DNA from: Kiritimatiellia bacterium
GTDB taxonomy: Bacteria; Verrucomicrobiota; Kiritimatiellia; RFP12; UBA1067
DNA: 64,000 nt
Reading direction: 5' to 3'
Assembly (NCBI GenBank): GCA_017395505.1
Contig: JAFPUH010000015.1
Location: forward strand, 1 to 64,000
The position numbers were made by a program, and so were the translations under genes. Shown here piece by piece: positions 1 through 64,000 of this stretch. The notes under the pieces were generated by a model that saw nothing but the letters and a program-made list of their open reading frames with translations, had not been told where the DNA came from and made no database searches. The first letter of the stretch is position 1. The number at the start of each line of letters is the position of its first letter.

Positions 1-1
1 C

Positions 2-3379
<3,378 letters not shown>

Positions 3380-3383
3380 GGCT

Positions 3384-5084
3384 ATGAACGAATCTGATAC
3401 ATCAAGGCATTTCCTGCGGCAGTGGATCGAGAAGGATGTCGCCGATGGCAAGACGGGCGGCAAGGTGGTCACGCGCTTTCCGCCGGAACCGAACGGCTAC
3501 ATACACATCGGCCATGCGAAGGCCGTTTGCGTCGACTTCGGCATGGCGAAGCTTTTTGGAGGCGAATGCCACCTCAGGCTTGACGACACCAACCCCACAA
3601 AGGAGAGTGACGAGTACGCCGAGAACATAAAGAAGGACATCAACTGGCTGGGCTTCCAGTGGAGCGGCGAAGGCGACGGCAAGGAGCCAGGCTTCTACAA
3701 CGCGTCGAACATGTTCGACAAGATGTATGAGATTGCCGAGGAGTTGATTCGCCGCGGCCAGGCGTATTGCTGCAACCTTACGCAGGACGAGTGGAAGGAG
3801 TATCGCGGCGTTCCCGAGAAGCCGGGGCGTCCCTCGCCATCTCGCGACACTTCGCCGGAGCGTAACCTGCAGATCTTCCATGAGATGCGCGACGGCAAAT
3901 ATGCCGATGGCGAGTGGTGCCTCCGGGCGAAGATAGACATGGCTTCGCCGAACATACATTTCCGCGATCCGGTGATCTACCGCATCCGCCACGTATCCCA
4001 CTACCATCTTGGCGACAAGTGGTGCGTCTATCCGATGTACGACTTTGCCCACCCGATAGAGGATGCGCTTGAGGGCGTCACACACTCCATGTGTACGCTG
4101 GAGTTCGAGGTGCACCGTCCGCTTTATGATTGGGTCGTGGACCGTCTGGACGAGATGGGGCTTCTGCCTGTAAGGAACGGAGTCAAGATACGCACCCAGC
4201 AGCGCGAGTTCGCAAGGCTCAACATAACCTACACCGTAATGTCCAAGCGCCTGCTCCTTCAGCTTGTGACAGAGGGGCATGTCGACGGCTGGGATGATCC
4301 GAGAATGCCGACTGTCTGCGGAATGAGACGCCGCGGCTACACGCCTGGAGCTATTCGCGAGTTCTGCGACCGCGTTGGCGTGTCGAAGGTCGAGAGCGAG
4401 AGCGATCCTGCTCTGCTGGAGTGGTGCGTTCGCGAAGAGCTCAACAAGACGGCGACCCGCCGCATGGCTGTACTCGATCCCGTGAAGGTCGTGATCGACA
4501 ACTGGGAGGGTGGCGCGCGCGAAGTGGAGCTGCCCAACAATCCGCTGGACGAGGCTGCTGGAACTCGCAAGATTCCTTTTGGCCGCGAAGTGTGGATCGA
4601 CCGCGCCGACTTCATGGAGGTTCCCGAGAAGAAGTTCTTCCGTATGGCTCCTGGGCAGGAAGTGCGTCTTCGCGGTGCTTGCATCTTAAAGTGCACCGGT
4701 TGCGTCAAGGACGAGTCTGGCGCCGTCGTGGAGATACACGGCACATGGGATGTCGAGTCTTGGGGCGGAAACGCGGCCGACGGCCGCAAGGTGAAGGGCA
4801 CGATCCATTGGGTTGACTGTGCGACTGGCGTCAAGGCTGAGGTTCGCCTCTACGACAGGCTGTTCACGGAGAAGGATCCGCTGAAGGACGGCCCCGCCAA
4901 CTTCCTTAAGTACATGAATCCCGATTCGCTGAAGGTCGTCGCCGGCTACGTCGAGCCTGCCCTGGCCGAAGCAAAGGAAGGCGAGCGCTTCCAGTTCGAG
5001 CGCACCGGCTACTTTGTCTGCGACAGGCCGCTGGTGTTCAATCGCACGGTGACGCTCAAGGATTCCTACAAGCCGGCCAACTGA
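3384..5084 (+). CDS. glnS: Glutaminyl-tRNA synthetase
   Basis: Charges tRNA-Gln with glutamine in the cytoplasm; 566 residues, normal for bacterial GlnRS. The class I signature RFPPEPNGYIHIGHAKAV (HIGH motif) is near the N terminus and the KMSKS-type loop is TVMSKRLL. The anticodon-binding beta-barrels follow, with the typical ending in which the protein closes on RTVTLKDSYKP. The ATG at 3384 is chosen over an in-frame ATG 36 nt upstream because that one lies inside the GH2 gene and adds nothing family-like, and because GGTGAGG precedes it. Presence of GlnRS implies direct glutaminylation rather than sole reliance on GatCAB. Four bases separate it from the GH2 stop, and the fumarase genes follow directly. 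Confidence 0.96.
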   Translation: MNESDTSRHFLRQWIEKDVADGKTGGKVVTRFPPEPNGYIHIGHAKAVCVDFGMAKLFGGECHLRLDDTNPTKESDEYAENIKKDINWLGFQWSGEGDGKEPGFYNASNMFDKMYEIAEELIRRGQAYCCNLTQDEWKEYRGVPEKPGRPSPSRDTSPERNLQIFHEMRDGKYADGEWCLRAKIDMASPNIHFRDPVIYRIRHVSHYHLGDKWCVYPMYDFAHPIEDALEGVTHSMCTLEFEVHRPLYDWVVDRLDEMGLLPVRNGVKIRTQQREFARLNITYTVMSKRLLLQLVTEGHVDGWDDPRMPTVCGMRRRGYTPGAIREFCDRVGVSKVESESDPALLEWCVREELNKTATRRMAVLDPVKVVIDNWEGGAREVELPNNPLDEAAGTRKIPFGREVWIDRADFMEVPEKKFFRMAPGQEVRLRGACILKCTGCVKDESGAVVEIHGTWDVESWGGNAADGRKVKGTIHWVDCATGVKAEVRLYDRLFTEKDPLKDGPANFLKYMNPDSLKVVAGYVEPALAEAKEGERFQFERTGYFVCDRPLVFNRTVTLKDSYKPAN

Positions 5085-5087
5085 CGG

Positions 5088-5936
5088 ATGGGTATTGTCG
5101 ACAGATTGGCGGAGCTGATACGCGAGACGAGCTCTTCGCTGCCTGCGGACGTCGAATTGGCTCTTAGACGTGCTCTTCGCCGCGAGGCGAAAGGGTCGTC
5201 TTCGGCCATGGTGCTGAAGACGATTCTGGACAATGTGAAGCTTGCCCGCGAAAACGCTACCCCGCTTTGTCAGGATACCGGAACGCTGACGTTCTTTGTC
5301 GACTCCTCGCTCCGCAGAAAGGTCACGCCGGAGAAGATCAAGTCCGCTGTGGCCCTTGCGACGGAGAAGGGCTGGCTAAGGAAGAATACCATCGATTCCG
5401 TGAGCGGCAGGTCCTACGATAACAATTGCGCCGACGGCGCTCCTGTCATCCACTACGTCGAATGTGGGAAGGGCGAGCGTTCCGGAAGCGTGACTCTTAT
5501 CATGAAGGGCGGCGGCAGCGAGAACATGTCGAGGCAGTACTCTCTCCCTGATTCCGAGCTCGGAGCCGGCCGCGATCTGGCTGGCGTGCGCAAGTGCATT
5601 CTAGACGCCGTCGTAAAGGCGCAGGGTTATGGTTGTGCGCCAGGCATACTTGGCGTATGCATAGGCGGTGATCGTGCGGCAGGCTACGAGGTCGCCAAGG
5701 AGCAGCTGTTGCGGTCGCTAGACGACAAGGCCGAAGACAAGAGCCTTAGCGCCTTAGAGAGCAAGATTCTTGCCGAGGCCAATTCGCTCGGGATAGGCCC
5801 GATGGGACTAGGCGGCAAGACTACGCTGCTCAGCCTCAAGATCGCCGCCCGCCCAAGGGTTCCTGCGTCCTTCTTCGTAACGATTGCATACATGTGCTGG
5901 GCGCTTCGCCGCCGCACAATAGAGTTGTCCGCATGA
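5088..5936 (+). CDS. Class I fumarate hydratase (Fe-S hydro-lyase), alpha subunit
   Basis: Catalyses fumarate/malate interconversion with the beta subunit encoded next. The protein has the Fe-S hydro-lyase alpha fold; cysteines that fit the three [4Fe-4S] ligands are in PLCQDTGT, NNCADGAP and GYGCAPGILGVCIGG. At 282 residues it matches the split TtdA/FumA-alpha form rather than the fused enterobacterial FumA. Class I fumarases are oxygen-sensitive, which agrees with the anaerobic character of the window. The start lies three bases after glnS and the gene overlaps its partner by four bases. L-tartrate dehydratase is the main alternative; the absence of tartrate genes favours fumarase. Confidence 0.92.
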   Translation: MGIVDRLAELIRETSSSLPADVELALRRALRREAKGSSSAMVLKTILDNVKLARENATPLCQDTGTLTFFVDSSLRRKVTPEKIKSAVALATEKGWLRKNTIDSVSGRSYDNNCADGAPVIHYVECGKGERSGSVTLIMKGGGSENMSRQYSLPDSELGAGRDLAGVRKCILDAVVKAQGYGCAPGILGVCIGGDRAAGYEVAKEQLLRSLDDKAEDKSLSALESKILAEANSLGIGPMGLGGKTTLLSLKIAARPRVPASFFVTIAYMCWALRRRTIELSA

Positions 5937-6499
5937 TAGAGCTGAAGTATCCATTCTCCGAAGCTGCCGTTCGCGGTCTGAAGGCTGGTGATGCCGTTTC
6001 CATTTCAGGGCGCATCTACACCGGACGCGACAAGCTGCACAAGCACTTTGCTGACGGCGGCAGACTGCCGGTCGACTTCAAGGACGGCGCCCTTTACCAT
6101 TGTGGCCCGGTGGTCGTCGGGGAGAAGGGCGGCTACAAGGTCGTTGCGGCAGGACCTACGACGAGCGTCCGCGAGAATCCATACGAGCCTGATTTCATCG
6201 CCAAATCCGGCGTCCGCCTTATAATAGGCAAGGGCGGCATGAATGACGCGACGCTTGAGGCGATGCGCCGGTTCGGGTGCGTCTACATCCAAGCGGTTGG
6301 CGGTGCGGCCGCATTGAGCGCGGCGTCGGTAAAGTCTGTGGCGGGCGTCTCAATGCTTGAGGAGTTTGGCGCCGCCGAGGCCGTATGGCACTTCGATGTC
6401 GAGGGCTTCCTTGGCGTTGTTGCGATGGACTCCCACGGCGGCAACCTTTTTGCGGATGTCGCCAAGGCTTCCGCGAAGCGCCTTTCCGAGCTGGCCTGA
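5933..6499 (+). CDS. Class I fumarate hydratase (Fe-S hydro-lyase), beta subunit
   Basis: 188-residue beta subunit that completes the split class I fumarase. The family motif GRIYTGRDKLHK is present, followed by DGALYHCGPVV, GPTTSVRENPYE and a GKGGM loop. The ATG at 5933 overlaps the alpha-subunit stop as ATGA, showing translational coupling; a further in-frame ATG at 5894 lies inside the alpha gene and is rejected. The two genes form a clear operon, probably continuing from glnS. Tartrate dehydratase beta is the alternative annotation. Confidence 0.92.
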   Translation: MIELKYPFSEAAVRGLKAGDAVSISGRIYTGRDKLHKHFADGGRLPVDFKDGALYHCGPVVVGEKGGYKVVAAGPTTSVRENPYEPDFIAKSGVRLIIGKGGMNDATLEAMRRFGCVYIQAVGGAAALSAASVKSVAGVSMLEEFGAAEAVWHFDVEGFLGVVAMDSHGGNLFADVAKASAKRLSELA

Positions 6500-6517
6500 A
6501 ATTTTTCAGATACCCCC

Positions 6518-6547
6518 TTGCGCACACCCACCTGAATATGATATACT
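6518..6547 (+). promoter_or_regulatory. Sigma-70-type promoter of tRNA-Leu
   Basis: TTGCGC (6518-6523), an 18-bp spacer and TATACT (6542-6547) stand about 20 nt before the mature tRNA 5' end. The same TTGCGC -35 recurs at 32188 and 33592, which supports it as a genuine house -35 variant. Confidence 0.7.
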
Positions 6548-6567
6548 ATATATCGTTTTCAACACCT

Positions 6568-6652
6568 GCTCGGGTGGTGAAATTGGCAGACACGCATGCT
6601 TGAGGTGCATGTGGAGAGATCCTTGCGGGTTCGAGTCCCGCCCCGAGCACCA
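6568..6652 (+). tRNA. tRNA-Leu (anticodon GAG)
   Basis: 85-nt class II tRNA. Acceptor arms GCTCGGG (6568-6574) and CCCGAGC (6642-6648) pair perfectly, followed by discriminator A and an encoded CCA (6650-6652). The anticodon stem is CATGC/GCATG (6595-6599/6607-6611) with loop TTGAGGT and anticodon GAG at 6602-6604, reading CUC/CUU. A long variable arm follows and the T arm is GCGGG-TTCGAGT-CCCGC. The D loop region GGTGAAATTGGCAGACAC is typical of bacterial tRNA-Leu. Confidence 0.97.
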
Positions 6653-6662
6653 ATCAACAGAA

Positions 6663-6686
6663 GCCGCCCATCGAGGCGGTTTTTTT
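6663..6686 (+). terminator. Rho-independent terminator of tRNA-Leu
   Basis: Stem CCGCC (6664-6668)/GGCGG (6675-6679) followed by a run of seven T. The T run leads directly into the -10 element of the next gene, so the terminator and the next promoter touch. Confidence 0.85.
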
Positions 6687-6694
6687 GGTATAAT
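6687..6694 (+). promoter_or_regulatory. GGTATAAT -10 element of the flavodiiron gene (leaderless start)
   Basis: TATAAT at 6689-6694 preceded by TTTGG, with 10 nt between the hexamer and the ATG at 6705. No Shine-Dalgarno fits in that space, so the mRNA should begin at or within a few bases of the start codon. Confidence 0.75.
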
Positions 6695-6704
6695 ATACGA
6701 CACT

Positions 6705-7874
6705 ATGAAAATCACAGAAGATATCGCATACGTCGGGGTGAACGATCACCAGGTCGATTTGTTCGAGGGCCAGTATGTCGTGCCTAACGGCATGGCCTAC
6801 AATTCCTACATTGTCAAGGATGAGAAGACATTGGTCTTCGATACCGTAGACCAGCATTTTGGAGACGAGTGGTTCGCCAACATCAAAGCGGAGATCGGCG
6901 ACGGAAAGATCGACTATCTCGTTGTGCAGCATATGGAGCCGGACCATTCGGCCAACATCGCTGCGTTTGCGGAGCGCTATCCCGAAGCTACGATCGTCGC
7001 CAGCGTTCAGGCGTTCACGATGATGAAGAACTTCTTCGGCACCGACTACGCCGACCGCCGCCGCATCGTCTGTGAGGGCGATACGCTCAAGACCGGTCGC
7101 CATAATTTCACTTTTGTCGCGGCCCCCATGGTGCATTGGCCTGAAGTGATCGTCACGTACGATCCCACCGACAAGATACTCTTCTCCGCCGACGCCTTCG
7201 GCAAGTTCGGCGCGAATGACGTCGAAGATCCTGAGGGTTGGGACTGCGAAGCCCGCCGCTACTACATCGGAATCGTCGGCAAGTACGGCATGCAGGTGCA
7301 GGCTCTTCTCAAGAAGGCTGCGGGTCTTGAGATCAGGACGATCTGCCCGCTGCATGGTCCCATCCTCTCCAAGACGGAGGAGATAGTCCATGCCGTAATG
7401 CAGTACAACACCTGGTCGAGCTACTCGGTCGAGTCGCCTGGCATCTTGATTGCCTATACGACCGTCTACGGCCATACGAGAGCTGCGGCGCTCAAGCTCA
7501 AGGAGCTCCTCCTCGAGCGCGGCTGCCCTAAGGTGTCAGTCGCCGATCTCGCCCGCGACGACCAGCCCGAGGCCGTCGAAGATGCCTTCCGCTACGGAAA
7601 GATTGTGCTTGCGACGACGACCTACAGCATGGACATCTTCCCGTGGATGCGCCACTTCATCGACCACCTTACGGAGCGCAACTTCCAGAACCGAACCGTC
7701 GGCTTCATCGAGAACGGCTCTTGGGCGCCTAAGGCTGCTGGCATAATGCGCAAGATGCTCGAAGGCTGCAAGAACCTCACGTTCTGCCAGAATGTCGTCA
7801 CCATAAAGAGCGCGCTGAACGCCGAAAGCGAGGCGAAGCTCGCTGCTCTCGCTGACGAACTGATGACGCGGTGA
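6705..7874 (+). CDS. FprA-family A-type flavoprotein (flavodiiron protein)
   Basis: Reduces oxygen to water and/or nitric oxide to nitrous oxide as a cytoplasmic defence of anaerobes. The 389-residue protein has an N-terminal metallo-beta-lactamase domain with the diiron ligand motif HMEPDH (VVQHMEPDHS) and later His ligands in APMVHWPE and CPLHGP. A C-terminal flavodoxin domain begins near residue 247 (ILIAYTTVYGHTRAAA). There is no rubredoxin domain, so electrons must come from a separate donor. The ATG at 6705 follows the tRNA terminator and the -10 element; the long upstream open frame through the tRNA is not coding. It fits with the oxygen-labile fumarase and HydG nearby. Confidence 0.95.
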   Translation: MKITEDIAYVGVNDHQVDLFEGQYVVPNGMAYNSYIVKDEKTLVFDTVDQHFGDEWFANIKAEIGDGKIDYLVVQHMEPDHSANIAAFAERYPEATIVASVQAFTMMKNFFGTDYADRRRIVCEGDTLKTGRHNFTFVAAPMVHWPEVIVTYDPTDKILFSADAFGKFGANDVEDPEGWDCEARRYYIGIVGKYGMQVQALLKKAAGLEIRTICPLHGPILSKTEEIVHAVMQYNTWSSYSVESPGILIAYTTVYGHTRAAALKLKELLLERGCPKVSVADLARDDQPEAVEDAFRYGKIVLATTTYSMDIFPWMRHFIDHLTERNFQNRTVGFIENGSWAPKAAGIMRKMLEGCKNLTFCQNVVTIKSALNAESEAKLAALADELMTR

Positions 7875-7875
7875 A

Positions 7876-9063
7876 ATGGCGGGGCGTCCTAGAGTCGCGC
7901 CGCATGTTGCAGACCTGCCGAAGAGCGGCATACGCAAGTTCTTCGACATAGTCGCCCAATCCAGGGATATCGTGTCCCTGGGTGTGGGTGAGCCCGATTT
8001 CGATACGCCCTGGCACATTTCACGCGCCGCCGTCACTTGTCTCGAGAACGGCGGCACCCACTACACTTCGAACCTCGGAACGCCTGCTCTCAGGCAGGCG
8101 ATAGCCCGATACCTCGAGCGCCGGTTCAACGCGCAGTTTGACTGGGCGAGCGAGGTTCTTGTCACTGTAGGCGTTTCAGAGGCGATAGACCTAGCCATAA
8201 GGGCGATATGCTCGCCTGGCGACGAGGTTCTCTACCACGAGCCGTGCTTTGTCAGCTACGCCCCGACCATCCGGCTTGCGCATGCGGTGCCGGTGGCCGT
8301 CGAAACCAGGGCCGAGGATGAATTCCGGCTAACAGTCGAGGCCCTTGAGCGCCGCGTAACGCCAAAGACCCGCGCCATACTGCTGAACTTTCCGTGCAAT
8401 CCGACAGGCGCGACGCTTTCGTCGGGCGATATGGCCAGTATACTTGAGTTCGCCAAAAGGCACGATCTGATTGTCTTGGCGGATGAGGTCTACTCGGAGC
8501 TGAACTACGAGGTCGACGAAGCGCCGATTCCGTCGTTCGCCGGCTTCCCCGAAGCAAAGGATCGTGTTATCCTGCTGAACGGCTTCTCGAAGAGCTGGGC
8601 GATGACCGGCTACCGTCTGGGATATGCTTGCGGACCGCAGGACGTCATAGACGCCATGATGAAGATCCATCAGTACGGCATAATGAGCGCGCCGACGCTC
8701 TCTCAGGCTGCAGGTGTTGAGGCAATGGATCTGGGTGATAAGGATGTCGCGCGGATGAAGCGCGAGTACAATCGCCGTCGGGACTATCTCTACGAGGCAT
8801 TGAACGGCCTCGGCCTCAAGACCTTGCTGCCCAAGGGTGCATTCTACATATTCCCCGATGTCCGCCAGACTGGCATGGACGATGAGACGTTTGCCATCAG
8901 GCTTTTGAAGGATTATGGCGTAGCCTGCGTGCCGGGCAGCGCCTTCGGCTCCTGCGGAGCGGGCTTCGTGCGAATGAGCTACGCCACCTCGATGGAGAAG
9001 ATTCGCCTCGCTGTGGAGCGGCTCGGAAGGTTTCTCACTTCTTCGAAGGCGGAAGTTCGCTGA
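7876..9063 (+). CDS. Class I/II pyridoxal-phosphate aminotransferase
   Basis: 395-residue fold-type I aminotransferase, cytoplasmic. The N terminus SLGVGEPDFDTPWHIS, the NPTGA loop (LNFPCNPTGATLS), the DEVYSEL segment and the PLP lysine in GFSKSWAMTGYRLGY identify the aspartate aminotransferase superfamily (AspC/PatA-like). Substrate is not resolvable from sequence; aspartate, aromatic or alanine transamination are all possible. It starts one base after the flavodiiron stop. Its 3' end overlaps by 29 bp the convergent DRTGG gene on the other strand. Confidence 0.93.
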   Translation: MAGRPRVAPHVADLPKSGIRKFFDIVAQSRDIVSLGVGEPDFDTPWHISRAAVTCLENGGTHYTSNLGTPALRQAIARYLERRFNAQFDWASEVLVTVGVSEAIDLAIRAICSPGDEVLYHEPCFVSYAPTIRLAHAVPVAVETRAEDEFRLTVEALERRVTPKTRAILLNFPCNPTGATLSSGDMASILEFAKRHDLIVLADEVYSELNYEVDEAPIPSFAGFPEAKDRVILLNGFSKSWAMTGYRLGYACGPQDVIDAMMKIHQYGIMSAPTLSQAAGVEAMDLGDKDVARMKREYNRRRDYLYEALNGLGLKTLLPKGAFYIFPDVRQTGMDDETFAIRLLKDYGVACVPGSAFGSCGAGFVRMSYATSMEKIRLAVERLGRFLTSSKAEVR

Positions 9064-9370
9064 GCGCCAGCGAAGCCTCGTACTGCGACATAGGCGTCGT
9101 GACGATCGCCACCTCTTCGCGTCTGGCCGCTTCTGCCATGTCGTCGGGCACAGGTCTGCCGTGGCAGATCACGATAACCTCTATCCCCGCAAGCGTGCAG
9201 ACGGCGATCGTGTTAAGGTGGTTCTGTATTGTTATCAGCACCGATTCGTCGCCGCAATGCCCCATGACGTCCGAAAGAAGGTCGCTCGCGTACGCATAGT
9301 TCACCACCGCGCCCGGTTTGTCGACGGCTATTGCGCCGCCAGTCTTGTCGGCTATCTCTGCTGTTGTCAT
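9035..9370 (-). CDS. DRTGG domain protein
   Basis: 111-residue single-domain protein. The sequence TAEIADKTGGAIAV followed by two-layer alpha/beta segments (DESVLITIQNH, GIEVIVICHGRPVP, VAIVTTPMSQYEAS) matches stand-alone DRTGG proteins, which are commonly found with [FeFe]-hydrogenase genes. It lies 18 nt downstream of the PHP gene on the same strand with AAGGATCA before the ATG, so the two form an operon. A paralogue is encoded on the plus strand at 10181. A ligand-sensing role is inferred; function is not established for the family. Confidence 0.82.
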   Translation of the reverse strand: MTTAEIADKTGGAIAVDKPGAVVNYAYASDLLSDVMGHCGDESVLITIQNHLNTIAVCTLAGIEVIVICHGRPVPDDMAEAARREEVAIVTTPMSQYEASLALSELPPSKK

Positions 9371-9388
9371 TTTAGGTTGATCCTTGGG

Positions 9389-10141
9389 TTAGAACCTTGT
9401 GATCCGTGGAGAGGGTTTTGTCAGCCTGAAGGCAAACGCCCGCTTAAGCTCCGCCACCGTGAAGCGGTCGATGTCTGCTTCCGTCCACACTCTGGCGACA
9501 TCGTCCAGGTTGTGGGCGTCCGAGCTTCGCGTGACGGCGTATCCCTCCGCCCTGGGCAGCCATTCGTCGGCGTTCGCCGTGCGAGAGAGCTCGACCGCGT
9601 CGAAATACGGCGTGCCGTCCGGCGCGGATGGAATAGAGCCGAGTGAGGAGACTACTGAGAAGTTGGGTCGGTCGATATGCGCCGCTATGTAGAGCCCACC
9701 AAGTTCGTGCGCCTTTGCTGAGGTCTCGGGAATAGTGCGCCGGCAGCCCATCGCAAGTATCCTCCACTCAAGGTCTGCAATTTCGTCTTCATCTCCCTCT
9801 GCGGAAAGTATCGGCTGGTCGCCGAACGTATCCGGGTCGTTTACGCGCTTCGGCATCGCGGCATACACCCACTCCGTCATCGCCAACGCCTGCTCCGGGG
9901 TGTCGAAGATCGCCAGCGTGTGCGCTTCTTCGGCGGTCTGAACCTCCATGCCGAACAGGCACGCGAGCCCCGCCTTTCTGGCGCGGACCGCCATCGCAGG
10001 CGCATTCATCGCGGAGTTGTGGTCCGTAATTGCTATGCCACCCATGCCTGCGGCGACCGCGCGCGCAACGATTTCACCTGGCGACATTTCCAGACTGGCG
10101 CACGGGCTCAGGCACGAATGTATATGAAGATCGAATTTCAT
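9389..10141 (-). CDS. PHP domain phosphoesterase-like protein
   Basis: 250-residue polymerase/histidinol-phosphatase fold. Metal-binding motifs DLHIHSCLSPCASLEM at the N terminus and ITDHNS near residue 40 are intact, with further acidic and His residues in FGMEVQTAEE, AAHIDRP and SSDAHNL. In anaerobes this protein typically neighbours DRTGG and CBS-HATPase genes and [FeFe] hydrogenase subunits. It is the first gene of a minus-strand operon with the DRTGG gene, and starts leaderless from a TTTGGTAGAAT element 8 nt upstream. Confidence 0.88.
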   Translation of the reverse strand: MKFDLHIHSCLSPCASLEMSPGEIVARAVAAGMGGIAITDHNSAMNAPAMAVRARKAGLACLFGMEVQTAEEAHTLAIFDTPEQALAMTEWVYAAMPKRVNDPDTFGDQPILSAEGDEDEIADLEWRILAMGCRRTIPETSAKAHELGGLYIAAHIDRPNFSVVSSLGSIPSAPDGTPYFDAVELSRTANADEWLPRAEGYAVTRSSDAHNLDDVARVWTEADIDRFTVAELKRAFAFRLTKPSPRITRF

Positions 10142-10149
10142 TCGCCGCT

Positions 10150-10160
10150 ATTCTACCAAA
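10150..10160 (-). promoter_or_regulatory. TTTGGTAGAAT -10 element of the PHP gene
   Basis: On the minus strand TTTGG precedes TAGAAT (10155-10150), 8 nt from the ATG at 10141. It faces the plus-strand element at 10166, making a very compact divergent leaderless promoter pair in 39 bp. Confidence 0.62.
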
Positions 10161-10165
10161 TATGA

Positions 10166-10171
10166 TATAAT
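10166..10171 (+). promoter_or_regulatory. TATAAT -10 element of the plus-strand DRTGG gene
   Basis: TATAAT 9 nt before the ATG at 10181, without a Shine-Dalgarno sequence between them. Confidence 0.65.
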
Positions 10172-10180
10172 CTTTCCACC

Positions 10181-10522
10181 ATGAATATTGCGGATATTGT
10201 AAAGACACTTGACGGAACCCTTGTTGCGGGTGGAGATTCCGACCGCACGGTCGGGTCGATCGTTGCCAACGACCTCATGAGCGATGTGCTGCTCAACGAC
10301 GGCGAGGATATGCTGCTTCTCACCTCCCTCGCCTCCGACCAGGCGATTCGCACGGCCAATATCGTCGGCGCGATGTGCGTCGTAGTGCATAACGCGAAGC
10401 CGCTTCCCCAGACGATGTGCCAGGTTGCGGACACGCTCGGCATCCCGCTTGTCTCCTCGCCGCTTTCGAAGTACGAGAGCTGCGTGAGGATACACGATTT
10501 CCTCGAGGCCGAAAAGAAGTAA
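10181..10522 (+). CDS. DRTGG domain protein (second copy)
   Basis: 113-residue paralogue of the minus-strand DRTGG protein: both share the phrase DLLSDV/DLMSDV, a central alpha/beta core and the C-terminal segment SPLSKYES/TPMSQYEA. The DRTGG core is degenerate (VAGGDSDRTVGS). It begins an operon with the CBS-HATPase gene 12 nt downstream. As part of the hydrogenase-associated accessory group it may sense a nucleotide or redox signal; this is inference. Confidence 0.85.
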   Translation: MNIADIVKTLDGTLVAGGDSDRTVGSIVANDLMSDVLLNDGEDMLLLTSLASDQAIRTANIVGAMCVVVHNAKPLPQTMCQVADTLGIPLVSSPLSKYESCVRIHDFLEAEKK

Positions 10523-10533
10523 GGCGGCTCGCG

Positions 10534-11559
10534 ATGGCCGAAGGCTACAGCCCTAAGATTCTTACAGGCGGCGAGTCGAAGAGCGACGACGAGATACTTG
10601 CCGCCCACGACACCGTGCGCAGGGTGTCTGGCCCTGGTCTGCCCGGAGACGAGGACAGCCCTCTGGTCATAATGGAGTTGCTCCAGAGGCTTAGGGTTCG
10701 CGACGTGATGCGCGGCCATGACATTATAGCCGTATCGCGCACCGACACCATGGCGCGGGCGCAGCACCTGATGAAGCTCAATAACATATCGGGCGTGCCA
10801 GTCGTCGAGGGCAAGCGGCTATTCGGAATCATCTCCGTCAACGACATAATCAAGGCGCTTGAGGGCGGTTGGATAAATGACACCTGCCAGCAGCATATGG
10901 CGACCAACCTCGTCGTGCTCGAGGCCGACATGCCGCTAGCCTTCGCCATAAAGTTCTTCCAGAACTACACCTTTGGCCGTTTCCCGGTGCTGAACAAGGA
11001 GCGCGATCTGGTCGGTATCGTGTCGCAGCGCGACGTTACGCGTGTGCTCATGCACGAGCTAACGAACGAGATCACGAAACTCGAGGGTAAGGCGTCCGCT
11101 CCAACCGAACCCACGAGGAGTGAAGGCGCGCTGCCATACTACTCGATGCGCCAGTTCATCGTTGTGCGAAACGACCTTTCGAACGCCGGAAAAGCTGCGA
11201 ACGAGATCAAGAAGATGCTCAAGGACGCCGGAATCGACAACAAGATCGTCCGCCGCGTCGCTGTCGCCGCCTACGAACTCGAAATTAACATCTGCATACA
11301 TTCGCTCGGCGGCTCGATAACGTTCATCCTCGACACCGAGAAGGCGACCGTCATCGCGAAGGACCGCGGCCCCGGCATAAAGGACGTCGAATGGGCTTGT
11401 CAGGACGGAACTTCCACGGCGAACGACTGGATACGCTCGATGGGTTTTGGCGCGGGCATGGGTCTGGCCAACTCGAAGCGCGTTGCGGACGTATTTGACA
11501 TACAGTCGAAGATACCGTCCGGTACTACGGTGATGTGTGAATTCATGCTCAAGAAGTGA
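10534..11559 (+). CDS. CBS-pair and anti-sigma-like HATPase fusion protein
   Basis: 341-residue cytoplasmic regulator. Two CBS domains occupy roughly residues 45-175 (VRDVMRGHDIIAV; FPVLNKERDLVGIVSQRDV). A GHKL/RsbW-type ATPase follows from about residue 205, with the N box ELEINICIHSLGG and the G1/G2 region AKDRGPGIKD and GFGAGMGLANSKRVAD. It lacks a dimerisation-phosphotransfer domain, so it is not a classical histidine kinase. The CBS pair probably senses adenine nucleotides and controls the kinase-like domain. The ATG at 10534 is used because the upstream frame overlaps the DRTGG gene. Confidence 0.88.
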   Translation: MAEGYSPKILTGGESKSDDEILAAHDTVRRVSGPGLPGDEDSPLVIMELLQRLRVRDVMRGHDIIAVSRTDTMARAQHLMKLNNISGVPVVEGKRLFGIISVNDIIKALEGGWINDTCQQHMATNLVVLEADMPLAFAIKFFQNYTFGRFPVLNKERDLVGIVSQRDVTRVLMHELTNEITKLEGKASAPTEPTRSEGALPYYSMRQFIVVRNDLSNAGKAANEIKKMLKDAGIDNKIVRRVAVAAYELEINICIHSLGGSITFILDTEKATVIAKDRGPGIKDVEWACQDGTSTANDWIRSMGFGAGMGLANSKRVADVFDIQSKIPSGTTVMCEFMLKK

Positions 11560-11566
11560 GGTTGCC

Positions 11567-12469
11567 ATGACTATAGATGAACTTAATCGGCGCTACGGTG
11601 CCCCTGGCAGGATCGTTTTCCGCACGGGCTTCGCTGGCTATCCCGAAGTGGTGCTCGCCAACAAGTTCGGCACTGCTGAGATCGCGCTTCTCGGCGCGAA
11701 CGTGCTTTCGTACAGGCCGACCGGCCACAGCCCCGTCATCTTCCGTCCTGAGAAGCGAGACTACAACCGCGGCGAATCCTTGCACGGCGGAATCCCCGTC
11801 TGCTGGCCTCAGTTCGGCAAGCTTGCCATCGAGGGCATGTCTGCGCACGGCTTCGCTCGCGTTATGCCGTTCGAGGTTCGCGGCACCGTATATTCTGAGG
11901 ACATGACCGAGATTACCCTCGGCCTAAAGTCGTCACCCGACACCAAGGCGCTTTGGCCTCACGACTTCGATCTGGAGTACAAGGTGTCCGTCTCGATGAA
12001 GCTCAACCTCAAACTGACGACGAAGAACACGGGGGCGGAGCCCTTCGAGTTCACGGCCGGATTCCATCCTTACTTCCTCGTGCGCGAGCGCAACCAGGTG
12101 ACCGTTCGCGGATTGGACGGATGCTCCTACGTCGATGCCCGCGACATGACGGACCATGTGCTTTCGGGCGACCTCGCCATGAGTTCAGAGGCGGACCATG
12201 TTTTCACCCTCAAGGTCGAGCCCAAGCACGAATTCGCGCTTCTCGACCCCGGTCTGCGCCGTGCCGTCGCGATGGTTTCGACAGGCGGCGGCAGCGCCGT
12301 GGTCTGGAACCCAGGCCCTGTAGCGAAGCTCTCCGACTGCTCCGACGACGATTGGCGCAGGTTCGTTTGCGTCGAGCCTGTAACCGCGTGGCCAAAGGCC
12401 GTCGCGCCTCTCGCCCCCGGCGAGTCCCACGTGCTTATGGCGGCGATTCAGTCCACCGCCGAAGAGTGA
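11567..12469 (+). CDS. D-hexose-6-phosphate mutarotase (aldose 1-epimerase family)
   Basis: 300 residues with the YeaD-type motif HGGIPVCWPQFG, a catalytic-type His in AHGFARVMPFEV and the AGFHPYFLV segment. It interconverts anomers of hexose 6-phosphates in the cytoplasm. The start at 11567 avoids overlap with the preceding CBS-HATPase gene. Rhamnulokinase follows after 6 bp, suggesting a sugar-catabolic pair. Confidence 0.9.
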   Translation: MTIDELNRRYGAPGRIVFRTGFAGYPEVVLANKFGTAEIALLGANVLSYRPTGHSPVIFRPEKRDYNRGESLHGGIPVCWPQFGKLAIEGMSAHGFARVMPFEVRGTVYSEDMTEITLGLKSSPDTKALWPHDFDLEYKVSVSMKLNLKLTTKNTGAEPFEFTAGFHPYFLVRERNQVTVRGLDGCSYVDARDMTDHVLSGDLAMSSEADHVFTLKVEPKHEFALLDPGLRRAVAMVSTGGGSAVVWNPGPVAKLSDCSDDDWRRFVCVEPVTAWPKAVAPLAPGESHVLMAAIQSTAEE

Positions 12470-12475
12470 TTCGCC

Positions 12476-13876
12476 ATGAAGTGCTTTCTGGCCGTTGACA
12501 TTGGCGCCAGCTCAGGGCGCCACATCTTGGGGCGCGTAGTCGCCGGCAAGATAGAGCTTGAGGAGACCTACCGCTTCGTAAACTCGCAGGTTCGGCGAAA
12601 CGGACACGACTGCTGGGATGTCGAAAGTCTCGTAGCTAGCGTAAAGGCCGGAATAGACGCGACTATGGCCAAGGCAGATGTCGAGTCGATCGGCATCGAC
12701 ACCTGGGGCGTCGATTTTGTGCTTCTCGACGGGGATGGCAAAATGATTGGCGATGCCGTCGCCTATCGCGACGAGCGTACCACCGGAGCGGACAAGGAAA
12801 TAGAGTCCGAGGTGATCCCGTTCGCCGAGCTATACTCCCGCACCGGAATCCAGAAGGCCAGCTACAACACCATCTACCAGCTCTGGGCCCTCAAGAAGGA
12901 GCACCCCGAGCAGCTCGAGCGGGCGGCGCACTTCCTGACGATCCCAGAGTATCTCAACTACCGCCTTACGGGCAGGATCGTCCACGAATACACCGATTCT
13001 TCCACCACCTCGCTGCTCGACGCCGTCTGCAAGGATTGGGACTTCGATCTTATCGAACGCCTCGGCTTGCCAAAGCGCATTTTCGGCAAGCTTGAGATGC
13101 CAGGCGCGACTGTCGGCGAGTACCGCGGCGTGAAGGTCGTACTGCCCGCGATGCACGATACAGGCTCGGCATATCTCGCTGTACCGGCGCGCGACGACAA
13201 AGCCGTATATCTCTCGAGCGGAACATGGTCGCTTCTTGGCGTCGAGAACGATTGCGCGATAACAAGCGAAGCCTCGTGCGCAGCGAACTTCACGAACGAA
13301 GGCGGCGCTTGGGGACGCTACCGCTACCTCAAGAACATAATGGGCCTTTGGATGGTGCAGTCCATTCGCCGCGAACTGAATGGCGTCTCCTACGTAGAAG
13401 GGAAGGGTGGCGACGCTAAACGCGTCGTCCGCGGCAGGGAGTATTCGTTCGCCGAGCTTTCCGATCTCGCCCGCGAGGCTAAGTTCGAGGTTACGGTGGA
13501 CGTCAACGACCAACGCTTCCTGAACCCCAAGTCGATGATAGACGAGGTCATTCGCGCTGCCGAGGAGAACGGAGAGAAGCCCGAGAATGTCGGCGAAATC
13601 GTTAAGTGCGTTTACATGTCGCTTGCCAAGTGTTATGCGGATGCTATTTCGCAGCTTTCGCAGCTTACGGGCAAGACCTACACGTCGCTCAACATCGTCG
13701 GCGGTGGCAGCAAGGACGACTACCTCAACGAGCTTACGGCCAAGGCGACGGGACTCGAGGTGTTTGCTGGCCCTACGGAGGGTACTGCAATCGGCAACCT
13801 CATAGTGCAGATGATCGCCGCCGGGGAGTTCGCCGACCTCGCATCTGCCAGAAAGGCAATAGTCAGAAATGTATAG
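12476..13876 (+). CDS. rhaB: Rhamnulokinase
   Basis: 466-residue FGGY-family kinase that phosphorylates L-rhamnulose. N-terminal phosphate loop AVDIGASSGRHI, the segment SIGIDTWGVDFVLLD with catalytic Asp, the conserved YRDERT and Y.LW (IYQLWALKKEHP) phrases and the C-terminal ATP-site motif NIVGGGSKDDYLN are characteristic of RhaB. Rhamnose isomerase and aldolase genes are not in the window. A related methylpentose kinase such as L-fuculokinase is less likely given the RhaB-like N terminus. Confidence 0.93.
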   Translation: MKCFLAVDIGASSGRHILGRVVAGKIELEETYRFVNSQVRRNGHDCWDVESLVASVKAGIDATMAKADVESIGIDTWGVDFVLLDGDGKMIGDAVAYRDERTTGADKEIESEVIPFAELYSRTGIQKASYNTIYQLWALKKEHPEQLERAAHFLTIPEYLNYRLTGRIVHEYTDSSTTSLLDAVCKDWDFDLIERLGLPKRIFGKLEMPGATVGEYRGVKVVLPAMHDTGSAYLAVPARDDKAVYLSSGTWSLLGVENDCAITSEASCAANFTNEGGAWGRYRYLKNIMGLWMVQSIRRELNGVSYVEGKGGDAKRVVRGREYSFAELSDLAREAKFEVTVDVNDQRFLNPKSMIDEVIRAAEENGEKPENVGEIVKCVYMSLAKCYADAISQLSQLTGKTYTSLNIVGGGSKDDYLNELTAKATGLEVFAGPTEGTAIGNLIVQMIAAGEFADLASARKAIVRNV

Positions 13877-14870
13877 CGATATTCCGCTTTGGCTTTCGAT
13901 TCTGTTCGTCGTCGGCGGCTTCGTCGCGCTGGCGTGGTCGAGTGATGCGTTCGTCGATGGTGCCTCCATCGTCGCGAGGGTGCTGGGCATTTCCCCGTTC
14001 ATAATAGGCATGGTTATCATCGGCTTCGGCACGAGCGCTCCTGAGCTTTGCGTAAGCTTGATGTCGGGGCTATCCGACCACGCCAACCTCTCGCTCGGCA
14101 ACGCGTACGGTAGCTGCGTGTTCAACATCGCGGCGATCCTCGGCGTGGCGTCGCTGATACGTCCGCTCCGGGTCAAGCCTGAGACCGCGCGCTATGCGGC
14201 GCCCGTGCTGGCCCTGCTGGCGCTCCTGTCGCTCGCCCTGCTTGCCGACAGGGTATGCTCGCGCGTCGACGCTCTTGCTCTTCTCGGACTCTTCGCCGTG
14301 CTGATGCCGCTATACTGCTGGTTCGACCAGCGCAACAGCGAGAAGGGCGGTAAAGGTGGTGCCTCCGCCGAGCCGACGCGGTATTCGCGCCGTGAGCTTG
14401 TCGTCGCCTCGCTGAAGCTCTTGATTGGTCTCGCTGTGCTGATCGGCTCCTCGCACGTACTCGTATGGGGTGCCGTCGACCTCGCCCGAGTGATGGGCGT
14501 CTCGGAGCTGATGATCGGTCTTACGATAATTGCCGCCGGTACCTCCCTGCCTGAGCTTGCCTCCGCCGTCGCCTCCGCCCGCCGCGGACAGCATGAATTC
14601 GTGCTCGGCAACATAATCGGCTCGAACCTCTTCAATACGCTCGCCGTCGTCGGCCTTTCGTCGTTGATCTCGCCAGCCAGGGATTTCTCTAAGTACATCC
14701 TGACGCGAGACCTTCCGCTTATGGCGATACTGTCGCTGCTTATACTCGTCTTCGGCATCAACTGGCGACACCCCAGGCGCTCCGGCGTGTTCAACCGCTT
14801 CGAGGGCCTTGCGTGGCTCGTCGTGTTTGCCGTCTACACGGTCTTTGTGATATACAGCGAAACCCATTGA
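13869..14870 (+). CDS. Calcium/sodium antiporter family protein (YrbG/CaxA-like)
   Basis: 333-residue inner-membrane protein with two inverted Na/Ca exchanger repeats. Alpha-1 carries GFGTSAPELCVSLMSG and GNAYGSCVFNIAAI; alpha-2 carries AAGTSLPELASAV and GNIIGSNLFNTLAV. About ten membrane helices are visible, with a charged cytoplasmic loop (QRNSEKGGKGG) between the halves. The start overlaps rhaB by 8 bp. The transported ion pair is inferred from the family. Confidence 0.93.
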   Translation: MYSDIPLWLSILFVVGGFVALAWSSDAFVDGASIVARVLGISPFIIGMVIIGFGTSAPELCVSLMSGLSDHANLSLGNAYGSCVFNIAAILGVASLIRPLRVKPETARYAAPVLALLALLSLALLADRVCSRVDALALLGLFAVLMPLYCWFDQRNSEKGGKGGASAEPTRYSRRELVVASLKLLIGLAVLIGSSHVLVWGAVDLARVMGVSELMIGLTIIAAGTSLPELASAVASARRGQHEFVLGNIIGSNLFNTLAVVGLSSLISPARDFSKYILTRDLPLMAILSLLILVFGINWRHPRRSGVFNRFEGLAWLVVFAVYTVFVIYSETH

Positions 14871-14881
14871 GGAGAAAACCC

Positions 14882-15556
14882 ATGTCTAACGTAATAGCGA
14901 TAGATGGCCCCAGCGGCGCCGGCAAGAGCAGCGTCTCGCGCATAGTCGGCGAGCGTCTCGGCTACCTTCATGTGGATTCTGGCGCGCTCTACCGCATCAT
15001 GACCTGGCAGTGCCTTGCAAACGGAGTCGATACCGACTCCCCCGAGGCCATATGCGCATTCGCCGGCAAGGTCGAGATAGAGTGCCGCCCCGAGGCTGGC
15101 CACATAGCCTACTATGTCGGCGGGGAAGCCCCAGGCGACCGCATCCGCACGCCCGAGATCAACGCCCACGCCTCCAAGGTCGCCCGCGAGAAGCCCGTGC
15201 GCGACAAGGTGACGGCGCTTCTTAAGGGCATGACGCAGTATGGCAACCTCGTGGTCGAGGGTCGCGACATAACGACTGCAGTCTTCCCCGAATCCCCAGC
15301 GCGCTTCTACCTGACCGCTTCGGCCGAGGCCCGCGCCCGCCGCCGCCAGAAGGAGGAGGTTGAGAAGGGTATCGCCAACCAGTCAGCCGAGGCGGTAAAG
15401 GCCTCGCTGCTCGCCCGCGACGCGATCGACTCCACGCGCAAGTACGCCCCGCTCAAGAAGGCCGACGGCGCGCTTGAGATCGACTCGAGCGACCTGACCC
15501 TCGAGCAGGTCGTCGAGACGGTCATGAATGCGCTTCCGAAAGAGTGGCGCGCTTGA
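14882..15556 (+). CDS. cmk: Cytidylate kinase
   Basis: 224 residues; phosphorylates CMP/dCMP. P loop GPSGAGKSSVSRIVG, the DSGALYR motif, a CMP-binding insert, VVEGRDITTAVFP and the lid arginines AEARARRRQKE are all present. The ATG at 14882 follows GAGGAGA. The next gene begins inside its last codons through a GTG. Confidence 0.95.
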   Translation: MSNVIAIDGPSGAGKSSVSRIVGERLGYLHVDSGALYRIMTWQCLANGVDTDSPEAICAFAGKVEIECRPEAGHIAYYVGGEAPGDRIRTPEINAHASKVAREKPVRDKVTALLKGMTQYGNLVVEGRDITTAVFPESPARFYLTASAEARARRRQKEEVEKGIANQSAEAVKASLLARDAIDSTRKYAPLKKADGALEIDSSDLTLEQVVETVMNALPKEWRA

Positions 15557-16386
15557 GGCTCTCGGTAAAGCTCTGCCTCGCGGCGCTCGCCCTCTACTTC
15601 GCCGCTGCGATATACGGTGAGGTGCAGTATCGCGTCGCCCGCGCCCGCGATGTTACGCCGGAATACAACGTCGTCCATCTCGAGTCTCGCTATCTGCCGC
15701 CGTCGTCCGACCATTGGCTTGGAACCGACAACCTTGGGCGCTCGGTCGCCCTGAGGCTTGTTCAGGGTACGCGAATCGCCTTTCACGTAGGCATAATGAC
15801 GTCTCTGATCGCGATCCCTCTCGGCGTCTTTCTTGGACTGCTTGGCGGATACTTCGGAGGCAAGGTGGATTCCGTCGTTGTCTGGCTCTGCGCGACGGTC
15901 GCCTCGATGCCGGGGCTTCTTTTCATACTGGCCATCTCGCTAGTTGTCGGCCAAGGGCTTCTCGGCATCTACATGGGTATCGGTCTCACCACATGGGTAG
16001 GCGTCTGCCGCACCATCCGAGCCGAGACGATGAAGCATCGCGAACGCGCCTATGTTCAGGCCGCCAAGGTGCTCGGCTACTCCGACGCACGCATAATGTT
16101 CCGACACATACTGCCGAACGTCGCCCACATAATACTCATTCAGTTTTCGATACGCTTCCCTTCCGCAGTGTCGACCGAGGTGTTCATCTCGTTCCTCGGC
16201 ATCGGCGTTCAGGGCGAGCCGTCATGGGGCGTTATGATCAACAACGCGCGCCTTCGCCTATGGCAGGGGATCTGGTGGGAGATGACCTTCACCACCCTCG
16301 CGATCTTCATGCTTGTTCTCGTATTCAACCACCTGGCCGACTACCTCCGCGACCGGCTTGACCCCGCTTTGCGCTCTGAGCGCTGA
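15544..16386 (+). CDS. ABC transporter permease, OppC/DppC type
   Basis: 280-residue inner-membrane permease of the peptide/nickel branch. An N-terminal helix precedes the LGTDNLGRSV motif typical of OppC/DppC; the coupling EAA loop is AAKVLGYSDARIMFRHILPN and the C terminus is EPSWGVMINNAR...DYLRDRLDP. The most upstream sensible start is GTG 15544, overlapping cmk by 13 bp; no ATG occurs early enough to keep the first helix. Partner permease, ATPases and binding protein are absent here, so its complex must be encoded elsewhere. Confidence 0.88.
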   Translation: MARLRLSVKLCLAALALYFAAAIYGEVQYRVARARDVTPEYNVVHLESRYLPPSSDHWLGTDNLGRSVALRLVQGTRIAFHVGIMTSLIAIPLGVFLGLLGGYFGGKVDSVVVWLCATVASMPGLLFILAISLVVGQGLLGIYMGIGLTTWVGVCRTIRAETMKHRERAYVQAAKVLGYSDARIMFRHILPNVAHIILIQFSIRFPSAVSTEVFISFLGIGVQGEPSWGVMINNARLRLWQGIWWEMTFTTLAIFMLVLVFNHLADYLRDRLDPALRSER

Positions 16387-16391
16387 AATCC

Positions 16392-17078
16392 ATGGACTTT
16401 TCATATATTCAGGAAACTTTCGAATCTCTTACGGAGCTGCTGGGACAGGATCCCTTCACCGCCATCCTTGAATACGTCGGAACATTCGCCGGCGCGATAT
16501 CCGGCATACGCCTCGCCTCGGTCAAGAAGTTCGACTGGTTCGGCGCCTACGTGATCGGCCTCGTGACGGCAGTTGGCGGCGGAACGATGCGCGATGTGAT
16601 GCTTAATCTGCCGCCTTTCTGGATGCGCCACCCCAGCTACCTCGTGACGACCTTCGTCGCCCTTGTGGCGATCTCGATCTTCGGCCGCCGCTTCATATCC
16701 GAGCGCATAACGTGGTTCGTCTTCGATACGGTCTCGATTTCGCTGTTCACCGTGCTTGGACTCGAAAAGACACTGCTTCTGGGCTTCCCCGGCTGGTGCG
16801 CGATCGTCATGGGCGTCGTGACTGCCGTCTTCGGCGGCGTGCTGCGCGACGTGCTCATAAACGAGGTGCCGCTCATCTTCCGCAAGGAGATATACGCCAC
16901 GGCCTGCTTCGCCGGCGCAGTGCTCTACATGGCCCTGCTGGACCTCTTCGGCGCGCCGCCCATGGTTTGCGGAATCGTCTGCATGACGGTCATATTCGTC
17001 CTTCGCGCCCTCGCCATCCGCTATTCGTGGAGCGTGCCTGTGCTTCGCGGACGCCGCAGGCACATTCACAAGGGCTGA
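16392..17078 (+). CDS. UPF0126/TRIC-type membrane channel protein
   Basis: 228-residue inner-membrane protein with two tandem glycine-rich repeats: FAGAISGIRLASVK...VTAVGGGTMRDVML and the second repeat ending VTAVFGGVLRDVLINE. This is the YicG/UPF0126 family, related to trimeric intracellular cation channels. About seven membrane helices are predicted by eye. It lies 5 bp after the permease gene. Confidence 0.9.
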   Translation: MDFSYIQETFESLTELLGQDPFTAILEYVGTFAGAISGIRLASVKKFDWFGAYVIGLVTAVGGGTMRDVMLNLPPFWMRHPSYLVTTFVALVAISIFGRRFISERITWFVFDTVSISLFTVLGLEKTLLLGFPGWCAIVMGVVTAVFGGVLRDVLINEVPLIFRKEIYATACFAGAVLYMALLDLFGAPPMVCGIVCMTVIFVLRALAIRYSWSVPVLRGRRRHIHKG

Positions 17079-17094
17079 CCGTTTTTGGTATAAT
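17065..17094 (+). promoter_or_regulatory. Promoter of PPi-PFK (leaderless start)
   Basis: TTCACA (17065-17070), 18-bp spacer and TATAAT (17089-17094) preceded by TTTTTGG; 8 nt separate it from the ATG at 17103. No Shine-Dalgarno is present. Confidence 0.75.
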
Positions 17095-17102
17095 ATTCAA
17101 CC

Positions 17103-18287
17103 ATGAAGAAGATGAATATGGTAATCGCCCAGTCGGGCGGACCCTCGATGGTCATAAACCAGTCCCTCGTCGGTGCCGTAACAGAGGCCCGCAAATCCTC
17201 CAGGATCGGTAAGATCCTCGGTGCGCGCCACGGTATTCTCGGCATCCTCGGCAACGACTACATAGACCTTCGCAAGCCGACCGCCGCCAAGCTTGCGGCG
17301 ATCGCCGACACTCCGTCGTCCGCGCTGGGCAGCTGCCGCAAGAAGCCCACGGCCGACGATTGCCGCCAGATATTCGAGGCTTTCCGCAAGCTAGACGTAG
17401 GCTACTTCTTCTATATCGGCGGCAACGACTCGGCCGATGCTGCGCGTATCGTCGCCGAAGAGGCCGAGAAGGCGAACTATCCGCTGGTCGTCTATCACAT
17501 ACCCAAGACTATCGACAACGACCTTCGCAGCTGCGATCATACCCCTGGCTTCGGCTCCGCCGCCCGCTTCGTAGCGAGCGCCATAAAGGGCGACGACCTC
17601 GACAACCGCGCGCTCGGCGGCGTCAAGATCGACATCATAATGGGGCGCGACGCGGGCTTCCTTACCGCCGCCTCCGCTCTGGCTCGCGTAGAGCCCGATG
17701 ACGGTCCCCACCTCATATATCTGCCGGAGGTTCCTTTCTCCGACGAGAAGTTCGTGAAGGACGTCAAGGCCGCGATGAAGAAGTTCGGCCGCTGCGTATG
17801 CGCCGTCTCCGAGGGAATCCGCGGCAAGGACGGCGTCCCGATCGGCGCTAAGCTCGGTAGCGGCGAGACCGACAGCCACGGCAACGTGCAGATGTCGGGT
17901 ACTGGTGCCCTCGGCGATGCCCTCGCAAGACTCCTCAAGGCCAAGGCCGACGTGAAGCGCGTCCGTGCCGACACCTTCGGCTACCTTCAGCGCTCTTTCC
18001 CCGGCGTCGCCTCGAAGACGGACCAGAAGGAGGCTTTCGCCGCCGGCCAGTGCGCCGTCAGGGCTGCGCTCAAGGGCGAGCTCACCAAGGGTACGATAGC
18101 CATACTCCGTGCGAAGGGCAAGAAGTATCAGGCCGCCTTCGCCCCCCAGCCGATCGCCAACGCGGCCAAGTACACCCGCAGCGTGCCTAAGGAGTATATC
18201 GCCAAGAACGGACACGACGTCACCCCCGCCTTCGTGGAGTATGCGCGTCCTCTCGTCGGCGATCTGCCCAAGACCGCAATATTCTGA
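17103..18287 (+). CDS. Diphosphate-dependent 6-phosphofructokinase
   Basis: 394-residue PFK-family enzyme of glycolysis. The nucleotide/PPi loop has GGNDSADAA instead of the GGDGS of ATP enzymes, and the active-site motif is PKTIDNDL, whose Lys is the hallmark of pyrophosphate use; MGRDAGF is the sugar-phosphate loop. It reversibly phosphorylates fructose 6-phosphate with PPi, common in fermentative anaerobes. It has its own leaderless promoter. Confidence 0.9.
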   Translation: MKKMNMVIAQSGGPSMVINQSLVGAVTEARKSSRIGKILGARHGILGILGNDYIDLRKPTAAKLAAIADTPSSALGSCRKKPTADDCRQIFEAFRKLDVGYFFYIGGNDSADAARIVAEEAEKANYPLVVYHIPKTIDNDLRSCDHTPGFGSAARFVASAIKGDDLDNRALGGVKIDIIMGRDAGFLTAASALARVEPDDGPHLIYLPEVPFSDEKFVKDVKAAMKKFGRCVCAVSEGIRGKDGVPIGAKLGSGETDSHGNVQMSGTGALGDALARLLKAKADVKRVRADTFGYLQRSFPGVASKTDQKEAFAAGQCAVRAALKGELTKGTIAILRAKGKKYQAAFAPQPIANAAKYTRSVPKEYIAKNGHDVTPAFVEYARPLVGDLPKTAIF

Positions 18288-18301
18288 ACTGGAGCCAATA
18301 G

Positions 18302-19395
18302 ATGATCGAATTTACCGATGGACAGAGGCGTATGGTGGCTACCGGCATCACCGCGCTGTCGTTCATGGCTGTCTTCGCGTTCTTCGTCTTCGTGGCGTGG
18401 ATACTCGTGAAGGTGCTGTCGCTCGCCGCCCCCGCCATCGTGCCTGTCGTGCTTGGGCTCTTCCTCGCGATGTTCTTCAAGCCGTACTACAGGTGGTGGA
18501 AGGGCGTTCTACGAAACCCCTCGCTCGCGTTCGTCGTGATGCTGGCGACCATACTGCTGCCGCTCTCCCTGCTCGTGTGGTATGCCGGAGCGGTCGCCGT
18601 GGACCAGATTTCCAACCTAATTCGCCAAGGCCCGCACCTCTTCTCGCAGGTGCTCGAATGGTTCCGCATGACCTTCCCGCGCGCAAAGACTCTTCTGGAC
18701 CAGCTGGGCGTGCCCTACGAGAACATCGGCGAGTTCTACACGAGCTATGGCGCGACAGCCCTCAAGGCGGGTACCGGAGCCCTCAAACTGCTGGGCGGCC
18801 TCGTAACTGCCCTCGTAACCCTCATCTTCTTCGTTTTCTTCCTGATGACGAAGGAGCGGGGCGGAGCCGACATCGCCAACCAGCTGCCGTTCCTCAAGGA
18901 CGACACCCGCGCGTTCGTCGCCGAGCAGATCGACGCCTTCCTCGACATACTCGTCAGCTTCTTCCAGCGCCAGACGGTCATCTGCATCATCGAGGGCTGT
19001 CTCTATGGCGCCGGCTTCGCGCTCGTCGGGTTGCCTTACGGCTTTCTGATAGGCTTCGCCCTCGGCGTGATGAACCTCGTGCCGATGCTCGGCTCGGTCG
19101 TCTGCCTGCCTGTCGCCCTGCCCCTCGCCTACTTTGTGCATGGCGGGTCGTCGCTGCGCCTCATAGCCGTTCTCTGCGTGTGGGGCGCTGGCCAGCTGCT
19201 CGACGGCTACTTCATCACCCCGAAGATTCAGGGCAACCGTACAGGCCTCGGCTACGCCGGCGTCATATTCAGCTTCCTCTTCTGGGCGACCGTGCTCGGC
19301 CCGCTGCTCGGAATGCTGCTCGCGATTCCGCTCTCCGCGTTCTGCGTCGTTCTCTGGCGCGCGCTCAAGTCGAAATACATTAAGCCGGTGGTGTG

Positions 19396-19396
<1 letters not shown>
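18302..19396 (+). CDS. AI-2E family (PerM-like) transporter
   Basis: 364-residue inner-membrane protein. The N-terminal helices (AAPAIVPVVLGLFLAMFFKP), a soluble middle segment and the C-terminal family signatures (GVMNLVPMLGSVVCLPVAL and LDGYFITPKIQGN) place it in the AI-2E/UPF0118 family. Members export diverse small solutes or act as Na+/H+ antiporters; the substrate here is unknown. GGAG stands before the ATG. It shares one base with the helicase start. Confidence 0.92.
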
Positions 19397-20661
<1,265 letters not shown>

Positions 20662-20663
20662 CT

Positions 20664-22832
20664 ATGAAGAAGGACAACCAGCCTCCAAGCCTTTTCGACA
20701 ATCTGGACATGTTCGCCGCCCCGAAGGAGCCGGCGAAAACCGAACCCCTTAAGAGCATTCTGCCGCCGCCAAAGACCAAGGGTCTTACGGGCTCAGGCCC
20801 TATGAGGGAGCTGTACGATTTCAACTTCAGGCAGTATTCCGCCTATGTCATCTGCTCGCGCGCCATCCCCGCCATCGAGGACGGCCTAAAGCCCGTGCAG
20901 CGCCGAATCATGCATTCTCTCTGGGAGAAGGATGACGGACGCTACACCAAGGTCGCCAACATCGTCGGCCACGCGATGCAGTACCATCCCCACGGCGACG
21001 CCTCGATAGGCGACGCGATCGTCGTATTGGCCAACAAGCTGTGGGGCGAGGGCAAGGGCTACCTCATCGACGGACAGGGCAACTACGGCTCGCTCTTCAC
21101 CGGCATGCCTCATGCCGCGACGCGCTACATAGAGTGCCGCCTCACCGACCTCGCCCGCAAGGAGATCTTCAACAAGAAGACCACCACCTTCGTTCCCAAC
21201 TACGACGGACGCAAGGAGGAGCCCGTCTATCTGCCGGCGAAGATTCCGCTTCTCCTGATGATGGGTGCGGACGGCATCGCCGTCGGTCTTTCGACGGCCA
21301 TTCTGCCCCACAACTTCATCGAACTTCTCGAGGCCGAGATAGCCATAATCCAGAAGAAGCCGTTCGAGCTCTTCCCCGATTTCCAGCTGGGCGGATTGAT
21401 GGACGTTTCGGAGTATCAGGACGGACTCGGCAAGGTCAAGGTTCGTGCCTGCATCGAGAAGGAGGACAAGAACCGCCTCGTGATAACGGAGCTGCCGTGG
21501 GGCGAGACGACCGATTCGATCGCCGAGTCGATTGAGGACGCTATCAAGAAGAAGAAGGTGCCCGTCCGCAAGCTCCACGACCTGACGAGCGAGAGCGTTC
21601 GCATCGAGCTCGAGCTGCAGACCGGCGAAAGCCAGGAGAAGGCGATAGTCGCCCTCTACGCCTTCACGAACTGCGAGAAGTCCATCGCCTCCCGCCCGAT
21701 CGTGCTGGACGACGGCAGGCCTCGCCTGATGTCCGTAAGCGACATCCTGCGCAAGAACGTCGAGCGCCTCATGGCGCTCACCAAGCGAGAGCAGGAGATT
21801 CGCCTGCAGGAGCTGGACGACCTCTTCCACGCCCGCACGCTCGACCGCATCTTCATCGAGGAGCGAATCTACAAGCGTATCGAGAAGGAGAAGACCTACG
21901 AGGGCGTCCAGAAGACTGTCATCGAGGGCTTCAAGCCTTTCCGAAAGGAGCTTCGCCGCGACGTGACCGCCGACGATGTCGAGCGCCTCCTGAAGCTGCA
22001 GATCCGCCGCATCTCCCAGTTCGACATAGACAAGAACCGCGAGGAGATCGAGAACATCAAGAAGGAGGAGGCTCAGGTAAACGACAACCTTATGCACCTG
22101 CGCGCCTTCGTCGTGAAGTATCTCAAGTCGCTCATAAAGGAGTACGCCAAGCGCTATCCGCGCTGCACAAAGGTTTCGAAGGGACCCTTCAAGCAGGTGG
22201 ACGTCAAGGCCATAACCGCGAGCGAGCTCACGGTCAGGTGGGACCGCGAGAACCACTACATCGGCTCCGGCCTGCGCGGCGGAGACGAGCTTTTCAAGTG
22301 CTCCTCGCTCGACGAGCTCATACTCGTCTGGAAGGACGGACGCTTCAAGAAGGTGCAGCCCGAGGACAAGATATTCGTAGACAAGGACCTTCTCGCCGTC
22401 ATGCGCTACGATCAGGAGAAAGACCGCGACACGCGCGACTTCACCTGCGTCTACGAGGAGGGCAGCTACGGCTTCAGCTACATCAAGCGCTTCAGGTTCG
22501 GCGGTCTCATCCGCAACAAGGACTACCGCCTCGCCCCCGAGAAGCCGAAGTCGAAGATACTCTTCTTCCAGGAGGGCTGCCCCGACACGATATACGTGAA
22601 GTATAAGCCAGCGAAGGGACAGCGCATAAACCAGCAGTACTTCCTGCCGAAGGAGCAGGTTCAGCGCATAAGCACCGAGACCGGCAAGCCCGAAGATCAG
22701 GATGTCGTGGTCATACGCGGCGCCGGCGCCAAGGGCAAGCAACTGACCACGAAGCCGATCGCGCGGATATCAGCCTCGAAGGGCTCTTGGTGGGATGCCG
22801 AGGAATCACCCTCAAAGGGCGTCCTCGACTGA
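20664..22832 (+). CDS. parC: DNA topoisomerase IV subunit A-type protein (ParC, Bacteroidetes-like)
   Basis: 722 residues, shorter than GyrA. The breakage-reunion domain begins near residue 45; the catalytic tyrosine is Tyr155 in AATRYIECRLTD. The helix-turn-helix reads YHPHGDASIGDAIV, so the position of the quinolone-contact Ser of GyrA is Ala, as in Bacteroidetes-type ParC. A coiled-coil tower and a shortened C-terminal domain follow. Start 20664 is two bases after the helicase stop; upstream in-frame codons lie inside the helicase. Its likely partner is the ParE encoded at 56918. Confidence 0.9.
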   Translation: MKKDNQPPSLFDNLDMFAAPKEPAKTEPLKSILPPPKTKGLTGSGPMRELYDFNFRQYSAYVICSRAIPAIEDGLKPVQRRIMHSLWEKDDGRYTKVANIVGHAMQYHPHGDASIGDAIVVLANKLWGEGKGYLIDGQGNYGSLFTGMPHAATRYIECRLTDLARKEIFNKKTTTFVPNYDGRKEEPVYLPAKIPLLLMMGADGIAVGLSTAILPHNFIELLEAEIAIIQKKPFELFPDFQLGGLMDVSEYQDGLGKVKVRACIEKEDKNRLVITELPWGETTDSIAESIEDAIKKKKVPVRKLHDLTSESVRIELELQTGESQEKAIVALYAFTNCEKSIASRPIVLDDGRPRLMSVSDILRKNVERLMALTKREQEIRLQELDDLFHARTLDRIFIEERIYKRIEKEKTYEGVQKTVIEGFKPFRKELRRDVTADDVERLLKLQIRRISQFDIDKNREEIENIKKEEAQVNDNLMHLRAFVVKYLKSLIKEYAKRYPRCTKVSKGPFKQVDVKAITASELTVRWDRENHYIGSGLRGGDELFKCSSLDELILVWKDGRFKKVQPEDKIFVDKDLLAVMRYDQEKDRDTRDFTCVYEEGSYGFSYIKRFRFGGLIRNKDYRLAPEKPKSKILFFQEGCPDTIYVKYKPAKGQRINQQYFLPKEQVQRISTETGKPEDQDVVVIRGAGAKGKQLTTKPIARISASKGSWWDAEESPSKGVLD

Positions 22833-22897
22833 CCTTCTTTGCGCCCCCCATCTTCTCCATAACCGAAGATTTCAAGGTCCGCTTAGGTATTGTATTG

Positions 22898-22927
22898 TTG
22901 CGGGACTGGGCGGGGATTTGGTATAAT
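22898..22927 (+). promoter_or_regulatory. Promoter of htpG (near-leaderless)
   Basis: TTGCGG (22898-22903), 18-bp spacer, TATAAT (22922-22927) preceded by ATTTGG; 11 nt to the ATG at 22939. No Shine-Dalgarno sequence lies in between, and no heat-shock-type CIRCE repeat is visible. Confidence 0.72.
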
Positions 22928-22938
22928 ACCGCCCAATT

Positions 22939-25900
22939 ATGGAAACGAAAACCAACCAGTTCAAGGCCGAGATAGCCGAAATGCTCGACCTTGTCGTAAA
23001 TTCGCTATACTCCAAGAAGGAAATCTTCCTTCGCGAGCTGATATCGAACGCATCTGACGCCATCGACCGCGCCAAGTTTCTCGCACTCACCGACAAGGCT
23101 CTAGTCGAGGACAACCCCGAATGGAAGATTGAGATTTCCGTCGACAAGGCGGCCAAGACGCTGATGATCAGCGACAACGGAACAGGCATGGATGCCGCCG
23201 ATCTCGAGCAGAACCTCGGCACTATCGCAAGCTCCGGCACCAAGGCCTTCCGTCAGGCGCTGAAGGAGAAGGGCGGCGAAAACCTGCCTGAACTGATCGG
23301 ACAGTTCGGCGTCGGCTTCTATGCAGCTTTCATGGTGGCGGACAAGGTGCGCGTAGTATCGAAGAAGCGTGGCACAGCGGCGGCCTTTCAGTGGGAGAGT
23401 GACATGGGTGGCAGCTACACGATCAGCGACTCGACGCGCGATGGCTTCGGCACGAGCGTCATGCTGCATCTTCGCGACGATCAGGTCGAATACCTAGACA
23501 GGTGGCGCGTCGCCGAACTCGTGAAGAAATACTCCGATTTTATCGCATATCCGATAACCTTCCGCCAGATCGACATTCCAGCCGACGAGAAGGAAGAGGA
23601 TAGGAAGCGCCGCGAGGAGGACGAGGCTCGAGCGCTCAACACTATGGTCGCGCTCTGGAAGCGAGCCAAGAAAGACGTCAAGCCCGAGGAATACGCCGAG
23701 TTCTACAAGCACCTCACGCACGACTGGGAGGAGCCTTTCGAGACGATTCCGTTCTCTGGCGAAGGGCAGGTCGAATTCAAGGCGCTGCTCTTCCTGCCGA
23801 AGAAGGCGACAATGGAGCTTTTCATGCCGCAGCAGAAGCGCGGGCTTTCGCTCTACGTGCGCAACGTGTTCATCGGCGACGACATCGAGATGCTGCTGCC
23901 GAGCTATCTCAGGTTCGTAAAGGGCGTTGTGGACTCCAGCGACCTGCCGCTCAACGTATCCCGCGAAATGCTGCAGGATGACGCCGTAATCGCGAAGATA
24001 AAGAGCGCCGTGACCTCGAAGATTCTCTCGACGCTCGAGTCGATGAAGAAGGACGAGAAGAAGTACAGCGAATTCTGGAACGCGTTCGGCACCGTCCTGA
24101 AGGAGGGTGTGCACGTCGATTGGTCGAACGCGGAGCGCCTCAAGAAGCTCCTCAAGTATCCGACGGCCCGAAGCGACGCCGGCAAGACGGTGTTCCTCGA
24201 GGACTACGTAAAGGACATGCCGAGCGACCAGAAGGACATCTACTACCTGCTCTCCGAGCGCGAGGAGGACGCCCGCAAGGCGCCCCAGCTCGAAGCCGCC
24301 CGCAAGCATGGCTGCGATGTGCTGCTCTTCTGCGATCCGGTTGACGAGTTCCTTACCGAGTCGCTCAGGGAGTTCGAAGGCAAGAAGTTCGTCGATGTCG
24401 CGAAGGGCGACGTCAGCTTCGGCAGCGAGGCCGAGCAGAAGGCCGAGAAGGATGCGAACGAGAAGGCGTCCGCAGAGCTCAAGCCGTTCATCGAGAGCGT
24501 CAAGAAGGAGCTCGAGTCGCAGGTCAGCGACGTTCGCCTGTCTACGCGCCTTACGGATTCGCCGTGCTGTCTCGTGGCGAAGGAGAACGCGCTGCCGCCA
24601 TCGATGGTGAGGATGATGCGCGCGATGAAGAACGAGGTGCCGGAGGAAAAGCGCATACTCGAACTCAACGCGGAGCATCCGCTCGTGAAGAAGGTCGCCG
24701 GGCTGAAGGGCGAGGAGCTTTCGGACGCCGTGGCCCTGCTCTACGATTCGGCGCTGATCGCCGAGGGTTCGCCTGTGACGGATGGCGCTCGCTTCACGAA
24801 ACTGCTCGCCAGGCTCATGATGAAGATACTGCTGCTCGTCGCGATGCCGTTTGCGGCGTTCGCCGATGATCAGCCCGTCTCGATAGCGTCCTCCAGCGAG
24901 GTCGTGGAGAGCAACGGACTCTTCCGCCGCGTCAGAAACTCGTTCACCTTCACGAACCCAAACTCGCGCCAGATGTCGTGCGACTTCGAGTTTCCCGTTC
25001 CGGAGGGGGCTACGGTCTGCGGACACTCCCTCGAGATCGACGGCGTGATGGTGCCTGGGGTGGTCGTCGAGAAGGAGAAGGCTCGCGTTGCGTTCGAGAC
25101 GGAGAAGGCAGCGAGGGTAGACCCCTCGATCGTCGAGAACGTGTCCGGCAACATCTGGAGGACGAGGATATTTCCGCTGTTGAAGGATGTCCCGCGCAAG
25201 GCGACTGTGGACTACATCGAGCCTATCGCGGAGGGCGAGGTTGCGACGATATGCGAGCGTGACGGAGGCGACATCTTTGTGGGGAACAGGAGCGGCATGC
25301 TCTCGAGCGTTCCTTTTCAGGCGAAGATTGCGGCCTTCGACCACGGCGCGATTCTGTGGGACGCCAGCACAAGTGCGGAGCCTTATGCGGCGGAGTGGCG
25401 CAGACGGCTCGAATGGCTGCCGCACAGGGGCGACTGGCGGCTTGTCGTTTTCAGCAACGAGGCGGAAGCGCGCGACTTCAGCCGGCGCGAAGACCTGCTG
25501 GCCGCGATCGATCTCATAGTCTATGACGGTGGCACCGACATCGCCTGTGCGTTCGATGCGGCACCTTCAGGGGTGCCGACATTGCTTTTTAGCGACGAGC
25601 GCGACACGCTGGGGTTGTTTCGTCCCGGGTACGAGAGGCTGGCGAACGTAGTAGTCGCGTCGCGCGACGAGGGGCCTGCAAAGGCCGTGACCGTTCGCAG
25701 GCTGGCTTCGGGAGAGAGCCTTCCGGCTGGCGTCGAGGTTCGTGACGGCACGTTGCTCGCGACAGCGTGGGCCGCGGAACGCGTAAAGGAGCTCGCCTCC
25801 CAGGCGGAGTATCGCAAGGACGAATTTCTGGAGCTTGGGCGCAGGTATGGCGTGGCGAGCGACGTTACGAGCCTCGTCGTGCTGGAGAACCTCGAGCAGT

Positions 25901-27252
25901 ACCTCAAGCACAAGATCGAGCCGCACAAGTCGCTTAGGTTCCACGACGAATGGGTCAGGCGTCGCGCGGCCGAAGACGACCAGATCGCGAAGCGGGAGGC
26001 TCAGGCGGAGCATGAGAGGGAGCTGCTGCGACTCTGGAAGGAGCGTGTCGAGTGGTGGCTCGACCCGATACCTCCGAAGGTGACGCCGCATAGCGGACTC
26101 TTCGATGCGGCGGCTGAAGTAGAGGCGTCGGCGACGCTTCATGAGGAGCGCAACACTCTTGGCGTCGCGCACGAACAGGCGAGGCTCATGCGTGCTTTCG
26201 CCGGCGGTGCGAGGTCTGAGGAGATGACCAAGTCCATGGATGCAGCGCCTGGCGAGGCTGGGTCTGGCGGAGCGACGGTGACACTTTCCGCGTGGGATCC
26301 GAAGGCGCCGTATCTGGACGCGATGGCCAAGGCGGAGAATCCGTATGGCGAGTATCTGGTGCAGAAGAAGGGCTGCGGCTCTTCGCCCGCGTTCTATATG
26401 GACTGCGCCTCGTGGTTCTTCAAGTCGGGGCGGCCTGAGGGCGCGATGCTCGGCAGGCGCATAATCTCCAACATGGCGGAGTTCGGGCTGGACGATGCGA
26501 AGGTTTGGCGTTCGATGGGCTGGCGTCTCAGGGAGGCCGGCGAATACGAGACCGCGATACGCTGCTTCAGCAAGGCGCTCAGGCTGAGGGGCGAGGAGGG
26601 CCAGAGCCGCCGTGACCTCGCGCTTGTCCTCGCCGAGCATGGAAAGCGGCTTTTCGCGAAGGGCGAGCGCGATGCGGCCACGCTCTGCATCAACGAGGCT
26701 ATGGCGCTTTTGAGGCAGGCTGCGTTCAACATCTTCGCAAGGCGCAGCGGCAGGTCGTCCAACGACCGACAGGTCAGCGTCGTCGCCCTCGAGGAGCTCA
26801 ATGCGCTAATCTCGTGGAGCGCGGCGGTCGGACTTCAGGTGGCGGTGCCTGAGATGGATTCCGCCTTCAGGCGCGACCTTCCGCTCAGGGTCAGGATCGT
26901 GCTTTCGTGGGATGCCGACGAGACCGACATCGACCTGCATGTGCTCGAGCCCGACGGAGAAGAGGCCTACTATGGCCACCGCCGCACTTCGAGCGGAGGC
27001 TTCGTGTCGGAGGATGTGACGACGGGGTATGGCCCCGAGGAGTATCTGCGCAAGGAGGGCCTTGGCCGCTTCAAGGTTCTCACGAACTACTTCGCCTCGC
27101 ACCAGACAGATTTGACCGGCCCTGCGACTGCCACCGCGACGGTCTACACCGACTGGGGCACTGCCGAGGAGAAGATGTGCATGCTGACTCTCCGGCTCGA
27201 CACTCCGAAGGCGAAGCATATGATCGGCGAGCTGGATCTCGGCGGCGACTGA
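22939..27252 (+). CDS. htpG: HtpG (Hsp90) in one open frame with a secreted VIT/TPR/DUF2135 protein
   Basis: One uninterrupted frame of 1437 codons. Residues 1-626 are a complete HtpG: NASDAIDRAKF, DNGTGM, GTIASSGT and GQFGVGFYAAFMV form the ATP site, and the C-terminal dimerisation domain ends FTKLLARL at the length expected for HtpG (~625). Residue 627 is a Met starting a classic signal peptide (MMKILLLVAMPFAAFA). After it come a VIT domain (~650-770), a degenerate vWA-like region without a DxSxS motif (~830-900), the LGRRYGVASDVTSLVVLE segment typical of VIT proteins, a TPR stretch (~1185-1260) and a DUF2135 domain (~1310-1430). No stop separates the two. Either a true fusion, a lost stop, or two products by internal initiation; the HtpG part itself is unmistakable. 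Confidence 0.9.
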   Translation: METKTNQFKAEIAEMLDLVVNSLYSKKEIFLRELISNASDAIDRAKFLALTDKALVEDNPEWKIEISVDKAAKTLMISDNGTGMDAADLEQNLGTIASSGTKAFRQALKEKGGENLPELIGQFGVGFYAAFMVADKVRVVSKKRGTAAAFQWESDMGGSYTISDSTRDGFGTSVMLHLRDDQVEYLDRWRVAELVKKYSDFIAYPITFRQIDIPADEKEEDRKRREEDEARALNTMVALWKRAKKDVKPEEYAEFYKHLTHDWEEPFETIPFSGEGQVEFKALLFLPKKATMELFMPQQKRGLSLYVRNVFIGDDIEMLLPSYLRFVKGVVDSSDLPLNVSREMLQDDAVIAKIKSAVTSKILSTLESMKKDEKKYSEFWNAFGTVLKEGVHVDWSNAERLKKLLKYPTARSDAGKTVFLEDYVKDMPSDQKDIYYLLSEREEDARKAPQLEAARKHGCDVLLFCDPVDEFLTESLREFEGKKFVDVAKGDVSFGSEAEQKAEKDANEKASAELKPFIESVKKELESQVSDVRLSTRLTDSPCCLVAKENALPPSMVRMMRAMKNEVPEEKRILELNAEHPLVKKVAGLKGEELSDAVALLYDSALIAEGSPVTDGARFTKLLARLMMKILLLVAMPFAAFADDQPVSIASSSEVVESNGLFRRVRNSFTFTNPNSRQMSCDFEFPVPEGATVCGHSLEIDGVMVPGVVVEKEKARVAFETEKAARVDPSIVENVSGNIWRTRIFPLLKDVPRKATVDYIEPIAEGEVATICERDGGDIFVGNRSGMLSSVPFQAKIAAFDHGAILWDASTSAEPYAAEWRRRLEWLPHRGDWRLVVFSNEAEARDFSRREDLLAAIDLIVYDGGTDIACAFDAAPSGVPTLLFSDERDTLGLFRPGYERLANVVVASRDEGPAKAVTVRRLASGESLPAGVEVRDGTLLATAWAAERVKELASQAEYRKDEFLELGRRYGVASDVTSLVVLENLEQYLKHKIEPHKSLRFHDEWVRRRAAEDDQIAKREAQAEHERELLRLWKERVEWWLDPIPPKVTPHSGLFDAAAEVEASATLHEERNTLGVAHEQARLMRAFAGGARSEEMTKSMDAAPGEAGSGGATVTLSAWDPKAPYLDAMAKAENPYGEYLVQKKGCGSSPAFYMDCASWFFKSGRPEGAMLGRRIISNMAEFGLDDAKVWRSMGWRLREAGEYETAIRCFSKALRLRGEEGQSRRDLALVLAEHGKRLFAKGERDAATLCINEAMALLRQAAFNIFARRSGRSSNDRQVSVVALEELNALISWSAAVGLQVAVPEMDSAFRRDLPLRVRIVLSWDADETDIDLHVLEPDGEEAYYGHRRTSSGGFVSEDVTTGYGPEEYLRKEGLGRFKVLTNYFASHQTDLTGPATATATVYTDWGTAEEKMCMLTLRLDTPKAKHMIGELDLGGD
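24817..24822 (+). other. HtpG/VIT junction: tandem internal ATG codons, no stop
   Basis: Two in-frame ATG codons (24817, 24820) stand exactly where HtpG should end and where an 810-residue secreted protein should begin. TGA triplets occur here only in another frame (ATGATGA), so an ancestral ATGA-type overlap is plausible. Only a weak purine stretch (CCAGG) precedes the ATG. Confidence 0.7.
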
Positions 27253-27263
27253 AGGGGACAGGC

Positions 27264-27953
27264 ATGAAGCTCAAGCGCATAACGGACTGGCTCGACAAGA
27301 CGCTCGACCTTGCGGCGTTCGATGACGTATCCAACAACGGACTTCAGATCGCCCGGGAGGAAGGCGACGTAAAGGTCGTCGCTTTCGCCGTGGACGCCAG
27401 CGTCGCCAGCGTCAAGGCAGCCGTCGAAGCCGGAGCTCAGCTGCTCGTCGTTCATCACGGCATAAGCTGGGGCGGCGGCATAAGGCGCATCGTGAACGGC
27501 GAGTACGAGGTCGTCAAGGCTGCCATCAAGGGGAATCTGGCGCTTTATGCGGCGCACCTGCCGCTGGACGCCAACGAGCGCGTCGGCAACAACTGGGAGC
27601 TGGCGAGGTATCTCGGGCTCGAGCGCGTCGAGAAGGCGTTTTCGTATCACGGCAACGTGATCGGGATCACGGGGTACAACGCCCACGGCAGGAAGATCGG
27701 CGTATGCAGCGGCGGCGCAGGGGAGTTCGCTGTCGCCGCCAAGGAAATCGGCTGCGACCTCTACGTGACAGGCGAGGCGAATTGGGGCGAGAGGATTGCG
27801 GCGGGGAACGTCGGCATGCCGATGGTCTGCGCAGGACACTACGAAACCGAGACCTTCGGGGTCAAGGCGCTCGCCAAAGCCATGTCGAAGAGCCTCAAGA
27901 TAAAGACAATTTGTTGTTTATACAACCGCGAAGGGCAGCTGGAAGTGGTATAA
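27264..27953 (+). CDS. Nif3-like dinuclear metal centre protein
   Basis: 229 residues. The VVHHGISWGG motif gives the paired metal-binding His; further ligands are in YAAHLPLDAN and in the C-terminal AGHYETETFG, matching NIF3/YbgI-type proteins (annotated as GTP cyclohydrolase I type 2 homologues; function unsettled). ATG 27264 has GAAGGGGACAGG upstream. The final codons GTG-GTA-TAA are part of the next gene's promoter. The gene sits between the HtpG-VIT frame and hydG. Confidence 0.9.
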   Translation: MKLKRITDWLDKTLDLAAFDDVSNNGLQIAREEGDVKVVAFAVDASVASVKAAVEAGAQLLVVHHGISWGGGIRRIVNGEYEVVKAAIKGNLALYAAHLPLDANERVGNNWELARYLGLERVEKAFSYHGNVIGITGYNAHGRKIGVCSGGAGEFAVAAKEIGCDLYVTGEANWGERIAAGNVGMPMVCAGHYETETFGVKALAKAMSKSLKIKTICCLYNREGQLEVV

Positions 27954-27954
27954 T
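27947..27954 (+). promoter_or_regulatory. GGTATAAT -10 element of hydG, containing the nif3 stop codon
   Basis: TATAAT at 27949-27954 includes the UAA stop of the preceding gene (27951-27953). The hydG ATG is 7 nt downstream and no Shine-Dalgarno fits. Confidence 0.72.
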
Positions 27955-27961
27955 ACGCACC

Positions 27962-29494
27962 ATGGCAGACACATCAGGCATAAGAAAGTTCACGGACGCC
28001 GCCGACTACACGAAGCGGTTCATAGTCCAGGAGGAGATCGACAAGTATCTTCCCGGCGGCAAGCATTTCATTGACGGCGATCGCATAGAGCGGCTGATCG
28101 CCGACATCGACGGCAAGCCGGCCGACCCTGCGAGGGTTCGCGAGATCATCGCCAAGAGCGAGTCGACCTGCGAGACGCTGCTTCCGGAGGAGACGGCCGT
28201 TCTCATGCAGGTTACCGACCCTGCGCTCTTCGAGGAGATGAGGGCTGCGGCCGACCGCATCAAGCACAAGGTCTACGACAACCGCATAGTGGTTTTCGCG
28301 CCGCTCTACATGTCGAACCTCTGCGTCAACGGCTGCAGGTATTGCGGCTTCAGGGAAGGCAACGAGCTGCAGAAGCGCCGCGTGCTGACGATGGACGAGC
28401 TGAAGCAGGAGATCGACGTGCTCGCCGGTCGCATAGGCCACAAGCGCCTCATCGCGGTTTACGGGGAGCATCCGACGACCTCGACGGAATACATGGCCGA
28501 AACCATCGAGACGTGCTACAACCGGCAGGTCAAGGCGCCGAGGACAGGCGCGCCTGTCGGAATACGCCGCGTGAACATCAACGCCGCGCCGTTGCCGATA
28601 GCCGATCTCAAGGTCTTGAAGAAGGTCGGCATAGGCACATTCCAGGTGTTCCAGGAGACTTACAACCGCAAGCTCTACGAGTCGATGCACCCCGCATGGA
28701 GCGTGAAGGGCAACTACGACTGGCGCACGACGTGCTTCCACCGCTGCCTCGAGGCCGGCGTTGACGACGTAGGGCTCGGCGTGCTTTACGGGCTCTGCGA
28801 CTGGCGCTACGAGCTTCTGGCGACGGTCATGCACGCGAGGGATCTTGAGCGCTGGTTCAACATCGGTCCGCACACGCTGTCGTTCCCGAGGCTCGAGCCG
28901 GCGAGCGGAACGCGCGTTCCGGAGGAGTCGCCCTGGCTCATCGACGACGAGACTTTCGCAAGGATACTCGTGATCGCGAGGCTTTCCGTGCCATATACGG
29001 GAATCATCGTGACTGCGAGGGAGAGTCCCGAGAGCAGGAACCGCGTGCTGAGCCACGGCATGACCCAGCTCGACTGCTCGTCGAACATCGCGATCAAGGG
29101 CTACAGCGACTTCGAGAACGAGGCGCACCAGGAGAAGGAGCGCCAGCAGTTCATGCTCGGCGACAACAGGTCGATCGACGAGATGGTGCGTTACCTCGCC
29201 TCCCGCGACACGATCACCAGCTTCTGCACGGCGGGCTACCGCTGCGGCAGGACTGGCGGCTGCATAATGGACGCTCTGAAGACTGGCCGCGAGGGCAAGT
29301 TCTGCAAGATCAATGCGGTGCTGACCTTCAGGGAGTGGCTCGACGACTTCGCAAGCGAAGAGACCAGGGCAATCGGCGACAAGCTGATAGAGAAGGAGCT
29401 CGCCGCGATCAAGGATTGGCTCCCGAAGTTCTATCCGACGGTCATGAAGCAGTACGAGGCGACATGCCGCGGCGAGAGGGATCTTTTCTTTTAA
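27962..29494 (+). CDS. hydG: [FeFe]-hydrogenase maturase HydG (radical SAM tyrosine lyase)
   Basis: 510 residues; cleaves tyrosine to CO and cyanide ligands for the H-cluster. The radical-SAM cluster motif is CVNGCRYC (Cys121, 125, 128) and the auxiliary-cluster motif near the C terminus is CTAGYRCGRTGGC. Other HydG phrases (YGEHPTTSTEYMAETI, FQVFQETYN, GIGTFQVF, LGDNRSIDE) distinguish it from ThiH. HydE, HydF and the hydrogenase itself are not in the window, but the PHP/DRTGG/CBS-HATPase set 17 kb upstream belongs to the same context. Confidence 0.97.
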   Translation: MADTSGIRKFTDAADYTKRFIVQEEIDKYLPGGKHFIDGDRIERLIADIDGKPADPARVREIIAKSESTCETLLPEETAVLMQVTDPALFEEMRAAADRIKHKVYDNRIVVFAPLYMSNLCVNGCRYCGFREGNELQKRRVLTMDELKQEIDVLAGRIGHKRLIAVYGEHPTTSTEYMAETIETCYNRQVKAPRTGAPVGIRRVNINAAPLPIADLKVLKKVGIGTFQVFQETYNRKLYESMHPAWSVKGNYDWRTTCFHRCLEAGVDDVGLGVLYGLCDWRYELLATVMHARDLERWFNIGPHTLSFPRLEPASGTRVPEESPWLIDDETFARILVIARLSVPYTGIIVTARESPESRNRVLSHGMTQLDCSSNIAIKGYSDFENEAHQEKERQQFMLGDNRSIDEMVRYLASRDTITSFCTAGYRCGRTGGCIMDALKTGREGKFCKINAVLTFREWLDDFASEETRAIGDKLIEKELAAIKDWLPKFYPTVMKQYEATCRGERDLFF

Positions 29495-29506
29495 GACTGC
29501 GCCCTG

Positions 29507-29535
29507 TTGACTTATGCGGCAATAAAAGGTAAAAT
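29507..29535 (+). promoter_or_regulatory. Promoter of the surface-repeat protein gene
   Basis: TTGACT (29507-29512), 17-bp spacer and TAAAAT (29530-29535). A strong Shine-Dalgarno AAGGAG precedes the ATG at 29572, so this gene has a leader of about 30 nt. Confidence 0.8.
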
Positions 29536-29571
29536 ACAACAAATATTTTCACCCAAGAAGGAGAATCACAA

Positions 29572-30282
29572 ATGAATCGTATCGCAAAGGTTGGTCTTGC
29601 GGCTCTCGCCATCGCGTTTGTCGCGCCTGTGTTCGCCGATGAAGCCAAGGCTGAGGAGACGGGAGCCGTCGGTTGGACCCCGTTCGCAATCGGTCTCGTT
29701 TCGCCCGTCCAGCTGCCCTGGGGCAGCGCCACGTGGGATGTCTACGGTCTTGAGCTCGGCCTGCTCTATATGGATACCGCGAGGGTCTACGGCCTTGGCG
29801 TGAACGGCCTCGCCGTCCGCAGCCGCGACGATGTCATGGGCGTTATGGCCAGCGGCCTCTGCAACTACAGCGAGAAGGATGTCTATGGTCTTCGCGCGAC
29901 CATCGGCGCCAACATCGCCCGCGGCTGCTCCTACGGCGCAGACTTCGGCATGTTCGGCTACCGCAAGGAGTTCTGGGGCGTCGATGGCGAGTTCCTCGGG
30001 TCCATGCAGGATACGATGTACGGCATTCAGGTCGGCCTCGCCGCCAACGTCTCGCGCGAGATGAGCTACGGCTGGTCGGTGGTCGGCGGCGTCAACATCG
30101 CCGAGAAGGCCTACGGCTGCCAGACGGCCATCGTCTGCAACTTCACGCAGGAGCTTCATGGTGCGCAGATCGGCCTCGTCAACTTCGCCGAGCAGTGCCC
30201 CTGGGGCTTCCAGATCGGCCTCATCAACATCATAATGGACAACACCATCAAGGTGCTTCCGTTTGTGAACGGCTACTTCTGA
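29572..30282 (+). CDS. Secreted surface-repeat protein (LA_2272-like)
   Basis: 236 residues with a signal peptide (cleavage near FADEAKA). The mature part is built of about ten ~20-residue glycine-rich beta repeats of the type VYGLELGLL, YGIQVGLAANVS, AQIGLVNFAEQ, FQIGLINII, resembling LA_2272-type surface repeats, predicted to form an outer-membrane-associated beta structure. The ends LVSPVQLPWG and LPFVNGYF are shared with the shorter protein at 32247, so the two are paralogues. Specific function unknown. Confidence 0.8.
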   Translation: MNRIAKVGLAALAIAFVAPVFADEAKAEETGAVGWTPFAIGLVSPVQLPWGSATWDVYGLELGLLYMDTARVYGLGVNGLAVRSRDDVMGVMASGLCNYSEKDVYGLRATIGANIARGCSYGADFGMFGYRKEFWGVDGEFLGSMQDTMYGIQVGLAANVSREMSYGWSVVGGVNIAEKAYGCQTAIVCNFTQELHGAQIGLVNFAEQCPWGFQIGLINIIMDNTIKVLPFVNGYF

Positions 30283-30300
30283 TAGCCGGAGGGGCCTTGC

Positions 30301-31338
30301 ATGGCCAAGAGCAATCAAAGTCCATTTTTGAAGAAGGCGACGGGGACTGCAAAGTCTTCCGTCGCTGCAGAGCCTAAAAAGCGCCACGGCCTTGGTCGTG
30401 GCCTTGACTCCCTGCTTCCGACAGACGCCACCGCAGCCGTTGCGGCGCCTGCCTTCGCCAAGGTTCCGGCAGTCGTTGCGTCTCCCGTAGCCGCGCCATC
30501 GCCTGTGGCCGCTGCGCCTCAGCCCGGAGCTCCTCTGGAGCTTCGCATACTTGAGATCGAGCGCAGCCCGTTCCAGCCGCGCCGCGACTTCAAGGAGACG
30601 GAGCTTATGGAGCTGGCGGATTCGCTCAAGAACAACGGTCTCGTCCAGCCGCCGACCGTCCGCAGGAATGCCGCGGGCCGCTATGAGCTGATCGCGGGCG
30701 AACGCCGTCTCAGGGCGGCTCAGCTTGCGGGGTGGACGAAGATCCGCGTGACGCTGATCGAAGCCGACGACCAGACCGCCGCCGTGATGACCACGACGGA
30801 GAACCTTCAGCGCGAAGACCTTAATCCGATAGAGGAGGCCGTCAGCTACAAGAATCTGCAGGATCGCTTCAACCTCACCCAGCAGGAGGTCGCCGACAAG
30901 GTTGGCAAGGGCCGTGCGACGGTCGCCAACTCCGTGCGTCTTCTCGAGCTGCCCGAGGAGGTCAAGACGCTCCTTCAGACGAAGCTGCTGTCGGTCGGCC
31001 ACGCGAAGGTGCTGCTGTCGGTCGACGGCGAGAAGGAGAGGATCCTTCTGGCTCGCGACTGCGTGAACGACCAGCTTACGGTCAGGGCGCTCGAGAAGAA
31101 GGTCGCCCGCATGAATTCGCCGGTCGTCGAGAAGCAGCGCGGCACGCCGGATATTCCGGACGGCTACCTGAGGAGCCTCGTCGACAAGCTTAAGAAGCAT
31201 CTGGGCTGCGCCGTCCGCCTTACAAGCGGCGTGACGCACGCCAACGGCAGGCACACTAAGGGCGTGCTGGAGATCGACTTCTACGACAACGACGATCTCG
31301 ATCGCGTGATAGCCATGCTCGGTCTTGCGGTAGACTGA
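30301..31338 (+). CDS. parB: ParB/Spo0J chromosome partition protein
   Basis: 345 residues; DNA-binding CTPase that loads at parS. An N-terminal basic segment LGRGLDSLLP is followed by an alanine/proline-rich linker, the CTP-binding core (FQPRRDF, AGERRLRAAQ, TTENLQREDLNPIEEA) and the helix-turn-helix (LTQQEVADKVGKGRATVAN). Unusually parA is not adjacent; the gene sits between a surface protein and a peptidase gene. No parS consensus site was seen nearby. GGAGGGG lies before the ATG. Confidence 0.93.
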   Translation: MAKSNQSPFLKKATGTAKSSVAAEPKKRHGLGRGLDSLLPTDATAAVAAPAFAKVPAVVASPVAAPSPVAAAPQPGAPLELRILEIERSPFQPRRDFKETELMELADSLKNNGLVQPPTVRRNAAGRYELIAGERRLRAAQLAGWTKIRVTLIEADDQTAAVMTTTENLQREDLNPIEEAVSYKNLQDRFNLTQQEVADKVGKGRATVANSVRLLELPEEVKTLLQTKLLSVGHAKVLLSVDGEKERILLARDCVNDQLTVRALEKKVARMNSPVVEKQRGTPDIPDGYLRSLVDKLKKHLGCAVRLTSGVTHANGRHTKGVLEIDFYDNDDLDRVIAMLGLAVD

Positions 31339-31339
31339 G

Positions 31340-32182
31340 ATGCTCGCTTCCATGCTGATGCTGTCCGCGTCGCTCCTCTTCACCGAGGGCGATGCGGATT
31401 TCGCATATGGATGCGCCGGCGAAATGGTGAAGCGCCATACCCCGCGCGACGCCGGTACGTTGCGCGGCAGGCTGGCCTGCAACTGGCTGATGGACACCAT
31501 AGCGAGCCAGGGGGCGGACGTCAGGCGCGAGCGTTTTCGCGTGGATACGCCGAAGGGCGAGCGCGAAATGGCGAACCTCAGCTGCAGCTTCAGGACGAAT
31601 CCCGAGGATGGATGGGTGGTGCTGCTCTCGCACTACGACACGAAGCCCGGCACGGGGTGTCCCGGAGCGAACGACGGCGCCTCGACTTCGGCGCTGATGG
31701 TTGCCCTGGCGCGGATGATCGTTGAGCGTGGACTGCCTCGCGGCAACCTGATGATGATCTGGACCGACGGAGAGGAGTGCATGAACTCGTATGGTCCAAA
31801 CGACGGGCTCTGGGGGTCCAGGTACGCGGCCGAGATGCTTAAGCGCAAGGGGATCAAGGTGCGCGCGGTGATCTGCCTCGACATGCTGGGCGACAAGGAC
31901 CTCAAGATAACGATTCCGAGGAACGGCGACGCGACATTGGCCAGGATCGCGTGCCACTCCGCAAGGCGCATGAAGCTGGGCGACGGATTCATCGAGATGG
32001 TGCGCGAAGAGGTCAAGGACGACCATGTCGCCTTTCGCGACCAGGGCTGGCGTGCGATCGACCTCATAGACTTCTCGTACGACCACTGGCACACCGAAGA
32101 GGACACGATGGACAAGATAAGCGTCGAGTCGCTGCACAAGAGCGGAATGCTGGTGGCGGAGATCCTCAACATAATACTCTAG
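31340..32182 (+). CDS. M28-family zinc peptidase (glutaminyl-cyclase-like)
   Basis: 280 residues with a short hydrophobic N terminus (MLASMLMLSASLLF), possibly a signal sequence. Zinc-ligand motifs in order: LLSHYDTKP, GANDGAS, WTDGEEC with the following GSRYAAE, LDMLGD and WHTEEDT, the order of the M28 aminopeptidase / glutaminyl-peptide cyclotransferase fold. The DGLWGSRYAAE phrase resembles glutaminyl cyclases more than exopeptidases, so N-terminal pyroglutamate formation is a real alternative. It starts one base after parB. Confidence 0.85.
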   Translation: MLASMLMLSASLLFTEGDADFAYGCAGEMVKRHTPRDAGTLRGRLACNWLMDTIASQGADVRRERFRVDTPKGEREMANLSCSFRTNPEDGWVVLLSHYDTKPGTGCPGANDGASTSALMVALARMIVERGLPRGNLMMIWTDGEECMNSYGPNDGLWGSRYAAEMLKRKGIKVRAVICLDMLGDKDLKITIPRNGDATLARIACHSARRMKLGDGFIEMVREEVKDDHVAFRDQGWRAIDLIDFSYDHWHTEEDTMDKISVESLHKSGMLVAEILNIIL

Positions 32183-32187
32183 AGCTA

Positions 32188-32216
32188 TTGCGCCGTCCGG
32201 TGCGTTGTGGTAAAAT
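32188..32216 (+). promoter_or_regulatory. Promoter of the short surface-repeat gene
   Basis: TTGCGC (32188-32193), 17-bp spacer and TAAAAT (32211-32216) preceded by GTGG. A Shine-Dalgarno AAGGGAGA lies before the ATG at 32247. Confidence 0.8.
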
Positions 32217-32246
32217 ACCCATAAACACTCAAGGGAGATCCAGGCG

Positions 32247-32630
32247 ATGAAGAAACTGATACTTGTTGCGTTGATCGCGCTTTCTGCGCAAGTCTTTGCC
32301 GAGCAGGCGACCCTTAGGGTCGAGGGCAAGAATCCGCCTACGGATTGCATGCGCACCTATACCCCGCTGTCGCTCAATCTGGTTACGCCCGTAGGCCTGC
32401 CGTGGGGCTTCGACTGGAACGTAAAGGGGCTTCAGATCGGCGTCTGGAACTGGGTGGAGGATTTTGACGGCTGGCAGATCGGCGTCGTCAACACGACCGA
32501 CGTGTTCCGTGGCTGGCAGCTCGGCGTCATAAACGTAACGCGCAAGATGTACGGCGTGCAGGTGGGCGTCGTGAACGTCATACAGGATAACGACGTTCCG
32601 TTCCTGCCGGTGATCAACTGGTACTTCTGA
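32247..32630 (+). CDS. Short secreted surface-repeat protein (LA_2272-like)
   Basis: 127 residues with a signal peptide (KKLILVALIALSAQVFA). The mature protein holds four ~20-residue repeats (GLQIGVWNWVE, GWQIGVVNTTD, GWQLGVINVTR, GVQVGVVNVIQ). Opening LNLVTPVGLPWG and ending FLPVINWYF match the 236-residue paralogue at 29572. The repeats place a Gly-x-Gln/Leu-Gly-Val every turn, as in beta-helical or barrel surface proteins. Function unknown. Confidence 0.8.
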   Translation: MKKLILVALIALSAQVFAEQATLRVEGKNPPTDCMRTYTPLSLNLVTPVGLPWGFDWNVKGLQIGVWNWVEDFDGWQIGVVNTTDVFRGWQLGVINVTRKMYGVQVGVVNVIQDNDVPFLPVINWYF

Positions 32631-32635
32631 CAAAC

Positions 32636-33523
32636 ATGCCTTTCCGTCTCAAAGAGGCCGCGCTTTCTGCGGCTCTTGCATTTGCCCTCACAGGGTGCAT
32701 ATTCGCGCCATTGAAGTATGGCTCCAGCGGTATTGTGCTGCCGGACAGCGAGCAGTTCTCGAACTATCTCGCGTCTTGCTGCAGCCGCTACCCGCTGCTG
32801 GCCGAAAAGTGCGAAAGCTGGGGAACGCCGTCCGCGATACAGATCGGCAATTCCGGCGGATATTTCGTCTGGCGGAACCGTCAGGAGTGGGTTAAGGTCA
32901 AGTCGTTCAGCGCCAGGATGGTCGTCGGGCGGCATCCGAAGGGTCTTGTCTATTATGCGACCGGCGAGACGGCCGCCCAGCAGAAGGAGCGTGAACAGGT
33001 CCAAAGGCGCAGCCGCACTGCTGCCGTACCGCAGGGCGGCTACACGATAGAGCAGTTCGAGAGAACGGCGGATGACGAGTTCGCGTATTCGTTCAGGCTG
33101 CGGATGAAGGATGGCGCGGACCTTGGGTTTTCCTCGATGTCTGCGATAAAGCGCGACCTCAGGCAGTCCGTTTTAGACGACTACGTGGCGACCTACGGCG
33201 GGACAGGCAGCGATATACGGGTGGATTTCCCGGAATTCGCGATGAGAGGCTCAATCGTCGAGGGTCGCGCCGAGGTTATGCGCATTTCAGTCATTTCGCT
33301 ACAGTACGACGCGAGCACCCGGAAGGGCGTGATCGCGGTGAAGATCGGCGCAAACCGATTCGAGGATGCCCGCAAGTGGGTCCGCAAGAACATCGAAACC
33401 CTGGCCCAGGACAAGAATATCGCCCTTACGACTGGTCAGATTCCGCCCGAGGCAAGATTCTACCTCGGAGCGGAAAGAGTCAGGGACGGCAACATCCTTG
33501 AGATCGAATTCGAGACCGAATAG
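32636..33523 (+). CDS. Putative lipoprotein of unknown function
   Basis: 295 residues. The N terminus carries a lipobox (ALTGC, Cys near residue 21), so it should be lipid-anchored. The rest shows no family I recognise: a Cys pair (SCCSRYP), an Arg/Gln-rich charged linker near residue 120 and a C-terminal half of mixed alpha/beta character (ISVISLQYDASTRKGVIAVK). It follows the short surface-repeat gene by 5 bp and is followed by a strong terminator, so the two probably form one transcript. Confidence 0.75.
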   Translation: MPFRLKEAALSAALAFALTGCIFAPLKYGSSGIVLPDSEQFSNYLASCCSRYPLLAEKCESWGTPSAIQIGNSGGYFVWRNRQEWVKVKSFSARMVVGRHPKGLVYYATGETAAQQKEREQVQRRSRTAAVPQGGYTIEQFERTADDEFAYSFRLRMKDGADLGFSSMSAIKRDLRQSVLDDYVATYGGTGSDIRVDFPEFAMRGSIVEGRAEVMRISVISLQYDASTRKGVIAVKIGANRFEDARKWVRKNIETLAQDKNIALTTGQIPPEARFYLGAERVRDGNILEIEFETE

Positions 33524-33546
33524 AGGGTCTGCCATGGCAATTCCTT

Positions 33547-33585
33547 CGCCGCGCTTGATTCGAGCGCGGCGATTTGCTTTATTTT
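33547..33585 (+). terminator. Rho-independent terminator after the lipoprotein gene
   Basis: Perfect 9-bp stem CGCCGCGCT (33547-33555)/AGCGCGGCG (33563-33571), 7-nt loop, then a T-rich tail. It separates the lipoprotein operon from the giant-protein gene. Confidence 0.85.
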
Positions 33586-33591
33586 ACCCCC

Positions 33592-33620
33592 TTGCGCGGC
33601 GGGAGGATTTATGGTAAACT
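33592..33620 (+). promoter_or_regulatory. Promoter of the giant secreted protein and its leader
   Basis: TTGCGC (33592-33597), exactly 17 bp, TAAACT (33615-33620) preceded by TATGG. This predicts a start near 33627 and a leader of about 285 nt. Confidence 0.68.
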
Positions 33621-33626
33621 TTTTTA

Positions 33627-33909
33627 TGTCTGATGATAGGCGGATGCTGTGTCCGCAAATCACAGGTTAGATTACCCGCGCGGGATCGGCATTAACGTGA
33701 TGCCAGGAACGCGTCTGGGATTGCGTTGAGTGAAAGCGTAGGAAACTATCACCCAGAGGCGCATTGAAAATGGCACTGCCGTCACGTGCAGTTTCGCCTC
33801 CTTCGATGTTCCTTTAAGGTTATTCCTACGCACCTCACTCGAAGCATCGGGGGAGGTGCCAGAAGCCCACACCAAGCCCGATCTAAAACGAGGGGCTGAG
33901 GTGTGAGGT
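33627..33909 (+). ncRNA. Candidate structured, pseudoknot-capable leader RNA (class unknown)
   Basis: No open frame of merit lies on the plus strand. Helices visible: GCGGA/TCCGC (33640-33644/33652-33656), whose loop CTGTG can pair with CACAG at 33661; GGCAT/ATGCC (33688-33692/33700-33704); GCG..CTGGG/CCCAG..CGC (33711-33719/33752-33762); ACTGC/GCAGT (33775-33779/33788-33792); GCACCTC/GAGGTGC (33830-33836/33853-33859). GCGTAGGAA at 33736-33744, inside a hairpin loop, pairs perfectly with TTCCTACGC at 33823-33831. The last hairpin (33868-33905; CACACC/GGTGTG over AGCCC/GGGCT) contains the likely Shine-Dalgarno GAGGTG (33898-33903). It matches no riboswitch class I know. The 5' end is inferred from the promoter. 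Confidence 0.55.
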
Positions 33910-36900
33910 ATGATAGGTAAATTGACTAGAACGATAGTGCGAACATTCGCGTTCGCATTGGCTCTCTGCGCAACAAGCGGCGCATGGGCGGCGGACTCGC
34001 TTGAGGAGACGGGTGGCTTCGTTTCGTCATCTTCAACGCTTGCGTTCAAGGGTGTCTCATTAAGCGAACTCACAGCCGATACGCTATCAGCAAGAATGGC
34101 TGGCAGTTGGGTGTCCACAAAGGGCACGGCGGTAACATTCTGCGGATTGAGTCTCTCTGGCTCCACCCTTACTTGTGAGGCGCAAATGTACGAGGCTACT
34201 ACTGATTTTACGGGTGTTAAGTCAATCTACCTGACTTTCTCGCAGGATGGTGATGATATAAATGTACAGGCTACAAATGTCAAATCTTTGAGCGGCGGCA
34301 CGTTGGGCACTCCAGTCGGAAGTGGCGGCTCGTCGGTAAACGGCGGTGTTCCTGCTAGCACATATACGGGTAATGGCTATGGCCTTTACAACCTCTCGCT
34401 CACCCGCTCGTGGAGCGATAGCGCGGTAGTCATCTGGGAAGCCGGGCAGTTCGGCGTGACCTCCAAGACCGGTTCGGATGGCAATACATATACGCTCAAT
34501 CTCAACAGCAACTCAAATGGCAGCGGCGAGGCGATTACGATCGACCAGAGCCTCGGAGCGACGATTGATTTCAGTTCAGCATTTGCGGCTGATGACGGCG
34601 GTACGGTGCTCATACGGTATTCAAATCTCCCGCTTGATACTACGCAACGCGCAATCGTGACGACAAAGTGTGGAAGCAATAACGACCGCACGGGTGTTTG
34701 GATAAACACCGATGCCACAGCAGGTAAGACAGGCGGCGTCTGGGGTGGTGCAAATTACAACTCAGACGGGAACACACGCACGACACTCGACAGTAACAAG
34801 TCGGCAGGCGTAATGGCCTTTACTTACCATCATACTGGCGGTTCATATCTGTATTATCTTGCTAATGGCGTAAAGACAATACAGCATGGCGATTCTGGAT
34901 TAAAGGGCAAGAACGACACGATCAGTGGCATTGCAATCGGTGGAACTCGTGCTACATCTACAACAGGCACCGCTGCTACTGGCATGAAGATTACCGGCAT
35001 TGCCATTTTCAAGGGCGTGCTTACCGAGTCGCAGATGACAAGCTTCGTCTGGCCGTCGGCGGCTGCGAGAAACTATACAAGGTGGAGTTATGCTGGAACG
35101 GCCAATGTGTGGACATATGCAACGCCATCTTCTGTTAGTGGAGATGAGGGCATCGCCAATAATAATGTGAAATACTATGTTTTTGACATGTCATCGGGCG
35201 CTGATACTGCGCAGAATTACACGGGAGGAAACACGTCAAACAATTTTGCGTATTGGACGTACTTCGCCTATACAAAGGCTATTGCAGAGGCTAGTAGAAA
35301 ATACACAGCACCAGGGCGAGTTCTCCGCTTTGTCGCGAGTGATAGTTATCGCAAGGCGAACATAAATGGCAAGTTTTCGCCGTTCACTCTTGGTGGCATC
35401 ATAGTCGAAGAAAATGCCACCGGCTACAGCATCCAGTACACGACAGGAGATAGCGGCACATTGCGCACAATGGCACTGGGCGATCCTACCGGCACGGCAG
35501 AGACATGGTTCGAATTTAATGAAGACTTCACCATCAACCGTACTGACAAGAACGCGCTGATGGGAACGCTCAATTTTGACATTGCCAGCGGCAAAACGCT
35601 GACGTTTGGCAAGGACCTTGAACTTGCCGAAACATGGACTGCCAACAGCACGGGTGGAAATGGCTATCCGACAATTGCTACTGCCGGCGGAACGCTAAAA
35701 TTGCACGGCGGCGGTAAGATGACAATTAACGGCGGCAACGGGACTTTGACCGCGCAAGGTTCGACCCTCGACTATACCGATCTTGCGGCGACGGTCTCGT
35801 CTTCGTCCGATGCGTACATTCAGGGCACGCTGGCGGTTAACAGCAGCACGGTCATTGCGCTTCCGGCCGGTGCGACGTTCCCGTACTATATCGCGACGGG
35901 CATCAGCGGCTCGCTGAACAGCGAAACCGGTGTGACTATCGGTGGCGCGGCGGCACCTTATTATCAGGCCAACGCGGCGGGCTACATAGAGTATGTCGCA
36001 CCCTCGCAAGTGACGATTTCCTCCGATGCCACATGGGGTTCGGGCGGCCTCACCGGCTGGGCGACGGATGACTCGACGAAGGACTACATCATCAACGTCA
36101 CAGCAGACGCCACCCTCACGCTCCCAAGCGCAGTCTCGTGCAAGACAATTGTTTTCAATGTAAGCGATGGCGTGACATTGACACTTGATGGAACATACGC
36201 AATCACGGCGACGGATGAAATCGAAATCAACGGTGCTAATGGTGCAGTTGTCTCGCCATCGACCTCCGCTCTTTCAGGTACTCTACAGGGCAATGGTGTC
36301 TATTGGCTGAAGAATGCAACATTGACGGGCTTCTCTGCGGCAACGATAGCCGATGCGGATTTGACGTTCCGCTTAACTGGCTGCACCGGCTACTTTAACG
36401 GCAACACGACATCGCCTGGCACTCTTGACCTTCAGGATGATGGCGAAACCAAGGCATTTACGATTAGCAACTGCTCGTCTTCTACAGCGGGTGCTATAGT
36501 CTTTGCAAAGCTGACGGGTTCTGGCACACTGACGCATAGCAATGCTAATGTTTATCCTAGGTATGCGTTTAAAGATCCATCTGCATTCCGCGGCACGATT
36601 TCAATTCCTGCTGGATCATCAACTTATGGTACATCAGGCAATCGTCCGTTACGCGTAATTCTAGGTGATGGAGCATCGCTTGACACAGCACAAGGCTCAA
36701 TTACCATCGTTGCTAATGCGACGGCTACTATTGATGCAGGCGTGACTTGGAGCGCACCAGCTGGCGGCATTGTCGTGAGTGGTTCGCTTACGGTTGCCGG
36801 CAATACAGCTACGCCAATCACAGTAAATTCTGGCGGTTCTGCAACAGTCTCTGGCACGGCTTCTGGCGCGATTGCGGACAACGGTACGCTGACGCTTGGC

Positions 36901-39207
36901 GATGCGGCTACTGTCTCTGGAGCGATTTCGGGTTCCGGCGAGGTTGTTTGCACGGTTCTTCCGGACAATGCTGGCCTAGCCGATTCCAGCGGCTGGACTG
37001 GCACTGTGACGGTAAATGGCGTAGCGGTTGCAAGTGTCGCGGCGCAAAGCGCCACGCAATTCATGAATGCCAATTCCAAGCTGGTGGTTGCGGCACCCAC
37101 AGGTGTGGTTATGCCGTATGTCTGGCTGACTTCCGCGAGCGGACTGACTGGCGAAGTTAGTGTTCAGGATACTGCCACGCTTCATGTCGCAGACGACACA
37201 TCTTCCACGATTTCGCTCAAGGTCGGCACTCTTGATGGTACAGGGACGATTAACCTGGGGTCTTGCGTGGCGACAATGCTCAACCTTTCGCTTGGCACGA
37301 AGCGTCCTGCTTCCGCTCGTATAGTCTATCCGACAGGTCTCACGACGCTCAACATCGCCGCTACGGAACTGCTTTCCGAGGATGGCGCTGCCACGTTCAG
37401 CGTTGCAGGTCTATCGTCGCTCACTACGGCGATGATGACGCTAACGAAACTTGATGGCACGACTGAGTCCGTCACGGGAACTGTAAGCGGCAACACGATT
37501 TCGTTTGAGTGGACGCCTACGGTGTCGGCTTCGACGGCTTGGTGCGCGTATGAGTTCGAGACTTCCGATTCTACGGCTCTCAACAACACGGGAAGCGGTG
37601 ATACAACGGCGCTCAGCCCGGATGGCAGTTTCTCTGCGGCGACATCGGTTGACGGCAGCGGCAAGCTTTATACCTACTCGCATCCTTACCGCAGCATCAC
37701 GTATCCGACGGACGGGAACTGGTCGGCAATGGTGCGCTGCACGGTGCCGAAACTTGCAGAGGCCCTTGTGGTTGCGTTCGGAACAAAGAGCGGCGGTATA
37801 ATCGGTCTTGCCGCTGGTGAAAATCCAGATGAGGAAATGAGGGTTGTGCAGGGCTTGAGTTCCGACCAAAGCAGATACCTCACCAATGGTGTAATGTCTG
37901 TTGTGAACGGCACTACGGCGCAGCACGTCTATGTCTTCACGGTTGAGGGCAACCAGCATGTCAAGGTTTATTGTGACGGGACATTGATAAACACTGTCGA
38001 TTTCGAGTCTGCCTTCACGATTGGCGGCGGCATTCAGATTGGTTCCATTCATGGCGGCATAGGGTATGGCCTAAAGCGTTGCTGGGACGGCGATGATGAT
38101 TATGAAACGCTTAGCGATGCAGATCAGAAGGCGGCGCGCATAGATTCCATGCGCCTTTGGAAGACGACGCTTGGGCCTAACGCGATTGCGCAGCTTTCCG
38201 TTGAGTTCCCGGCGGTGAAGCTTTTCCAGGCGACGATTGCGGGCGGGAATGATAATGAGTGGGATTCGCTCAGCTGGACTGGTGGAGACATCAGTACGCT
38301 GAATGAATATTCAAAGATCATCCTGACCGTCACGGACGATGCGACGCTGACGCTGCCTTCCACCGTCACTGCCGAGGAATTCACAATCAATGTGACGGCA
38401 GGCAAGACGCTGACACTTTTGCAGGCGGCGGGCGGAACGACGTTCACGCTCACCAACCCGATTGAGGTCAATAATGGCTCGCTCCAGTTCCCGGATGATG
38501 CCACGATTGACTTCGCAATCAACGGCACTGGAACGGTGCGTGTGGATGACGGCGAGACGCTGAATCTTGTGGACGGCGGTTCGGTGCCGGGTCTGACGGG
38601 TGCCGGCACGCTCGATTGCTCGTCGATGTCTGCGCTGCCGAGTGCGTTCACGTTCAACAGCTGGACGGGCACGGTCTCGCTGCCGAGTTTCAACGCATCA
38701 AGCGGCGTCAACTTCAACAATTACGGCACGACCGGCTCGACCGTCGTCCTCGCGGGCATGACGGGAGGGTATATCCTCGAGGCGGGCAAGAACATTGCGC
38801 CGACTCTCCAGCTGGATCGAGGCATGGTAATCAGTGTGATGAGTTCCTGGACATACACATTCGCGGAAATCACCGGCACGGGCAACCTCTCGTTCGCAAC
38901 GTCAGATAATCAACCGACAGAAATAAACATCACAAAGGTCGCGGAAGGGTACTCGGGCACCATCTCGTCCACGTTGACAACGTCTGTGACCATCGGCAAA
39001 CGAAACCTATCTACCTTGCCGGCTTGCGACGATAAGGTGCTTGCCGTTGGTGGGACAGGGCCGATAAGCCTTGATGTGAGTAACATCAAGTTTGGGGTCA
39101 ATGAGGAATCTTTGCCGGCCAAGTACAAATTGGAGCGCCGTCATGTGGGCGAGGAAGGCGATGGCTTCTACGTCTACTACAACGGCACGATCTTCTCGGT
39201 CTGGTAA
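33910..39207 (+). CDS. Giant secreted LamG/beta-repeat protein (adhesin-like)
   Basis: 1765 residues with an N-terminal signal peptide (cleavage after GAWA, residue ~27). Two regions look like LamG/concanavalin-like domains, about residues 150-385 and 1215-1430 (GNWSAMVRC, QHVYVFTVEGNQHVKVYCDG, ending ARIDSMRLWKTTLG). Between and after them are Thr/Ser/Gly/Ala-rich beta-strand repeats; the modules near residues 730 and 1475 are alike (DATLTLPSAV/DATLTLPSTV then TLTL). There is no autotransporter barrel, PEP-CTERM or LPxTG tail; it ends FYVYYNGTIFSVW. Codons are more AT-rich than in neighbouring genes, suggesting low expression or transfer. Likely cell-surface or extracellular, with a role in attachment or glycan binding inferred. 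A structured leader precedes it and a strong terminator follows. Confidence 0.85.
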   Translation: MIGKLTRTIVRTFAFALALCATSGAWAADSLEETGGFVSSSSTLAFKGVSLSELTADTLSARMAGSWVSTKGTAVTFCGLSLSGSTLTCEAQMYEATTDFTGVKSIYLTFSQDGDDINVQATNVKSLSGGTLGTPVGSGGSSVNGGVPASTYTGNGYGLYNLSLTRSWSDSAVVIWEAGQFGVTSKTGSDGNTYTLNLNSNSNGSGEAITIDQSLGATIDFSSAFAADDGGTVLIRYSNLPLDTTQRAIVTTKCGSNNDRTGVWINTDATAGKTGGVWGGANYNSDGNTRTTLDSNKSAGVMAFTYHHTGGSYLYYLANGVKTIQHGDSGLKGKNDTISGIAIGGTRATSTTGTAATGMKITGIAIFKGVLTESQMTSFVWPSAAARNYTRWSYAGTANVWTYATPSSVSGDEGIANNNVKYYVFDMSSGADTAQNYTGGNTSNNFAYWTYFAYTKAIAEASRKYTAPGRVLRFVASDSYRKANINGKFSPFTLGGIIVEENATGYSIQYTTGDSGTLRTMALGDPTGTAETWFEFNEDFTINRTDKNALMGTLNFDIASGKTLTFGKDLELAETWTANSTGGNGYPTIATAGGTLKLHGGGKMTINGGNGTLTAQGSTLDYTDLAATVSSSSDAYIQGTLAVNSSTVIALPAGATFPYYIATGISGSLNSETGVTIGGAAAPYYQANAAGYIEYVAPSQVTISSDATWGSGGLTGWATDDSTKDYIINVTADATLTLPSAVSCKTIVFNVSDGVTLTLDGTYAITATDEIEINGANGAVVSPSTSALSGTLQGNGVYWLKNATLTGFSAATIADADLTFRLTGCTGYFNGNTTSPGTLDLQDDGETKAFTISNCSSSTAGAIVFAKLTGSGTLTHSNANVYPRYAFKDPSAFRGTISIPAGSSTYGTSGNRPLRVILGDGASLDTAQGSITIVANATATIDAGVTWSAPAGGIVVSGSLTVAGNTATPITVNSGGSATVSGTASGAIADNGTLTLGDAATVSGAISGSGEVVCTVLPDNAGLADSSGWTGTVTVNGVAVASVAAQSATQFMNANSKLVVAAPTGVVMPYVWLTSASGLTGEVSVQDTATLHVADDTSSTISLKVGTLDGTGTINLGSCVATMLNLSLGTKRPASARIVYPTGLTTLNIAATELLSEDGAATFSVAGLSSLTTAMMTLTKLDGTTESVTGTVSGNTISFEWTPTVSASTAWCAYEFETSDSTALNNTGSGDTTALSPDGSFSAATSVDGSGKLYTYSHPYRSITYPTDGNWSAMVRCTVPKLAEALVVAFGTKSGGIIGLAAGENPDEEMRVVQGLSSDQSRYLTNGVMSVVNGTTAQHVYVFTVEGNQHVKVYCDGTLINTVDFESAFTIGGGIQIGSIHGGIGYGLKRCWDGDDDYETLSDADQKAARIDSMRLWKTTLGPNAIAQLSVEFPAVKLFQATIAGGNDNEWDSLSWTGGDISTLNEYSKIILTVTDDATLTLPSTVTAEEFTINVTAGKTLTLLQAAGGTTFTLTNPIEVNNGSLQFPDDATIDFAINGTGTVRVDDGETLNLVDGGSVPGLTGAGTLDCSSMSALPSAFTFNSWTGTVSLPSFNASSGVNFNNYGTTGSTVVLAGMTGGYILEAGKNIAPTLQLDRGMVISVMSSWTYTFAEITGTGNLSFATSDNQPTEINITKVAEGYSGTISSTLTTSVTIGKRNLSTLPACDDKVLAVGGTGPISLDVSNIKFGVNEESLPAKYKLERRHVGEEGDGFYVYYNGTIFSVW

Positions 39208-39220
39208 GCCGAAAACGATT

Positions 39221-39274
39221 TGCGGCGACGCTATCACACACACCACACACACCACACCACATAGCGTCGTCGCC
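39221..39274 (+). other. Long hairpin with a CA-repeat loop
   Basis: TGCGGCGACGCTAT (39221-39234) pairs with ATAGCGTCGTCGCC (39261-39274), about 13 bp with one G-U wobble, closing a 26-nt loop made only of A and C (CACA/CCACA units). It ends one base before the terminator hairpin. It may protect the 3' end of the giant mRNA or bind a protein. Confidence 0.7.
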
Positions 39275-39275
39275 A

Positions 39276-39315
39276 GGCGAGGGAGGAAGACAGAGCCTCC
39301 CTCGCCATTTTCTTT
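39276..39315 (+). terminator. Strong rho-independent terminator of the giant protein gene
   Basis: Perfect 11-bp stem GGCGAGGGAGG (39276-39286)/CCTCCCTCGCC (39296-39306) with a 9-nt loop, followed by ATTTTCTTT. Confidence 0.92.
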
Positions 39316-39471
39316 GACGGGGTTGCCGCCGCGGTGCCCCAGCTTTCGCACGGCGCAAATACCTGGGTAGATATGCTTAAAACACTGGAGTGGTGACACC
39401 TAAGACTCGCTTAAGGTACATTTTCGAGTAATATGCGATAATATCCTCGTCAACACGAAAGGAGATATGTT

Positions 39472-39873
39472 ATGAACGGACAAAGCACTAATGCCCTGGT
39501 AGGTCCACTTGATTCCGATGTCGCCATAAAGTCGCGGATATTCACAATCCGTGGGGTGCAGGTAATGCTGGATCGCGATTTGGCTGCGCTTTATGGGGTT
39601 TCAACCAAGGCTTTGAACCAAGCTGTAAAACGCAACATAAGAAGATTTCCGGATGACTTTATGTTCCAATTGGGGAAAGAGGATGTGGAAAACTTGAGGT
39701 CACAATTTATGACCTCAAGTTGGGGCGGTTTGCGATACATGCCTTATGCCTTATTCAAGGCGATGGATGGAGGGGAGTTTCCGCCGCAGAAGGTGTTTTT
39801 CGACGGACGTCACTACTGCGCCGTCTCGAAAATGGATGCCGCGTTCATTCCGTCAATCTTGCAAAGGATGTGA
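39472..39873 (+). CDS. ORF6N domain protein, C-terminally truncated or recombined
   Basis: 133 residues. Residues 15-92 match the ORF6N domain (FTIRGVQVMLDRDLAALYGV, NIRRFPDDFMFQL, SSWGGLRYMPYA), a DNA-binding domain frequent in phage and mobile-element genes. After YMPYA the usual FTEQGVAMLSSVL sequence is absent and an unrelated tail follows, so the 3' part appears replaced. GAAAGGAGA stands upstream, with a possible GATAAT -10 at 39437. It lies at the edge of the repeat-rich island and is probably a relic. Confidence 0.65.
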   Translation: MNGQSTNALVGPLDSDVAIKSRIFTIRGVQVMLDRDLAALYGVSTKALNQAVKRNIRRFPDDFMFQLGKEDVENLRSQFMTSSWGGLRYMPYALFKAMDGGEFPPQKVFFDGRHYCAVSKMDAAFIPSILQRM

Positions 39874-39904
39874 AGCTTGCCGTTGCGGCAGGGGCGATGT
39901 GTGG

Positions 39905-39986
39905 TATAATGAGCGGCATGAGCGAAGATATCCATAGTTTGGTTGGGAGGGACGGAAAGACCATGAAGCGCTTTGCGCTAATTTGA
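39905..39986 (+). pseudogene. Possible remnant of a leaderless gene start
   Basis: GTGG-TATAAT (39905-39910) stands 7 nt before an ATG (39918) that opens a 22-codon frame (MSEDIHSLVGRDGK...), ending at TGA right where the 64-bp direct repeat begins. The arrangement looks like the 5' end of a leaderless gene cut off by recombination. The parent protein is not recognised. Confidence 0.3.
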
Positions 39987-40048
39987 TGTCAAATAAGAAA
40001 CGAGCAAGGCATGTTTTTTCTTATTTGGTCGAGTTTTAACGGATAAGC
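39985..40048 (+). repeat. 64-bp direct repeat, left copy
   Basis: Identical at 63 of 64 bases to 41508-41571. It starts with the last codons and stop of the ATPase gene as found in the right copy (GATGTCAAATAA) and includes an 11-bp inverted repeat CAAATAAGAAA (39990-40000)/TTTCTTATTTG (40017-40027). It therefore looks like the tail and terminator-like hairpin of a second, now deleted ATPase gene. Confidence 0.9.
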
Positions 40049-40071
40049 CAAATCAGATTCACTTATTGCAA

Positions 40072-40100
40072 TTGACTTGTTTGCGACAATATGATATGAT
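40072..40100 (+). promoter_or_regulatory. Promoter of the AAA/DUF4143 ATPase
   Basis: TTGACT (40072-40077), 17-bp spacer, TATGAT (40095-40100), followed by a perfect Shine-Dalgarno AAGGAGG (40119-40125) before the ATG at 40131. The island gene thus has its own classical expression signals. Confidence 0.85.
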
Positions 40101-40130
40101 TTCACTTGTTTCAACGGCAAGGAGGGCCTT

Positions 40131-41519
40131 ATGTTCTCAGAAGACATGTTCGCCAATCGCATAAATCTGGATAATCCCTGGTGGAGTTCCGGTCATGTGG
40201 AGCAGGAATATACCAAGGCTATGCCGCGGTTTTTCCTCGAGAAGTTCTATCGCTATCTTACTCTTGATGGCGTGCGCAGGGCTATTTTGCTTATGGGACC
40301 TCGTCGTGTCGGGAAGACATGGCTCATTCAGCATGCAATTGCCAGATTGCTAGATCGGGAAGGTGTGCCTGCAAAGAATATTGTATTTCTTCCAATAGAC
40401 GTTCCGGTGTATCATGGCTGCGAACTTGAGGAACTTGTTTGGGCAGCATGTAAGATCTCGGGGGCGAGTCCAGCAACGGACAGGCTGTATGTCTTCTTTG
40501 ACGAGATACAGTATAAAAAGGGGTGGGAAACTTCATTGAAGACATTGACCGATTCCTATCCCAACATATGTTTCGCCGCCTCTGGTTCTGCCGCATCAGT
40601 GCTTGCCACCGGGTCGCGCGAAAGCGGAGCTGGACGGTTTACCGACCTCAAGCTAGCGCCGCTCAGCTTTTATGAATATGTCAAGATGATCGGTCAGGAC
40701 GAGCGGCTGTTCGAGTCAATGGAACAGGCTAACCGCTGCTTTGTCGAGTATGTCAATTTTGGCGGATATCCCGAACTCGTTGTCAACCAGGCCGTCAGGG
40801 AGGATACAAGGCAATTCATTCAGCGCGACATAGTCGATAAGGTGTTGCTTCGTGATCTGCCCAGCCTTTACCACATAGACGATGTGCGCGATCTGCAGGC
40901 GTTTTTCTCCTATGTCGCATTCCATTCGGGAACAATTCAGACATACGAGGGGCTTTCTCAGAGCTCTGGGCTGTCAAAGCACACGATCTTGAATCTACTT
41001 CAATATCTTGAAGAGGCATTCCTGATAATGCGGCACGACAGGATCGACATCAACGCCCTGTCGTTGAAAAGGGCCATGCAGTTCAAGCTGTACTTGACCA
41101 ATCCATCGCTCAGGGCTGCGATGTTCCAACCTGTAAAGCCAGGCGACGAACCGTATTTCGGGCATGTTGTTGAAACTGCCATATCGGCGCAGCTTGGCAT
41201 TGGTGAAGACCGCTATGACTGGAAGTATGCAAATTGGCGAACGGGCAAGGAACAGCGGGAACTTGATTTCGTGCGAATCAATGCTGGAACGCAGCGCCCT
41301 GAGGCGGCCATGGAGATCAAGTGGTCCGATGGCCCTTATGACCATCCGGCAGAAATAAAGGATGCCGTTGCCTTTGCGAGAAACAACGGGCTTAAAATGC
41401 TTACCGTCACATCCCGTTCGCAGGAAGGGGTCAAGCGTATGGACGATATTGAATTGTCGTTTGTGCCTACGGCTCGCTTTGCCTACGACTTGGGTAAGGG
41501 GGCGGATGATGTCAAATAA
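40131..41519 (+). CDS. AAA_14/DUF4143 family ATP-binding protein
   Basis: 462 residues. The N-terminal AAA domain has Walker A GPRRVGKTWL (near residue 56) and Walker B YVFFDEIQY, then a sensor-like AASGSAAS. The middle is an alpha-helical segment with winged-helix character (LSQSSGLSKHTILNLLQYLEEAFLI), and the C-terminal DUF4143 region contains a PD-(D/E)xK-like core (RELDFVRI...AMEIKWSDG). Members are common, often multicopy and mobile, in gut anaerobes; function is not established. The gene is more AT-rich than the chromosome core and lies between 64-bp direct repeats, the right one overlapping its last codons. Confidence 0.9.
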   Translation: MFSEDMFANRINLDNPWWSSGHVEQEYTKAMPRFFLEKFYRYLTLDGVRRAILLMGPRRVGKTWLIQHAIARLLDREGVPAKNIVFLPIDVPVYHGCELEELVWAACKISGASPATDRLYVFFDEIQYKKGWETSLKTLTDSYPNICFAASGSAASVLATGSRESGAGRFTDLKLAPLSFYEYVKMIGQDERLFESMEQANRCFVEYVNFGGYPELVVNQAVREDTRQFIQRDIVDKVLLRDLPSLYHIDDVRDLQAFFSYVAFHSGTIQTYEGLSQSSGLSKHTILNLLQYLEEAFLIMRHDRIDINALSLKRAMQFKLYLTNPSLRAAMFQPVKPGDEPYFGHVVETAISAQLGIGEDRYDWKYANWRTGKEQRELDFVRINAGTQRPEAAMEIKWSDGPYDHPAEIKDAVAFARNNGLKMLTVTSRSQEGVKRMDDIELSFVPTARFAYDLGKGADDVK

Positions 41520-41571
41520 GAAACGAGCAAGGCATGTTTTTTCTTATTCGGTCGAGTTTTAACGGATAAGC
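41508..41571 (+). repeat. 64-bp direct repeat, right copy
   Basis: Begins inside the last codons of the ATPase gene and carries its stop. One mismatch to the left copy (TATTCGG versus TATTTGG) weakens the hairpin by one pair. A short partial third copy of the hairpin arm (TTTTCTTATTTGG) follows near 41579. Confidence 0.9.
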
Positions 41572-41655
41572 TAACGAACTTTTCTTATTTGGCAGTGCTC
41601 GCTGCGGGTTGGATTAATGCGTGCCGCTGTTGCGGCTCAAGGTGAGGTCTGGCAT

Positions 41656-41679
41656 TGGGAAAACAGACCTGTTTTCCCA
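41656..41679 (+). repeat. Inverted repeat with 6-nt loop
   Basis: TGGGAAAAC (41656-41664) and GTTTTCCCA (41671-41679) pair perfectly around AGACCT. AGGTCTG just upstream can alternatively pair with CAGACCT across the loop. No T run follows, so it is not an obvious terminator. Confidence 0.75.
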
Positions 41680-41767
41680 GCAACCTCCGCATAAGCCAAT
41701 TCCCACTCTCCAGCCGACAGAAAGGGGTTCTTCGAGGCGGCTTGAAGGGTCCACGCGGAGAGGCGAG

Positions 41768-41919
41768 CAAAGTCCTAGGACTTTGGGGTATGAAGCCCTA
41801 GGACTTTGAGGTGTGAAGTCCTAGGACCCAAGGGGTCAAAGGCCTAGGGGTTTGACGTGTAGGGCCCTAGGACCCCAATACGAAAAGTGGCGGGGCAAAA
41901 TGGTCTGGGGTCCCAGGAC
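41768..41919 (+). repeat. Palindromic tandem array, exact 23-bp period (CCTAGG cores)
   Basis: CCTAGG occurs at 41774, 41797, 41820, 41843 and 41866, each exactly 23 bp apart. A decayed position follows at 41889, then CCCAGG at 41912, still in register. The first unit is an 18-bp perfect palindrome (41768-41785) and flanks vary around AAGTCCTAGGACTTTG. The spacing, just over two helical turns, suggests iteron-like protein binding sites. Confidence 0.85.
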
Positions 41920-42017
41920 TTTGACGCCTTCCCCGCCTGGACCTCTACGACGCACTGCCTCGCACGTTTCTCCGCCCCGATCATGTAAACGCATAGCAGG
42001 GCAAATCCAACGTCACA

Positions 42018-42087
42018 AAAATCCAACTTCGCATGGGGTGTGCCAGGTTATAAGGGTACCCCCTGCGCGTTGGCGAAACTGGATTTT
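42018..42087 (+). repeat. Composite hairpin element, large copy
   Basis: Left arm AAAATCCA-AC-TTCGC (42018-42032) pairs with right arm GCGAA-AC-TGGATTTT (42073-42087), leaving a symmetric AC/AC internal loop. Inside, GGGGT and ACCCC form a second stem. The same arms recur at 42173. Confidence 0.75.
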
Positions 42088-42097
42088 AGGGTAAAAT
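42070..42097 (+). promoter_or_regulatory. Possible promoter inside the repeat stretch
   Basis: TTGGCG (42070-42075), 16-bp spacer, TAAAAT (42092-42097) preceded by AGGG. It would transcribe the AT-rich tract and the small hairpin element at 42173, giving a short RNA of about 100 nt. Confidence 0.3.
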
Positions 42098-42172
42098 ATA
42101 ATTAAATATATATACCTTATATATACTATATTTCTATACTTACCACCTCCATTTTTACCAATCCAACTTCGC

Positions 42173-42206
42173 ATCCAACTTCGCAAACCATGCGAAACTG
42201 GATTTT
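42173..42206 (+). repeat. Composite hairpin element, small copy
   Basis: ATCCA-AC-TTCGCA (42173-42185), loop AACCA, TGCGAA-AC-TGGAT (42191-42203), then TTT. The AC/AC internal loop is the same as in the element at 42018. The left arm is duplicated in tandem (another copy at 42161). It could serve as a terminator. Confidence 0.75.
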
Positions 42207-42265
42207 GCTCTTAGCCTGACGCCTTGCCGAACTCCGCCTTATTGATTTTTTGCGTATTCGTGTGC

Positions 42266-42271
42266 TATAAT
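42266..42271 (+). promoter_or_regulatory. TATAAT -10 element of the phosphatase gene
   Basis: TATAAT with 12 nt to the ATG at 42284 and no Shine-Dalgarno sequence, the loosest spacing among the leaderless-type starts in this window. Confidence 0.62.
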
Positions 42272-42283
42272 ATGCGTCCAATC

Positions 42284-42940
42284 ATGAACGCATGCTTTTT
42301 CGACATGGACGGCACGCTGATCGACTCGCGCGCCGATTTGGCTGCGACGGTCAACCACACCCGCCGCGACCTTGGGCTTGACGAGCTGCCGATGGATGAT
42401 GTGCTCTGCCATGTCGGACAGGGGGCGAAATACCTTCTTTCGCATGCGATTCCCGAAAAGGCCGACGAAGTGGAGCGGCTTTGGGAGATATTCCGAAGCC
42501 ACTACGCCGAACACATGCTCGAGACGGTCGAGCTTTACCCGACGGTCCGCAAGACGCTGGACGAGCTCGCTTCCCGCGGCTGGCTTCTCGGCGTCAACAC
42601 CGCGAAGCCGGCGTTCGCGACTCGCGCCATTCTCGAGCATTTCGGCCTCATGCGCTACTTCAAGGGGGCGATTGTCGCCGGCGGCGACTGTCCCGAGATG
42701 AAGCCGTCGGCTCTGCCCCTAAGGCAGTGCGCTTCCCTCATGCGCGGACACCGCCTTTCGTCCCGCGATTGGATGGTCGGCGACAGCTGGACCGACATGC
42801 AGTGCGCGACCAATGCCGGCATAAAGGGCGCTTTTTGTTCGTTTGGCTTCGGTAAGCTCGGAGATTCGCGATATACCATCAAGATCAACAGGATGGAAGA
42901 GCTTCTCCGGCATTTGAAAGCCGACGAAAATTTGGTATAA
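42284..42940 (+). CDS. HAD-family hydrolase, phosphoglycolate-phosphatase-like
   Basis: 218 residues. Motif I DMDGTLIDSR is at the N terminus, motif II in LLGVNTAKP, motif III Lys in EMKPSALPLR and motif IV in MVGDSWTDMQCA. The cap is helical (class C1, Gph-like). The start at 42284 follows the -10 element; the upstream in-frame ATG lies before the promoter. The end codons TTG-GTA-TAA form the next promoter's -10. Phosphoglycolate is the likely but unproven substrate. Confidence 0.88.
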   Translation: MNACFFDMDGTLIDSRADLAATVNHTRRDLGLDELPMDDVLCHVGQGAKYLLSHAIPEKADEVERLWEIFRSHYAEHMLETVELYPTVRKTLDELASRGWLLGVNTAKPAFATRAILEHFGLMRYFKGAIVAGGDCPEMKPSALPLRQCASLMRGHRLSSRDWMVGDSWTDMQCATNAGIKGAFCSFGFGKLGDSRYTIKINRMEELLRHLKADENLV

Positions 42941-42941
42941 T
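42914..42941 (+). promoter_or_regulatory. Promoter of the GT-C gene; -10 contains the upstream stop codon
   Basis: TTGAAA (42914-42919), 16-bp spacer, TATAAT (42936-42941) preceded by ATTTGG. The UAA at 42938-42940 terminates the phosphatase. The ATG at 42951 is 9 nt downstream. Confidence 0.78.
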
Positions 42942-42950
42942 ATCCACTCA

Positions 42951-44444
42951 ATGAAGAGGTACATTGGCTTGGCGGCGTTCGCGTTCGCCATTCTCGCATG
43001 CACCGCGGTCTGGTTTGGAGGGCTGAACCAGGACGAGGGCTGGTATCTCTATGCCGCGAATCTGGTATCCGAAGGCCATGTGCCATACCGCGACTTCTTC
43101 TTTACGCAAGGTCCGGTGATGCCGATAGTCTACTCGGCCTTCACATGGGTATGGAAGGGCTGGGGGCTCCTCGGCGCGCGGATCTTCACGCTTTTCCTCG
43201 GCGTTTTCGGCATGCTGTTCGCCGCCGGTCTAGTCCGCCGGCTCGTCCCCGACGAGCGCCGCAACCTCGCCTCGACCGTGGTGGTGCTGCTGCTTGGCTG
43301 CAACCTCTACCACCTCTACTACCTGGCGATTCCGAAGACCTACGCTCTGGCCGGGCTTTTCGTGCTGGCGGCCTTCTATCTGCTTTCGTTCGAGCATGCG
43401 GCGCTCACATTCGCCGCCGGGCTCTGCCTCGCTTTTGCGGCCGGAACCCGCATAAGCCTCGGCCTGCTGCTTGCCGTGGCCGGGGTGTGGCTCGTCGTGA
43501 AAGGGCCTCGCTTCGCATGGCTCTGGTTCGGGATCGGCGGAGTCCTCGGCCTTGCGCTGGCGTATGGTCCGTATCTGCTCGACCCCGAGGCGCTACCCGG
43601 GCTTTTCGCCGCAGAGCTTTACCATTCGGCGCGCGAGGGCTTCGATCCAGTGATGATGGTCGGCTCTGTGAGCCGCTTCGTCAGGTGGTACTGGCCGGTT
43701 CTGGTGCTGCTTGGCCTCGGCATAGGCGGCATTCGCGAGGGTGGGCTCGCCCGTCTGCTGCTGTTCTCTTTCGCGTCCGTCTTCTTCGTGCAGACCCTCG
43801 CGCCGCACCCCTACGAAGACTACCATGTGCCGGTCGTCGCGCTGCTGGCTGTGCCTGCCGCCGCTTGGGCGTCTGGCCTCAAGATCGAGGGTCGCGCATC
43901 TTTCGTCGCGCTGCTCGCCCTGGGCATGACATGGGCGGCGTCGTTCGGCAGCCCCCTGATCGAGCAGTGGTCAACCAACGCCCAGGACCGCTTCTGGACG
44001 CGCAAGAAGCTTACGAGCGAGCTTGGCCAGCTCAGGCAGGTCGCGCACGACATAGAGTCGATCGATCCTGGCGGCAGCGAGCTTTTCACGCAGGATATCT
44101 ACCTCGCGATCGAGACGAGGCGCAAGGTGCCGATCCAGATGTCGATGGGTCCGTTCTGCTACTGGGGCGACGGCCTGCCGTACCGCGGGGCTGAGAAGGT
44201 GGTTCTGGACGACGCCGGAATGGTTTCGCTCATCGAGCAGGCGCCATGCGAGGTCGCAGCGCTTAGCGGATACAGCTTTGCTATAGATGTGCCTAGCGGA
44301 CGCGAGACGCCGATGGATACCCAGATCGCGTTCTGGACCCTCGTCAAGCGCCACTACAACCTTGTGTTCACCGAGAGCGACTTCGGCCAGCATGCGACGC
44401 CGCTCCTGGTCTTGAAGAAAAAGCATGGATTCGACGATCGATAA
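42951..44444 (+). CDS. GT-C fold membrane glycosyltransferase (GT39/ArnT-like)
   Basis: 497-residue inner-membrane protein with about ten helices. The first periplasmic loop has the catalytic-type acidic pair in NQDEGWYLYAANLV followed by YRDFFFTQGPVMP, the hallmark of the PMT/ArnT (GT39/GT83) superfamily using polyprenyl-phosphate sugars. A soluble C-terminal region of about 120 residues follows. It probably transfers a sugar to lipid A, glycan or protein at the outer face of the inner membrane. Its 3' end overlaps dxs by 20 bp. Confidence 0.8.
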   Translation: MKRYIGLAAFAFAILACTAVWFGGLNQDEGWYLYAANLVSEGHVPYRDFFFTQGPVMPIVYSAFTWVWKGWGLLGARIFTLFLGVFGMLFAAGLVRRLVPDERRNLASTVVVLLLGCNLYHLYYLAIPKTYALAGLFVLAAFYLLSFEHAALTFAAGLCLAFAAGTRISLGLLLAVAGVWLVVKGPRFAWLWFGIGGVLGLALAYGPYLLDPEALPGLFAAELYHSAREGFDPVMMVGSVSRFVRWYWPVLVLLGLGIGGIREGGLARLLLFSFASVFFVQTLAPHPYEDYHVPVVALLAVPAAAWASGLKIEGRASFVALLALGMTWAASFGSPLIEQWSTNAQDRFWTRKKLTSELGQLRQVAHDIESIDPGGSELFTQDIYLAIETRRKVPIQMSMGPFCYWGDGLPYRGAEKVVLDDAGMVSLIEQAPCEVAALSGYSFAIDVPSGRETPMDTQIAFWTLVKRHYNLVFTESDFGQHATPLLVLKKKHGFDDR

Positions 44445-46173
44445 CCCGGTAAAGCTCCGCAACAGGATGCTTGAGGTCGTCTCGAAGACGGGCGGCCATC
44501 TGGCTTCGTCGCTCGGCGCGGTCGAAATCGCCATGGCTCTCGCCGAGGTGTTCGATCCGTCGAAGGATCGCGTCGTGTGGGATGTCGGCCATCAGGCGTA
44601 TGCGTGGAAGATGCTGACGGGACGCAACGACCGTTTCGACACCCTGAGGCAGATGGGCGGAGTTTCGGGCTTTCCGAATCCATCGGAGTCCGATGCCGAC
44701 GCCGCAGTCGCAGGGCACGCAGGCGTCGCGCTTTCCGTTGCGGCCGGCCTGGCCGCCGCGAGAGACCAGCGCAAGTCGCACGAGCATGTGATCGCCGTCG
44801 TCGGCGATGCGTCGATGGCGAACGGCGTCAGCTTCGAGGCCCTCAACAACTGCGCAGCCGCAACGACGAAGATGATCGTCGTGCTGAACGACAACGAGAT
44901 GAGCATTTCGCGTCCGACAGGCAGCTTCGCGAGACTGCTCGGCCGCCTCATTACCGGCGTCAGGTACAACCGCTTCAAGATGGCGGCGGAGAAGATAGGC
45001 CACGCGCTCAGGCTGACATTCTTGAGGGGCATCTACCACAGCCTCGAAAGGCGGGTCAAGTCGCTGTTCCTCGGCAACGCTTTCTTCGAGCAGTTCGGGC
45101 TTCGCTACATCGGACCTGTCGACGGACACGACCTTCAGGCGCTTCGCGACGCTTTCACGGTAGCCAAGGAGGACAAGAGGTCCGTCCTGGTGCATGTCGT
45201 AACGAAGAAGGGGCACGGCTATGCTCCGGCCGAGAAGAATCCGACGAAGTGGCATGGCGTCGGGCCGTTCGACCTGATGCCGAAGGTCGAGAGCGCCAAG
45301 GCCGCTCCCAAGAAGCGCGGCTGGTCGGACGTCTTCGGCGACGCGCTCTGCGAAATCGCCCGCAAGGACAAGCGGGTCGTCGCGATCACTGCCGCGATGA
45401 AGGATGGTACGGGGCTCGTCGATTTCGCGTCGGAGTTTCCGGCGAGGTTCTTCGATGTCGGCATAGCCGAGGAGCATATGGTGGCGTTTGCGGCCGGGCT
45501 TGCGGCCGGCGGGTCGCGTCCTGTAGTCGCGGTGTATTCGACTTTCCTGCAGCGCGCTGTAGATCAGGTGATGCACGACGTCTGCCTTTCGAACCAGCCT
45601 GTCGTATTCTGCGTCGATCGCGCCGGAGTCGTCGGGGCTGACGGCGCGACGCATCAGGGCGTGTTCGACATCGCCATGCTGCGTTGCCTGCCGAACATTG
45701 CGATCTGCCAGCCGAAGGATGCCGACGATCTGCGGCTTCTCATGCTGGAGGCGCTGGTGAGGAAGGGTCCGACGGTCATACGCTATCCAAGGGGCGCCGC
45801 GCCGGAGAAGGTCGAGGCCGTAGGCAGCGTAGCCGATGATGGATGCGCCAGGTTCGCGATCTGGGCGACCGGCGACTGGCTCGGCAAGGCGAACGAGGTC
45901 GCCCGTCTCGTCGGCGGTTGCGAGGTGACTTTCGCCCGCTACCTCAAGCCTTTCGACTCCGCCACGCTCGAACGCCAGCGCAAGGCGGGCATGACGATAG
46001 TGAGCCTGGAGAACGGCAGCGTCGCGGGTGGCTTCGGCGAAAGCATCGGGGCCGACGTCAAGTTCGGCTGGCCCGACGAGTTCATTCCTCACGGTTCGCA
46101 GGCGGAGCTTGAGAAGAAGTACGGTCTTGATGCGGCGTCGATAGCTGACGCCCTAAGGCGGAGGGTTAGGTAG
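44425..46173 (+). CDS. dxs: 1-deoxy-D-xylulose-5-phosphate synthase
   Basis: 582 residues; first step of the non-mevalonate isoprenoid pathway. TPP-binding signatures GHAGVALSVAAGLA and GDASMANGVSFEALNN, the DXS phrase VSKTGGHLASSLGAVEIA, WDVGHQAYAWKMLTGR and the transketolase-like central domain (DVGIAEEHMVAFAAGLA) are all present. It is about 40 residues shorter than usual at the N terminus; the start inside the preceding gene cannot be moved upstream by any convincing codon. The membrane glycosyltransferase upstream may use polyprenol made by this pathway. Confidence 0.93.
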   Translation: MDSTIDNPVKLRNRMLEVVSKTGGHLASSLGAVEIAMALAEVFDPSKDRVVWDVGHQAYAWKMLTGRNDRFDTLRQMGGVSGFPNPSESDADAAVAGHAGVALSVAAGLAAARDQRKSHEHVIAVVGDASMANGVSFEALNNCAAATTKMIVVLNDNEMSISRPTGSFARLLGRLITGVRYNRFKMAAEKIGHALRLTFLRGIYHSLERRVKSLFLGNAFFEQFGLRYIGPVDGHDLQALRDAFTVAKEDKRSVLVHVVTKKGHGYAPAEKNPTKWHGVGPFDLMPKVESAKAAPKKRGWSDVFGDALCEIARKDKRVVAITAAMKDGTGLVDFASEFPARFFDVGIAEEHMVAFAAGLAAGGSRPVVAVYSTFLQRAVDQVMHDVCLSNQPVVFCVDRAGVVGADGATHQGVFDIAMLRCLPNIAICQPKDADDLRLLMLEALVRKGPTVIRYPRGAAPEKVEAVGSVADDGCARFAIWATGDWLGKANEVARLVGGCEVTFARYLKPFDSATLERQRKAGMTIVSLENGSVAGGFGESIGADVKFGWPDEFIPHGSQAELEKKYGLDAASIADALRRRVR

Positions 46174-46175
46174 AA

Positions 46176-46853
46176 ATGGCTAAGACACATGGCGTCGCCG
46201 GAGAGTGGGCGAGGGTCAAGGGAACTGTCACGGGGCTTCTGCCTCTTTTTGGCGGACTTTTCGCCGCCGGCTTTGCGCTCGGGGTGCTGCTGCTGGCGAG
46301 CGTCGCATTCGGCGCGATGCTCCTCGCGGTGGCCGTGGCGTGGGTCGGCTGGAGCATCTACAAGGGTGTGCGCCGCGTGGAGAGCTACTTCAAGGGAGCG
46401 AGGGGCGAAGAGCGCGTCGCGGGAATCCTCGAGCACCTGCCCGACACCTACCACGTTTTCAACGATTTCGTCGCCGGTGGAGTTCATGTGGACCATGTAG
46501 TGGTAGGTCCCGCCGGAGTGTTCGCGATCGAGACCAAGTACTGGCGCGGAGACGTTACGATCGAGGATGGCCACATACTCATCGACGGACAGCTGCCCTC
46601 GCACTCTCCGCTCGCCCAGGTGCTTCGCGAGGCGGCCCTCGTCAAGGCCGCGCTGGCCAAGGCCGGATGGAGCGGCGGCGTTACGCCGGTCCTGGCGTTC
46701 GCGAGCGATACGTTGTCCGCCCATGTTGTGGAGCTTCAAGGAGCGGTCGTCATCAACTCCTGCGAAATGCGCAAGAGCTTCGATACGGACCGCGTGATAA
46801 TTCCGCCAGCCGAACTGGACAGGCTGGTGAGCCTAATGGAGATGATGAAGTGA
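46176..46853 (+). CDS. NERD domain membrane protein
   Basis: 225 residues. Two hydrophobic segments near residues 18-60 are followed by the NERD (nuclease-related) domain: GARGEERVAGIL, HVDHVVVGPAGVFAIETKYWRG with the Asp and Glu-x-Lys of a PD-(D/E)xK-like fold. The family is suspected of DNA processing but poorly characterised. It overlaps the protease gene by GTGA and follows dxs by 2 bp. Confidence 0.85.
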   Translation: MAKTHGVAGEWARVKGTVTGLLPLFGGLFAAGFALGVLLLASVAFGAMLLAVAVAWVGWSIYKGVRRVESYFKGARGEERVAGILEHLPDTYHVFNDFVAGGVHVDHVVVGPAGVFAIETKYWRGDVTIEDGHILIDGQLPSHSPLAQVLREAALVKAALAKAGWSGGVTPVLAFASDTLSAHVVELQGAVVINSCEMRKSFDTDRVIIPPAELDRLVSLMEMMK

Positions 46854-49009
46854 AAAAGAGAATCGCCATGCTTTCGATGCTGGTCTTCGCGTCCGCCGCG
46901 CTGTTCGCTGCGGAAACCGCCGAGATACAGCCCTACTACGGCAAGATAGCTACGCGCCTCGCGGCGATGCTGCCGCGGAACCACGTGCTCCAGCAGCGTC
47001 TGGACGACATGATATCGCAGCGTGCCTGGACGAACCTCGTCACGTACTACGACGCCGACCATTCGGTGTTCCTCAAGAGCGACCTCGATGCGCTGGCCGA
47101 GAGGGAGAAGACGCTCGACAACGAGCTGAAGCGCGGCGACGTGAGCTTCGGCTTCGACGTCTACAACCTCTTCATCGAGAGGTTCAACGAGAGGTACGAT
47201 TTCGCGACGAACCTTCTCGCGGCGGCCGAGTGGGATTTTACGTCCAACGAAGTCTACCGCATAAAGCGCAAGGACGCTCCGTGGCCCGAGACACGCGAAG
47301 ACGCCGAAGATCTCTGGCGCAAGAAGATCAAGAACGAGGTTCTTGTCCAGATGCTCTCGCGCGAGCTGGACATCGAGCGCCGTGAGGCCAAGTCCGCCGA
47401 AGCCGCAGAGGCAGGGGAGAGTGAAGAGGCCGATGACGAAGAGTCCGGCGAAGACGGCGAGGGCGAAACCGAAGAGCGCAAGCCCGACACTCCCGAGGAG
47501 CATCTGCTGAAGAAGTACCGCCAGTATGCCGTCGAGGTTTCCGAGCCCGACGCTGAGACGATCCTCCAGAACTACCTCGACAGCGTCACGCGCGCCTACG
47601 ATCCACACTCCGGCTACATGAGCCAGTCGACGAAGAAGGAATTCGACATGGAGATGAACCTCGCGCTGGCCGGCGTCGGTGCGGAGCTTGGGGCCGACGA
47701 CGGAGCGCTCAAGGTCGGCTGGATAGTGCCGGACGGCCCCATGGCTCTCGACGGACGCATCAAGTCGGGCGACAAGATCGTCGGCATCAAGCAGGAGGAC
47801 GGAGAGCTTGAGGACATCATGTGGCAGCCGATCAAGAAGTCCATAAACAAGATACGCGGTCCGAAGGGCACTCGCGTGACGCTCGAGATAATGCCGAAGA
47901 GCGATCCGACAGGCAAGACTCGCAAGATGGTCGAGCTGGTCCGCGACATCGTGAAGCTCGAGGACCAGGCGGCGACCGGCAGGGTCGAGCGCGTCGAGCT
48001 TGGCGGCGTCGAGCACAAGCTGGGCTACGTATACCTGCCCAGCTTCTACGGCACGATGGACAAGCCCTTCGGCGATCCCGACTACCGCAGCTGTGCGCTC
48101 GACGTGAACAGGCTGATCGCCGATTTCAATGCGGAGGACGTCGAGGGCCTCGTGCTCGACCTTCGCGGAAACGGCGGCGGCTCGCTGCGCGAGGCGGTCA
48201 TGCTTTCGGCGCTTTTCGTAGAGAGGGGTCCGGTAGTGCAGATACGCGATACGCGAACCGTCGTCAGCCTGCCGATTCCTCCGGGCAACCCCGTCGCCTT
48301 CAAGAAGCCTGTCGTCGTGTTGACCGACCGTGCCAGCGCCAGCGCCAGCGAAATCGTCGCCGGCCATCTGCAGGATGTCGGCCGCGCTGTCGTGATAGGC
48401 GACAGCCGAACCCACGGCAAGGGAACCGTCCAGTCTGTGCTGGGCATCGGGCCCAACGGCATTGGACCCGAGAAGTACGGCGCTACGAAGATCACGACGG
48501 CCCGTTTCTACAGGGTCAACGGACGCTCCACCCAGACCGAGGGCGTAGAGCCCGACATTCGCCTGCCGTCGCTTCTCGATTCGCTCGACATCGGCGAGGA
48601 CAAGCTGCCGAACGCGCTGCCTTTTTCGCGCATCCTTCCGGCCGACTACGATCAGAGCTGGAACCTCGGGTCCTACGTCAACGAGCTTAAGGCGCTCTCC
48701 GACGCGAGGCTCGAGGACGACGAGCGCTACCGCAAGCACATCGAAAGCGTGGACGGCATGCTGGCGATAAGCGAGCGCGAGGTGGTGCCGCTCGAGCGTG
48801 ACGCCCGCAAGGCGATGATGAAGTCCGACCGCGAACTTCGCGAGCTCGATGACGGCGACGACGAGGAGAAGGAGGCCGAGATCGTCTCGCGCCGCCGCAA
48901 CCAGCGCAAGAAGGACGACGTCGTTCTGGACGAAAGCTTCAGGATACTCGCCGATCTCGTGCGCCTCACGGACGGCGCTGAACTTCCTGTAAGGGGAGGG
49001 CTTTGGTGA
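46850..49009 (+). CDS. Carboxy-terminal processing protease (Prc/CtpA, S41 family)
   Basis: 719 residues. A signal peptide (KKRIAMLSMLVFASAALFA) directs it to the periplasm. An N-terminal Prc-type helical domain contains an unusually acidic insert (EAGESEEADDEESGEDGEG, near residue 195); a PDZ domain follows (VGAELGADDGALKVGWIVPDGPM) and then the protease core with nucleophile Ser in RASASASEIV and general-base Lys in HGKGTVQS. The GTG at 46850 is chosen because it keeps the basic start of the signal peptide and couples to the NERD stop; ATG 46868 is the alternative. It degrades or trims periplasmic proteins. Confidence 0.9.
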   Translation: MKKRIAMLSMLVFASAALFAAETAEIQPYYGKIATRLAAMLPRNHVLQQRLDDMISQRAWTNLVTYYDADHSVFLKSDLDALAEREKTLDNELKRGDVSFGFDVYNLFIERFNERYDFATNLLAAAEWDFTSNEVYRIKRKDAPWPETREDAEDLWRKKIKNEVLVQMLSRELDIERREAKSAEAAEAGESEEADDEESGEDGEGETEERKPDTPEEHLLKKYRQYAVEVSEPDAETILQNYLDSVTRAYDPHSGYMSQSTKKEFDMEMNLALAGVGAELGADDGALKVGWIVPDGPMALDGRIKSGDKIVGIKQEDGELEDIMWQPIKKSINKIRGPKGTRVTLEIMPKSDPTGKTRKMVELVRDIVKLEDQAATGRVERVELGGVEHKLGYVYLPSFYGTMDKPFGDPDYRSCALDVNRLIADFNAEDVEGLVLDLRGNGGGSLREAVMLSALFVERGPVVQIRDTRTVVSLPIPPGNPVAFKKPVVVLTDRASASASEIVAGHLQDVGRAVVIGDSRTHGKGTVQSVLGIGPNGIGPEKYGATKITTARFYRVNGRSTQTEGVEPDIRLPSLLDSLDIGEDKLPNALPFSRILPADYDQSWNLGSYVNELKALSDARLEDDERYRKHIESVDGMLAISEREVVPLERDARKAMMKSDRELRELDDGDDEEKEAEIVSRRRNQRKKDDVVLDESFRILADLVRLTDGAELPVRGGLW

Positions 49010-49809
49010 TGAAGATGATACCTTTCGTGAAGATGCATGGAGCCGGCAACGACTTCATACTTATCGACGACAGGAAGGGCGACTTTCCCGTCGACGACTA
49101 CATGAAGGTCGCCGCGATGGCCACGCGCAGAAGTGGCGTCGGCTGCGAAGGGGTGCTGCTCGTGCAGAACTCCGACAGGGTCGACTTCAAGATGCGCTTC
49201 TTCAATCCCGACGGCTCCGAGGCCGAGATGTGCGGCAACGGCGCGAGGTGCGTTGCGGCCTTCGCGCGGGCTATCGGCGCTGCGAAGAGCGACGTGATGC
49301 GCTTCGAGACTGTGGCGGGCGATGTAGAGGCCGAGATACTCGATGCGTCGCGCGTCAGGCTGAAGATGCCGCCGCCGAAGAATTTCGACGACGATTTCGT
49401 CGTGGCCGGAGTGCCGCACTGCATAGTGCCCGTCGAGAACCTGGCGAAGACCGATGTCGAGGGCGAGGGACGCCGCATACGCCTCAGCCGCAGGTTCGAA
49501 CCCGACGGGACGAATGTGGATTTCGTCGTCTACCGCCAGCCCAACAAGGTCGCGATAAGGACATACGAGCGCGGCGTGGAGGCCGAGACCGGCGCATGCG
49601 GAACGGGCGCGGTCGCAGCAGCCGTGATCGGCGTAAAGGACTACGGGCTCGAGTTTCCCGTGCGAGTAAAGACGGTAAAGGGCTACGAGCTTGTCGTCGA
49701 CGGACGCTTCGACGGCGAGGAGTTTTCGGACGTCACGCTGATGGGCCCCGTGAAGCGCGTCTTCGAGGGTGTCATCGACTGGGACGGACTCGAGCAGATA
49801 ACGGAGTGA
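49009..49809 (+). CDS. dapF: Diaminopimelate epimerase
   Basis: 266 residues; converts LL-DAP to meso-DAP for lysine and peptidoglycan. The two catalytic Cys are in MCGNGARC and ACGTGAVAAAV, and the start KMHGAGNDFILID is diagnostic. ATG 49009 overlaps the protease stop by one base and follows GGGGAGGG; TTG and GTG codons just upstream are less likely. Confidence 0.96.
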   Translation: MKMIPFVKMHGAGNDFILIDDRKGDFPVDDYMKVAAMATRRSGVGCEGVLLVQNSDRVDFKMRFFNPDGSEAEMCGNGARCVAAFARAIGAAKSDVMRFETVAGDVEAEILDASRVRLKMPPPKNFDDDFVVAGVPHCIVPVENLAKTDVEGEGRRIRLSRRFEPDGTNVDFVVYRQPNKVAIRTYERGVEAETGACGTGAVAAAVIGVKDYGLEFPVRVKTVKGYELVVDGRFDGEEFSDVTLMGPVKRVFEGVIDWDGLEQITE

Positions 49810-49841
49810 CTTCACGTCTATGTTGCGCATTATGGAGGGAT

Positions 49842-49851
49842 TTGGTAAAAT
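49842..49851 (+). promoter_or_regulatory. TTGGTAAAAT -10 element of the lipoprotein pair
   Basis: TAAAAT (49846-49851) preceded by TTTGG, 7 nt from the ATG at 49859; leaderless arrangement. Confidence 0.65.
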
Positions 49852-49858
49852 GACAGGC

Positions 49859-50380
49859 ATGAACAACCAAAAATTTGCGGTTGCTGTCATCTCGGCGGTA
49901 TTGCTGTCGGGGTGCTATTCCATACAGGTCGCCCGGTCGCCGGCATTCTCGAGATGCCGCATCGCCGCCGAAGAGGATTGCGTGCCGACTGCGCACATGC
50001 TCGTTCAGAACGACGGATGGTTCCTGTTCGACAGGCTGCCGATCGTGTGCGGCAACGCCAACACCGAATCGTGGTTTCCGTGGACGTTCTTCAAGGACGA
50101 GGTCAGCATGGAGTACGTGCAGAAGGCCATAGTCCGGCGGGCTAAGATGCGCGGCGAACGCATCGTGCAGATGAACGCGATCAACCACAACGCAACCTTG
50201 ATGTCACTGCCCAGCACGCAGGGCCTTTCGGTGCCTTATCTCATCTGCCACCACGCGACCCAGATATCCGTCGTATTCGAGAAGACGATCGATTCCATTC
50301 CCGAGTTGAGGGATGCGGCGAAGGTGCCAGAGAAGCCGGCTGAAAAGCCAGCCGAGACGACAGAGGAGGTGGCGCAATGA
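49859..50380 (+). CDS. Putative lipoprotein, GWFLFDRLPIVCGN family (copy 1)
   Basis: 173 residues with lipobox LLSGC (Cys near residue 19). The central motif GWFLFDRLPIVCGNAN corresponds to GWYLFDFIPILCGDPH of the next protein, so the two are paralogues. It ends in a Pro/Glu/Lys-rich tail (EKPAEKPAETTEE). Function unknown; envelope location inferred. Start 49859 is set by the -10 element and the signal peptide, excluding an upstream in-frame ATG. Confidence 0.78.
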   Translation: MNNQKFAVAVISAVLLSGCYSIQVARSPAFSRCRIAAEEDCVPTAHMLVQNDGWFLFDRLPIVCGNANTESWFPWTFFKDEVSMEYVQKAIVRRAKMRGERIVQMNAINHNATLMSLPSTQGLSVPYLICHHATQISVVFEKTIDSIPELRDAAKVPEKPAEKPAETTEEVAQ

Positions 50381-50763
50381 AGAAGCTCGCCCTCATCCTC
50401 GCGACGGCTGCATTCGCCGGCTGCATGACGAGCGAGATATCGCGCACGCCGAACGGCATGGAAGGCGACGGCGGCGAGACCCACCTGCTCATGGTAGACA
50501 TAGAGAACGTCGGCTGGTATCTCTTCGACTTCATACCGATCTTGTGCGGCGACCCCCACCACGTCAACGAGGTGTCGTCGGTGTTCTTCCGCGATACCCT
50601 GACGCTCCAGAACAACCTCGACGAGCTTATGCGGATAGCCCAGCGCGAAGGCACCTACACCATCGGCTCTATGATGAGCCACGAGGTGAGCGAGAGCGTT
50701 TGGGTGATCATACTTTCGCGCCACGCCTACCATACGAGCGCGACGCTTATGCGCAAGCAGTAG
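50377..50763 (+). CDS. Putative lipoprotein, GWYLFDFIPILCGD family (copy 2)
   Basis: 128 residues with lipobox AFAGC (Cys near residue 16). It shares the GW-Y/F-LFD-P-CG core with the preceding gene, overlaps it by ATGA and continues into a region with SMMSHEVSESVWVIILSRHAYHTSATL; copy 1 has the comparable NHNATL. Tandem duplication and co-translation suggest a common complex. No known family recognised. Confidence 0.78.
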   Translation: MKKLALILATAAFAGCMTSEISRTPNGMEGDGGETHLLMVDIENVGWYLFDFIPILCGDPHHVNEVSSVFFRDTLTLQNNLDELMRIAQREGTYTIGSMMSHEVSESVWVIILSRHAYHTSATLMRKQ

Positions 50764-50779
50764 AAAAAGAGGGGACGAT

Positions 50780-51805
50780 ATGCAAGACATGCCCAGCTAC
50801 AAGATCGGCAAGACGGTGTTCGGCAGCACCGCTTCGATCACCGCCGCCTACGAGCGGTTCGAGAAGCAGCCGATAGACGAGACGCGCCTCTCCGAGACGT
50901 CCGACTATCCGTATCCCCTGAAGCGCAGGGCTCTCGCCGGAGAGGCCTCGGTCGCAGGCGTCGGCACCTTCAAGGGCAGCGAGAAGCGGACCATCACATT
51001 CGCCCCGAGCGCAAAGCCCGGCTGGTGGATCCGCAGGATGGACCTGCCCGAGCAGCTCGACACGCAGATTGACATATCGAACCTCTGGACGAGCGCGCAG
51101 AACCTCGTCATGCGCTCCGGCTCGCCCCACAACTACCTGCGTATGGTCGAGCATATCGTCGCGCTGAAGTGCGGCATGGGCGTCGACGACGTGCTGCTTA
51201 AGGTCAACAGCGGCGATCCGCCCCTCTTCGACCAGTCGTCGCTTCCGCTCGTCAAGGCCGTCGAGCATGCGAAGATCGTCGAGAAGGACGAGGATGCCAC
51301 TTTCGTGACGGTGAAGGAGCCTGTCGCGTTCGGCGGAAGGCGCGGTGATTTTCTGCTCTTCCTTCCGGCAGAGAACGGCGACAAGCGCCTCCGCATCGAC
51401 TGCGCGATCTGCTGGAACACCATCATCGGCCAGCAGCGCGTTCTGTTCGACGTGACGCCCGACACATTCCGCTACGCGGCCCTCGCGAGGACAAACGCGA
51501 CGCGCCAGCAGTATCTCTTCGCGAAGACCGTCGGCAAGCTTTTCGCCGCGACCCGCAACTGGGGCTACAACGACCGCAACATACTCATACACGGCAAGCG
51601 CTTCTACACCGAGCCGCGCTTCCAGCTGGGCGACAAGTTCCTCGAGCCCGTCTGGCACAGGGCGACGCTCGACCTGATGGCGGCCCTCTCGCTGACGGGC
51701 GCGGACCGCTTCGCCGGAACCGTCGTCAGCTATCGTGCGGGGCATACCCTCGACTGCGACGCGGTTCGCGCACTGTACAGAAACGACCTGCTATGTTCCC
51801 TCTGA
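50780..51805 (+). CDS. lpxC: LpxC-like UDP-3-O-acyl-N-acetylglucosamine deacetylase (divergent)
   Basis: 341 residues; commits UDP-acyl-GlcNAc to lipid A. The N-terminal segment GVGTFKGSEKRTITFAPS, the zinc/catalytic pair Glu-His in RMVEHIVALKCGMGVDD, PLFDQSSLPLVKAV and the C-terminal GHTLDCDAVRAL align with LpxC. The second zinc site reads WHRATLD, where His and Asp are five residues apart instead of four, so the metal site may be rearranged. AGAGGGGA precedes the ATG. It overlaps the next gene by 13 bp. Confidence 0.75.
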   Translation: MQDMPSYKIGKTVFGSTASITAAYERFEKQPIDETRLSETSDYPYPLKRRALAGEASVAGVGTFKGSEKRTITFAPSAKPGWWIRRMDLPEQLDTQIDISNLWTSAQNLVMRSGSPHNYLRMVEHIVALKCGMGVDDVLLKVNSGDPPLFDQSSLPLVKAVEHAKIVEKDEDATFVTVKEPVAFGGRRGDFLLFLPAENGDKRLRIDCAICWNTIIGQQRVLFDVTPDTFRYAALARTNATRQQYLFAKTVGKLFAATRNWGYNDRNILIHGKRFYTEPRFQLGDKFLEPVWHRATLDLMAALSLTGADRFAGTVVSYRAGHTLDCDAVRALYRNDLLCSL

Positions 51806-52578
51806 AGCTTGAAAAGCCCCTAGTCGTATTCGACATAGAATCAACCGGCACCTCTCCGCGCAAGGACCGCATAATCGAGCTTGCGGCGATAAAGGTGATG
51901 CCCGACGGCTCGGAGGAGAGCCGCTGCTGGCTCTTGAATCCGACGGTGCCGATCCCGCCCGAGACGACCGCGATACACGGAATCTCCGACGAGATCGTCG
52001 CCTTATGTCCGACGTTCGCCGACAAGGCCGAGGAGATATTCGGCTTCTTCCTCGGCTGCGACCTTTCGGGGTTCAACGCCGACCGCTTCGACATACCGTG
52101 CCTTGAAGAGGAGTTCGCCCGCGTGGGGCTCAACTTCGCGGCATCGTCCCGCAGGCATGTCGACGTCCAGCGCATATACCACCGGATGGAGCCTCGCGAC
52201 CTGACGGCGGCAGTCAGGTTCTACTGCGACCGCGACCATGCGGGGGCGCACGGCGCCGAGGCCGACACTCGTGCGACGCTCGACGTGCTCAAGGCGCAGA
52301 TGGCGAAGTATCCGTCGCTCCCGAAGGACATCGCGGCGATGGATGAATATCTCGTTCCGCGCGACCCCCTCAACGCCGACAGAAACGGACTCCTCCGCTG
52401 GATGGACGGGGAGCTTTGCATCAACTTCGGCAAGAAGAAGGGCGATTCGCTCAGGCGGCTTCTGCTCAACGAGCCGAACTACCTCAGGTGGATCGTCAAG
52501 GGCGACTTCGACAGCGAAGTTCGCATGATAGTCAAGGATCTCCTGGATAACGGACGCCTGCCGCCCGCCCCCAAGTGA
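51793..52578 (+). CDS. DEDDh 3'-5' exonuclease (DnaQ-like)
   Basis: 261 residues. Exonuclease motifs: FDIESTG (Asp, Glu), GFNADRFDIPCLEEE (Asp) and HGAEADTRATLDVL (His and Asp). A C-terminal segment (INFGKKKGDSLRRLLLNEPNYLRWIVKGDF) resembles the accessory tail of stand-alone DnaQ/ExoX-type nucleases. It probably functions in DNA repair or RNA trimming rather than as the polymerase III epsilon subunit. Confidence 0.88.
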   Translation: MFPLKLEKPLVVFDIESTGTSPRKDRIIELAAIKVMPDGSEESRCWLLNPTVPIPPETTAIHGISDEIVALCPTFADKAEEIFGFFLGCDLSGFNADRFDIPCLEEEFARVGLNFAASSRRHVDVQRIYHRMEPRDLTAAVRFYCDRDHAGAHGAEADTRATLDVLKAQMAKYPSLPKDIAAMDEYLVPRDPLNADRNGLLRWMDGELCINFGKKKGDSLRRLLLNEPNYLRWIVKGDFDSEVRMIVKDLLDNGRLPPAPK

Positions 52579-52958
52579 TGGAAAACCTCTCAAGACCCCT
52601 CGGCGTCGCCATTACCGTCGGGATGCTCGTCGCGAGCAACCTTTTCATGACGTTCGCCTGGTATTGGCACCTGCGGCTTCAGAAGCCTGGCGGCTCGAGC
52701 TGGCCGCTCGTGGCGATAATACTCGTAAGCTGGGTGATCGCGCTCGTCGAATACATGATAGCGGTTCCGGCGAACAGGCTGGGCGCTGCCTCGGGGCTGA
52801 ACGTCGCCCAGCTCAAGATAATTCAGGAAGTGGTTACCGTATGCGTCTTCGTTCCGTTCATGATCGTATTCATGGGCGAGAGGTGGCGCTGGGACTATCT
52901 TTGGGCGCTTCTCTGCATGGTCGGCGCCGTATATTTCGTCAATCGCGCTCGCCTCTAG
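52578..52958 (+). CDS. DMT-superfamily protein DUF486
   Basis: 126 residues, four membrane helices. Phrases NLFMTFAWYWHL, SWVIALVEYMIAVPANRLG and the C-terminal GAVYFVNRARL are typical of DUF486. The ATG overlaps the exonuclease stop as TGATG. Transport role unknown. An inverted repeat CCTCTA/TAGAGG spans the convergent junction with the Hsp20 gene and contains both stop codons. Confidence 0.9.
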   Translation: MENLSRPLGVAITVGMLVASNLFMTFAWYWHLRLQKPGGSSWPLVAIILVSWVIALVEYMIAVPANRLGAASGLNVAQLKIIQEVVTVCVFVPFMIVFMGERWRWDYLWALLCMVGAVYFVNRARL

Positions 52959-52971
52959 CCCATCGACCCGG

Positions 52972-53313
52972 TTAGAGGATTTCGATCTTTCTGGCCTGGG
53001 TCTCGGCGCGCTTCTTGACGGTGACCGTCAAGACTCCGTTCTCAAGCTTCGCGGCGAGCGCCGCAGAATCGGCCATCTCCGGCAGGTCTACGTTTATCGC
53101 ATAGTTCGTGCGCTCGAATTCCGTCGCGACGACCCTGAAGCCGGCTGGATTCTGGTATTTCGCGTGGGTCTTGAGCGTGAGCGTCTTGCCCTCCATGTGC
53201 AGCTCGGCGTCGTCCTTGCCGATGCCGGGCAGCTCGACCTTGAGCTCGTATTCCTCGGGCTTCTCGACCAGCGTCGCAGCCGGAACGGTGTATTTCTCTT
53301 CAACAGTGTTCAT
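52972..53313 (-). CDS. Hsp20/alpha-crystallin small heat-shock protein
   Basis: 113 residues consisting almost only of the alpha-crystallin domain (EYELKVELPGIGKDDAELHMEGKTL ... LENGVLTVTVKK, with the conserved A-x-x-x-n-GvL signature). ATP-independent holdase in the cytoplasm. GAAAGGAGATTTG precedes the ATG. Second gene of a minus-strand pair with a divergent paralogue. The C-terminal I-x-I motif appears as KIEIL. Confidence 0.92.
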   Translation of the reverse strand: MNTVEEKYTVPAATLVEKPEEYELKVELPGIGKDDAELHMEGKTLTLKTHAKYQNPAGFRVVATEFERTNYAINVDLPEMADSAALAAKLENGVLTVTVKKRAETQARKIEIL

Positions 53314-53346
53314 GTCAAATCTCCTTTCTCGTTTTGTCGTCTTGGC

Positions 53347-53727
53347 TTAGCCCTCGATCGCGATGTGCCTTACGCCGGGCGCATCCGCCTTGGGCAGCTC
53401 TATGCGGAGGATTCCGTCGGTGAATTTGGCGTTGGCCTTGTCGGCGTCGACGCGGAAGGGCAGGTCGATCCTGCGCGACCAGGCGGCGCGCCCCTCGGCC
53501 GGCTTGTCGGCGACAACCACCGCCTGCGCCTCCAGGGTCAGCTCGATGTCCTTGGCTGTCTTGCCGGGCAGTTCGAGGTCGATTATGATGGCGTTGTCGT
53601 CCAGCAAAACGTTTACCGGCGGAAAGCGTCCCGCAGCTCGGGCGCGCATCGCCCGGAAAGCACGGCTCGATGTGCCGAGCAGATCGTCCAGCATGCTCCA
53701 TGGATCTATGTTGATCAGTGTGTTCAT
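53347..53727 (-). CDS. Hsp20/alpha-crystallin small heat-shock protein (paralogue)
   Basis: 126 residues. A short N-terminal arm (MNTLINIDPWSMLDDLL) precedes the alpha-crystallin domain (IIIDLELPGKTAKDIELTLEAQ, TDGILRIELPKAD). Two ATG codons are adjacent; the inner one (53727) has the better spacing to AAGGAG and matches the start of its neighbour. The pair probably responds to heat or protein stress; no CIRCE element was seen upstream. Confidence 0.9.
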   Translation of the reverse strand: MNTLINIDPWSMLDDLLGTSSRAFRAMRARAAGRFPPVNVLLDDNAIIIDLELPGKTAKDIELTLEAQAVVVADKPAEGRAAWSRRIDLPFRVDADKANAKFTDGILRIELPKADAPGVRHIAIEG

Positions 53728-53897
53728 CATTTGTCTCCTTTCGTTTGTTCCAACACCAGCCATTGAGCATAGCCCGTGCCAAAGCCCTTTTGCGACACAT
53801 TGTGCGCCCAAAGGTGACATTATGTCCCGACCGCCGCAACAAATTGTCGCGAGGCAACGCGAGTAATGACACTTAACACAAATCCGTCAAAATATGA

Positions 53898-53903
53898 TAT
53901 AAT
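53898..53903 (+). promoter_or_regulatory. TATAAT -10 element of the acyl-CoA ligase gene
   Basis: TATAAT at 53898-53903 with a leader of about 20 nt and Shine-Dalgarno AAAGGAGAA before the ATG at 53931. A clear -35 is not visible. Confidence 0.68.
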
Positions 53904-53930
53904 GTCTTCAACAGTCAAAGGAGAATTACG

Positions 53931-55595
53931 ATGACAATTCGCGGGCTGCTTGAGAAGAATGCGAAAACGTACGGTGGATGCAATGCGTTCACCTGGTGCC
54001 AGGACAAGGTGTGGCAATCACGCACCTGGGGAGAGACGTATGCCAGGGTGCGCGATCTGGCCGAGGGCTACGGAACCCGCTTCTGCCTCGAGCCGCGCAA
54101 GGACAATGTCGCGATCATCCTTCCGAACTGCACGGAATGGATAGAGAGCTACCTCGCGCAGTCTGGCGCTGGCGTGGCCGTCGTGCCGCTTGATCCGAAG
54201 CTCCACGAGAGCGAGGTCGAGTATATCCTCAAGGATGCCGAGGCGACCGTCGTGACGACCGACAAGGCCCACCTTCGCATGATGCTCAACCTCGCCCCGA
54301 GCCTTCCGAAGCTTCGCGGCGTCGTCATCATCGACGGCGTCATATTCGAAGGCCAGAAGATCGGCGATACCGTTAAGGTCATCGGCTTCGACAAGCTCAG
54401 GGTCTCGGGCGGCGGCGCTTGGTATGACGCCCACAAGCCGGAGCCGGAAGACGTCGCTTCGATCATCTACACCTCCGGCACGACGGGCAAGCCGAAGGGC
54501 GCGATGCTGACCCACAACAACTTCTACACCGATGTCAATGGCGCGCTCGAGACGTTCAACGTCACGGTGACGATTGCCGATTCGCTTCTCGTGGTGCTGC
54601 CGCTCTTCCATGCGTTCAGCTTCACGGCCAACCTGATGGTCTCGCTTCTGATCGGCTGCGAGCTCAAGTTCGTCGAGTCTCTCCGCACGGTCGGCCGCGA
54701 CATCAACCTTCTTCGCCCGACAGGCATAATGGCCGTTCCGCTTCTCGCCGAGAAGCTCTTCGACAAGCTTGAGGAGGGCCTCGGCAATTCCAAGGCGGCG
54801 CAGTTCCTTCTCAAGATCGGCCTTCGCGGCGTCGTCTGGCACATGATCCTCAAGAAGCTCGGCGGCAAGCTGCGCTTCATTATCACCGGCGGCGCGCCGT
54901 GTCCCAGGCACGTGCTCGAGGGCTTCCGCCGCATCCACGTGAAGTTCATCGAGGGCTACGGCCTTACCGAGTGCGCTCCTGTCGTCTCGGTTACGGACTA
55001 TCGCTCCAACAGGATCGGCACCATCGGCCGTCCCTGCAAGGGCGTCGAGGTTCGCCTCGCCGACAAGAACGACGCGGGCGTAGGCGAACTCCAGGTGAAG
55101 GGTCCGATTGTGATGAAGGGCTACTTCCACAACGAGAAGGCCACAAAGGAGGCTTTCGACGACGACTGGTTCGCGACGGGCGACCTTGCTTCGATGGATG
55201 AAGAGGGCTACATCACGATTCGCGGACGCAAGAAGGCGCTGATCGTCAACCGCGAAGGCAAGAACATCTATCCCGAGGAGGTCGAGAACGCGATTTCGAA
55301 GGATCCGTCCGTACAGGACATCATCGTCGTCGGCTATACGCAGGGCGGAGTTCCCGGCGAACGTGTCGGCGCTATCGTGTATCCGAACGAGGACTGGTTC
55401 GCCGAGCAGAACGGCGGCGTCAAGCCGGACTGGGCCGAGATGGAGAAGACAGTCGCCAAGCGCGTTCAGGAGTGCAGCGCTGAGCTCGCCGACTACAAGC
55501 GCGTCCGCAAGGTCGTCGTATACCGCGAGCCGCTCGAGCGTACTTCCGTCGGAAAGGTCCGCCGCGTTACATACAAGGGCAAGCTCGACGAGTGA
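53931..55595 (+). CDS. AMP-dependent acyl-CoA synthetase/ligase (FadD-like)
   Basis: 554 residues, ANL superfamily. The AMP-binding P loop IIYTSGTTGKPKGAMLTHNN, A4/A5 motifs (GGAPCPRHVLEGF; EGYGLTECAPVVS), FATGDLASMDEEGYITIRGRKK and the C-terminal catalytic Lys region (ERTSVGKVRR) are present. It activates a carboxylic acid, probably a medium- or long-chain fatty acid, for CoA esterification. The next gene begins with a GTG overlapping its stop. Confidence 0.9.
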   Translation: MTIRGLLEKNAKTYGGCNAFTWCQDKVWQSRTWGETYARVRDLAEGYGTRFCLEPRKDNVAIILPNCTEWIESYLAQSGAGVAVVPLDPKLHESEVEYILKDAEATVVTTDKAHLRMMLNLAPSLPKLRGVVIIDGVIFEGQKIGDTVKVIGFDKLRVSGGGAWYDAHKPEPEDVASIIYTSGTTGKPKGAMLTHNNFYTDVNGALETFNVTVTIADSLLVVLPLFHAFSFTANLMVSLLIGCELKFVESLRTVGRDINLLRPTGIMAVPLLAEKLFDKLEEGLGNSKAAQFLLKIGLRGVVWHMILKKLGGKLRFIITGGAPCPRHVLEGFRRIHVKFIEGYGLTECAPVVSVTDYRSNRIGTIGRPCKGVEVRLADKNDAGVGELQVKGPIVMKGYFHNEKATKEAFDDDWFATGDLASMDEEGYITIRGRKKALIVNREGKNIYPEEVENAISKDPSVQDIIVVGYTQGGVPGERVGAIVYPNEDWFAEQNGGVKPDWAEMEKTVAKRVQECSAELADYKRVRKVVVYREPLERTSVGKVRRVTYKGKLDE

Positions 55596-56476
55596 ACGTC
55601 TACCTCATATGGCTAGAATGGCCTGAGAAGTGCTTCCGGACCAGTCCGGAGGCGCTTGCCGTTTTGCGAGGCCTCGTGCCGAAGGGTTCGCGCATCGTCC
55701 GAGCCAAAACGGAGGCCGGTTTTCTGAGGGAACTGCCCAAGGCTACCCACGTCGTCACCTGGAGCTTCAGGAAGGAGTGGTTCGCCAAGGCTCCGAAGCT
55801 GCGGCTTCTTGCGACGCCCGCCGCAGGACGCGAACTCGTGCCGACCGAGGGTCCGAAGGGCGTCGCCATACATTTCGGCGGCTTCCACGGCGAGGCTATG
55901 GCCGAGAGCGTGCTTGCGATGATGCTCGCCTGGTGCCGAGGGGTCGTCTGGAGCGAGCGCCTTGGCCATTGGCCGAAGATCGCGCTCTCCGAGAGATGCT
56001 ATCGCCTTGCCGGCACAAAGGCCGTCATACTTGGCTACGGCAGGATAGGTCGTACGATCGGCGCGAGGCTCGAGGCGCTGGGCGTGGAGGTGAAGGGCAT
56101 ACGCCGTGGCAACGCCGGAGAGCTTGGCGATGCCGCGAAGACAGCCGACTGGCTCGTGTGCGTATTGCCAAGCGACACGGGAACTACCGATATCGTCGAC
56201 GCGAAGCTGCTGAAGCGCCTGCCTAAGCGCTGTGTGATAGTGAACGTAGGGCGCGGCAATGCCATCGACGAGGTGGCTTTGGCCGACGCGCTCAAGAATG
56301 GACGCATCGCTGGCGCGTTGCTTGACGTATGGAAGAGGGAGCCCCTGCCAAAAGACTCACCCCTCGGGCGCGACGATGTGCCGAACCTTCTGCGCATGCC
56401 GCATGCCGCAGCCTTCCATATGCAATATGTCGCGGACGCTTTCAGGGAGCTTGCCTCGGAGGGACTTCTGAAGTGA
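55592..56476 (+). CDS. D-isomer-specific 2-hydroxyacid dehydrogenase
   Basis: 294 residues. NAD-binding Rossmann motif [18 protein letters not shown], the segment [31 protein letters not shown] and DVWKREPLP carry the catalytic Arg/Glu regions; the usual final His region is MPHAAAFH. It reduces or oxidises a 2-hydroxyacid; substrate unknown. GTG start 55592 forms a GTGA overlap with the ligase gene. No ATG occurs near the beginning. Confidence 0.87.
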
Positions 56477-56907
56477 TGCGCGAGGTGCATAGCGTCGAAG
56501 AGACGTGGGCGCTGGCCAAAGAGGTCGCCGAGACCCTGAAGCCGGGCGAAGTCGTCTGCCTCGAGGGCGACCTTGGCGCTGGCAAGACCACGTTCACCCA
56601 AGGGCTCGCAAAGGCGCTAGGCGTTGAAGGGCGCGTGACGAGTCCGACTTTCTGCATAGTGCAGGAGCATCGGGCCAAGTCGCCGGCTCCGGGGCGCCCC
56701 GGCCTTCTTGTGCATATGGACCTCTACCGTCTGCACGGCGAGGACGACGTAATCGCAATCGGCTGGGAGGACTACCTCGCCGAAGGCGCAGTCATCGTCG
56801 TGGAGTGGCCGGAAAGGGCAGGCTCGCTGATACCCCCGACCGCCAGACGCATAGAGTTTCGCCATCTCGACGGCGAAGAACGCCGCCTGATACAAATTTT
56901 GGTATAA
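56476..56907 (+). CDS. tsaE: tRNA threonylcarbamoyladenosine biosynthesis ATPase TsaE
   Basis: 143 residues. P loop [20 protein letters not shown], switch [10 protein letters not shown] and the HMDLYRL motif are diagnostic of TsaE (YjeE), the ATPase of the t6A tRNA-modification complex. The ATG at 56476 overlaps the upstream stop as TGATG. Its last codons TTG-GTA-TAA form the -10 box of parE. Confidence 0.93.
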
Positions 56908-56908
56908 T
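56899..56908 (+). promoter_or_regulatory. TTGGTATAAT -10 element of parE, containing the tsaE stop codon
   Basis: TATAAT at 56903-56908 includes UAA (56905-56907), the stop of tsaE. The parE ATG is 9 nt downstream; no Shine-Dalgarno is present. Confidence 0.75.
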
Positions 56909-56917
56909 ATCCCCTCT

Positions 56918-58765
56918 ATGGCAAAGACTGACTATGGCGCTGAGAGCATAAAGACTCTCGACCCGGTGACGCATATCCGCATGCGCCCCGGCATGTACGT
57001 CGGCGAACCCGGCACGGGCGCGATGTACCACGACTGCATTTACATTCTGATGAAGGAAGTTATCGACAACTCGGTGGACGAGTTTGTCATGGGTTGCGGC
57101 AAGAAGATCGACGTTACGGTAAACTACGACACCGGCGAGACGAGCGTTCGCGACTATGGGCGCGGAATCCCCCTCGAGAAGGTGGTGGATTGCGTAAGCC
57201 GCATGAACACCGGCGGCAAGTTCGACAGCGACAGCTTCCAGTTCTCCGCCGGCATGAACGGCGTCGGCACCAAGGCCGTGAACGCACTAAGCGAGTTCTT
57301 CGAGGTCAGGGCGTTTCGCGACGGAGAGTATTCCGAGGCGCTCTTCAAGGAGGGGCGGCTTCAGTCGAAGAAGCGCGGCAAATGCCAGACGCGTGAGCCG
57401 AACGGCACTTTCATCCGCTACAAGCCGGACGTGAAGGTCCTGAAGAGCTTCAAGGTTCGCGAAGAGCATGTCATCCGCCGCATGCGCATGTACTGCTACG
57501 TCAACGCGGGGCTTACGATAAACCTGAACGGACAGCCCATCTGCTCCGACCGCGGCCTTGCCGACCTGATAGCGGACGAGGCGCAGTTCGAGAAGCTCTA
57601 TGCGCCTTTCCACGTGAAGACCAAGAACCTCGAGATAATCTTCACCCACACCAACAGGTTCGGCGAGGAATACCATTCGTTCGTCAACGGACAGTACACG
57701 ACGGACGGCGGAACCCACCTTACGGCGTTCAAGGAGGCTCTCACAAAGGCGCTGAACGACTACGACTCGAAGAAGAAGTTCGACGGCGACGACATACGCG
57801 ACGGCCTTATAGGCGCAGTCAGCCTGAGGATAATGAATCCCGTGTTCGAGGGCCAGACGAAGATCAAGTTCGTGATGAACGACATACGCGCCGACCTCGT
57901 CTCCGAGATGAAGAAGGCCATCGAAGCTGAGCTGCACCGCTCGCCGTCCGAGACCGAGAAGCTCATCGCGAAGATCGAGGAGACGGGCAAGATACGCTCG
58001 CAGCTCAACACGATAAAGAAGCAGGCGCGCGAGAGGTCACAGGCTGTGAGCGTGCGCGTGCCGCAGCTCAAGGACTGCAAGAACCACCTGAAGCTCGACA
58101 AGATAAACAAGAAGACGGGCAAGGCAGAGGGCGAGGAGACGATGATCTTCCTGACCGAGGGCCGTTCTGCCGGCGGCACGCTCGGCAACGCCCGCGACGC
58201 CATGAACCAGGCGGTGTTCTTCCTGCGCGGCAAGTGCCTCAACACATGCGGGCTCAACAAGGATGTCCTCTACAAGAACGAGGAGTTCTTCAACCTGATA
58301 AAGACGCTCGACATCGAAGACTCGATTGACCACCTTCGCTACGGCAAGATCATCTTCGCGACCGATGCCGATGTCGACGGACTGCACATCAGGATGCTCC
58401 TCACGACGTTCTTCATGCGCTTCTACCGCCAGCTCGTCACGGACGGACGCGTCTACATTCTCGAGACGCCGCTCTTCCGCGTGCGCAACAAGAAGGAGCA
58501 GCACTACTGCTACTCCGAGGCCGAACGAGAGAGCGCGATCAAGAAGTGCGGCAAGGGCTGCGAGATAACGCGTTTCAAGGGCCTCGGCGAGATCAACGCC
58601 AAGGAGTTCAAGGATTTCATCGGGCCTGAGATGCGCCTTACTCCCGTGACGTGCGCCGACGACACCGACGTCGAAAAGACCATCAAGTTCTACATGGGCG
58701 CCAACACACCCGAGCGCAAGGACTACATAATGGATTCGCTCGTCTGCGACTCCAGCGATTTCTAA
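56918..58765 (+). CDS. parE: DNA topoisomerase IV subunit B-type protein (ParE, Bacteroidetes-like)
   Basis: 615 residues; ATPase subunit partnering the ParC at 20664. GHKL motifs are KEVIDNSVDEF, VRDYGRGIP and GMNGVGTKAVNALS. The TOPRIM domain has DADVDGLHIRML intact, but the canonical EGDSA reads EGRSA (Glu414, Arg416). FLRGKCLN keeps the conserved Lys. The sequence from KDVLYKNEEFFNL through the C terminus (TPLFRVRNKKEQHYCYSEAE) is typical of the Bacteroidetes-type ParE. It is translated from a leaderless start. Confidence 0.92.
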   Translation: MAKTDYGAESIKTLDPVTHIRMRPGMYVGEPGTGAMYHDCIYILMKEVIDNSVDEFVMGCGKKIDVTVNYDTGETSVRDYGRGIPLEKVVDCVSRMNTGGKFDSDSFQFSAGMNGVGTKAVNALSEFFEVRAFRDGEYSEALFKEGRLQSKKRGKCQTREPNGTFIRYKPDVKVLKSFKVREEHVIRRMRMYCYVNAGLTINLNGQPICSDRGLADLIADEAQFEKLYAPFHVKTKNLEIIFTHTNRFGEEYHSFVNGQYTTDGGTHLTAFKEALTKALNDYDSKKKFDGDDIRDGLIGAVSLRIMNPVFEGQTKIKFVMNDIRADLVSEMKKAIEAELHRSPSETEKLIAKIEETGKIRSQLNTIKKQARERSQAVSVRVPQLKDCKNHLKLDKINKKTGKAEGEETMIFLTEGRSAGGTLGNARDAMNQAVFFLRGKCLNTCGLNKDVLYKNEEFFNLIKTLDIEDSIDHLRYGKIIFATDADVDGLHIRMLLTTFFMRFYRQLVTDGRVYILETPLFRVRNKKEQHYCYSEAERESAIKKCGKGCEITRFKGLGEINAKEFKDFIGPEMRLTPVTCADDTDVEKTIKFYMGANTPERKDYIMDSLVCDSSDF

Positions 58766-58784
58766 GCCATAAGGAGATACGATA

Positions 58785-59510
58785 ATGATATTCGCGGATT
58801 CCCTCGTAAACGGCTTTCTCGGCTCGAACCTGATGGGCCAGGCCATCGTGGCCGTGCAGCTGCTCGGCAGCGTAGTCATGTTCGCCGTAATCATCGGCAA
58901 GTGGAAGGAGCTCGGCTTCGTTTCGATCATGACGAGGCGCTTCCTGCGTGACTTCGCGAGCGGCGGCGACGTGATCGAATACTACCTCAACCACCGTCCG
59001 GGACAAGGTTCGACAGGCGTCGTCGCAATCTATGCGCACACCTGCGAGCGCCTGCTCAACCTGCTTTCGCCGAGCGTCCGCACTCTTCTCGCCGGGCACC
59101 ACACGACTGGCGACGGAGCCGCCGCTCTCACTGCGCGTGAGGTCGAGCTCGTGCGCGGCGCGTGCGAACACGTGCTCGACGAGGAGGAGATACGCCTCGA
59201 GGGCGGAATGGGCGTGATAGCAACGGTCGTCGCCCTCGCCCCGATGCTTGGACTTCTCGGAACGGTCTGGGGCGTTCTCGACGCGTTCGCCGAGATGGGC
59301 AGCGCCGGCAGCGCGAACCTCGCGACTATCGCGCCTTCGATCTCCGCCGCCCTCGTTACGACGGTCGTCGGCCTTTTGATCGCGATTCCTGGCGTGATCG
59401 CCTTCAACCGCATGAACGCCACCATCCGCAACATAATGTCCGACATGGAGGGCTTCGCCGACGAGCTTACCGGACGCATCGCCTGCGAGTACCAGGGGAG
59501 GGGCGCGTAA
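58785..59510 (+). CDS. exbB: MotA/TolQ/ExbB-family proton channel protein
   Basis: 241-residue inner-membrane protein with three helices. An N-terminal helix (LMGQAIVAVQLLGSVVMFAVI), a cytoplasmic domain and the paired helices VIATVVALAPMLGLLGTVWGVLDAF and SISAALVTTVVGLLIAIPGV carry the TolQ/ExbB signature. AAGGAG lies 8 nt before the ATG. First gene of an ExbB-ExbD-TonB-BatD operon. Confidence 0.92.
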   Translation: MIFADSLVNGFLGSNLMGQAIVAVQLLGSVVMFAVIIGKWKELGFVSIMTRRFLRDFASGGDVIEYYLNHRPGQGSTGVVAIYAHTCERLLNLLSPSVRTLLAGHHTTGDGAAALTAREVELVRGACEHVLDEEEIRLEGGMGVIATVVALAPMLGLLGTVWGVLDAFAEMGSAGSANLATIAPSISAALVTTVVGLLIAIPGVIAFNRMNATIRNIMSDMEGFADELTGRIACEYQGRGA

Positions 59511-59924
59511 ATGTCGCGAAGACGCAGACACGGACGCGACGAGCGGCCTAAGGCGGCGATCGACATGAATTCGTTGATCGACCTGACCTTCCTGCTGCTC
59601 GTCACCTTCATCGTAACTCTGCCCGCTCTCGAGCAGGGCATATCCATCATGCTGCCGCAGGCGAAGACCGACCAGCTGCCGACGAAGGACAAGAAGGCCA
59701 ACGTCGTTACGATAGACAAGGACAACCGCATATTCTTCAAGGACAAGCCGACGACGCTCGAAGAGCTGGAGGCCACGCTTACCGCGATGGCCGCCGAAGA
59801 TCCCGACGTGCCCGTGTTGGTGCGCGGCGATGAGAGGCTGGACTACGGCAGCGTGATGAACGTCGTCAAGGTGGTCTACAAGTGCAAGGTGCGCAAGATG
59901 GCGCTAGTCACGGTCGAAAAATGA
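59511..59924 (+). CDS. exbD: ExbD/TolR-family biopolymer transport protein
   Basis: 137 residues, single N-terminal membrane helix with the protonatable Asp in MNSLIDLTFLLLVTFIV, and the periplasmic ExbD domain (VTIDKDNRIFFKD, VPVLVRGDERLDYGSVMNVV). It starts at the base after the ExbB stop and overlaps the TonB-like gene by ATGA. Together with ExbB it should convert proton-motive force into envelope work. Confidence 0.92.
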   Translation: MSRRRRHGRDERPKAAIDMNSLIDLTFLLLVTFIVTLPALEQGISIMLPQAKTDQLPTKDKKANVVTIDKDNRIFFKDKPTTLEELEATLTAMAAEDPDVPVLVRGDERLDYGSVMNVVKVVYKCKVRKMALVTVEK

Positions 59925-60796
59925 TCTACGGCATCGAAGAGAACGAGATGAAGAAGCCTGAGGTGCTGGGCCCCAGAAGCGTCGGCATGGCCGTCGCCCT
60001 GCACATCGTGGCGTTCCTTCTTCTCTACCTCTTCGCTATGCTCCACCTTAAGCCGCGCGAAACGGTGATACCGATCGACCTGACGGTCGTCGTCAACGAA
60101 AACCTCGACGGCGAAGAGAACGAGCCGCCGCCCCTGAACAACCCTCCGCCGAAGGTCGAGCAGCCGAAGCCTACGCCTCCCACCGCTCCGCCGAAGGTAG
60201 AGGAGAAGATCGAGGCAGTCGAGCAGATTGTCGAGAAGAAGCCCGAGAAGCCGAAGGAAAAGCCGCCAGAGAAGCCGAAGGAAGAGAAGAAGCCCGATCC
60301 GCCAAAGCCGGAGAAGACCAAGGAGCAGCTCATGAAGGATCGGCTTGAGCGGATGCGCAACAGTGCCAAGGAGGTCAAGAATCCGCCTAAGATCGTCGTA
60401 AAGAACCAGCCCAGCGGCAACGGCAAGACAGACAAGCAGAATATGTCGGAGGCCGAGATCAGGAAGCTCTTGAACCAAGGCTACAAACCAGGCACTAAAA
60501 ACCAGCTCGCCGCGAGCGAAGAGCAGCGCTGCATATCGCTGATCCGTGAGACGTTCTATGCGAAATGGAACCGTCCGCCGTGGTCCGCCGACTTGAAGGA
60601 GATGCATCTCAAGGTCCGTTTCGGCGACAACGGACGTGTGCTCGGCTATCAGCTCGAAAAGCGCTCCGGTGATCCCAAGGCTGACTCGACCGTTCTTCAG
60701 GCTGCGGCGCTCGTGCCGTCCGTTCCCGGACTCTCGCTCGACTTTCTTACGAAGAACCCGTCCGTTACGATACGCTTCAAGGTGACGCCGCAATGA
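59921..60796 (+). CDS. TonB/TolA-like energy-transducing protein
   Basis: 291 residues. A single N-terminal membrane helix (GMAVALHIVAFLLLYLFAML) is followed by a Pro/Lys/Glu-rich periplasmic spanning region (KPEKPKEKPPEKPKEEKK) of about 100 residues and a C-terminal TonB-like domain (KWNRPPWSADLKEMHLKVRFGDNGRVLGYQLEKRSGD). With the ExbB/ExbD pair it forms a TonB or Tol system. No TonB-dependent receptor is adjacent, so a Tol-Pal-like role is an alternative. Confidence 0.87.
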   Translation: MIYGIEENEMKKPEVLGPRSVGMAVALHIVAFLLLYLFAMLHLKPRETVIPIDLTVVVNENLDGEENEPPPLNNPPPKVEQPKPTPPTAPPKVEEKIEAVEQIVEKKPEKPKEKPPEKPKEEKKPDPPKPEKTKEQLMKDRLERMRNSAKEVKNPPKIVVKNQPSGNGKTDKQNMSEAEIRKLLNQGYKPGTKNQLAASEEQRCISLIRETFYAKWNRPPWSADLKEMHLKVRFGDNGRVLGYQLEKRSGDPKADSTVLQAAALVPSVPGLSLDFLTKNPSVTIRFKVTPQ

Positions 60797-62511
60797 CTCT
60801 GCTGCCGATTCTACTTGCCGTCATCGAGCTGACCGGCGTGACGGGCGATAGCCTGAGGGCGCGGGCGTTCTTCGACGCCAACAACGTCAAGGTGGGCGAT
60901 CCTTTGGTCCTTACCGTGGACTTCCTCGGCAGTGCGGACTTCGCTTCGCTCCACCCGCCTGCGCTTTCGCGCAGTGTCAACAGGTCCGACTGGAAGCTGG
61001 ACGACGCCAGCGCCAAGACCGATACCTATCGCGACGCCCGCCGGTTGACATATCGCGTGCGTCCAATGCGGGAAGGGGTGTTGTGGTTCCCTGAGCTTGA
61101 GTTCGAGTATTCCTCGCCGGATGGCGAAAAGCGGCTTGTCCGTTCGAATGCGATACCTGTCCACGCCAAGCCGGGGGTGGATGTTGTGGTCGCCGGTATG
61201 TCCGACAGTGACGAAATAGAGATGCCGATGCCTGACGACCTTATAACAACTGCGCCTGAAGGTCTCTCCGACGATGATATCTTTGCATGGCGCAAGGCTT
61301 GTGCGAATCCAACGGCGGACGCCTTCGCCAGCTTCGATTTCGCCGAAGCCCGTCTCAACGAGGCGCGCTGCGCGATTCTCGAGGGCGACTGGCGCCGCGC
61401 AATCGACGTCTATTCGCGGCTCGAGTGGCAGATTGGCCAGACACCTGCGATAGAGAGGGGATTTATTGCGGCGTTGGCGCTGAGGTTCCAGAATCCGTCG
61501 GTTGAGCTGCCTGTATGGCGGCAGGTCGGGCGGCCTATCCTTCGCTATGGTTGGAAGGGACGCTTTGCCCTCGTATTCGGCGGGGCGGCGGCGTTTATTC
61601 TCGTATTCTGGCTGCTGGGGCGGATAATACGCATTCTCGCCTGTATCGCGGTGGTCGCCATGTTCGTCCTGCCTGCCGTCGCGCAGGCCCGCGATCCTTT
61701 CGCGGAGATGGAGGAGATGCACCGCCAGATGCGCGCGCAGATGCAGCAGATGATGTCCATGCCGATGGGTGGCGGCTTCAACATATCCATAGGCGGCGAA
61801 CAGCAGCCGAATGTCGAAATCGCGGCTTCCGTCGAGACGAGCCGCTCCGACATCCAGGTTGGGGACGCGTTCGACTTCATCCTTAGGCTTGAGGCGCCTA
61901 AGGGCGTTGGCATCAGCCAGCTTCAGCTGACCCCGTCGGAGACTTTCGGCCTTCAGCAGATAGGCCAGTCCTCTCAGCTCGTCGAAGAGCCGTCGAAAAA
62001 CCCCTCGAACGTGGTGATGCGGATGTCGGTTCCAGTGCGCTACGATGTGCCTTTCAAGGGACGCATGACCTTCACCGTCTCCGGAATGTCTACCGTCCGC
62101 CAGGTTGCGAACGGCGGAAGGTTCAGCTTCACGTCGTCCACCTCGTTCAGCCGCCGTACTGCCCCGATAGAGATCGACATAAAGCCCCTGCCTTCCGACA
62201 ACCAGCCGCAGAATTTCAGCGGAATAATCGCCGACAGGGTGTCTGTCGTAGAGAGCGTCGACCCCAAGACCGTCGAAACCAACGACGTGGTGACGATCAC
62301 CTACCGCATGAACCACAACGGCTACCTGCCTGAAGGGTGGCAGCCCGAGGGCGCAGCCTTCGAATGGACGAAGGGCGAGTGGCGCCGCTATCTCGTGGCG
62401 GACGGCATCGAGGCGACTCCAGAGGTCGAGGTCGTCTACTACGATCCCTCGGTCAAGGCGTACCGTACCCTCAAGACCGGTTCTACGCCGCTTGTTTACA
62501 CTGCGCCTTGA
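60793..62511 (+). CDS. BatD-like protein with two extracytoplasmic halves
   Basis: 572 residues. The first half (DSLRARAFFDANNVKVGDPLVLTVDF) and the second half (VETSRSDIQVGDAFDFILRL) both resemble BatD-type beta domains. Between them a membrane helix (~257-277), a short basic turn (GRIIR) and a second hydrophobic stretch ending in a signal-peptidase-like site (VLPAVAQA, ~298) produce a two-pass topology. A Met-rich segment (MRAQMQQMMSMPMGGG) follows. It overlaps the TonB-like gene by ATGA. It may couple Exb/Tol energy to envelope assembly or stress tolerance; that is inferred from Bat operons. Confidence 0.72.
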   Translation: MTLLPILLAVIELTGVTGDSLRARAFFDANNVKVGDPLVLTVDFLGSADFASLHPPALSRSVNRSDWKLDDASAKTDTYRDARRLTYRVRPMREGVLWFPELEFEYSSPDGEKRLVRSNAIPVHAKPGVDVVVAGMSDSDEIEMPMPDDLITTAPEGLSDDDIFAWRKACANPTADAFASFDFAEARLNEARCAILEGDWRRAIDVYSRLEWQIGQTPAIERGFIAALALRFQNPSVELPVWRQVGRPILRYGWKGRFALVFGGAAAFILVFWLLGRIIRILACIAVVAMFVLPAVAQARDPFAEMEEMHRQMRAQMQQMMSMPMGGGFNISIGGEQQPNVEIAASVETSRSDIQVGDAFDFILRLEAPKGVGISQLQLTPSETFGLQQIGQSSQLVEEPSKNPSNVVMRMSVPVRYDVPFKGRMTFTVSGMSTVRQVANGGRFSFTSSTSFSRRTAPIEIDIKPLPSDNQPQNFSGIIADRVSVVESVDPKTVETNDVVTITYRMNHNGYLPEGWQPEGAAFEWTKGEWRRYLVADGIEATPEVEVVYYDPSVKAYRTLKTGSTPLVYTAP

Positions 62512-62536
62512 ACGCGGCGTTGGGATTTGCTATAAT
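62508..62536 (+). promoter_or_regulatory. Canonical sigma-70 promoter of the XRE-cupin gene
   Basis: TTGAAC (62508-62513), 17-bp spacer, TATAAT (62531-62536). The -35 box contains the stop of the BatD-like gene. A short leader with Shine-Dalgarno AAGAAAGG precedes the ATG at 62568. Confidence 0.85.
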
Positions 62537-62567
62537 ATAATGAAATAAAGCAAAAGAAAGGCAAACA

Positions 62568-63134
62568 ATGGCCAAAGATACGAAAGTCGGAGAGCGAATC
62601 CGCTCGTTCCGCGAAAAGCTCGACATGAGTGTCGAGGAGCTTTCGCAGAAGACGGGTATCGCAGAAAGCGTAATAACCTCCATCGAAAAGGGCGATGTCC
62701 TACCCGCCCTTGGAGTGCTTACGAAGCTTTCCCGCGCCCTAGGCCAGCGCCTCGGCACGTTCATGGACGACCAGTTCAAGCCTGATCCGATCATCACCCG
62801 CGCGGCCGATCTCGAAGCCGCCAAGGTGCTTGGCGAGGGCATGAACGATCTCGGCTACGCCTCGCAGTCCCTGGCCGTCGGCAAGCCCGACCGCCACATG
62901 GATCCTTTCCGCATCGAGTTTGCGGCCGATGGCGTAAACGAGTCTTCGTCGCACGAGGGCGAAGAGCTGATCATCTGCCTCGCCGGCGAAGTCGAGCTCA
63001 GGTACGGCAAGGAGGTCGTTACGACCCTCAAGCCTGGCGACACCGCCTACTACAACGCCGTCGTAAACCACACTCTCCGCGCGATCGGCGGCAAGCCCGC
63101 CAGCATCTACGGTATTGTGTTCATCCCGTCTTAA
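62568..63134 (+). CDS. XRE-family transcriptional regulator with cupin domain
   Basis: 188 residues. The N-terminal helix-turn-helix (RIRSFREKLDMSVEELSQKTGIAES) is followed by a C-terminal cupin (SSHEGEELIICLAGEVELRYGKEV, LKPGDTAYYNAVVNHTLRA). Such proteins sense a small molecule through the cupin and regulate nearby metabolic genes. The position directly before accD suggests control of fatty-acid synthesis or of itself. Confidence 0.92.
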   Translation: MAKDTKVGERIRSFREKLDMSVEELSQKTGIAESVITSIEKGDVLPALGVLTKLSRALGQRLGTFMDDQFKPDPIITRAADLEAAKVLGEGMNDLGYASQSLAVGKPDRHMDPFRIEFAADGVNESSSHEGEELIICLAGEVELRYGKEVVTTLKPGDTAYYNAVVNHTLRAIGGKPASIYGIVFIPS

Positions 63135-63149
63135 TCAAGGAGTAAAACA

Positions 63150-63977
63150 ATGGGCTGGTACGAGAAAACCGAAAAGCCGAAGATACCTCCGGCAAAGGCT
63201 CTCTGGGCGATTTGCCCCAAGTGCAAGAGCCACTTCGAAAAGTCGGTCTGGAAGGCCAACAACTGCATTTGCCCGAAGTGCAACTACCACGGGCGCCTCT
63301 CTGCGCGCGAGCGTATCGCTCAGGTCGCCGACGAGGGAACCTTCACCGAGGTGTTCCGCGCCGTCAGCTACTCCGACCACCTGAAGTTCCACGACGCGAC
63401 GGGTCCTTACAAGGAGAAGGTCGAGGCGACGATCGCGAAATCCGGCGAGACGGAATCGATCGTGATGGGTACTTGCGACATTGGCGGACACAAGGCCATG
63501 CTCGGCGTTATGGACTTCGCGTTCATGGGCGGCAGCCTCGGCACGGGCACAGGCGAGCGCATCGCCCGTGCGTGCGAGCAGGCTATCGCGGAGCGCCGTC
63601 CCCTCATCCTCTTCAGCGCATCGGGCGGCGCCCGTATGCACGAGGGCATACTCTCGCTCATGCAGATGGCCAAGACCTCCGCTGCGATCGGCCGCCTCAA
63701 GGATGCCGGGCTGCCCTACATCTCGGTGCTTACCGATCCTACGACAGGCGGCGTTTCGGCCAGCTACGCGATGCTCGGCGACATCAACATAACCGAGCCG
63801 AAGGCGCTGATCGGCTTCGCCGGCCGCCGAGTGATCGAGAATACGATCCACCAGAAGCTGCCGGACGATTTCCAGTCCGCCGAATATCTGGAGAAGCATG
63901 GCTTCATCGACAAGATCGTGGAGCGTAAAGACCTTAAGGCGTTCATCGCCAAGATGCTCAACTACTGGGGGTTCTGA
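63150..63977 (+). CDS. accD: Acetyl-CoA carboxylase carboxyltransferase subunit beta
   Basis: 275 residues. The N-terminal zinc ribbon (CPKC...CPKC, residues ~24-46) and the carboxyltransferase core (MDFAFMGGSLGTGTGERI, ASGGARMHEGILSLMQM, TDPTTGGVSASYAMLGDI) are complete. It makes malonyl-CoA with AccA and the biotin carboxylase. AAGGAG stands before the ATG. Confidence 0.97.
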   Translation: MGWYEKTEKPKIPPAKALWAICPKCKSHFEKSVWKANNCICPKCNYHGRLSARERIAQVADEGTFTEVFRAVSYSDHLKFHDATGPYKEKVEATIAKSGETESIVMGTCDIGGHKAMLGVMDFAFMGGSLGTGTGERIARACEQAIAERRPLILFSASGGARMHEGILSLMQMAKTSAAIGRLKDAGLPYISVLTDPTTGGVSASYAMLGDINITEPKALIGFAGRRVIENTIHQKLPDDFQSAEYLEKHGFIDKIVERKDLKAFIAKMLNYWGF

Positions 63978-63979
63978 TC

Positions 63980-64000
63980 ATGGCTACGAAGAAGACTGCT
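63980..64000 (+). CDS. Start of the next gene (7 codons visible)
   Basis: An ATG two bases after the accD stop opens the frame MATKKTA and runs off the window. The Lys-rich start does not identify the product. Confidence 0.45.

Follow-up and report, generated by a model that had tools for sequence, protein, structure and literature searches.

Within the window, by which we mean the whole 64,000-nucleotide stretch of DNA analysed here, an open reading frame at 33910-39207 (+) encodes a protein of 1765 residues with a signal-peptide-like N-terminus and the C-terminal tail GTIFSVW, and is preceded on its 5′ side by a leader RNA of about 280-285 nucleotides. A Pfam search with the 1765-residue protein returned no match, which leaves without support the label of adhesin given to it in a sequence-only reading of this DNA. 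The GTIFSVW tail occurs exactly three times in the window genome, each time in the giant protein of one of its three leader loci, and is possibly a sorting or secretion signal; the 24-nucleotide ends encoding it are near-identical (window 39184-39207; G000:C16:28971-28994; G000:C37:34394-34417). A gene with an ORF6N domain lies directly after the giant gene (window 39472-39873), and two further leader copies have such a gene a short way upstream (L094:1250-2200, L004:1989-2987). On the 5′ side of the leader, at window 33546-33572, there is a good terminator-like hairpin with a T-rich tail that belongs to the preceding gene.

The promoter proposed by the sequence-only reading, TTGCGC (33592-33597) and TAAACT (33615-33620) separated by 17 nucleotides, is present at 33592-33620 (+), and we assign it from the sequence together with aligned relatives, which carry TATAAT there. 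The pattern in the relatives is TTGnnn ... TGnTATAAT, at the same distance as in the window. The hexamers of the window copy are both of poor quality, and sigma-70 promoter prediction called nothing at this position. Across the family, a −10-like match was found at 98 of 126 copies, as against 122 of 541 control windows.

Searching with the leader, we found three copies in the window genome, the other two being 74-75% identical to the window leader, and the relatives added by a first BLAST search brought the total to 27 loci. Once oriented, these loci align from the promoter through a shared core, and the differences in loop length among them keep no reading frame, so that the conserved stretch is not a coding one. 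To count the family we built a covariance model on the core (model R1) and ran it on genome sets of the genus, the order and the phylum, the large number of core-negative genomes serving as the control for specificity. Within the genus, 37 of 61 genomes have the core, all 10 of the good ones among them; within the order the figure is 78 of 162, with up to eight matches per genome, and in a sample of 388 genomes drawn from across the phylum it is 18, every one belonging to one class. Named records with the core motif belong to Kiritimatiellae, Verrucomicrobia, Lentisphaerae and unclassified assemblies, many of them labelled as ruminant gut. We also considered a phage origin of the RNA and rejected it, as no viral contig bears the core pattern.

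A scan of the window and 16 related loci with Rfam 15 at gathering cut-offs gave no match to the leader; in the window the scan picked up a tRNA only, and in the other loci a tRNA together with a fragment of a group II intron. This fragment (RF00029, L103:6260-6340) lies about 150 nucleotides upstream of a leader copy. Relaxed Rfam scans of three cores yielded matches at chance level only, and in the open literature, with older candidate-RNA compilations covered only through Rfam, we found nothing on riboswitches or noncoding RNAs in this bacterial group. The leader is a member of an RNA family absent from Rfam 15, in keeping with the initial impression that it matched no recognised RNA class.

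The leader folds better than its dinucleotide shuffles on the + strand (z −5.6) and likewise on the − strand (z −4.4). Because the complement scores so well too, folding energy alone is not decisive, and the decisive evidence is comparative. In an alignment of 26 sequences in whose making structure played no part, pairing holds in 97% of the cells of the proposed structure, and both partners have changed in 122 cells, where shuffles give 36.6; once the partners are slid by 1-3 columns, the paired fraction falls to 35-47%. With 97 sequences, a tree-aware null written for the present analysis and computed over all column pairs left 13 column pairs at E ≤ 0.05, of which 11 are base pairs of the helices P3, P4 and P5 described below and two are offset by one inside P4.

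The structure, all on the + strand, begins with a 5′ stem-loop, P1 (33629..33666), in which 33629-33637 pairs with 33659-33666 around an inner hairpin (33640-33645/33651-33656); its coordinates were checked, and the same shape was obtained in 18 of 18 copies folded (the window and 17 relatives). An H-type pseudoknot had been suggested here between CTGTG at 33647 and CACAG at 33661; the two are complementary at 5/5 positions in the window, but P1 takes up the CACAG position as part of its 3′ strand in the 18 copies folded, and we have dropped the pseudoknot in favour of P1. A conserved TAGATTTCCCGCG-type motif and P2 follow (33668..33719), P2 pairing 33675-33682 with 33710-33713 and 33716-33719 and showing three pairs with changes on both sides. 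The long-range helix P3 (33723..33845) joins GCGTTGAGTG (33723-33732) to CACTCGAAGC (33836-33845); 98% of its cells are paired, and 33728-33840, 33729-33839, 33730-33838 and 33731-33837 pass the tree-aware test. Inside P3 lies P4 (33736..33831), the perfect 9-bp helix between GCGTAGGAA (33736-33744) and TTCCTACGC (33823-33831) on which the sequence-only reading had fixed. P4 withstood the covariation check: in 26 relatives it is 98% paired, with four pairs changed on both sides, and 33738-33829, 33740-33827 and 33741-33826 pass the tree-aware null over all column pairs. The topology proposed for it, a hairpin loop reaching out to distant sequence as a pseudoknot, does not hold, the helix being nested instead in P3 (33723-33732/33836-33845). 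P5 (33754..33816) is composed of 33754-33759/33811-33816 and 33761-33763/33807-33809, is 98% paired and has six pairs with changes on both sides. P6 (33771..33791) pairs CTGC (33776-33779) with GCAG (33788-33791) and is invariant.

Two pseudoknots that had escaped the sequence-only reading complete the core. A small H-type knot forms around P6, between TGGC (33771-33774) and GTCA (33781-33784) on the + strand, where a sequence's own pair scores 8.46 and loops exchanged among sequences score 6.83 (sd 0.23). The other, PK7 (33795..33858, +), is an 11-bp pseudoknot between CGCCTCCTTCG (33795-33805) and CGGGGGAGGTG (33848-33858), with 11/11 pairs in the window. Among 100 relatives, 10 of its 11 pairs are at least 92% paired, with changes on both sides; PK7 hardly varies in close relatives, and in distant copies the own arms score 28.2 against 20.0 (sd 1.2) for swapped arms. 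We asked whether Shine-Dalgarno mimicry might be the reason for the AGGAGG strand of the knot and rejected the idea, for distant copies alter this strand yet keep PK7 paired.

The 3′ strand of PK7 has a second potential partner. It contains GAGGT, and the strand between P4 and P3 contains the complementary ACCTC, so that an alternative, terminator-like hairpin can be drawn at 33830..33859 (+) between GCACCTC (33830-33836) and GAGGTGC (33853-33859), which in the window is not followed by a T tract. Since it shares strands with them, this hairpin excludes PK7 and part of P3, and the two folds are mutually exclusive. Of 126 copies, 110 can form a perfect hairpin of at least five pairs at the ACCTC/GAGGT position, and behind 81 of those hairpins there is a T-rich tail (at least five T within an 8-nucleotide stretch), which is seen at 7.5% of random places. 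The hairpin's own covariation is weak (15.96 for own arms, 15.38, sd 0.19, for swapped ones) because its arms hardly vary, and the case for a putative terminator rests on the conserved complementarity together with the T-rich tail. Neither the window copy nor its two paralogues have a T tract behind the hairpin, which all three possess, so that transcriptional attenuation is not supported for the window copy.

What the window copy has in place of a T tract is a hairpin over the Shine-Dalgarno sequence. P8 (33868..33905, +) pairs CACACC (33868-33873) with GGTGTG (33900-33905) and AGCCC (33875-33879) with GGGCT (33893-33897), and holds GAGGTG 12-7 nucleotides before the ATG. It is folded in the window, L002, L003 and L005, with related stems in L168 and L009, and the sequence of its inner stem has changed yet remains paired. 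The hairpin that the sequence-only reading saw burying the Shine-Dalgarno is thus perfect in the window and kept in the nearest relatives, although it is not general in the family. In addition, CACCTCA (33831-33837) can pair at 7/7 positions with TGAGGTG (33897-33903), a possible pairing spanning 33831..33903 (+) that would give CACCTCA an anti-Shine-Dalgarno role. Given the missing T tract, the location of the Shine-Dalgarno in P8 and the CACCTCA/TGAGGTG complementarity, a translational platform seems the better guess for this copy. In L154 and L155, a ACCTCCTT...AAGGAGG pairing lies 3′ of the terminator-like hairpin and T tract and apparently covers the Shine-Dalgarno; it is possibly a second, translational platform.

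Of 126 copies, 116 share their strand with the next gene, taken as the largest open reading frame that comes after the core, and the median distance between core and start codon is 72.5 nucleotides; of 117 upstream neighbours, 73 are on the strand of the leader. A crude test scored 60% of the proteins encoded first downstream as signal-peptide-like, compared with 11% of upstream proteins. The downstream families include BspA-type leucine-rich repeats, FGE-sulfatase-like, Sel1 and FRG proteins and C10 and C1 peptidases; single cases include an EcoRI-type methylase, Hsp70 and VWA proteins, and many targets are very long (1765-2391 residues). The diversity of the targets argues against a single metabolic pathway and fits a general signal or a protein. 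In one locus, the first short open reading frame behind the second leader copy (L028:5246-5539) resembles a decayed signal-peptide gene, and is followed by a 295-residue protein and then a giant protein. A regulon of defence genes was considered and discarded, because PADLOC matches among the first genes (FRG, TerY, type II methylase and others) are no commoner than among upstream control genes.

Compensatory changes, a same-strand gene just downstream of 116 of 126 copies and, in most copies, a 3′ strand common to the core and the terminator-like hairpin together support the earlier proposal of a cis-regulatory RNA before the secreted-protein gene, which may be a riboswitch, a protein-binding leader or a thermometer. 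As in riboswitches, the family has a predicted expression platform overlapping the core, for which the window copy substitutes its Shine-Dalgarno hairpin. As far as sequence can show, the RNA works like a riboswitch-type attenuator, membership among riboswitches proper requiring ligand binding. In the crcB and pfl motifs, a conserved core overlapping terminators was read as a ligand-stabilised core preventing the terminator (PMC2864571). The present family resembles these fluoride and ZTP RNAs in having a 5′ leader core whose 3′ strand is overlapped by a predicted terminator, such that a stabilised core would raise expression (PMC2864571); it differs in having no Rfam match, a core of about 190 nucleotides, an 11-bp long-range pseudoknot and targets that point to no metabolite. 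With the EAR (epsC motif) and LoaP leaders it has in common a location before long operons, a pseudoknot (in the case of EAR) and the presence of a NusG paralogue, but it lacks an Rfam match, its terminator-like hairpin overlaps the core, and the epsC/EAR model found nothing in a cmscan of the window, related loci and three cores. T-box leaders likewise have competing terminator and antiterminator pairings, but the antiterminator here would be a pseudoknot, the targets are not tRNA-linked, and the T-box model gave no match in a cmscan with all Rfam models. ANTAR-responsive leaders also set a terminator against an upstream structure and differ in architecture; a search of the genome for ANTAR proteins gave no match, but neither did the control genomes, so that this search says little.

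We considered several other explanations for the family. The RNA could be a processive antitermination element that recruits a factor, such as the conserved NusG paralogue, or acts on the polymerase to carry transcription through the whole of long, Rho-prone operons, in the manner of LoaP leaders, EAR and put RNA. The length of many targets (1765-2391 residues) would suit this explanation, as would the occurrence of the NusG paralogue in 30 of 36 genus genomes with the RNA but in only 7 of 23 without it. This association is, however, confounded by genome completeness; among genomes at least 85% complete, the paralogue is present in 19 of 21 with the RNA and 2 of 5 without, which are small numbers, and the 92% complete genome G010 has strong leader copies and no match to the paralogue. 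Furthermore, the 3′ strand of the core is built into a local terminator-like hairpin that a processive element would not need, and we regard processive antitermination as unlikely. The paralogue itself, present in the window genome at G000:C16:15063-15299 (L203:1441-1983) and in most of the genus, has an NGN domain and a weak KOW, and is usually a single extra copy per genus genome; it is a possible partner of the leader.

Quite improbable, in our estimation, is a stand-alone small RNA acting in trans and ended by its own terminator, with the downstream gene reached by read-through. It would account for an RNA with a promoter of its own, an end resembling a terminator and several copies in a genome, but not for the 116 of 126 copies that are followed by a same-strand gene, the median distance being 72.5 nucleotides (73 of 117 upstream), for targets of which 60% are exported, or for a window copy without a terminator-like end. 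We consider it very improbable that the leader is a constitutive 5′ structure which stabilises the mRNA or aids ribosome loading without switching: although the fold is very stable and many copies contain a strong Shine-Dalgarno-like AGGAGGTG, distant copies alter the GGAGG-like strand while PK7 stays paired, and two conserved, mutually exclusive pairings exceed the needs of a stabiliser. Hardly credible is a recombination or mobile-element end, or some other feature acting at the level of DNA with no RNA involved. Several copies do lie at unrelated places, one of them adjoining the group II intron fragment, but the strand-specific position before genes, the compensatory changes and the promoter-like sequence 5′ of most copies all speak against it, and casual inspection brought neither flanking repeats nor an integrase gene to notice.

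The reading that we prefer is that the family is probably a riboswitch-like attenuator through which operons for exported proteins are expressed when the knotted fold forms. The comparative sequence data establish the structure, its conservation, its place in leaders and the two exclusive pairings; from these we infer that switching takes place in the cell, that the knotted state is ON and that a signal exists. The core consists of the nested long-range helices P3, P4 and P5 tied together by PK7, whose 3′ strand is also able to pair, as the terminator-like hairpin, with the strand between P4 and P3. When the knotted core is formed, presumably stabilised by a signal, the hairpin could not form, and the polymerase would read into the exported- or accessory-protein operon; when it is absent, transcription would stop at the leader. 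In the window copy, it is more likely that P8, together with the CACCTCA strand once released, would hide the Shine-Dalgarno, which would make the control translational. The trigger of the switch would be a small molecule or a protein. A bolder version, which we put forward as possible though somewhat short of probable, is that the family is a new class of ligand-sensing, pseudoknot-gated attenuator by which one shared signal coordinates exported and accessory operons across gut Kiritimatiellae, with platforms that are mostly transcriptional and, in the window lineage, translational.

The family provides a regulatory RNA that is well supported and has a deep set of relatives, in a bacterial group on which our literature search turned up no riboswitch or noncoding-RNA papers. 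Because its targets are mostly exported and some of them are giant, the signal might mark the times at which these uncultured inhabitants of the rumen alter their surface.
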